Positions 1-25,196 of a stretch of 25,196 nucleotides of DNA are shown in pieces; position 1 is the stretch's first letter, and every line of letters starts with the position of its first letter. The position numbers and the translations under genes are program-made. Source of the DNA: a virus; the IMG/VR virus record IMGVR_UViG_3300044527_000953, positions 1 to 25,196 of that record. One strand, 5' to 3'. The notes under the pieces are model-generated. The model was not told the DNA's origin, did no database searches, and saw nothing but the letters and a program-made list of their open reading frames with translations.

Positions 1-589
1 CTCCACGTTCATAGGTCAACCAAGTTGCATTGTTGGTTGTGCCGGTGAGGTTGGAAAGCATTTTGATATAGTTGTCAATCGTAGAAGCATTGACGGTTGG
101 CGATGAAACCGGGTGGCGATACGTGCACGTAAGCTTCAAACCGGGGATTGTGATATCGATCCCTTCGGGTTTACCGTCACGCACCTCGATAGCGTTTTGA
201 AAATTGGGTGCAAACCCTCCCGGCTTGGTGTATGCCGTGGTGAAAAGTGAAGTGGTAATTCGAAATGTTCCACCAGCGGTATCAAACGACCACCTTCGAA
301 CCGATTCTTCCAACGCCCAAGAATAATTGACTTCGAAGATAAACCGTTTAGTACGGTTGTCGTCTTCCCGCCAGGATATCGATTTCCTTGTAAGCCCCTG
401 AAAGGTTAGCGGGCTTGCCGACAAAACCGCTAAATAGCAATCATTCACAAGCGAACCGAAATCGCTAATGGAATTGCTGTTGTATCGGGTTTCATCGGTA
501 TCAAAAGCGATGAATTCTAATCGAGCCCTACCACTGGATTTATCTGCTTCCCCATCGTGAGCAGCAACCCAACGAACTTTAATTGCCAT
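1..589 (-). CDS. Tail-module protein of unknown function, C-terminus cut by window edge
   Basis: An open frame starts at ATG 589 (MAIKVRWVAAHDGEADKSSG) and stays open for about 196 codons to the left edge, so the C-terminus is missing. An AGGGA Shine-Dalgarno lies about 7 nt upstream, just downstream of the tape-measure stop codon. The protein looks soluble and beta-rich, with many aromatic/hydrophobic alternations and no membrane segment. I recognise no catalytic motif. Its position directly after the tape measure is where siphoviruses usually encode distal tail or baseplate-hub proteins, so a tail-tip role is the best guess from context alone. Family assignment would need a structure or profile search on the full-length protein. 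Confidence 0.75.
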   Translation of the reverse strand, partial: MAIKVRWVAAHDGEADKSSGRARLEFIAFDTDETRYNSNSISDFGSLVNDCYLAVLSASPLTFQGLTRKSISWREDDNRTKRFIFEVNYSWALEESVRRWSFDTAGGTFRITTSLFTTAYTKPGGFAPNFQNAIEVRDGKPEGIDITIPGLKLTCTYRHPVSSPTVNASTIDNYIKMLSNLTGTTNNATWLTYERG

Positions 590-598
590 ATGTTTTCC

Positions 599-2737
599 CT
601 ATGCGAATACTACGCCCATGTTCTTAACGGCATCTGCCGTTTCTTTGGTATTCTTGGCTGTTTGCTTATCATAGTCGGTTGCTTCGCGTCCTAAATAGGT
701 GGAAGCAATTGCCGAAAACGTACCTCTGGCATTGGATTTCATATACTTACCAAGCATAGCATCTTGGGAAAGCATATCGTTAGCCCGTTGAATTGGGTTC
801 TTGGTATTCTTTGGATCAACTGCTGGTCGTTTAACTGCTTGGATCGCTTTATTCAAATCCTTGCGGGCTTGTTGGGCTTTATCTTGGAAGTTTTCGATTC
901 CCGAAGCCTCTTGGGCTTTTCGTGCTTGATCGGCGAACCAAGCCCCCTTCTCTCGCAAATCGGCAATCTTCCGTTCGTTTTCAACAACTTTATTGGCAAA
1001 ATTCATCGCATTGCCAAATTGCTCGTTACGTTGTTGGTTTGCCAAATCGTCGCCGATTTTTTTCCGTTTAGCCACAATTTCCTGAAGTGTACCCGGATCG
1101 AGCGATTCAGCAATTCCAGCAACCAATTGCCCTTGTCCGATAACATCCAAAGCTTTCTTCAATCCCACCACAAGCAACTGCAAGCTTTTTTTCATGCCGA
1201 ATACGGCAATCTCAAAACCCAATGCCATTGTGTTTAGAACATTCAAAACGGCAAATTTGATTGTCGTTGCTAATGTTTTAACTCCCAATAGAACCGCGTT
1301 AAAACCGTTGGAAACGAAGTTTATCATCAACTGGATTTGCTGCTGAATTGCATTAGAAACAATGCTCCAAGCTAAATCGAGTCTGCCGGCAAGGATCGCG
1401 GCGTATATGCTCCCCATCGCCAATGAAATGCCGGTAACGACATAATCAAAGTAGGGGACAATTCTACCAATCTCTCCCAAAAACCAATCGATAGCCAAAG
1501 CGGCCCCCGAAACACCTTCCCAGAAAATCGCTTGCATACCAAGCATGGCGATCTGTGCGGCTTCTTCGATTTTCCCCTGCCCCAAAGCCTCAATGATCGC
1601 ATACATCGTATCGTTGATAATTTGGCCGATTTCATACATCGAATCGATAACCGGTTGCCAAAGCATATACATCGCATTGGCAAGCCCATATATCTCATTT
1701 CGGAAATAGTAGACAATCGCGGCAACGATACCGATTGCTGCGGCAACTGCCATGAGGATCAAAAACGTTTGCGAAAACACAACGCCTATGATCGATGCAA
1801 GCATTCCGAAAGCAAAAGAAAGTGTTAATACAGTGCCACCAATCATAGTGAAAACAAACATAATGCCGGCAAAAACAGCAATGGCAATGCCGACAATACG
1901 AAGAAGCCACTTAAACCGATTACCTAAAGCAGAAATGTAATTGGTAATTCCAATACCTATACGAACGAATTCTTTGGCGATTGGCAATAGTGCATCGCCG
2001 AAGCTTCGAAGTCCTCGATTGATATAATCCCAAAGAGTAGAGACTAGACCTTTGAGCGTTTGAGCCTGTTCCACTTGCATACCGTGAAAACGTCCACCTT
2101 CAGACGTTGCGATTCGCATCGCTTCGGCAATATCAAAAACAGAAATAGCCCCGTTTTCCATTTGTTTATACAATGAATTCATATGTTGATCGACAGTGCC
2201 ACCAAACTTTTTAACGTTCTCTTCTGCCATAATCATAAGCGGGTTAAAACCAGAGTTTAGAAACTGGTTTAACTCTTGAGCCATAAGCTTTCCTTTTTGC
2301 GTAGAATCGGCAAACGCTTTTGAAAGCAAATACAATGCGTCTTTGTCACCTTGAGCGATATCGCCAATCATTGCAAGCATATCGGGCAATTGGGTATCAC
2401 TTAAACGTGATGCAAGCATGAGCCTAGCAGATTCGGCCAAATCCGCTAATTCATAAGGTGTTTCAATCGATATTTGATCGAGCGTTTTTACCAATGCGGT
2501 CGCTTTATCCGCTGACCCCAAAAAGACTCTGAAGCTTGTGGTAACTTGCTCCATATCGCTAGAAAGTTTCAAAGGCCAAGCAATAGCTGCCGACGAACCG
2601 GCAAATGCCAATCCGGAGGATATGGAAACTGAAGTCCCAAATTCTTGAAATTTCTTTTCTGCGGCTTTTAGGGATTGTGTAACGTTATCCCGAAGGGTTA
2701 GCAAAACATATGCTTTTCCCGCCATTGTTGCCGACAT
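599..2737 (-). CDS. Tail tape measure protein
   Basis: This 712-aa protein sets tail length and occupies the tail tube lumen before genome ejection. The N-terminal part (about residues 60-175) resembles the tape-measure N-terminal domain: a helical block running from MEQVTTSFRVFLGSADKA through an ETPYELADLA segment to LMAQELNQFLNSG. A run of three to four hydrophobic segments follows (about 278-345), with further hydrophobic stretches near 400-500, then a charged, coiled-coil-rich C-terminal third. Hydrophobic segments are normal for tape measures, which interact with the host membrane. At roughly 1.5 angstrom per residue the length predicts a tail near 100 nm. ATG 2737 is preceded by AGGGGG at 8 nt. 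A second in-frame ATG lies four codons in. It follows the chaperone and gp10-like genes. Confidence 0.9.
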   Translation of the reverse strand: MSATMAGKAYVLLTLRDNVTQSLKAAEKKFQEFGTSVSISSGLAFAGSSAAIAWPLKLSSDMEQVTTSFRVFLGSADKATALVKTLDQISIETPYELADLAESARLMLASRLSDTQLPDMLAMIGDIAQGDKDALYLLSKAFADSTQKGKLMAQELNQFLNSGFNPLMIMAEENVKKFGGTVDQHMNSLYKQMENGAISVFDIAEAMRIATSEGGRFHGMQVEQAQTLKGLVSTLWDYINRGLRSFGDALLPIAKEFVRIGIGITNYISALGNRFKWLLRIVGIAIAVFAGIMFVFTMIGGTVLTLSFAFGMLASIIGVVFSQTFLILMAVAAAIGIVAAIVYYFRNEIYGLANAMYMLWQPVIDSMYEIGQIINDTMYAIIEALGQGKIEEAAQIAMLGMQAIFWEGVSGAALAIDWFLGEIGRIVPYFDYVVTGISLAMGSIYAAILAGRLDLAWSIVSNAIQQQIQLMINFVSNGFNAVLLGVKTLATTIKFAVLNVLNTMALGFEIAVFGMKKSLQLLVVGLKKALDVIGQGQLVAGIAESLDPGTLQEIVAKRKKIGDDLANQQRNEQFGNAMNFANKVVENERKIADLREKGAWFADQARKAQEASGIENFQDKAQQARKDLNKAIQAVKRPAVDPKNTKNPIQRANDMLSQDAMLGKYMKSNARGTFSAIASTYLGREATDYDKQTAKNTKETADAVKNMGVVFA

Positions 2738-2741
2738 AGCA

Positions 2742-3458
2742 CTAGCCCCCTAAAACTTGACTTCCCCATTGTTTCGGAATTGTACCCGCTGCGATTTCCT
2801 GCCGCAAAGCAACTGCCATAAAAGGACGTTTTTGTATTCTTGCCCGGCGTACTCTTTTTAGAAGAGGCTTGTTCTTGTTGAACTTTTTCATCTTCTGCCA
2901 TTTACGCCTTGGCGGCGATCTTCTCGCCCCAAATTTCTTTTTACGCTTAGGCTTCGCCCTTTTTGCCGGGTTATTGTAAACCCCTTCTTTCCTCCATTCG
3001 TAGGTTACGTTTGGGGTGTCTTCGGGCTTCTCTTCTTTGATTTGTACCCCACCCCCAAATTCAAGAATCTGGGGTACAGTATTTCCCGCTGCAAGAACGG
3101 CACGATTGCCTTTCGTGGCTACGGGATGAGGCCCAACAACCAATTGCTCCATGTATTTATGGTATTCAAAATGGATGTTGCGTAGGGTCTTAAATTTCTC
3201 TCCTGCGGGTGCATGAACATGGGGTGGGCTTCCAGGGGTTGAAGGGCCTTTTCTTCGCAACAAAATGCGAGTTTGAGCCCTTCGGCGAATGAACGCACCC
3301 ACCCGCGACATTGCGGCGGCGTTCTTTTTGCCGATCATGGTAATGACTTTTGCCCGGTCAAAAAACAATCTTTCGACTCGCAAATGGGGTCGAAAGTTTT
3401 TACCGAGGTTTTTAAACGGTCTTAAAGACTTCGGTACTTTGTTTTTAAACCAAGTCAT
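2742..3458 (-). CDS. HK97 gp10-like tail completion/morphogenesis protein
   Basis: A 238-aa, strongly basic protein. The central pattern is TPGSPPHVHAPAG, then an induced strand with VVGPHPV, then a QILEFGGG segment, and finally QKRPFMAVALRQEI near the C-terminus. This order (SPPxxH, VVGP, LEFGG, RPFMxxAL) is characteristic of the HK97 gp10-like/phage virion morphogenesis family that closes the tail or joins it to the head. An inserted Lys/Arg-rich block (about residues 165-210) is longer than in typical members and could bind nucleic acid or be a flexible arm. The ATG overlaps the end of the frameshifted chaperone reading frame by 14 nt, so its translation is probably coupled to frameshifted ribosomes. 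Placement between chaperone and tape measure is less usual than next to the connector genes. Confidence 0.6.
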   Translation of the reverse strand: MTWFKNKVPKSLRPFKNLGKNFRPHLRVERLFFDRAKVITMIGKKNAAAMSRVGAFIRRRAQTRILLRRKGPSTPGSPPHVHAPAGEKFKTLRNIHFEYHKYMEQLVVGPHPVATKGNRAVLAAGNTVPQILEFGGGVQIKEEKPEDTPNVTYEWRKEGVYNNPAKRAKPKRKKKFGARRSPPRRKWQKMKKFNKNKPLLKRVRRARIQKRPFMAVALRQEIAAGTIPKQWGSQVLGG

Positions 3459-4217
3459 TTTTGATTCTATCCATCGGAATCATATCGATTTTTACTTCAC
3501 CCCTGCGTTTCATGGATTCATAACGTCTTGATACCGAAGAAGTGAATTCCTCGACCGACATTTTGGCTACCATTTTTTTGCGGTATGGATTTAGATCGAT
3601 AGGACGAATTGGCTTGGAACTTAACGCTGCGACAACAACCGCTGACCGGTCAAAATCAAACGCTAATCTTTGTTTGGCCGAAAAGACAAGTTCTCGATAC
3701 GTGTAGTTCCAGGGTTCTATTCCGATGATTGCTGCGCAAGCAAAGATATCTCGCCAGATGCTACCCGAGCTAGATTTATGTCTATTTCTCTTTCTTTTCT
3801 TTCGAGTTCTTTTTCGATTGCTATCTGTACTTTCGGATCGAGCAGTTTCTTGGTTTTCTTTTCCTCCACCAACATCGCTAGCTCCCTCGACCGTTTCACC
3901 ACGGTTTGCATTGCGTTTTGACCTACGTTTCGGAAAAAATTTTCCAATCCCGAAACCATCGCCTCCATTGCTTCAGAGAATTTTCCATCCTCCTTGACAA
4001 GACAATCCAAGAAGTCTTCAACGGAAGTGTTGTTTGCCTGAATCTGCGGCAAGCAGAATTCAGAAATTAAATCGAATTGACTCATTAAGTTGGAAAACAA
4101 CATTTCGTATTTCTTGGCATCAAAAATATCGATGCCTGCCGCTTTTAGGCGGCGGGCATCGCTTACCAAGAACAGAAACTTGTAGTTGTGTTCCCCGATT
4201 TTTACTGTGCTAGTCAT
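3445..4217 (-). CDS. Tail assembly chaperone, -1 frameshift fusion (gpGT-like)
   Basis: Predicted 257-aa fusion: codons from ATG 4217 to the Phe codon ending at 3933, then a -1 shift re-reading base 3933 and continuing to TAA at 3445-3447. The first 95 residues equal the short chaperone. The 162-residue extension begins with a hydrophilic Arg/Ser/Lys linker (PKRRSKRNANRG onward) and then a conserved-looking domain with IEPWNYTYRELVFSAKQR, matching the W-x-Y-T-x-REL pattern common in gpT-like extensions. The extension has no plausible start codon of its own near its beginning. Its stop overlaps the ATG of the next gene. Lambda gpG/gpGT is the model: both products coat the tape measure during tail tube polymerisation and are absent from the virion. 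The frameshift itself is inferred. Confidence 0.75.
3717..4217 (-). CDS. Tail assembly chaperone, unshifted form (gpG-like)
   Basis: The zero-frame product has 166 aa, beginning MTSTVKIGEHNYKFLFLVSD. It lies between the tail tube gene and the tape measure, the standard chaperone position. The N-terminal half is a small alpha/beta domain (an EHNYKFLF strand followed by helices). Residues 110-150 in this frame are a Lys/Glu-rich helix. The true family-conserved part is probably limited to the first 95 residues, before the slippery site, because the alternative frame after it carries the gpT-like domain. The ATG at 4217 has only a weak AGGT upstream at 13 nt. The family is diverse, so the call rests mainly on position and the frameshift architecture. 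Confidence 0.75.
   Translation of the reverse strand: MTSTVKIGEHNYKFLFLVSDARRLKAAGIDIFDAKKYEMLFSNLMSQFDLISEFCLPQIQANNTSVEDFLDCLVKEDGKFSEAMEAMVSGLENFFRNVGQNAMQTVVKRSRELAMLVEEKKTKKLLDPKVQIAIEKELERKEREIDINLARVASGEISLLAQQSSE
3933..3939 (-). promoter_or_regulatory. Programmed -1 ribosomal frameshift site
   Basis: On the minus strand the codons are AAT TTT TTC CGA, giving the heptamer T TTT TTC, a canonical X XXY YYZ slippery sequence. Both P- and A-site tRNA-Phe can re-pair with UUU after a -1 slip. The -1 frame is open from here to 3445. A small 5-bp hairpin (ACCGT with ACGGT, 6-nt loop) lies about 35 nt downstream, too far to be a convincing stimulator. Confidence 0.7.
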
Positions 4218-4252
4218 ATAGTTTGGGCGACCTATTGGCTAAAAAACTGAAA

Positions 4253-4729
4253 CTAAGCTCCGGTGACAACTTGATAAGGGCCGAAATCCCAAATGTTGCC
4301 ACTTTGTTCATCTTCAACTTCGGCAAATTCAAGATCGTATGTTACCGCTTCTTCATCGGCTTGGGAACGATCCAGTTTCGTACAAATCATTGGCCCTCGA
4401 TAGCCTTGACGGGTTGTACTTGCGGTCAACGTCCCGTTCATAAATGCCATATCGAGAACAGTGTCGTTTTCGAAACTGTCAGAAATCATGTCGAACACGG
4501 TATCGGTAACGCCGGTAGCGGTCGTCTTCTTAACCGTGTATTTCATGGTGACAGAATTTTCTTTGTACCCAATGGCTTTCTTCTTGCTTGCCGAACAATG
4601 AAGCATAACGTCATTGGTCGATTTGCTGCGTGAAATGGATACTTCGCTGATTCGGCAAAGACGAATCCATTCCGGCGAGGAATAAGTACCATCGTTGACA
4701 TAGACGGGATAATTCTTTCCTACGGTCAT
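4253..4729 (-). CDS. Major tail protein (tail tube)
   Basis: A 158-aa protein that should polymerise into the tail tube. It starts MTVGKNYPVYVNDGTYSSP and continues with EWIRLCRISEVSISRSK, a turn and strand pattern (short N-terminal strand, 'xxW..i..v.dvtls') typical of small siphovirus tube proteins. It ends in a beta-rich half with an EEAVTYDLEFAEV strand, like the 'EEAVTxxxxxxPT' strand of such proteins. I chose ATG 4729 over the TTG one codon upstream because AAAGGG lies 8 nt before it. It sits between the tail completion gene and the chaperone, exactly where the tube gene is expected. Its leader shares a 12-nt identity with the capsid gene leader. Confidence 0.75.
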   Translation of the reverse strand: MTVGKNYPVYVNDGTYSSPEWIRLCRISEVSISRSKSTNDVMLHCSASKKKAIGYKENSVTMKYTVKKTTATGVTDTVFDMISDSFENDTVLDMAFMNGTLTASTTRQGYRGPMICTKLDRSQADEEAVTYDLEFAEVEDEQSGNIWDFGPYQVVTGA

Positions 4730-4733
4730 CAAT

Positions 4734-4745
4734 AAAACCCTTTAT
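4734..4745 (-). promoter_or_regulatory. Ribosome-binding leader shared with major capsid gene
   Basis: The minus-strand 12-mer ATAAAGGGTTTT precedes the tail tube ATG with GGG 8 nt from it. The identical 12-mer precedes the major capsid gene. It overlaps the stop codon of the upstream gene, so it acts at the translational level if at all. Confidence 0.5.
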
Positions 4746-5224
4746 GGTTTGTAAGTTAAACGGATAATTGAAGAAAACACGCCATTGTCGCGGAACAGAT
4801 TTGGATCAAGCATCGGTTCATTGGTGAAGGAAACAAACGAAAAACCGGCAAGAGTTCCATAATCCCCACAAGAGGTTAAAGCCCCTGCCAAATTATCGTC
4901 TTCGTTCGGTTCCCTGAACAGTCTTTTTACCGATTCCACTTCGTCCAAACAGTCATCGACAAATTCATAATTTCTCATCGGGTCGGGGTTTGCTGAAGTA
5001 GATGCCGGCAATCCTTTTTGATAAACCAAAAAGATATCAAGTTGCCCGAAATCAGCATTACCGATTTTTGTATTTGTTTCACCTGCACTCATAATGTACC
5101 ACTTGCCTAACGGTACATCTTTTTGGCTGTTGGAAATGACGTAAGCCCGTTCGAAAGACTTGTCTAGCAAATCTTCCAGTGCGTCTTGAATGGCTATCGT
5201 CAAATCGACAATGGGTGCGGTCAT
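4742..5224 (-). CDS. Probable tail completion/terminator protein
   Basis: A 160-aa protein starting MTAPIVDLTIAIQDALEDLL. I chose ATG 5224 because it forms an ATGA overlap with the preceding gene. In-frame ATG 5245 and TTG 5254 would lie inside that gene and have no better ribosome-binding site. The pattern of an N-terminal amphipathic helix, then strands (RAYVISNSQKDV, LDIFLVYQK), a mid-protein helix rich in acidic residues (DDCLDEVESVKRLF) and a C-terminal beta segment ending in SSIIRLTYKP is like small neck/tail-terminator proteins. Position between the head-tail connector and tail tube supports that role. No catalytic motif is seen; the exact family is not recognised. Confidence 0.6.
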   Translation of the reverse strand: MTAPIVDLTIAIQDALEDLLDKSFERAYVISNSQKDVPLGKWYIMSAGETNTKIGNADFGQLDIFLVYQKGLPASTSANPDPMRNYEFVDDCLDEVESVKRLFREPNEDDNLAGALTSCGDYGTLAGFSFVSFTNEPMLDPNLFRDNGVFSSIIRLTYKP

Positions 5225-5601
5225 GTTATTTGTTCTGCGTAACATCGCAACCAAGTTTTGTTTTGGTCGCTATATCGGAAAACCAAATCCGACGAATTTC
5301 CTGGTATAAGACGATGAACGGTTCCATCCTGTTCGGTAATCGTATGCCCGTTTGAGGGATCGATTGGTACGCCATTTACCAGCAAATCCGCCGGTTCGAA
5401 TAAAAAATCCCAAGAGTTCGATTCCAAAATAACATCATCGCCGGCGATAGCTTGGGCATTGGATCGCGTTTTTACTCCGGTGATATCGAAAGTATTCGTA
5501 CCATCGGAATAGGTAACGCGAATGCCGTGAAGAGACTTGACTACAAGCCAAGCCTCTCTCAAGGCCAATCCAATCAATCCATCAAGCGGCGAAGACGACA
5601 T
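5221..5601 (-). CDS. Head-tail connector/adaptor protein
   Basis: A 126-aa protein downstream of the major capsid gene. A short N-terminal helix (LIGLALREAWLVVKSLHG) leads into a compact beta domain: IRVTYSDGTNTFDITG, a FLFEPADLLVNGVPIDPSNG turn, then TVHRLIPGNSSDLVFRYSDQN and a final strand. The ordering 'strand, polar loop, ADL..nG..I.P..GD, Y.V.P......W..SD......Y' is what I associate with small gpFII-like head-tail joining proteins in planctomycete-type phages. It should sit at the portal/neck interface. The gene starts 4 nt after the capsid stop and ends in an ATGA overlap with the tail completion gene. Confidence 0.55.
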   Translation of the reverse strand: MSSSPLDGLIGLALREAWLVVKSLHGIRVTYSDGTNTFDITGVKTRSNAQAIAGDDVILESNSWDFLFEPADLLVNGVPIDPSNGHTITEQDGTVHRLIPGNSSDLVFRYSDQNKTWLRCYAEQIT

Positions 5602-5605
5602 AAGG

Positions 5606-6532
5606 TTACGCTACTGCGGTTTCTGCGTTGCCAATTGCATCGGTCTGCAAGATCGGAATACCGTCAACTTCGGTCGGCATCGGTGCGGGAGCACCGGTAG
5701 CGTTCGTTGCGGTACGGCTTGCACGAAGGTCTTTGCGGCTTCGGGCATTCATCACGATCAAGTTTGGCATACGTGATGCAGGGAACAAGGCCAAAGCTTC
5801 GTAGATCATATCATCGGTCAAAGCACCCGAAGCGAGATTGCAAATACGACCGATGGAATATGCTCCACCAAGCTTCAAACCGATCAACCCTTCCTGAACG
5901 CGTGCGTAAACTGGCATCAGTTTGCCGGTTGCGTCAGGAATCAATTGGGTAAAGGTTTCCCCAACGTCAATGTTGCCGTTGCGTCCTAGCACCAATTCAA
6001 CGTCTTCCGATCCCAAACGGATAAGCCAAACGCTAGATCGAGCCGAAGCACCAGCAGCATTGTACACCATTGGATCGGTTAGACCGTTGGTGTAAGTGCT
6101 GGACATAATACCGGCAAAGCCGTTCGCATCATTGCCCGTACCGGAAACCAATTGAAGCTCCAAGTTGCGGAACGCGGATCGCAATGCCCGAGTTCCTTCG
6201 AAGTCCATGAAAGCTTCTGCTCCCGATGGGTAGGCATCGGCAATCTGCTTGTCCACGCGGGGGTTGGCGGAAATGGTCTTCAAATCAAGCGTAACCAAAG
6301 TTTGGTCAGAGGCGGTGTAATCCAAGCCAGTATTGACTGGACGAAAGCCAGCGGAGGCAGCAGCAGTATCTTTGAGATACTTGTGCTGAGTACCTTGCGA
6401 AGCGTTTGCGTAAACAGCCGATAAAGCCCGAATCAACGGAGCGTCCTGAAGCAAATCGTTTGCAAAATCAGGAGCCAAATTGGCATCAGCCAATTTCAAA
6501 AGTTGTGCGGCAGTTGTTAATGTATCCGCCAT
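5606..6532 (-). CDS. Major capsid protein (HK97 fold)
   Basis: A 308-aa protein located between the prohead protease/scaffold and connector genes. It begins with a helical N-arm-like stretch (MADTLTTAAQLLKLADANLA) followed by an E-loop-like segment around residues 40-70 (KYLKDTAAASAGFRPVN). The middle contains EAFMDFEGTRALRSAFRNLE, a spine-helix-like segment, followed by GNDANGFAGIMSSTYTNG. Near the C-terminus a DDMIYEALALFPASRMPNLI segment and PTEVDGIPILQTDAI follow, both typical of HK97-like capsids with the A-domain ending 'vdGiPi..tdai'. Length fits the family's 300-400 residues. The start ATG has AAAGGG at 9 nt in a leader shared with the tail tube gene. It should build the icosahedral head after proteolytic maturation. 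Confidence 0.85.
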   Translation of the reverse strand: MADTLTTAAQLLKLADANLAPDFANDLLQDAPLIRALSAVYANASQGTQHKYLKDTAAASAGFRPVNTGLDYTASDQTLVTLDLKTISANPRVDKQIADAYPSGAEAFMDFEGTRALRSAFRNLELQLVSGTGNDANGFAGIMSSTYTNGLTDPMVYNAAGASARSSVWLIRLGSEDVELVLGRNGNIDVGETFTQLIPDATGKLMPVYARVQEGLIGLKLGGAYSIGRICNLASGALTDDMIYEALALFPASRMPNLIVMNARSRKDLRASRTATNATGAPAPMPTEVDGIPILQTDAIGNAETAVA

Positions 6533-6537
6533 ATCGA

Positions 6538-6549
6538 AAAACCCTTTAT
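6538..6549 (-). promoter_or_regulatory. Ribosome-binding leader shared with tail tube gene
   Basis: The minus-strand 12-mer ATAAAGGGTTTT lies in the 56-nt gap before the major capsid ATG, GGG being 9 nt from the start. No convincing promoter is seen in the rest of the gap (6533-6588). Confidence 0.5.
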
Positions 6550-6588
6550 CTTTGTAGTTGGAAAAACAAAATCACGGAACGGAAAAAC

Positions 6589-7542
6589 TTATTGTCGGGC
6601 TTGGCGAGCTTCAGTCATATTCGAAGCAAATTTGCGTTTGCCCTCACCCTTGTTGGTCGTTTCCAACCCGCCGGATTCACCAAGCGAATTGCGAAATGCC
6701 GACAATTGGGTTTGAAGATTGGCAAGCTCTTGATTCTTCGATTCGATATCGGATTTCAATTGCTTGATAAATTCACTTTGGGCATCTGTAAACGACAAAC
6801 CTTTTTGGAAAAGATTTGCCCCTACAGCATCGCCAAAGCTCTCGGTGAACTTCTTCAGTTCGTTGCGAACCAAGGCCAAAGCATCTTCGGTTGAAGGTTC
6901 AGGAGTGGACAAAACCGCTGGTTTCGTCTGTTCTTCGGTATTTTCAGTTTTTGACACTGGAATGTCACCTTTAAAAGAGAAATTGAATTGACGGGACATT
7001 CTCGTTTCCGTCTTCCCGTCATAACCATATGGACAGATCGCACAACCGCGAATTGTCCATTTTCGCACCACAACACCAGGGCCTGCAAATTGTTGATTGT
7101 TGACCAAAGTAGTTGTGTCTTCAGGAATGTATTCCATTTCGGCTTCGTCAAAATAGATAGAAGCTTCCAGGGGTACACCATGCTTTTTCCACTGGATGAT
7201 TTTGTCGGCTTGATCGCCCTTTTCCAAGGAAATCAACTTGCCCGATAACATCAAACCTTCTTCGGTGGTTTCTTGCTTATCCGCATACCCCACCAAAACA
7301 TCGTTGTTGTGATTCCAATCGAGGGTGATGGTATCTTTGTGCTTGAAGAAACCTTCCATATCGTGAACGATATTTCCCCACCACCAATGGTAAAGCGGGT
7401 TTGGCGTTCTAGCCAAAAGCTCGACGTTATGGGATTCGCCTTCTTGATCGTTGGACATAAGTTTCGCAGTTAATACGAAAGCATCTGCCGGCGGTTTAGA
7501 AAGCTTATCAAGTGGAATCGGCATCGGTTTCGGTGTCGTCAT
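6589..7542 (-). CDS. Prohead maturation protease fused to scaffold
   Basis: A 317-aa protein. Residues 20-185 form a serine protease domain of the herpesvirus-assemblin/HK97 prohead type: His78 in the LDWNHN segment followed by GYADKQETTEEGLMLSGKL, and Ser128 in the PLEASIYFD segment. The H/S arrangement and spacing match the family. Residues about 215-290 are a charged, heptad-like helix (LKSDIESKNQELANLQTQL), the expected delta/scaffold domain, followed by a basic tail (GKRKFASNMTEARQARQ). The enzyme is expected to assemble inside procapsids, cleave scaffold and itself, and exit. The gene overlaps the portal end by 35 nt. I kept ATG 7542, although its Shine-Dalgarno is weak and an ATG six codons in is possible. 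Cys167 and Cys170 sit just after the protease core. Confidence 0.85.
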   Translation of the reverse strand: MTTPKPMPIPLDKLSKPPADAFVLTAKLMSNDQEGESHNVELLARTPNPLYHWWWGNIVHDMEGFFKHKDTITLDWNHNNDVLVGYADKQETTEEGLMLSGKLISLEKGDQADKIIQWKKHGVPLEASIYFDEAEMEYIPEDTTTLVNNQQFAGPGVVVRKWTIRGCAICPYGYDGKTETRMSRQFNFSFKGDIPVSKTENTEEQTKPAVLSTPEPSTEDALALVRNELKKFTESFGDAVGANLFQKGLSFTDAQSEFIKQLKSDIESKNQELANLQTQLSAFRNSLGESGGLETTNKGEGKRKFASNMTEARQARQ

Positions 7543-9001
7543 TATCTACTTCTACTACAGTATTGGGTTCGGGAGCACCAACAGGATCAAACGATAAAAT
7601 GATTGGCCGGCCTAAAACTTGTTTTCCAACGTCTTCGGCATGTTTCATTACTTCGGCAAGCTCATTGATATTTTGGAAAATATCACCTCGCCCACGTTCT
7701 TTAGTGATTCGAATAGGTGAATCTAAACCGCTTGCAATTGCGGATAGATCGCCTTTGATTTCCTTAGAGTTATCAAACCAAGGAGTACCAATAGGAACCC
7801 ATTCAAATAAAGCATCTTCGATAGTGAAACCCGAAGGCAATGTTATTTCACCGTCTAAGATACCTTGCGTCAATCTAAAAATCGTCCATCTTCGGCGTAA
7901 TTCAATTTGATCGTCCCGCTTATCCATGCAAGATCGATCATATTGCAACCAACTACCACGACTACCGCTGTAGTTGGTATGCGATTCGTCAAAGAAGCTA
8001 TAGGGTATATCTAAAGCTTTCAACGAAACCATAATCATTAAACGCGAAAATGTTTGCAACTCATTAGAAGGATTTTTTGATTCAATAACGTCTATTTTTT
8101 CGCCAACGTCTAGGTCTAAAACTGAAGGGCCGTTAGAAAGGTCAATCTTCCGTGGTTCTTGTTCTTTAACAGGGCAATCTTCTAAATGCCCACTTTCGCT
8201 TGGATTGGTATTGTTTGGATCGCCAAACATTTCTTCCATCGGGCTTGCTTCCGCTTCCCGCATAATCGCCATAAGAAATAGCTGCGAAACCTTTGATTTG
8301 ATAAGTGAGTAATCAAAGTTTTCGTACAAATCTCTTAAAGGGTTTAATGATGCAACGACCGGACTTACACCACGTTTTTGCTCGGTACTTGCTTTATCAA
8401 AAAACCCATAAAGATATAGGTTGCGAGCGTTGACCCGTTTAGAGAAAACCGAACCAGAACCAGTCGGATTTCTTTTGTGCAACGAGTATTCTAACGGTCG
8501 CCCAAAACCGTTAGATCGGACACCCGCAACCCATTGTTCCCCGTCCAAAACATCATCTTCGGCAGGATCAGAAATCAAGTCTTGTTGGATACTCTGACAA
8601 CGACCGTCCCGCAAAAACAAAATGCCAACGTCCCCATCAATGCAACGTCTAGCCTCGATATGCCGGAAAAATTTTTCCCTTCCAAAACGTCCTGATACAT
8701 CCATGTAATCAGGACGCGATATTTTTTCCATCCATTTTTCGAGTTCGACGTTAAACGCTTTATCAACCGTTTTCGCTTGGAACCGAAACTTGGAGACATA
8801 ATCCAAATGCCGGCGGATCATCCAAGCAAACACTGAAAAGTTTTGGACTAGATCGGTAGAGTTTGCGGCAAGTTGGTTTCGTTTTTTGCCGGATAGTGAT
8901 TTGTCCACGGTGGTAATCGTAGACAATACGGATTTCCTACGCCCCTTGGGCTCAAGGGCATCCCATCCAAACTTTTTGGTGATTGAATCTAGCCACTTCA
9001 T
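7508..9001 (-). CDS. Phage portal protein, lambda family
   Basis: A 497-aa protein with the expected length for a lambda-type portal. The N-terminal third has VQNFSVFAWMIRRHLDYVSKFRFQ, matching the 'NN.i....v...v..vvG...' helix of lambda-family portals, followed by a helix with LEKWMEKISRPDYMDVSGRFGREKFFRHIEARRCIDGD, the wing region. Later, EKIDVIESKNPSNELQTFSRLMIMVSLKALDIPYSFF and YSGSRGSWLQYDRS correspond to the family's 'g......p..p...y.......lr.iAa.lgiPye.l..D....nYSs.R' block. It forms the dodecameric DNA channel at the unique capsid vertex and docks terminase. Its neighbours, gpW-like connector and protease, follow lambda order W-B-C. Confidence 0.88.
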   Translation of the reverse strand: MKWLDSITKKFGWDALEPKGRRKSVLSTITTVDKSLSGKKRNQLAANSTDLVQNFSVFAWMIRRHLDYVSKFRFQAKTVDKAFNVELEKWMEKISRPDYMDVSGRFGREKFFRHIEARRCIDGDVGILFLRDGRCQSIQQDLISDPAEDDVLDGEQWVAGVRSNGFGRPLEYSLHKRNPTGSGSVFSKRVNARNLYLYGFFDKASTEQKRGVSPVVASLNPLRDLYENFDYSLIKSKVSQLFLMAIMREAEASPMEEMFGDPNNTNPSESGHLEDCPVKEQEPRKIDLSNGPSVLDLDVGEKIDVIESKNPSNELQTFSRLMIMVSLKALDIPYSFFDESHTNYSGSRGSWLQYDRSCMDKRDDQIELRRRWTIFRLTQGILDGEITLPSGFTIEDALFEWVPIGTPWFDNSKEIKGDLSAIASGLDSPIRITKERGRGDIFQNINELAEVMKHAEDVGKQVLGRPIILSFDPVGAPEPNTVVEVDNDDTETDADST

Positions 9002-9003
9002 TT

Positions 9004-9204
9004 TTAGTTGCCCAATCCAGAAATTCCGTAAGCCCCGCCTCTTCGTCGCTTCCCTGGCAATTGCGATTCTAAATCCTTAATTTGCTTTTGGATTAGATCG
9101 GGGCGGAAGGAAACGTTCACCCCATCGACATTGACGTTCGACACGCCAAGGTTGAGGATTGCTTGGAGCCGTTCAATTTTTTGTCGGATTTCGTTCGGTG
9201 TCAT
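9004..9204 (-). CDS. Head-tail joining protein, gpW-like
   Basis: A 66-aa protein close in size to lambda gpW (68 aa). Helix 1 is PNEIRQKIERLQAILNLG, then a short hairpin (VSNVNVDGVNVSFR), then helix 2 (PDLIQKQIKDLESQL) and a basic Gly/Arg-rich tail (GKRRRGGAYGISGLGN). This helix-beta hairpin-helix layout is that of gpW, which fills the portal bottom after packaging. It lies immediately before the portal gene, as gpW does. GGAG lies 12 nt before ATG 9204. Confidence 0.75.
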   Translation of the reverse strand: MTPNEIRQKIERLQAILNLGVSNVNVDGVNVSFRPDLIQKQIKDLESQLPGKRRRGGAYGISGLGN

Positions 9205-9213
9205 AACGATATA

Positions 9214-9507
9214 CTACTCCAAGCCAATTTCCGAATCGTTGCTAGATTGTTTAAAAGTGGTTTTATCTATCCCACTTTCCAAAATGCGATTTTCGTAAAA
9301 CATATCGCGGCGATGCTGACCACAATTTTTACAGCAACATGCCCGCCATACAACATGAGTAGCGGGATTACCCTTAATATCTTGGGAAATTTTGGTTTCG
9401 TGCATGGAACGATATCCGGTACGTTCCGTACTACCACACTTTTTACAGCGTGACAATATAACGTCTGCTTGGTCGTATTTGCGATTGGGAATGCCTTTTC
9501 GGGTCAT
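9214..9507 (-). CDS. Zinc-ribbon protein between terminase and connector genes
   Basis: A 97-aa protein with two knuckles: Cys21-x2-Cys24 and Cys59-x2-Cys62 (the latter preceded by Cys57 and Cys58), separated by a beta-rich segment. This is a treble-clef or zinc-ribbon arrangement, so structural zinc binding is likely. There is no HNH motif. The start overlaps the terminase stop as ATGA, and the gpW-like gene follows 9 nt after its stop, so it is co-expressed with packaging genes. A role in packaging or transcription (small phage zinc ribbons may act in either) is possible but unproven. I do not recognise the family. Confidence 0.7.
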   Translation of the reverse strand: MTRKGIPNRKYDQADVILSRCKKCGSTERTGYRSMHETKISQDIKGNPATHVVWRACCCKNCGQHRRDMFYENRILESGIDKTTFKQSSNDSEIGLE

Positions 9508-11564
9508 ATCTTGAGTTCCGTTTTCCTTCGCAGTTTCTTTTGGCTAGGTTGCCTTTTTGGGGCAAACATAGCTTCTTTGAGTTTAGCCCCACAAGCCGAA
9601 GCCAACATAAAACATCCAACCGCTGCGTCAAAATAATGTTGATCGGGCTTGCTTATGGGAAGCTTCCAAATATCTATTTCTTTTCCATTCCCACTTGGAT
9701 CGCGTACCGGTTTCTCAACTCGATAATGCTCTGAAATCAGTTTGTGCTGACCGGCAAATCGAGGCTTGAATAAAACGTAAGAGCCTTTATCCCCAATTGC
9801 AGTAGATAGCCTAGCATGAAAAAACGTCTTCCAATAGTTTGTGTTGTAGATCATATGCCTACCACCGCCTTCAGTTGGTCGAACGATCCAATTATTCCCC
9901 TTCCGTTCTCCCGGCTTCTTTTGCCACTCTTCCATCGGCTTGTCGGAAGCTTTTAAGCCGCGTCCGAAACATGGCATTAAAATTGCGTTTAACGGATGTT
10001 CTAGGCAAACGGATTGAATGGTTTGCGTAACAGGCCCCCATGCGGCATCGATCCCAATAGCTTTTACTTTTTGAGTCCTGCCGCTTGTTCCAACTGGAAA
10101 AACACGTTGCCCAATGATGGTAAGTAAATCCCATAATGCTTTTCGTATTTTCCCCTCCAAGCCGAGTTTCGGATACTTCTTAGATAATTTAACGCGGGCA
10201 TTTCGTAGCGTGAAATTGGATTGGGGTTGTTCCGGTACAGTGCCGTAATCAACAAGCCAGCAGTCAAAAGATTCACTATTGAAAGCGATAATTTTCCAAA
10301 ATAGCAATTCGCCTTGAACGTCGATAAAGGCGGTTAGGGTATCAGCATAGGGGGGACAATCCCCTTGGATAAATCCCGATACCTTTTTCATAATATCGCT
10401 TGATTCAAGCAAATCTAAAGATAGCGTTTCGGTTTGTGGTTCGTTTTGGTATTCTGCATCAAACGTTGCTGGATACCGATGTTTCAATTCCATTGCATGT
10501 TGGATTGCGGATAACTCACCACGCTTTTTTCGGTATCGCTGCTCCCATGACACAACAGCCCCATCATCCATCGCCAAACGGTTATCGTGGTAAAATTTAG
10601 TCGCCGCCATAAAACCATCATCGGAACGAATGGAAAAATACTGCTCCCACAAGGCTTGATTGGTTGGAAAATCATAAATCAATTTGCAACGATATCCTCT
10701 CCATTCGGGATTGGCTTCGTTGTCTAAAAGTTGATCGGCCAAATCCCCTTTTTTGATAACCGTTACCAGGGCAAAACCGGCAATGGACTCATCTGGGCCG
10801 GCAAGGCCCATAACGGCCCCGTTGACAAGTTCCATTCGGGTATCTGTCTGTGAATCGGATGCAGCAGATTTATCCGTTTGAGGGTCATCGAGGATGAATA
10901 GATCGGGGCGTATAAGTTCTCCATCGGGAGTTGTGTATTGGCAACCACGGATACCACCTTGAAGCCCGAAGACTTCAAAGATCGCCGCGTCACGGCGACC
11001 GGGTATAGTAGCTAAAACGATTTGCGATCCCGTCCATTCGATATGGGTTTGTTTGCCGTTACAGATTTGCCCATGCGACTTTTGCCCCTTTCCTTCCAGT
11101 TTGCGGATAGGGTGGGTGACTTCAGGGAATAGCCAATGAAGCATTTCGTTAGTTTCAAGATCGCGTTTCAAATTGGCTAGCAAACGTGAAGCCTTTTTCT
11201 TATCCGCACCAATAAGCACCACGTAGCGATTATGCCCACTTAGAACGGCCCATAAACACGCAACTACGGCAAGGGCTGTTTTGCCATGCCCTCGGGGCAT
11301 GGCAAGAGCAAACGTTGAACCGTTGCGAATCGAATCCTCGATTTCACGAATGGCAAAAATGTGATCGTCTGACCACGCTAAACGAAACCGTCTAGGAAAG
11401 CATATTTCACAAAATGCTTTTAAAGATTCCACAACGGTTTGGCGTAAATCGTCATCTCCGCATTCGGGAATGGGGGCGATATCGCGACCTTCGGCACTCT
11501 GTACCGCTTGCCGTTTTCGCTCCCGTTCTTTCCTACGTTGATAGGCTTCTAGGGTTTCACTCAA
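9504..11564 (-). CDS. terL: Terminase large subunit
   Basis: A 686-aa packaging motor ATPase/nuclease that cuts concatemers and pumps DNA through the portal. The ATPase core has Walker A at residues 90-96 (PRGHGKT, K95, T96) and Walker B at 222-227 (LFILDD). The C-terminal half has RNase H-like nuclease candidates: D415 in TAFIDVQG, D506 in AIGIDAAWG, and D646 in HYFDAAVG. The architecture resembles GpA-type large terminases. The start is TTG 11564, overlapping the upstream gene's stop by 8 nt. AGGT about 9 nt upstream supports it, and no ATG lies near the N-terminus before Walker A. No small terminase gene is seen in this window. Confidence 0.88.
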   Translation of the reverse strand: MSETLEAYQRRKERERKRQAVQSAEGRDIAPIPECGDDDLRQTVVESLKAFCEICFPRRFRLAWSDDHIFAIREIEDSIRNGSTFALAMPRGHGKTALAVVACLWAVLSGHNRYVVLIGADKKKASRLLANLKRDLETNEMLHWLFPEVTHPIRKLEGKGQKSHGQICNGKQTHIEWTGSQIVLATIPGRRDAAIFEVFGLQGGIRGCQYTTPDGELIRPDLFILDDPQTDKSAASDSQTDTRMELVNGAVMGLAGPDESIAGFALVTVIKKGDLADQLLDNEANPEWRGYRCKLIYDFPTNQALWEQYFSIRSDDGFMAATKFYHDNRLAMDDGAVVSWEQRYRKKRGELSAIQHAMELKHRYPATFDAEYQNEPQTETLSLDLLESSDIMKKVSGFIQGDCPPYADTLTAFIDVQGELLFWKIIAFNSESFDCWLVDYGTVPEQPQSNFTLRNARVKLSKKYPKLGLEGKIRKALWDLLTIIGQRVFPVGTSGRTQKVKAIGIDAAWGPVTQTIQSVCLEHPLNAILMPCFGRGLKASDKPMEEWQKKPGERKGNNWIVRPTEGGGRHMIYNTNYWKTFFHARLSTAIGDKGSYVLFKPRFAGQHKLISEHYRVEKPVRDPSGNGKEIDIWKLPISKPDQHYFDAAVGCFMLASACGAKLKEAMFAPKRQPSQKKLRRKTELKI

Positions 11565-12798
11565 TGATTCGACCTACACCCGAACGTAAAAACATGGAAT
11601 ACTCTTTCTTCGAAAGAACTTCGTCATCATCGGTTAATTCGCGTAACTCAAGCAAGTATTCGCCGGCGGAAAGAAGTTTGAGAGCATTGACCGATAAACG
11701 AAATGCTACTTGGGTCGGGCTTTCCCTGGTAACACTTCCCCAGTTTGAATCGAACGTGGCTTGGTTATTTAATCGTATCAATCCCGAATCACTCGATACT
11801 TCGATGTTCGGGTAGGTATGGTTTTCACAACCGATGGAAACAACAAGTGTTGAAGTTGCCGAAGTGCCAACTTGGATATCCAAATTGAAATCGGCGTACT
11901 TGATCGCGTCGATACCAGTGCTAACAACCGGTAAAGAAGATCGAGCAACAGAAGAGTTGACCAATTTTTCGTAAACCAAAATTGCCACGGATTCTTCATC
12001 CAAGTTGATCGCAGCAAAATCATCTTGCAATTGTGCTTCAACGGCTTCGGCAATTGCTTGATTGTCTACTTGAATGTTCTCTACAGCATCGAGAATTTCG
12101 CTAAAATCATCTTGCAATTGTGTTTCAACGGCTTGAGGTATGCCGGCTTGTATATCCGCAATTGCATGAACGTGACTCGTCGCATCGATGAGCACTGTAT
12201 CACCTGCAACTGGTGCTGCCGTTCTGGCTTCTTCCAGAACAATCGTTTGGGTTCCGTTGCCGTTGTTGACGAACGTCAGGATCGGTGAGTTCTGCTCGGC
12301 TAGCGAACTATCATCAGCGAAGAACAAAACAGCATGTTCAAAAGCACCAGTTGGATAATTAAGACCCGAGACATTAAAAGTCGTTGTGGTTGGTATTGGA
12401 CTTGCAAGCACTGTTGCTTCAACAGCCATGTTTGCTTTGCGTAGCAAATCCATGAGCTTACCAAACGTGCTTGCTAGTTTATGGCTTGCATACGGCGTAT
12501 CCCACGTTGACGAACCAGCATTAAAAAACCCATCAACGTAATATGTGCCAAGCGTATTACTTTGAAAATACACCTGCCCACCTTCAAGGATCGCAGTTGC
12601 CCCGTTCTTTACCACGACATGCCACCAGCCAGTGATGTTCTCCGTGACAATACACGAAAACAAACCGTTGCTTCCAGCAGTCAACGTATCACCAGCACCG
12701 TTGCCAATGCTTCCATCAGTCGGTGAAATAAGCAAGAGCGTTAGTCCTGCCGTTCCTGCATACACTTGATTGTTGAAAACAACGGTTTTGTTTGCCAC
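11557..12798 (-). CDS. Fibre-associated or tail-surface protein of unknown fold
   Basis: A 413-aa protein with GTG start (12798) preceded by AAGGTGAG at about 6 nt. The N-terminal domain (residues 1-90) looks like a small beta-sandwich: AGLTLLLISPTDGSIG through WWHVVVKNGATAI. The middle (about 210-270) holds a helical duplication with VETQLQDDFSEILDAVENIQ and VEAQLQDDFAAI, likely a trimeric coiled coil. The C-terminal third is a second beta domain (DFNLDIQVGTSATSTLVVSI, and LSAGEYLLELRELTDDDEVL). This beta-coil-beta plan suits a fibre or fibre-attachment protein, and the adjacent 937-aa gene is a clear fibre. I find no catalytic motif. Its position immediately upstream of terminase is unusual for a fibre. 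Confidence 0.6.
   Translation of the reverse strand: MANKTVVFNNQVYAGTAGLTLLLISPTDGSIGNGAGDTLTAGSNGLFSCIVTENITGWWHVVVKNGATAILEGGQVYFQSNTLGTYYVDGFFNAGSSTWDTPYASHKLASTFGKLMDLLRKANMAVEATVLASPIPTTTTFNVSGLNYPTGAFEHAVLFFADDSSLAEQNSPILTFVNNGNGTQTIVLEEARTAAPVAGDTVLIDATSHVHAIADIQAGIPQAVETQLQDDFSEILDAVENIQVDNQAIAEAVEAQLQDDFAAINLDEESVAILVYEKLVNSSVARSSLPVVSTGIDAIKYADFNLDIQVGTSATSTLVVSIGCENHTYPNIEVSSDSGLIRLNNQATFDSNWGSVTRESPTQVAFRLSVNALKLLSAGEYLLELRELTDDDEVLSKKEYSMFLRSGVGRIIE
12016..12134 (-). repeat. 32-nt direct repeat in fibre-like gene
   Basis: Two copies, 12016-12047 and 12103-12134, are identical at 31 of 32 bases (C/T difference at one site) and start 87 nt apart, a multiple of three. They encode the two QLQDDF helices of the protein, so the duplication added 29 codons in frame. 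Confidence 0.85.
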
Positions 12799-12800
12799 GG

Positions 12801-12965
12801 TTACTCACCTTGCTTGGGTTCAAGTTGCTCATTGGTTTGCTTCTGGATTTCAGCGAAGACTGGCAGGATAACACTTGCCGCTTCGACTCCCTGACAAACT
12901 TGGTTGAGAGACTTTAGTACAACTTCGACTTGGGCCTTCGACAATTTCAAAACAAGTTCAGACAT
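12801..12965 (-). CDS. Small helical protein, 54 aa
   Basis: A 54-aa gene beginning MSELVLKLSKAQVEVVLKSL and ending in EQLEPKQGE, short but well supported. AGGAG lies 7 nt before the ATG, and the stop TAA sits two bases before the GTG start of the next gene. It also fills the gap between two fibre-related genes. The sequence is predicted to form one long amphipathic helix or helical hairpin with no membrane segment and a single cysteine. Small proteins in fibre operons may be fibre chaperones or subunits, but I do not recognise this one. It is too short for a small terminase with a normal DNA-binding domain. Confidence 0.75.
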   Translation of the reverse strand: MSELVLKLSKAQVEVVLKSLNQVCQGVEAASVILPVFAEIQKQTNEQLEPKQGE

Positions 12966-12973
12966 AAAAACTC

Positions 12974-15787
12974 CTAGTATCCACCTGCAATTACATGAAA
13001 CTCAGCACCTTCTGATGACCAAACAATTGGCCTACATATTGTTCCGGCGGTTATATCTGTTGTAAAATTTATAGGGGTGGTTCCAGAACCAACCGCTGTC
13101 AATTGGAAGTCGTTTCCAGAAACATTGATTACTTTATATTGCGGTTCATAATACACTCCATTTATGTTTGTCGATAAACCAGCACCACCAGTTATCGCTG
13201 TAAAGACGACAATATCATTGTTTGCAAACGGATGACCAACAGCAGTTAAAACATCAGTTGTTGAATTACCTGTTACAACATATGAAGGCTCACCAGTTAC
13301 ATTTATTTGGAGTGTTTTACTTCCAGAGTTAGCAACAATGCTTATACTTGCTCCACTTATTTCTGTTATATCAGTACCAATAGTATCTGTTGCTAATATA
13401 CTTAATGTAGAAGTTGTTCCATCAAGACTGGCAACATCTTTTATCACAACACGACGATCATATTTATTTATAGCACCATCTGATCTAACAGCAAAAACTG
13501 AAAATTTAGCATAAATAATAGCACCACGATGTCTTTGTCTTGATGCAATAAACGATGATGTGATTGATACATCTAGGATTTGCGATGAACTATTTGTTGT
13601 TCTTATTGTTGGAGTTGTGGAAAGAAAACCTGATCCTGATAAAGAATTAAGGTAACTTTGAGCGATAGGTTTGTTTTCCAATTTCCAGTAAGTTGTACCA
13701 TTCCATCTACTAGTGGAACCTGCAATGCAAATTGCATTATTGTTGCTTGCGTAACTGCCGGTTCCAATAGCAATACTATCAGCACCGGCAGTTGCACCTG
13801 CTCCGATAGCTACGCCTCTATAGCCTGTTACAGTTGTATTAAGACCCGCACCAAAAGCTCCACCAAGGGAATCAGATACGTTTACGTTTCTGCCAATTGC
13901 AACTGTACCACCGGAACTATTCCCCGTTGCAGTACACCTAGAACCAATTGCTATCAAATAACTATTACTAGCAACTTGAGTCGCAGCATTTCTTTCAGTT
14001 TGTATATCAACGGCACCGGCACCCCTAGCATTCCCGCCTGTTGCAGTACCATCAGGCATTGGCCCAACGATAAACGCACCTGTTCCCCTTGGCGTAATCA
14101 CAAACGGTACGTTGACTGCTCCAGTGCCAGCACCTTGTGCTGCTAGCTGTGCATGGACAGTGGATGAATAGGTGGTGAAAGAGAGTGATTGACGGATGTA
14201 GTTGCTGGCATCGGTGAAGGTGTTGTACAAAAACGCCGTTGCACTTGTTGTTGCTGGCGTATTTCTAATATGCAACCCATCTACCGCTTGCACAATAACT
14301 CTATTAGTATCAGTGTTTGTATACGATTGTGTACCATATATTATTCTGGCGTTTTGATGTCCTACATACAGTTCGTGGTTAGTATAACGACCTGTTAATA
14401 TAAAATTGCCATTAAAAGTTAATTTGCTTCCAAATCCACTAAACATTAACCCGAAGCCAGTACCGACGCTATTATAGAGCCAATGAGTAGAGTCACCTAG
14501 CGTAATCTGCAAACCAGAAATATTTAGATCGTTAGCAACCGTAAGCGTATTCCCACTCGCACCCGTTCCTGCACCCTCTACGCCAAGAGTAAACGCACCT
14601 GCTGTAGTGCTGGATAGGTAGAGTCGTCGATAGTTAGAAGCATCGGTATAAGTGCCGTAAAGGTTAAAGCGTTGAGCGTTGGTGCTACGACGAAGGGCAA
14701 GAACATCTGTAGCTTCACCATATACCCAAGCCCCTTCATGGGTGTTAGAAACTCCCCCCGATGTACCCTGTCTACCAAATGCTAATGGGACTGCTAAATA
14801 CGCATCAGTATTGCGGAAACCAAAAACACACTTGTAATTGATTACGCTACCACTTGTTCCCCATGCTAAACTTAAATTTCCTGCAAAACTATTTTGTCCA
14901 CTAGCTAAAATACTGCAACCATTATCAGCATCAGCTAGCATAATATGACCATTACCTGCACGAAAAGACCAGACAGGTGATCCGCTATATGTCTGCTGCC
15001 CAAATGCTAAAAATGATCTTGTTGTATCAAATACAGAGATTGCGTAACTAGTGTTATCGTAATCTCCTGAAGAAAATCTGAGTCGGTTTCCAGTCGCACC
15101 AGTACCAGCACCATCTACACCAAGTCTAAATTCACCTGCGGTAGTAGAAGATAAAAATACTCGTCGATAATTACTTGCGTCCGTGTAGGTTCCATAAAGG
15201 TTAAGGCGTTGAGCGTTGGTGCTATTACGAATGTCTATGGTATTACTACCATCTGAACGCAGGAATGCAGTTGGTGACGATACAGATCCCAGACCAAGCG
15301 TTCCGGCTAAATTGGTTGTTCCTGCCGCTACTCGAAAACCGTTAGTGCCTTGAACAGATATGTTGACTGCTGAACTACTACCCCAAAGAGTTGTAGCAGC
15401 ACCACCCCAAGTAAATCGCAGTGCTGGATTGGTATTGGTTGAGTCATACTCCCAACTAAATGTTTGGTTTTGTGCAACGTAGATAAGATTGCTAGAGCCA
15501 GTGATAGCTGGAATGGTTACGGTACTGCTAAACGTAGCACTTGTCCCACTTAAAGCCCCCGTCATCGTCCCACCAGACAACGACAACTTGGCATTCAAAG
15601 CATTTTGCAAATCGGTTTGACTGCTTAGCGTTCCGGTGATACTCCCCCATGCCGCAACAGGAATAGCTTGGCTACCTACGTTACCACTGGTATCGATAGT
15701 CAGCATCGATGTAGCCAGCGGTGCAGCAGACAGCCAATCAGAGTACAGACCTTTATTGCGGATCGGAGAGATAACGCCAAGCGACAT
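12974..15787 (-). CDS. Tail fibre protein with repeats and a YadA-like region
   Basis: A 937-aa receptor-binding fibre. The N-terminus has NAKLSLSGGTMTGALSG, a very common fibre linker motif. Two long repeats (about residues 186-240 and 366-420) share TNAQRxNLYGTYTDASNYRR and STTAGxFxLGVxGAGTGAxG, with a third divergent copy near 510-567. Residues about 605-700 contain YadA-head-like repeats (TVAIGRNVNVSDSLGGAFG, VAIGAGATAGADSIAIGTGS), a left-handed beta-roll trimer. The C-terminal 200 residues are beta-rich (a SASISIVANSGSKTLQINV-type strand pattern) and may bind the receptor. No chaperone-cleavage motif is seen. AGGT lies upstream of ATG 15787. The Ser/Thr/Gly/Asn-rich composition fits an extended trimer. 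Confidence 0.85.
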   Translation of the reverse strand: MSLGVISPIRNKGLYSDWLSAAPLATSMLTIDTSGNVGSQAIPVAAWGSITGTLSSQTDLQNALNAKLSLSGGTMTGALSGTSATFSSTVTIPAITGSSNLIYVAQNQTFSWEYDSTNTNPALRFTWGGAATTLWGSSSAVNISVQGTNGFRVAAGTTNLAGTLGLGSVSSPTAFLRSDGSNTIDIRNSTNAQRLNLYGTYTDASNYRRVFLSSTTAGEFRLGVDGAGTGATGNRLRFSSGDYDNTSYAISVFDTTRSFLAFGQQTYSGSPVWSFRAGNGHIMLADADNGCSILASGQNSFAGNLSLAWGTSGSVINYKCVFGFRNTDAYLAVPLAFGRQGTSGGVSNTHEGAWVYGEATDVLALRRSTNAQRFNLYGTYTDASNYRRLYLSSTTAGAFTLGVEGAGTGASGNTLTVANDLNISGLQITLGDSTHWLYNSVGTGFGLMFSGFGSKLTFNGNFILTGRYTNHELYVGHQNARIIYGTQSYTNTDTNRVIVQAVDGLHIRNTPATTSATAFLYNTFTDASNYIRQSLSFTTYSSTVHAQLAAQGAGTGAVNVPFVITPRGTGAFIVGPMPDGTATGGNARGAGAVDIQTERNAATQVASNSYLIAIGSRCTATGNSSGGTVAIGRNVNVSDSLGGAFGAGLNTTVTGYRGVAIGAGATAGADSIAIGTGSYASNNNAICIAGSTSRWNGTTYWKLENKPIAQSYLNSLSGSGFLSTTPTIRTTNSSSQILDVSITSSFIASRQRHRGAIIYAKFSVFAVRSDGAINKYDRRVVIKDVASLDGTTSTLSILATDTIGTDITEISGASISIVANSGSKTLQINVTGEPSYVVTGNSTTDVLTAVGHPFANNDIVVFTAITGGAGLSTNINGVYYEPQYKVINVSGNDFQLTAVGSGTTPINFTTDITAGTICRPIVWSSEGAEFHVIAGGY
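14541..14694 (-). repeat. Fibre internal repeat, second copy
   Basis: Encodes TNAQRFNLYGTYTDASNYRR and the following LSSTTAG...GAGTGASG block. The DNA matches the copy at 15078-15231 over much of its length (aaggttaaagcgttgagcgt versus aaggttaaggcgttgagcgt), offset 537 nt (179 codons). Confidence 0.75.
15078..15231 (-). repeat. Fibre internal repeat, first copy
   Basis: Encodes TNAQRLNLYGTYTDASNYRR and the block ending GAGTGATGNRL. It is the upstream (N-terminal) member of the pair; a third, more divergent TDASNY copy lies around 14110-14260 in the same gene. Confidence 0.75.
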
Positions 15788-15797
15788 AGCTTAATAC

Positions 15798-16097
15798 CTA
15801 TTGAGGCAATACGTCTGGAATCTGAAGTTGCTGAACAAGTGCCGCTTGTTGTTCCGGCGTTAGAGAATCAAACATCTGCAAAGCAGACTTCTTTTTGTGT
15901 TCAACAAGTTGCTGGTAGTACGAATCGCAAGCTGACTTGAAGATCATTTCAGCGTAGCTTGCATCGGTGAATAGTGGCTTAGGTTCTTCACCTTCCGGCA
16001 GGGCTTCGTTTGCTGCCTGGATAGGTGCGTTGGCTTGCAGTACAACAAACTGCAAACCCCAGAGTTGTTCTTGCGTAAGTTTGGAAAGATCGATCAT
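15798..16097 (-). CDS. Small helical hypothetical protein
   Basis: A 99-aa acidic, helical, soluble protein beginning MIDLSKLTQEQLWGLQFVV. It has helices around LTQEQLWGLQFVVLQANAPI, SYAEMIFKSACDSYYQQLVE and LTPEQQAALVQQLQIPDVLP. Similar ~100-residue helical proteins ('...ACDSYY...') occur next to fibre genes of other phages, so a fibre-associated assembly role is possible but not proven. It starts with an ATGA overlap with the preceding gene and stops 10 nt before the fibre ATG. No membrane segment or known catalytic motif. Confidence 0.65.
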   Translation of the reverse strand: MIDLSKLTQEQLWGLQFVVLQANAPIQAANEALPEGEEPKPLFTDASYAEMIFKSACDSYYQQLVEHKKKSALQMFDSLTPEQQAALVQQLQIPDVLPQ

Positions 16098-16339
16098 TGT
16101 CTGTTCCCCGTATGCCTACAACCTTCGGCTTTAATAAACATTTTTAAATCGTCTAATTCACTTCTCCTGAATTCACGTTCTTCACGAAGCGTATCAGAAA
16201 ATTTGTCAGTGATTTTTTCCATTGTTGACGAATGTTTATCCGTCAACCTTGGAATGAGAATCGCAGTATTATGGTATAAATACCAAATTAAACAGCCCGT
16301 TATGCCGAGGCTACTGCAAAGCGATACGATCAAATCCAT
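16094..16339 (-). CDS. Single-TM, coiled-coil protein, possible holin or spanin-like
   Basis: An 81-aa protein with an N-terminal membrane segment (LIVSLCSSLGITGCLIWYLYHNTAIL, about residues 3-28), then a charged helix (DKFSDTLREEREFRRSELDDLKMF) likely to be a coiled coil, and a short Cys-containing tail. The topology, one N-terminal TM plus soluble helix, resembles BhlA/UviB-type small holins or inner spanins. Context (near a peptidase and other small membrane proteins) favours lysis. The family is not firmly recognised. It overlaps the next gene as ATGA and follows the secreted peptide gene by 8 nt. Confidence 0.6.
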   Translation of the reverse strand: MDLIVSLCSSLGITGCLIWYLYHNTAILIPRLTDKHSSTMEKITDKFSDTLREEREFRRSELDDLKMFIKAEGCRHTGNRQ

Positions 16340-16347
16340 TTCACACC

Positions 16348-16578
16348 TTAACGAAACAGTCTTCGGAAAAATGTACGCAATGGCTTTTTGGTTCTAATCT
16401 GTTTAGTGAAATTGATAGGGGCCTTAGCAACGGCAACGGGAGCCTTCACAACAACTTCAGCCGTTTGCACAACTTCAGCCGGCAAATTGCATACACCATT
16501 TTTGCAATCTTGGGCTGAAGCTCCACTACCAATAACCACCAAAGAAACTGCAACCAACAAAAGCGTCATCCGTTTCAT
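16348..16578 (-). CDS. Secreted cysteine-motif peptide with basic tail
   Basis: A 76-aa precursor. The N-terminus has a clean Sec signal peptide: MKRMTLLLVAVSLVVIGSGASA, with likely cleavage after Ala22 (ASA|QD). The mature ~54 residues begin QDCKNGVCNL, giving Cys26 and Cys30 in a CxNGxC motif able to form a disulfide or bind a metal, then a Val/Ala/Pro stretch (EVVQTAEVVVKAPVAVAKAP) and a strongly basic C-terminus (IRTKKPLRTFFRRLFR). I associate the NGxC start plus Arg-rich tail with small secreted planctomycete proteins, but this is from memory. AAAGGTG lies 4 nt before ATG 16578. It might act on the host envelope during lysis or be a moron. Function unknown. Confidence 0.7.
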   Translation of the reverse strand: MKRMTLLLVAVSLVVIGSGASAQDCKNGVCNLPAEVVQTAEVVVKAPVAVAKAPINFTKQIRTKKPLRTFFRRLFR

Positions 16579-16587
16579 AATACACCT

Positions 16588-17385
16588 TTAAGCCACACTA
16601 AATAAACCATCAACCCTATCCGAAACACCTCGAATAAGGAAAAACTGGTGATATTGCACCGTCTTTCGTAAATGCCGATCCCAAGTCAAACGACACCTAC
16701 CCCCGTCCCCCCAGTTTATACCCCAAGTTTGTGGTTGGTCAAAGACGAAACGGTTCCCATCCCAAATACAATCATCGACGGAAACTGAATGGTTTCCGAC
16801 TCCATTGGATTCGCCGGCAATGCCGTTGGAATCTAAGCGGGAATAACTTTGCGAAGCGTGAACGGCAACAACAGCAATAAACCCGTTGCTAAGTCCATCG
16901 GCAAGTTCCAATTCCGTTTTCGCTTCCAAGCATTCGTGAGCGATGAAATTTTTGGCATCTTGTTTAGCTTCTTCCGAAATACGATTCAGAAGATAAGTTT
17001 CATGCTGAACAAACTCTTCACGGCAAGCCCCATGAGACATTAAGAACCGCATTCCATCATCAAGCGTGGAGCCTCGATCCAATCCACCATTGATATTGGC
17101 ATAAACAAATTCACCGGATAAATGAACTTCGGGAAGCCCACTTAAATAGATAATTCGACTTAGCGATCCAGCACAAGCATATCCGTTACATGAGCCACGA
17201 TTACCTTGATTGCGAACCCATTTATCACCAAACAAATCTCTTGCCCGCCACTTCGCCTTTAGGCGAGCAATAACGTCATCTTTTTTGATAACGTATTTTG
17301 ACGCATACGATTGACAAGCGAACGAAACACGTTTTTCAGGAAGCAATAAACCAGTGTGATAATGCCCAAGAATCTCGTACATCAT
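16588..17385 (-). CDS. Papain-like (C1) cysteine peptidase, Asn replaced by Gln
   Basis: A 265-aa protein. The papain-type signature is QGNRGSCNGYACAG: Gln60 (oxyanion hole) and Cys66 (nucleophile). His199 lies in a NHSVSVDD block, and a QTWGINWGDGG segment corresponds to papain's NSWGTGWG. In that alignment the catalytic Asn (papain 175) is Gln219 here. Length fits the mature C1 fold. No signal peptide or propeptide is seen, so export would need a holin. The gene is flanked by small membrane proteins and coupled to the previous gene by an ATGA overlap, so a lysis role (endolysin replacement or envelope protein hydrolase) is inferred. Activity is uncertain given the substitution. A maturation protease is an alternative. 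Confidence 0.75.
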   Translation of the reverse strand: MMYEILGHYHTGLLLPEKRVSFACQSYASKYVIKKDDVIARLKAKWRARDLFGDKWVRNQGNRGSCNGYACAGSLSRIIYLSGLPEVHLSGEFVYANINGGLDRGSTLDDGMRFLMSHGACREEFVQHETYLLNRISEEAKQDAKNFIAHECLEAKTELELADGLSNGFIAVVAVHASQSYSRLDSNGIAGESNGVGNHSVSVDDCIWDGNRFVFDQPQTWGINWGDGGRCRLTWDRHLRKTVQYHQFFLIRGVSDRVDGLFSVA

Positions 17386-17819
17386 TTAATCCATTTTGAA
17401 ATGATTGCATTGGCATCTTCTATAGTAGAAGGTGCGGGGCCAAAATCGACCACTTTCAGTTTTACGTCCTGCCCACCGGTTGTTGGAAAACCAACGACAT
17501 AGGCGGGGCGTGTATTGCCGACTACTTTTAAAAAACTTTCGGCTTCCTTCTGCTCCTCATCATAAATTCGAAAATTGACTCCATTCTTTCGCAGCGATTC
17601 CCGCCACTGAGGATTGTTGATAACAGAATTATATCCGGAGTAGGCTTCACCACCTCGTTCATCGAATTCTTCCACAAAAATCAGCCAACCGTCTGGATTC
17701 TTCTGCGTAAAGAAGTCTATTTGCCAATCGGTTTTAATCAGCAACAAACCGCCGGCAATCATCAACAGAGGAGCCAACCAAAGGGCTTTAGGCTTTTTTT
17801 GTGCCGAGATTTGCGACAT
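17382..17819 (-). CDS. Membrane-anchored protein, possible thioredoxin-like fold
   Basis: A 145-aa protein starting MSQISAQKKPKALWLAPLLM. One TM segment (LWLAPLLMIAGGLLLI) is followed by a soluble domain: WLIFVEEFDERGG, a helix with NPQWRESLRKNG, then VNFRIYDEEQKEAESFLKVVGNTRPAYVVG and a C-terminal helix. The strand-helix-strand-helix pattern and the 'TRPAYVV' segment suggest a thioredoxin-like fold, but there is no CxxC pair, so it is not a redox enzyme. A TTG start at 17861 is also open but lies deeper in the previous gene; ATG 17819 already overlaps it by 32 nt. It sits in the lysis-like cluster before the peptidase. Function unknown. Confidence 0.6.
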   Translation of the reverse strand: MSQISAQKKPKALWLAPLLMIAGGLLLIKTDWQIDFFTQKNPDGWLIFVEEFDERGGEAYSGYNSVINNPQWRESLRKNGVNFRIYDEEQKEAESFLKVVGNTRPAYVVGFPTTGGQDVKLKVVDFGPAPSTIEDANAIISKWIK

Positions 17820-18033
17820 AGGATTGGCCGGCTTTCCGCAAATGATCTTTGCAATCTTCAAGTTCCGTTTGTGAAATCAATTTGGCAATCGACCCAATGA
17901 AATCCGCCGGGTCTACTTCAACCGCAACGGATTGTGGTTGATTAGCCTTTCGTGCGGCAAACCATTGGAAAATCTGGTATGCCGCAACCAAAGCACCACC
18001 TGAAAGTAAAATGTAACCAGCAACTTCGTTCAT
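17788..18033 (-). CDS. Small single-TM protein
   Basis: An 81-aa protein with an N-terminal hydrophobic segment (VAGYILLSGGALVAAYQIFQWF) and a soluble tail containing VDPADFIGSIAKLISQTELE and DCKDHLRKAGQSYV. It overlaps its upstream neighbour as ATGA and its downstream neighbour by about 30 nt. The pattern (one TM, no lysine-rich tail, conserved small size) is compatible with an antiholin or accessory lysis protein. I do not recognise the family. Confidence 0.6.
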   Translation of the reverse strand: MNEVAGYILLSGGALVAAYQIFQWFAARKANQPQSVAVEVDPADFIGSIAKLISQTELEDCKDHLRKAGQSYVANLGTKKA

Positions 18034-18278
18034 AGCTCGATATCCGGCATCGCGTCTTCATCAACAATATCCGGTGGGGTATCGACTCCACCATCTAACC
18101 ATTGTTGGATAAAGAACATCGCCAATTGAAGTAGTAGGGACATTAGGATAGGGTTGATACCCAACTTGCCCGCTTCAGCCCGAACGATTGATTCGGCTTT
18201 GTCTTTATCCTTGCCCGACCGGATGAACGCAAAACGTGCAAGTTTGTAGGCTCTTAATTTCCAAAGTTTCGTCAACAT
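18030..18278 (-). CDS. Small basic-then-hydrophobic protein
   Basis: An 82-aa protein. The first 40 residues are basic and helical (KLWKLRAYKLARFAFIRSGK, then KDKAESIVRAEAGKLG), then a hydrophobic helix (INPILMSLLLQLAMFFIQQWL), then an acidic tail (DTPPDIVDEDAMPDIEL). Start ATG 18278 overlaps the previous TAA by one base (TAATG), and the stop overlaps the next ATG (ATGA). It may associate with membrane via the hydrophobic helix. No family recognised; lysis-cassette context only. Confidence 0.6.
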   Translation of the reverse strand: MLTKLWKLRAYKLARFAFIRSGKDKDKAESIVRAEAGKLGINPILMSLLLQLAMFFIQQWLDGGVDTPPDIVDEDAMPDIEL

Positions 18279-18487
18279 TATTTTAACCTAGCACCTTTTT
18301 GTATCGCATTGACCACAACCCCGAGAAGACTAGCAACAGCCGCCATAACAGGGCCTTGCGATTCCAGCGAAGGTATCAATACGGAAGTTGCAAACGTCAG
18401 AAGGAAAGAGGAAAAGGCAATCAAAAATGATTTACCAATACTTTTCCAAAACTCTTCCGACCCTAAAATTTTCATTATTGAATTCAT
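18278..18487 (-). CDS. Candidate holin, two membrane segments
   Basis: A 69-aa protein and the first gene of the leftward operon. It has two predicted TM helices, about residues 20-39 (SFLIAFSSFLLTFATSVLIP) and 46-62 (PVMAAVASLLGVVVNAI), a short loop between them, and a basic tail ending KGARLK. Size, two TMs and a cationic end are the pattern of small class II holins. The charged N-terminus (LGSEEFWKSIGK) could be cytoplasmic. GGGGG lies 4-5 nt before the ATG. Being first after the control region it should be expressed earliest of this operon. Membership is by topology; no homology is claimed. Confidence 0.6.
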   Translation of the reverse strand: MNSIMKILGSEEFWKSIGKSFLIAFSSFLLTFATSVLIPSLESQGPVMAAVASLLGVVVNAIQKGARLK

Positions 18488-18509
18488 AAAACCCCCAGGA
18501 AAACAACAA

Positions 18510-18538
18510 ATCTAACAAAATTTTTCAAGATCGACAAA
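18510..18538 (-). promoter_or_regulatory. Leftward promoter for late operon
   Basis: On the minus strand a -35 TTGTCG (18533-18538) and a -10 TAGATT (18510-18515) are separated by 17 bp. Matches to TTGACA/TATAAT are 4/6 and 4/6, so it is moderate. It lies 23 nt from the first leftward ATG (18487) and its -35 falls inside the palindrome, so binding there could block it. Confidence 0.45.
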
Positions 18539-18552
18539 CTTTTTCGACGATC
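18530..18552. promoter_or_regulatory. 23-bp imperfect palindrome, candidate operator
   Basis: The two arms GATCG and CGATC frame a central CAAACTTTTCG-type core; 8 of 11 half-site positions pair around the central T. It lies between the divergent promoters, overlapping the leftward -35 and ending 4 bp from the rightward -35. The HTH protein encoded immediately to the right is the obvious candidate ligand; host factors are possible. Confidence 0.45.
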
Positions 18553-18556
18553 CCTA

Positions 18557-18585
18557 TTGAGATTTATTTCCCAATTGTGTAAAAT
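18557..18585 (+). promoter_or_regulatory. Rightward promoter producing leaderless early mRNA
   Basis: TTGAGA (18557-18562), 17-bp spacer, TAAAAT (18580-18585): 5/6 and 5/6 matches to sigma-70 consensus. The start codon of the next gene is 6 bp after the -10, so the transcript would begin at or within a base or two of the A of ATG 18592, leaving no room for a Shine-Dalgarno. Confidence 0.6.
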
Positions 18586-18591
18586 CCCTGC

Positions 18592-18810
18592 ATGAACGTG
18601 ATATCCATTCCCGATTTTTGCAAAAAGTTTAAGGTGAATCGATCAACGGTTTACCGGTGGCGGGGACGAAAAGCCGCCCAAGGGGTTTTCGTTTTGGTTG
18701 GGAATAGATATTTCATCGCGGAGGAGAAAGCGGAGTCGTTTGCCGCTTTAGTGAAGAATGTTCGTCGTGGTAATCCTGTTTGGGGGAAAATGAATGAAGA
18801 TCGAAATTGA
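18592..18810 (+). CDS. Small HTH (MerR/excisionase-like) DNA-binding protein
   Basis: A 72-aa protein, first of the rightward operon. MNVISIPDFCKKFKVNRSTV then YRWRGR forms a helix-turn-helix: an 'IPDFCKKFKVNRSTVYRW' recognition segment like the MerR/excisionase superfamily ('vkevAeLlgVSrsTVYrw'), followed by a wing-like strand (GVFVLVGNRYFI) and a final helix. It has no separate ligand domain. It could repress the divergent promoters at the palindrome or serve as an excisionase or replication initiator. No integrase is seen here. Its ATG is placed by the ultra-short leader, and it overlaps the next gene by 17 nt. Confidence 0.7.
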   Translation: MNVISIPDFCKKFKVNRSTVYRWRGRKAAQGVFVLVGNRYFIAEEKAESFAALVKNVRRGNPVWGKMNEDRN

Positions 18811-19201
18811 GTTTGAAAGCAGAGAAGATTTGCAAAAGCAAATCGCGGAATTGCTTGGGGCATCTTTGAAAACGGAAGTATCGGCAACAACAGAAGCCGT
18901 AGAAACCGTGGGTGAGCTAACCCAGTCACGCGGAAGGGGGCGACCACCGAAGGAAAAAGTGGTTGAGAAGAAACCGGAACCGGTAAAAGAAGAACCTAAA
19001 CCCGAACCGCCTATCGTGGATATCGGTTTCGATGAACCATCACCCCAAGTAACTTTGGAAGATTTTAAGAAAGCATTCCAGGTTGCGGTTGCTAGCAAGG
19101 GTGTTGACCATTGCCGAAAAGTGCTTGCCGAATTCGGCGTACAAAAAGCAACGGAAATTCAACCTGATAACTACGCGAAGGTGATGGAAAAGCTGAAATG
19201 A
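18794..19201 (+). CDS. AT-hook protein with C-terminal helical domain
   Basis: A 135-aa protein. The N-terminal strand-helix (MKIEIEFESREDLQKQIAEL) is followed by an AT-hook-like core, residues 46-53 (RGRGRPPK), a long Pro/Glu/Lys linker (EKKPEPVKEEPKPEPP), and a C-terminal helical domain (TLEDFKKAFQVAVASKG, VLAEFGVQKATEI). The C-terminal domain resembles the small 'ltledvr.a....a...G......ll..fGa..v..l.pe.y' domain that often follows flexible linkers in phage accessory replication proteins. Minor-groove DNA binding is inferred. GGGGG 7 nt upstream supports ATG 18794; it overlaps the HTH gene end and couples to the nuclease by ATGA. Confidence 0.65.
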   Translation: MKIEIEFESREDLQKQIAELLGASLKTEVSATTEAVETVGELTQSRGRGRPPKEKVVEKKPEPVKEEPKPEPPIVDIGFDEPSPQVTLEDFKKAFQVAVASKGVDHCRKVLAEFGVQKATEIQPDNYAKVMEKLK

Positions 19202-20325
19202 GCGACGAAAAATTTCACTACCGAATTAGCCCGAGTGCAACTAGCCGTATTGAGAAATGCCCAGGTTCTTTACGGTTAAGCGATGGTGTGCCGAGCAAAT
19301 CAAGCAAGTATGCCGACGAAGGCACTTTGGCTCATTCGGTGGGTGAGATTGCGTTGCGAACCGGTGAGGCTCCAAAACACGATAGCCCTGAAATAGTTGA
19401 AGCAATAACGCACTACGTTCAGTTTTGCCGATCCATTCTGTATTCCAATTTGGTGGTGGACTATGCCGTGGAATACCGAAGCGAACACGCCACCATTTCG
19501 GGGTTTGGCGGGACGGTAGACTTTTTTTGCATCTATGAAGAAGACAGCAAAAAAGTCTTGCATATTGTGGACTACAAGCATGGGGCCGGCGTATTTGTTA
19601 GCGAAAAGAAAAATCGACAACTAATGAGCTACGCGGCAATTTGCTTATCCAATCATGCCAATATCGGTATTGAAAAAGTGGTTATGTCGATTGTTCAGCC
19701 AAGGGCCAAAGATTGCCAAGAGCCAATTCGAACTTGGGAGTGCTCTGTTGAAGAGATTCTGATTTGGGAAACCGAATTGCAAAATGCGATTGCCAAGAAT
19801 GATTTGGTAACGGGCGATCATTGCCGATGGTGTCCAGCGAAGCTCTTGTGTCCTGCAATTCGTGATGTTGCTTTTCAAGCAGCACAAACAGAATTTGAAG
19901 TCATTCGAACGACAAAAGATGAAAAGGTAATTGAAGATCAAGTGGGGTGGTTGCTGGAATTAGACCGAATGAGTTCAGCAATCAAATCCGTTCTTGAAGA
20001 GGTACGTCCTACGCTGTTATGGCTTATGCAACAAGGTACAAAAATACCGGAAATGAAAGCCGTAAAAGCATTCAGTAATAGATCATGGGGGGTGTCCGAT
20101 GAAGAATTAAAATCATTTTTCCAAAACGCTGGTTTGCAGGAATCGGATTACATGGAGTCCGAATTTATTTCGCCGGCAAAAGCTGAAAAGTTGTTGGGCG
20201 TAGGCACGATTGATTCCCTCACAAAGAGACGGGAAACGGGTTTGCGAGTCGTGCCGGCAAGTGAAAAAGGTGAACCCGTAAATTTAGATGTTTTTAGTGA
20301 CAACAGTTTCGATTCTATTTGGTAA
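19198..20325 (+). CDS. DUF2800 RecB/Cas4-like PD-(D/E)xK nuclease
   Basis: A 375-aa protein of the DUF2800 family, a Cas4/RecB-like exonuclease. Motif I is EGTLAHSVGE (H46, E50). The catalytic core GGTVDFF (D108) is followed by HIVDYKHGAGV (D125, K127), then KKNRQLMSYA (Q141), matching PD-(D/E)xK geometry. Cysteines C21 and C209-x2-C212-x5-C218 are arranged like the Cas4/AddB-type Fe-S cluster (one N-terminal, three C-terminal). The expected role is 5'-3' or end-processing in phage recombination-dependent replication with the adjacent ssDNA-binding protein. ATGA overlap with the AT-hook gene. Length is typical of the family. High confidence. Confidence 0.88.
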   Translation: MSDEKFHYRISPSATSRIEKCPGSLRLSDGVPSKSSKYADEGTLAHSVGEIALRTGEAPKHDSPEIVEAITHYVQFCRSILYSNLVVDYAVEYRSEHATISGFGGTVDFFCIYEEDSKKVLHIVDYKHGAGVFVSEKKNRQLMSYAAICLSNHANIGIEKVVMSIVQPRAKDCQEPIRTWECSVEEILIWETELQNAIAKNDLVTGDHCRWCPAKLLCPAIRDVAFQAAQTEFEVIRTTKDEKVIEDQVGWLLELDRMSSAIKSVLEEVRPTLLWLMQQGTKIPEMKAVKAFSNRSWGVSDEELKSFFQNAGLQESDYMESEFISPAKAEKLLGVGTIDSLTKRRETGLRVVPASEKGEPVNLDVFSDNSFDSIW

Positions 20326-20342
20326 AAAGGTAATCTAGCAAT

Positions 20343-20879
20343 ATGGCTAACATTTCCCCTATCGGTCGCGTTTCTTATCCTAACGTTTTTGAGCCTAACC
20401 AATACGAGCAAAATGAGCCCAAATTTCAGATAACTTTGCTCTTTGACAAAAACGATCCAGGTTTAGAAGAGATGAAACGTTTGGCATCTAACGCGGTCAA
20501 AGAAAAATGGCCTAATGGAGCCCCGAAGAATCTTCGAAACCCTTTCCGTTCCGGCGATGAAAAATTCGAGGAATCGGGCAAGGGTGAAGAATATAAGGGC
20601 AAGGTTTTCATCCGTTTCCAGTGTGCGGCAGATCGGCCCCCGCAGATCGTTGGCCCTGATAAACGCGTTATTACTGCTGCTAGCGGGCAGTTCTATCCAG
20701 GCTGTTTTGCACGCGTCAGTTACACAATTTACGCTTATCAAAAAGGCGGAAATTGCGGAGTTGCATTTGGCCTTTGCAACATCCAGAAAACCGGCGAGGG
20801 GGATGCGTTCGACAACCGCACCTCTGCCGAACATGACTTCGATGTTGTCGCAACTCAAGATGGGGACTTTGGATTCTAA
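20343..20879 (+). CDS. DUF2815 single-strand DNA-binding protein
   Basis: A 178-aa protein of the DUF2815 family, an OB-fold ssDNA-binding protein usually encoded beside DUF2800. Conserved features: VSYPNVFEPNQYEQNEPKFQ near the N-terminus, then ITLLFDKNDP, a Lys/Arg-rich middle (NLRNPFRSGDEKFEES), GKVFIRFQCAADRPPQIVGP, and YPGCFARVSYTIYAYQKGGNCG followed by acidic DFDVVATQDGDFGF at the C-terminus. An acidic C-terminal tail is common to SSBs for partner binding. It likely coats exposed strands during recombination/replication with the nuclease and polymerase. AAAAAGG lies 12 nt upstream. Confidence 0.85.
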   Translation: MANISPIGRVSYPNVFEPNQYEQNEPKFQITLLFDKNDPGLEEMKRLASNAVKEKWPNGAPKNLRNPFRSGDEKFEESGKGEEYKGKVFIRFQCAADRPPQIVGPDKRVITAASGQFYPGCFARVSYTIYAYQKGGNCGVAFGLCNIQKTGEGDAFDNRTSAEHDFDVVATQDGDFGF

Positions 20880-21073
20880 TGCTGAAGAAAAACGAGATTT
20901 TTGCCGCAGCGTCGAAAATTGCCGACACCAAAGGTACAAAGATCAACGCGGCGGAAACATCGCGGGTTTGCAAGAGCCTGTTCGAAGCAATTCGAACAGG
21001 TATCGAGCAAGAGAAATTTACTATGTCCGATGCGTTCGTCTTTTTTGTCAAAGAGATTGAAGGCTCAAAGTAA
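20879..21073 (+). CDS. Half-length HU-like protein
   Basis: A 64-aa protein: LKKNEIFAAASKIADTKG, then INAAETSRVCKSLFEAIRTG, then FTMSDAFVFFVKEIEGSK. The helix-helix plus short strand layout and 'k.eI..a.......s..a.......e.i...l..g..v.l..fg.f' pattern match the N-terminal dimerisation half of HU/IHF proteins. The DNA-clamping beta arms are absent, as HU is about 90 aa. Start is coupled to the SSB stop by TAATG. It may form a dominant-negative or partner for host HU, or be a different small helical protein. Similarity is judged by eye, so this is tentative. Confidence 0.5.
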   Translation: MLKKNEIFAAASKIADTKGTKINAAETSRVCKSLFEAIRTGIEQEKFTMSDAFVFFVKEIEGSK

Positions 21074-21101
21074 TCTGTTTCTTTTCGTCGGTTTTTTCAT
21101 T

Positions 21102-21134
21102 ACCCCCTGCAATTTCGATTCCAGGGGGTTTTTT
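21102..21134 (+). terminator. Intrinsic terminator before polymerase gene
   Basis: Stem ACCCCCTG/CAGGGGGT (8 bp, 7 nt of it G/C rich), 12-nt loop, then six T. It lies in the 73-nt gap after the HU-like gene and ends 12 nt before the polymerase ATG. No clear promoter follows it. The gap otherwise holds a T-rich tract and no gene. Confidence 0.85.
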
Positions 21135-21146
21135 ATTGGATTGTAT

Positions 21147-23132
21147 ATGTCAAAAAGCATAATTATAGATTTTGAAACTCGATCCCCGCACAATATCAAA
21201 GACGTTGGGATGTTTAAATACATGAATGGGGCTGAAGTTCTCTGCGTGGCTTGGAAATTTGTTGGCGATTTATACAAAGATTGCGATTATATCGATTTCC
21301 AAAATCCTGCCGGTTACGAAGGGCCAATCAAACGTTTGAAGGCCATCGCCAACGACACAAACATTTTGTTCCATGCCCACAACGCCCAATTTGAAATGTT
21401 GGTTTGGTTCCGCCTCATGGTGGAAATGGGGTTTCCTGTTGTTCATGCAAATCGGTGGCGATGTACTGCTGCCGCTGCCGCTGCTAAAGGATTGCCAAGA
21501 GCCTTGGATATGGCGGGGGACGCATTGAATTTGGCGGTTCAGAAATCAAAAGATGGGCAAAAGGCAATGCTTAGGCTTTCCAAGCCTACGGGGATCGATG
21601 AATTTGGTTTACCCGAATTTTTGCCGGCGACCCCTGAAGCGATGCAGGAAGTGGTTGAATACTGCTGCCAAGACGTTTTTGCAGAAGAAGCTCTTTACGA
21701 AAAAGTAGGTTCTTTGATAGCTCAAGAACAAGCCGCGTTCATCTGGGATTTTCGGGTCAACAGTAGCGGCGTACCCGTCGATGTTGAATTATGTAAAGCA
21801 GCAATTGAATGTTGGAGTGGATATTGCGAGCAGCAAAACAAACGGATAACTGCTTTAACCGATAACGAAATTACTTCGTACACCCAAAACGTTGCGATTG
21901 TTAGATACGTGAACCATAAGTTTGACCTTGGCATTGCCGATGCAACTGCAGCGTGTATCGATAAAACGCTTGAAGCCGATAATTTGCATCCTACGGCAAG
22001 AGAGCTTCTTTCGATCCGGCGTAAAACTGCCAAAACGAGTATCGCTAAATACTCGAAAATGCTCGACTGCGTAGAGTCGGATAACCGCGTCCGGGGATGC
22101 CATATCTATCATGGGGCGAGCACTGGCAGGTGGGCAGGGGCTTTGGTTCAATTCCAAAACATCAAACGAGGCGTTTTGAAAGAGTCTGCTATCGAAGATT
22201 GGATCAACACGCTTAAATCCGATCCTGCCGGATTTGCTGAAGCTTGTGAAATGCTTGGTGAAGACGTTGGGGATATCCTAAGCTCTTTAATACGTTCGGC
22301 GATTTGTGCCTATAAGGGCAACAAATTGTTGGTTTGTGATTTCGCCGGCATCGAAGCCCGAGGAGTCGCTTGGCTTGCAGGGCAAACGGATTTAGTTGAA
22401 GCATTCCGACAAAAGCAAGATATTTACGTGCAGTTTGCCGGCGAAAATATCTACAAAACACCTATTAGTTCGGTAACGAAGGATCAACGATTCGTTGGAA
22501 AACAAGCGATCTTGGGATGCGGTTACGGCATGGGAGCCAAACGCTTCAAGGAGCAATGCGAAAGCTACGGAGTGACGTTGCAATTGGAGTTTTGCGAACA
22601 AGTTATCCACGCTTACCGAACGCGATACGCGAAGATAAAAAACTTATGGGCAGATATTGAAAAAGCAGCAGTCAACGCGGTTAAATTTTCTGGTCAGCAT
22701 TACGCGGCAAACAAAAAGGTTTGCTATTACGTCAAGGACGATTTTCTGGTTTGCCGTTTGCCTAGCGGGCGAGAGATTTGCTACTACGATCCCGATCTAT
22801 GCCAAGGGAATTTTGGCAACGATCAAATCAACTTCATGGGGCTCGATTCGCAAACCTACAAGTTTCGCCGAGAGCAAACGTATGGTGGAAAACTTGTAGA
22901 GAACATCGTTCAAGCGATTTGCCGCGATTTGCTTGTCCAAGCTTGTGCTAATCTGGAATCCAGGGGCTACGAAGTAATTTTCCACGTTCACGACGAAATT
23001 GTTTGCGAAGTACCTGACCATCCAAGATTCAATATACGTGAAATGGAAACGCTAATGTCTCAAGCCCCAAAATGGGCTTCTGATTTCCCAATTTCGACCG
23101 AAGGCTTCGAAGCAAAAAGGTATCGAAAATGA
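21147..23132 (+). CDS. polA-like: Family A DNA polymerase with 3'-5' exonuclease
   Basis: A 661-aa phage replicative polymerase. The exonuclease domain has Exo I (D8 and E10 in IIIDFETRS), Exo II-like N79 (HAHNAQFE) and Exo III (Y172...D176, EYCCQDV), so proofreading should be intact. The polymerase domain has a STGRW motif (325-329), motif A (DFAGIEARGVAW, D398), the O-helix motif B (R448-FVGK-452...Y460-GMG) and motif C (HDE, 615-617). Polymerase and exonuclease domains are complete; the 5'-3' nuclease of bacterial PolI is absent, as expected for phage. I chose ATG 21147 (SKSIIIDFETRS) with GGA 6 nt before; an upstream TTG is possible. The gene ends with ATGA. Confidence 0.9.
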   Translation: MSKSIIIDFETRSPHNIKDVGMFKYMNGAEVLCVAWKFVGDLYKDCDYIDFQNPAGYEGPIKRLKAIANDTNILFHAHNAQFEMLVWFRLMVEMGFPVVHANRWRCTAAAAAAKGLPRALDMAGDALNLAVQKSKDGQKAMLRLSKPTGIDEFGLPEFLPATPEAMQEVVEYCCQDVFAEEALYEKVGSLIAQEQAAFIWDFRVNSSGVPVDVELCKAAIECWSGYCEQQNKRITALTDNEITSYTQNVAIVRYVNHKFDLGIADATAACIDKTLEADNLHPTARELLSIRRKTAKTSIAKYSKMLDCVESDNRVRGCHIYHGASTGRWAGALVQFQNIKRGVLKESAIEDWINTLKSDPAGFAEACEMLGEDVGDILSSLIRSAICAYKGNKLLVCDFAGIEARGVAWLAGQTDLVEAFRQKQDIYVQFAGENIYKTPISSVTKDQRFVGKQAILGCGYGMGAKRFKEQCESYGVTLQLEFCEQVIHAYRTRYAKIKNLWADIEKAAVNAVKFSGQHYAANKKVCYYVKDDFLVCRLPSGREICYYDPDLCQGNFGNDQINFMGLDSQTYKFRREQTYGGKLVENIVQAICRDLLVQACANLESRGYEVIFHVHDEIVCEVPDHPRFNIREMETLMSQAPKWASDFPISTEGFEAKRYRK

Positions 23133-23362
23133 CATTTCTATTTTACCTCCTAGCGTTGTATGGACTGATGCTATTAAATGCAACGGTGAAGTTACTAACC
23201 GTTTTAAGCATTTTGCTATGGATGGGGAAAGATGAATCCAGAAACGCGTATCGAATTGGCATTTGTACGTTGGTGCAAGGCAAACAAAGTAGTTTGCTTA
23301 AAATTAAAAGCCGACTCACAAAAGGGCTTACCGGATCGATTTTGTTTACTCGAAAACGGTAA
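23129..23362 (+). CDS. Tiny membrane protein overlapping VRR-NUC out of frame
   Basis: A 77-aa reading frame. The ATG overlaps the polymerase stop (ATGA). The first 34 residues are a hydrophobic segment (FLFYLLALYGLMLL, then KLLTVLSILLWMG) able to form one or two TM helices. Residues 35-77 overlap the VRR-NUC gene in another frame for 131 nt and look unconstrained. Without this ORF, 99 nt between polymerase and VRR-NUC would be unused in an otherwise gapless operon, and the coupling ATGA argues for translation. Function unknown; it may be only a short TM leader. Tentative. Confidence 0.45.
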   Translation: MTFLFYLLALYGLMLLNATVKLLTVLSILLWMGKDESRNAYRIGICTLVQGKQSSLLKIKSRLTKGLTGSILFTRKR

Positions 23363-23528
23363 AACTGTTTTCATCGAGTTCAAAACAGAAACCGGTAAAC
23401 TTTCCGGGCATCAAAAATTGGTTTTCGAAAAATTGAAAAAGTTGGGGCATCACATTTACGTTTGCAGAAGCAAAGAAGAAGCTATTCATGCGATTCAAAC
23501 CACACAGTTACCAAAAACTAGCAATTGA
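23232..23528 (+). CDS. VRR-NUC domain nuclease
   Basis: A 98-aa single-domain PD-(D/E)xK nuclease. The core is NPETRIELAFVRWCK (Glu8) then KLKADSQKGLPDRFCL (D35 in PDR), then FIEFKTETGKLSGHQ (E49, K51, Q61), a textbook VRR-NUC pattern (E, PDR, ExK, Q). VRR-NUC proteins are Holliday-junction or flap-type nucleases; standalone phage versions pair with SNF2 helicases, as here. Start ATG 23232 has GGGG about 5 nt upstream. Its last 41 nt overlap the helicase. Confidence 0.88.
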   Translation: MNPETRIELAFVRWCKANKVVCLKLKADSQKGLPDRFCLLENGKTVFIEFKTETGKLSGHQKLVFEKLKKLGHHIYVCRSKEEAIHAIQTTQLPKTSN

Positions 23529-24909
23529 TAATTGCTTAGACCGCATGGCAAAAAACTTGCCGGGGAGTGCATTGTTTCTTGAACCGGGGCTTGGGAAAAC
23601 GGCGATTTCTCTAAGCATTATCGAAGCGGCAAAACTAATTGGGTATTGCGAAAAGGTGCTAATCATAGCTCCATTACGCGTTGCCCAATCTGTTTGGAAA
23701 CAGGAAATCCAAAAATGGGGGTTTGATTTGTCGTGTGTGCTAGTTCACACAAGCGACAAAAACAAACGGAAAGAATTGCTTAACAAAAACGTCGATATTG
23801 TCATGGTGACTTCAGACGGTGTTTGTTGGCTCGATAATGATTTCCCCAATGAGTTTTTTGATCTTATCATTGTGGATGAAAGTACCAAGTTTAAATCATG
23901 GGGTGCGAAGCGAACTAAGCATTTACGAAGCTTGGTAAAGCGGGCATTTCATCGAATCATTTTGACCGGTACGCCGGCCCCCAACTCTTTAAGCGATCTG
24001 TTCCCACAGCATTTTTTGATCGATCTTGGTGAGTGCTTGGGTACTAGCATTACGAAGTTTCGAGCCCAATTCTGCCAACAAGCTGGATTTGAGGGTAGGG
24101 CTTGGGAGATTCGCAAGGATATGGTGGAAACGCTGAAGGATAAAATAGCTCCACAATGCCTTTATCTTGCGGCAAGGGATCATTTAAACATGCCCGAGTT
24201 GGTCTACAACACAATCCCCATCGAGCTACCCGACAAGGCAAAAAAGATTTATGACGATATGGAAAAGGAGTTGTTCGCTGAGATTGAAGTCCTCGATGAC
24301 ACAAAACCTCTTGCAGCAACTACGGCAGGGGCCAAATACAACTTATGCCGGCAAATCGCTAACGGAGGGGCTTATGTTTACGATGAATTCTTTGGGGAAC
24401 GCGATACGGTTTACGTTCATCAAGCGAAAGTGGATGCCTTAGAGGATTTATACGAGGAACTAAACGGCAAGCAACTTTTGGTTGCCTATCTATTCGACCA
24501 CGACCTTTTGCGAATCCGTGAACGCTTTCCCAAGATTCGGGCGATCAACGGCAAGACTTCAGCAAAAGAATTGCAGAACATCATTGCTAAATGGAAAGAC
24601 GGAAACGAAGGCATTTTGGCTTGCCAATGTCAAGCTATGTCTCATGGGATCGACGGTTTCCAAGAAGCGGGTTCGGATATTTGCTGGTTTGGGTTGTCCG
24701 ATCAACCTGAAGTGGTAGCCCAATTAAACGCAAGAATTTACCGTCAGGGTGTGGTTGGAAAACAAGTTCGTATTCATCAACTTATTGCTTCGCAAACCGT
24801 TGACGAAGCGGTGATGAAACGACTAGAAAGCAAAGATGCCTCTCAAGCATCCCTTTTAAACGCAATTAAGGAGTACAGAATTGGCAAAAATAAAACAGCC
24901 CGAGTATGA
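23488..24909 (+). CDS. SNF2-family DEAD/DEAH-like helicase
   Basis: A 473-aa superfamily 2 ATPase. Q-motif-like HSYQKLAIDNC then Walker A PGLGKT (K37, T38), motif Ia APLRVAQSVW, Walker B IIVDEST (130-133), motif III LTGTPAPNSLSDLF, and C-terminal motifs ACQCQAMSHGIDGF and QLNARIYRQG (motif VI, R arginine-finger candidates). It has the compact phage SNF2 type without chromatin domains. It probably moves on dsDNA in recombination-dependent replication with the VRR-NUC nuclease. The start lies inside VRR-NUC; GAAGAAG precedes ATG 23488. The end overlaps the next gene by 29 nt. Confidence 0.88.
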   Translation: MRFKPHSYQKLAIDNCLDRMAKNLPGSALFLEPGLGKTAISLSIIEAAKLIGYCEKVLIIAPLRVAQSVWKQEIQKWGFDLSCVLVHTSDKNKRKELLNKNVDIVMVTSDGVCWLDNDFPNEFFDLIIVDESTKFKSWGAKRTKHLRSLVKRAFHRIILTGTPAPNSLSDLFPQHFLIDLGECLGTSITKFRAQFCQQAGFEGRAWEIRKDMVETLKDKIAPQCLYLAARDHLNMPELVYNTIPIELPDKAKKIYDDMEKELFAEIEVLDDTKPLAATTAGAKYNLCRQIANGGAYVYDEFFGERDTVYVHQAKVDALEDLYEELNGKQLLVAYLFDHDLLRIRERFPKIRAINGKTSAKELQNIIAKWKDGNEGILACQCQAMSHGIDGFQEAGSDICWFGLSDQPEVVAQLNARIYRQGVVGKQVRIHQLIASQTVDEAVMKRLESKDASQASLLNAIKEYRIGKNKTARV

Positions 24910-25156
24910 ACGTTGCAAAAGGGATTCTTGGCAAGCTATTTTTAGCGAAAACGGTATTTGGCTTTATGGGGAAAAAAATATGTCCCTGTTCTGCATCGAA
25001 GAGGCGATCATTCTTCAGCAATCCGAGCCCCGAGGATATGTCGATATCAAATTACATATTCCACTAACTGGGGAATATGTAATTCAAGGCTATCTACACA
25101 AAATAAAATTTGTGGTGACGGATGAAATTCAAGATTGGCTGATTCAGAATTTGTAA
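24881..25156 (+). CDS. Hypothetical protein with TTG start
   Basis: A 91-aa protein of unknown function. I chose TTG 24881 because AAGGAG ends 7 nt upstream; there is no suitable ATG before the body (first ATG follows at codon 34). The sequence is mixed alpha/beta: SWQAIFSENGIWLYGE, then FCIEEAIILQQ, GYVDIKLHIP and YVIQGYLHKIKFVVTDEIQDW. No motif is recognised. It closes the operon and is followed by a terminator hairpin. Confidence 0.65.
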   Translation: MAKIKQPEYERCKRDSWQAIFSENGIWLYGEKNMSLFCIEEAIILQQSEPRGYVDIKLHIPLTGEYVIQGYLHKIKFVVTDEIQDWLIQNL

Positions 25157-25164
25157 AAAGAAAC

Positions 25165-25196
25165 CCGCTTGCTGCCGGCATCAAGGCAACAAGCGG
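25165..25196 (+). terminator. Terminator hairpin at right edge
   Basis: CCGCTTG-C-TGCC pairs with GGCA-A-CAAGCGG (11 pairs, one C/A mismatch), 8-nt loop GGCATCAA. The stem completes at the last base of the window, so the T-tract, if any, lies beyond it. Preceded by the stop codon at 25154-25156. Confidence 0.75.

Follow-up and report, generated by a model that had tools for sequence, protein, structure and literature searches.

A xylellain-type papain-fold peptidase encoded beside an exported thioredoxin-fold protein in a phage late operon: a candidate envelope-lysing enzyme

The late operon of the window, by which we mean the whole stretch of DNA analyzed here (a 25,196-bp linear virus record, itself a fragment), encodes near its head a protein that can be assigned with confidence, from its modeled structure, to the xylellain-type short bacterial C1A papain-fold peptidases. 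The gene directly follows one for an exported thioredoxin-fold protein, and the coordinates of both genes, the active-site codons and the neighboring genes are given in Table 1. Sequence and gene order make an envelope-lysing enzyme our leading reading of this peptidase, at a little under an even chance.

Table 1. Positions of the peptidase gene, its active-site codons and its late-operon neighbors in the window
Feature	Position	Strand	Remark
Slot 1: 69-aa holin-like protein, two predicted TM segments; first late-operon gene	18278..18487	-	Homologue in L049
Slot 2: 82-aa protein, one TM segment	18030..18278	-	Homologous to the L049 and L050 slot (0/1000 shuffles)
Slot 3: 81-aa protein, N-terminal TM segment	17788..18033	-	Against L050 marginal (13/1000 shuffles); against L049 not significant
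Slot 4 (partner): 145-aa N-terminally membrane-anchored thioredoxin-fold protein without CxxC	17382..17819	-	ATG at 17819
C1A (xylellain-type) papain-fold peptidase, 265 aa	16588..17385	-	No signal peptide or TM segment
Gln60 codon CAA (papain oxyanion-hole Gln19)	17206..17208	-	Invariant in alignment A3
Cys66 codon TGT (nucleophile, equivalent to papain Cys25)	17188..17190	-	Invariant in alignment A3
His199 codon CAT (papain His159)	16789..16791	-	Invariant in alignment A3
Gln219 codon CAA (papain Asn175 position)	16729..16731	-	Asn in 36 of 42 distinct relatives
76-aa protein, N-terminal hydrophobic signal-like segment, CKNGVC motif	16348..16578	-	
81-aa protein, N-terminal TM segment, charged C-terminus	16094..16339	-	Spanin-like in shape only
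Tail-fibre-like protein, 937 aa	12974-15787		Four genes downstream of the peptidase
Terminase large subunit	9504..11564	-	Follows the cassette in the late operon

The peptidase gene is an intact open reading frame (17385..16588); the plus-strand reading of 16588-17385 is full of stops and was ruled out. As a single sequence, the protein matches zingipain/EP-B2 structures in the PDB over residues 55-236 (phmmer, E 4.5e-4 to 2e-3) and scores 18.1 bits against Pfam PF00112, below the gathering cut-off of 20.7, while a profile built from 17 phage relatives detects xylellain (PDB 3OIS) at 1.3e-23 together with 163 further PDB sequences at E<=1e-3. The AlphaFold (AF2) model (pLDDT 88.3, pTM 0.88) contains the left and right papain domains, and its 286 Foldseek matches in the PDB at E<=1e-3 are headed by C1 peptidases, with xylellain at the top (E 7e-13) and cathepsin and plant-papain structures next. 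Xylellain, a short bacterial C1A enzyme from Xylella fastidiosa with a papain domain and about 40 extra N-terminal residues, is therefore both the best structural and the best profile match; the offset between Gln60 and papain Gln19 likewise implies about 41 extra N-terminal residues, and the phage protein has no long I29 propeptide. It differs from xylellain in sequence (22% identity in the Foldseek alignment), in being a phage late-operon gene, in having Gln for Asn and in its thioredoxin-fold partner. The CHAP (PF05257) and NlpC/P60 (PF00877) profiles do not match the peptidase, and a GCK domain match (PF07802, E 0.002, under the cut-off) was discarded as a chance hit, the structure being papain throughout. 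An initial annotation, made from the sequence alone, had proposed that Gln60, Cys66 and His199 fit family C1 and had called for structure prediction with an alignment of the active site; the codons, the predicted fold, the family profile and the invariance of the three residues in alignment A3 all bear this proposal out.

Relatives of the peptidase are spread over very different phages. A single-sequence scan of IMG/VR viral contigs found none, and the first relative came from the 595-kb uncultured phage LR756511 (28% identity). The two-row alignment of this pair (A1) retrieved 21 viral contigs of 9.9 kb to 341 kb, and a repeat scan with a wider alignment added no contig. Altogether, the peptidase is carried by some 20 viral contigs, which are 10-600 kb long and differ in having unrelated terminases, and by prophages in Planctomycetia genomes. 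The nearest relatives share 40% (L048), 39% (L047 and L050) and 38% (L049) identity with the window protein, and the invariant columns comprise the catalytic Gln, Cys and His and an INGGRDAG-type motif. The closest viral structure in BFVD, compared by structure alone, is A0A6J5QDM8 (TM 0.86, 32% identity), annotated 'Peptidase C1A, papain C-terminal' in an uncultured Caudovirales phage; among the other BFVD matches are phage proteins that bear the names 'Peptidoglycan binding-like' and 'N acetylmuramidase'. A distant member, L067, has a Gly/Ala-rich N-terminal TM segment like those of signal-arrest-release endolysins. In each of two jumbo-phage contigs there is also a second C1 copy of divergent sequence (G020 57689-58336 and G021 119605-120249).

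The most constant feature of the phage loci is the partner gene. In 18 of 18 loci, an exported thioredoxin-fold protein is encoded immediately ahead of the peptidase, at a distance of -14 to +9 nt (in the window, the last 4 nt of the partner gene are shared with the start of the peptidase gene). Fewer than 18 of these cases are independent, because L047 nearly duplicates L050, and L058/L060 and the jumbo forms are closely related among themselves; the assignment in L057 was made by eye only. The AF2 model of the window partner has a pLDDT of 74 overall and mostly 74-93 within the domain, and nearly all of the Foldseek matches listed have the thioredoxin fold, at a probability near 1, although the best E is no lower than 1.3e-3. 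The CxxC motif is absent from the window partner and from 16 of the 17 others, and in the remaining one (L048) CxxC occurs only near an N-terminal lipobox-like segment. In some longer partners, the thioredoxin-like domain is preceded by a signal sequence, additional N-terminal sequence and a Pro-rich linker; profile comparison connects these with the short partners (P 1.9e-6, 3.2e-8 and 2.8e-17). In the Planctomycetia prophage L114, an exported thioredoxin with a WCSPC motif also follows the peptidase.

Other exported proteins occur nearby in related phages. In jumbo phages, a protein of 611-621 aa is encoded two genes after the peptidase (L002 7154-8989, L052 9291-11156 and L056 9375-11228), and the L002 copy contains a CxxCH motif. 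A contig that has no C1 gene, L004, encodes an exported 392-aa protein with CxxCH (3030-4208) and a trypsin-like protein (PF13365; 4303-5580) that includes a collagen-like stretch and ends in a segment which, by eye, looks thioredoxin-like. The latter lies upstream of a related terminase and near a gene (6654-7310) whose product resembles, by eye and with no Pfam match, a permuted NlpC/P60-like peptidase, which we regard as a lead only; the 4303-5580 gene may belong to an alternative envelope-protease module.

The late operon runs leftwards from 18487, with genes for proteins of 69, 82, 81 and 145 aa ahead of the peptidase and genes for proteins of 76, 81 and 99 aa, the 937-aa tail-fibre-like protein, terminase, portal, head protease, capsid and tape measure after it. 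Hydropathy analysis confirms that small membrane proteins surround the peptidase, as had been noted from the sequence, and neither Pfam nor PHROG gives a match that marks the small window genes as holin or spanin. For slots 1, 2 and 4, the window proteins have homologues in L049, L050 or both, and 0 of 1000 shuffles reached the observed score. Since the terminase and portal of L049 and L050 come from other families, the cassette evidently occurs in otherwise different phages. The late operon of phage lambda opens with S-R-Rz, in which genes for small membrane proteins and for a soluble enzyme precede the terminase, and the window cassette has the same order. The window differs from lambda in having no canonical endolysin and in having an exported thioredoxin-fold partner, and any holin or spanin roles in it are putative. 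No tRNA or Rfam element was found in the window, and sigma-70 promoter prediction gave no clear signal (2 sites against 4.2 expected). A simple motif check detected no Shine-Dalgarno-like sequence before the genes examined at 16000-20900 of the window, whereas such sequences precede genes in many of the related contigs, a contrast that may reflect the translation habits of the hosts.

Several lines of evidence point to Planctomycetota as the likely host of the window's phage. A member of the family (L068) lies in a metagenome-assembled genome (MAG) of the Pirellulales, an order within the Planctomycetia. C1 homologues at E<=1e-15 are no guide by themselves, as they occur in 34 of 398 Planctomycetia genomes and in 31 of 398 genomes of a control set, the phylum of a MAG labeled Proteobacteria, and a host assignment on that basis was dropped because the two proportions look alike. 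Strong matches separate the two sets: seven Planctomycetia genomes match at E<1e-45, whereas no control genome falls below 8e-29, and these matches, together with the prophage contexts, point to the Planctomycetia. Prophage-like loci with the peptidase are L108, L109 and L114, of which L114 is supported by Pfam matches to terminase and portal while L108 and L109 were recognized mainly by their gene layout; at least some of the strong matches (L110-L113) seem to be cellular genes and not prophages. A passage in PMC4432640 states that Planctomycetes have peptidoglycan, so either peptidoglycan or protein may be the substrate of the enzyme.

The initial annotation had also placed Gln219 at the position of papain Asn175, and the alignment of QTWG with NSWG is unambiguous on this point. 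The catalytic Gln, Cys and His are retained wherever aligned in 42 distinct relatives from phage contigs and bacterial genomes; one apparent exception, L067, proved to be an alignment slip, its sequence having His at that position. The third-residue column contains Asn in 36 of the 42, Gln only in the window protein, Leu in one (L100, the same gene as in L114), Gly in one (L098) and no aligned residue in three. The L114 peptidase (8635-9444), from a Planctomycetia prophage, has its Leu within YLDWG, another relaxed third residue. Every Asn codon differs from CAA in two or more bases, and a single sequencing error therefore cannot account for Gln219. In papain itself, the Asn175Gln exchange lowers activity only a few-fold, and the Gln triad of the window protein is a natural counterpart of such mutants. 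Asn175 is described as important yet non-essential in a passage of PMC8244254 (citing Vernet et al. 1995), and, according to a structural survey, the third residue of papain-like folds is asparagine, glutamine, aspartate or glutamate (PMC10318531). Thus, although the window protein has Gln219-Thr-Trp where the C1A family has Asn in an N-S-W motif, Gln219 lowers its agreement with the strict C1A consensus and not its membership of the papain-like enzymes. It is a minor, mechanistically mild variant and no mark of a new mechanism, and the sequence predicts an enzyme that is active through Cys66, His199 and Gln219, with Gln60 in the oxyanion hole.

The remaining question is what such an enzyme does for the phage. 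Against a lytic role, C1A enzymes usually cut proteins, whereas phages usually need peptidoglycan to be cut. The initial annotation had argued for an envelope-lysing role partly on the grounds that no other lytic enzyme is visible in the window, and indeed there is none by Pfam at E<=0.01 or among the best 25 of 36 PHROG families. Lytic families likewise have no Pfam match in two related records (G003 and G004) and are not among the 25 of 27 families listed for two more (G005 and G008). A set of 15 C1-bearing records, three of them jumbo contigs of 187-341 kb, contains no Amidase_2, SLT, phage lysozyme, CHAP or NlpC/P60, and in it peptidase M23 gives no match above the cut-off and a single sub-threshold one. 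This last match adjoins the C1 gene of a jumbo phage (G019, a 188 kb contig, C1:843-1016). The window and most of these contigs are fragments; moreover, G422, a 39-kb comparison phage that lacks the C1 gene, also shows no Pfam endolysin in the same scan, and divergent lysins may therefore escape Pfam. The missing endolysin is thus weak support, and we did not use it as strong evidence of function. Separately, G422 (L117/L118) has genes for an Erv1/Alr sulfhydryl-oxidase, an RF-1 domain protein and a putative phage metallopeptidase. A lytic role does agree with the gene order, which is lambda-like and conserved in related phages. Further hints in its favor are the Gly/Ala-rich N-terminal TM segment of L067 and the structural matches to phage proteins whose names refer to peptidoglycan binding and muramidase. 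Against it, the peptidase itself has no peptidoglycan-binding domain.

The main competing explanation is that the peptidase is active in the envelope or cytoplasm but takes no part in lysis, and instead processes co-encoded exported proteins or cuts host proteins in takeover or superinfection exclusion. The tightest conserved link of the gene is with the exported thioredoxin-fold protein and not with a holin, similar xylellain-type C1 enzymes are widespread in bacterial genomes, as the proportions in both genome sets at E<=1e-15 illustrate, and two jumbo-phage contigs have two C1 copies; such a protease, however, need not be encoded where the gene consistently lies in the window, L049 and L050, namely near the start of the late operon among genes for small membrane proteins, and we consider this explanation possible but less likely. 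A virion component, injected or tail-borne and acting at entry, might be suspected from the tail-fibre-like gene downstream and from L108, where the peptidase gene comes after tail-like genes. In the window and in L114, however, the peptidase lies ahead of the terminase and outside any tail-tip module, its partner and neighbors are small membrane or exported proteins, and no fusion to a tail domain was seen among the phage relatives, all of which makes a virion role unlikely.

Least probable is a decaying or inactive homologue in which Gln219 signals relaxed constraint. The restriction of Gln to the window member, and the Leu and Gly aligned in two other relatives, would fit such decay, but the frame is open, the Gln, Cys and His are intact, and so is the partner with its overlapping start; the tolerance of papain at Asn175 and the place of Gln among the canonical third residues argue the same way.

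Starting from the modeled fold, the catalytic residues, the adjacency of the partner and the late-operon head position, we infer the following possible course for an envelope-lysing peptidase. The enzyme, its partner and the small membrane proteins, including the holin-like one, would be made late in infection of a host that is probably a member of the Planctomycetota. The peptidase would build up in the cytoplasm and then cross a holin-like lesion into the periplasm, where the exported partner may hold it, stabilize it or keep it active. There, it might cleave peptide bonds of envelope proteins, peptidoglycan stems or both, and so contribute to lysis. In its broadest and more tentative form, the proposal is that tailed phages of Planctomycetota, from siphovirus-like phages of about 30 kb to jumbo phages of 600 kb and with packaging genes unrelated to each other, may share a two-gene lysis module made up of a C1A endolysin and a redox-dead thioredoxin-fold partner anchored in the membrane or periplasm.

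Papain-like folds are already represented among viral lysins. CHAP lysins are clan CA cysteine peptidases that cut cell-wall peptides, according to a passage in PMC10318531, and the reference list of the same survey includes the pseudomurein endoisopeptidases PeiW and PeiP, which are papain-fold phage lysins. CHAP, NlpC/P60 and PeiW/PeiP are different families, whereas the window peptidase has the C1 topology with a papain-like NSWG-type motif. The presence of xylellain-type C1A genes in tailed phages has also been reported: passages of a phylogenetic study describe the acquisition of such short bacterial genes by Myoviridae and Siphoviridae (PMC10380794), and the window peptidase is one of these Caudoviricetes genes. 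Those passages deal with neither function, gene neighborhood, a thioredoxin-fold partner nor phages of Planctomycetes. To this the present analysis adds an exported thioredoxin-fold partner that is conserved, a late-operon cassette that recurs between phages, a connection with prophages of Planctomycetia and the Gln variant.

A literature search on phage lysis of Planctomycetes returned nothing relevant, and the process appears to be unstudied in these bacteria, whose envelope is unusual; a conserved two-gene candidate makes the question directly testable. If the peptidase does lyse cells, C1A peptidases would join the phage lysins, and the two-gene module, if real, would represent a class of protease-based phage lysis not previously described. 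If it is not lytic, a widespread phage module of a protease and its partner remains, with no known role.
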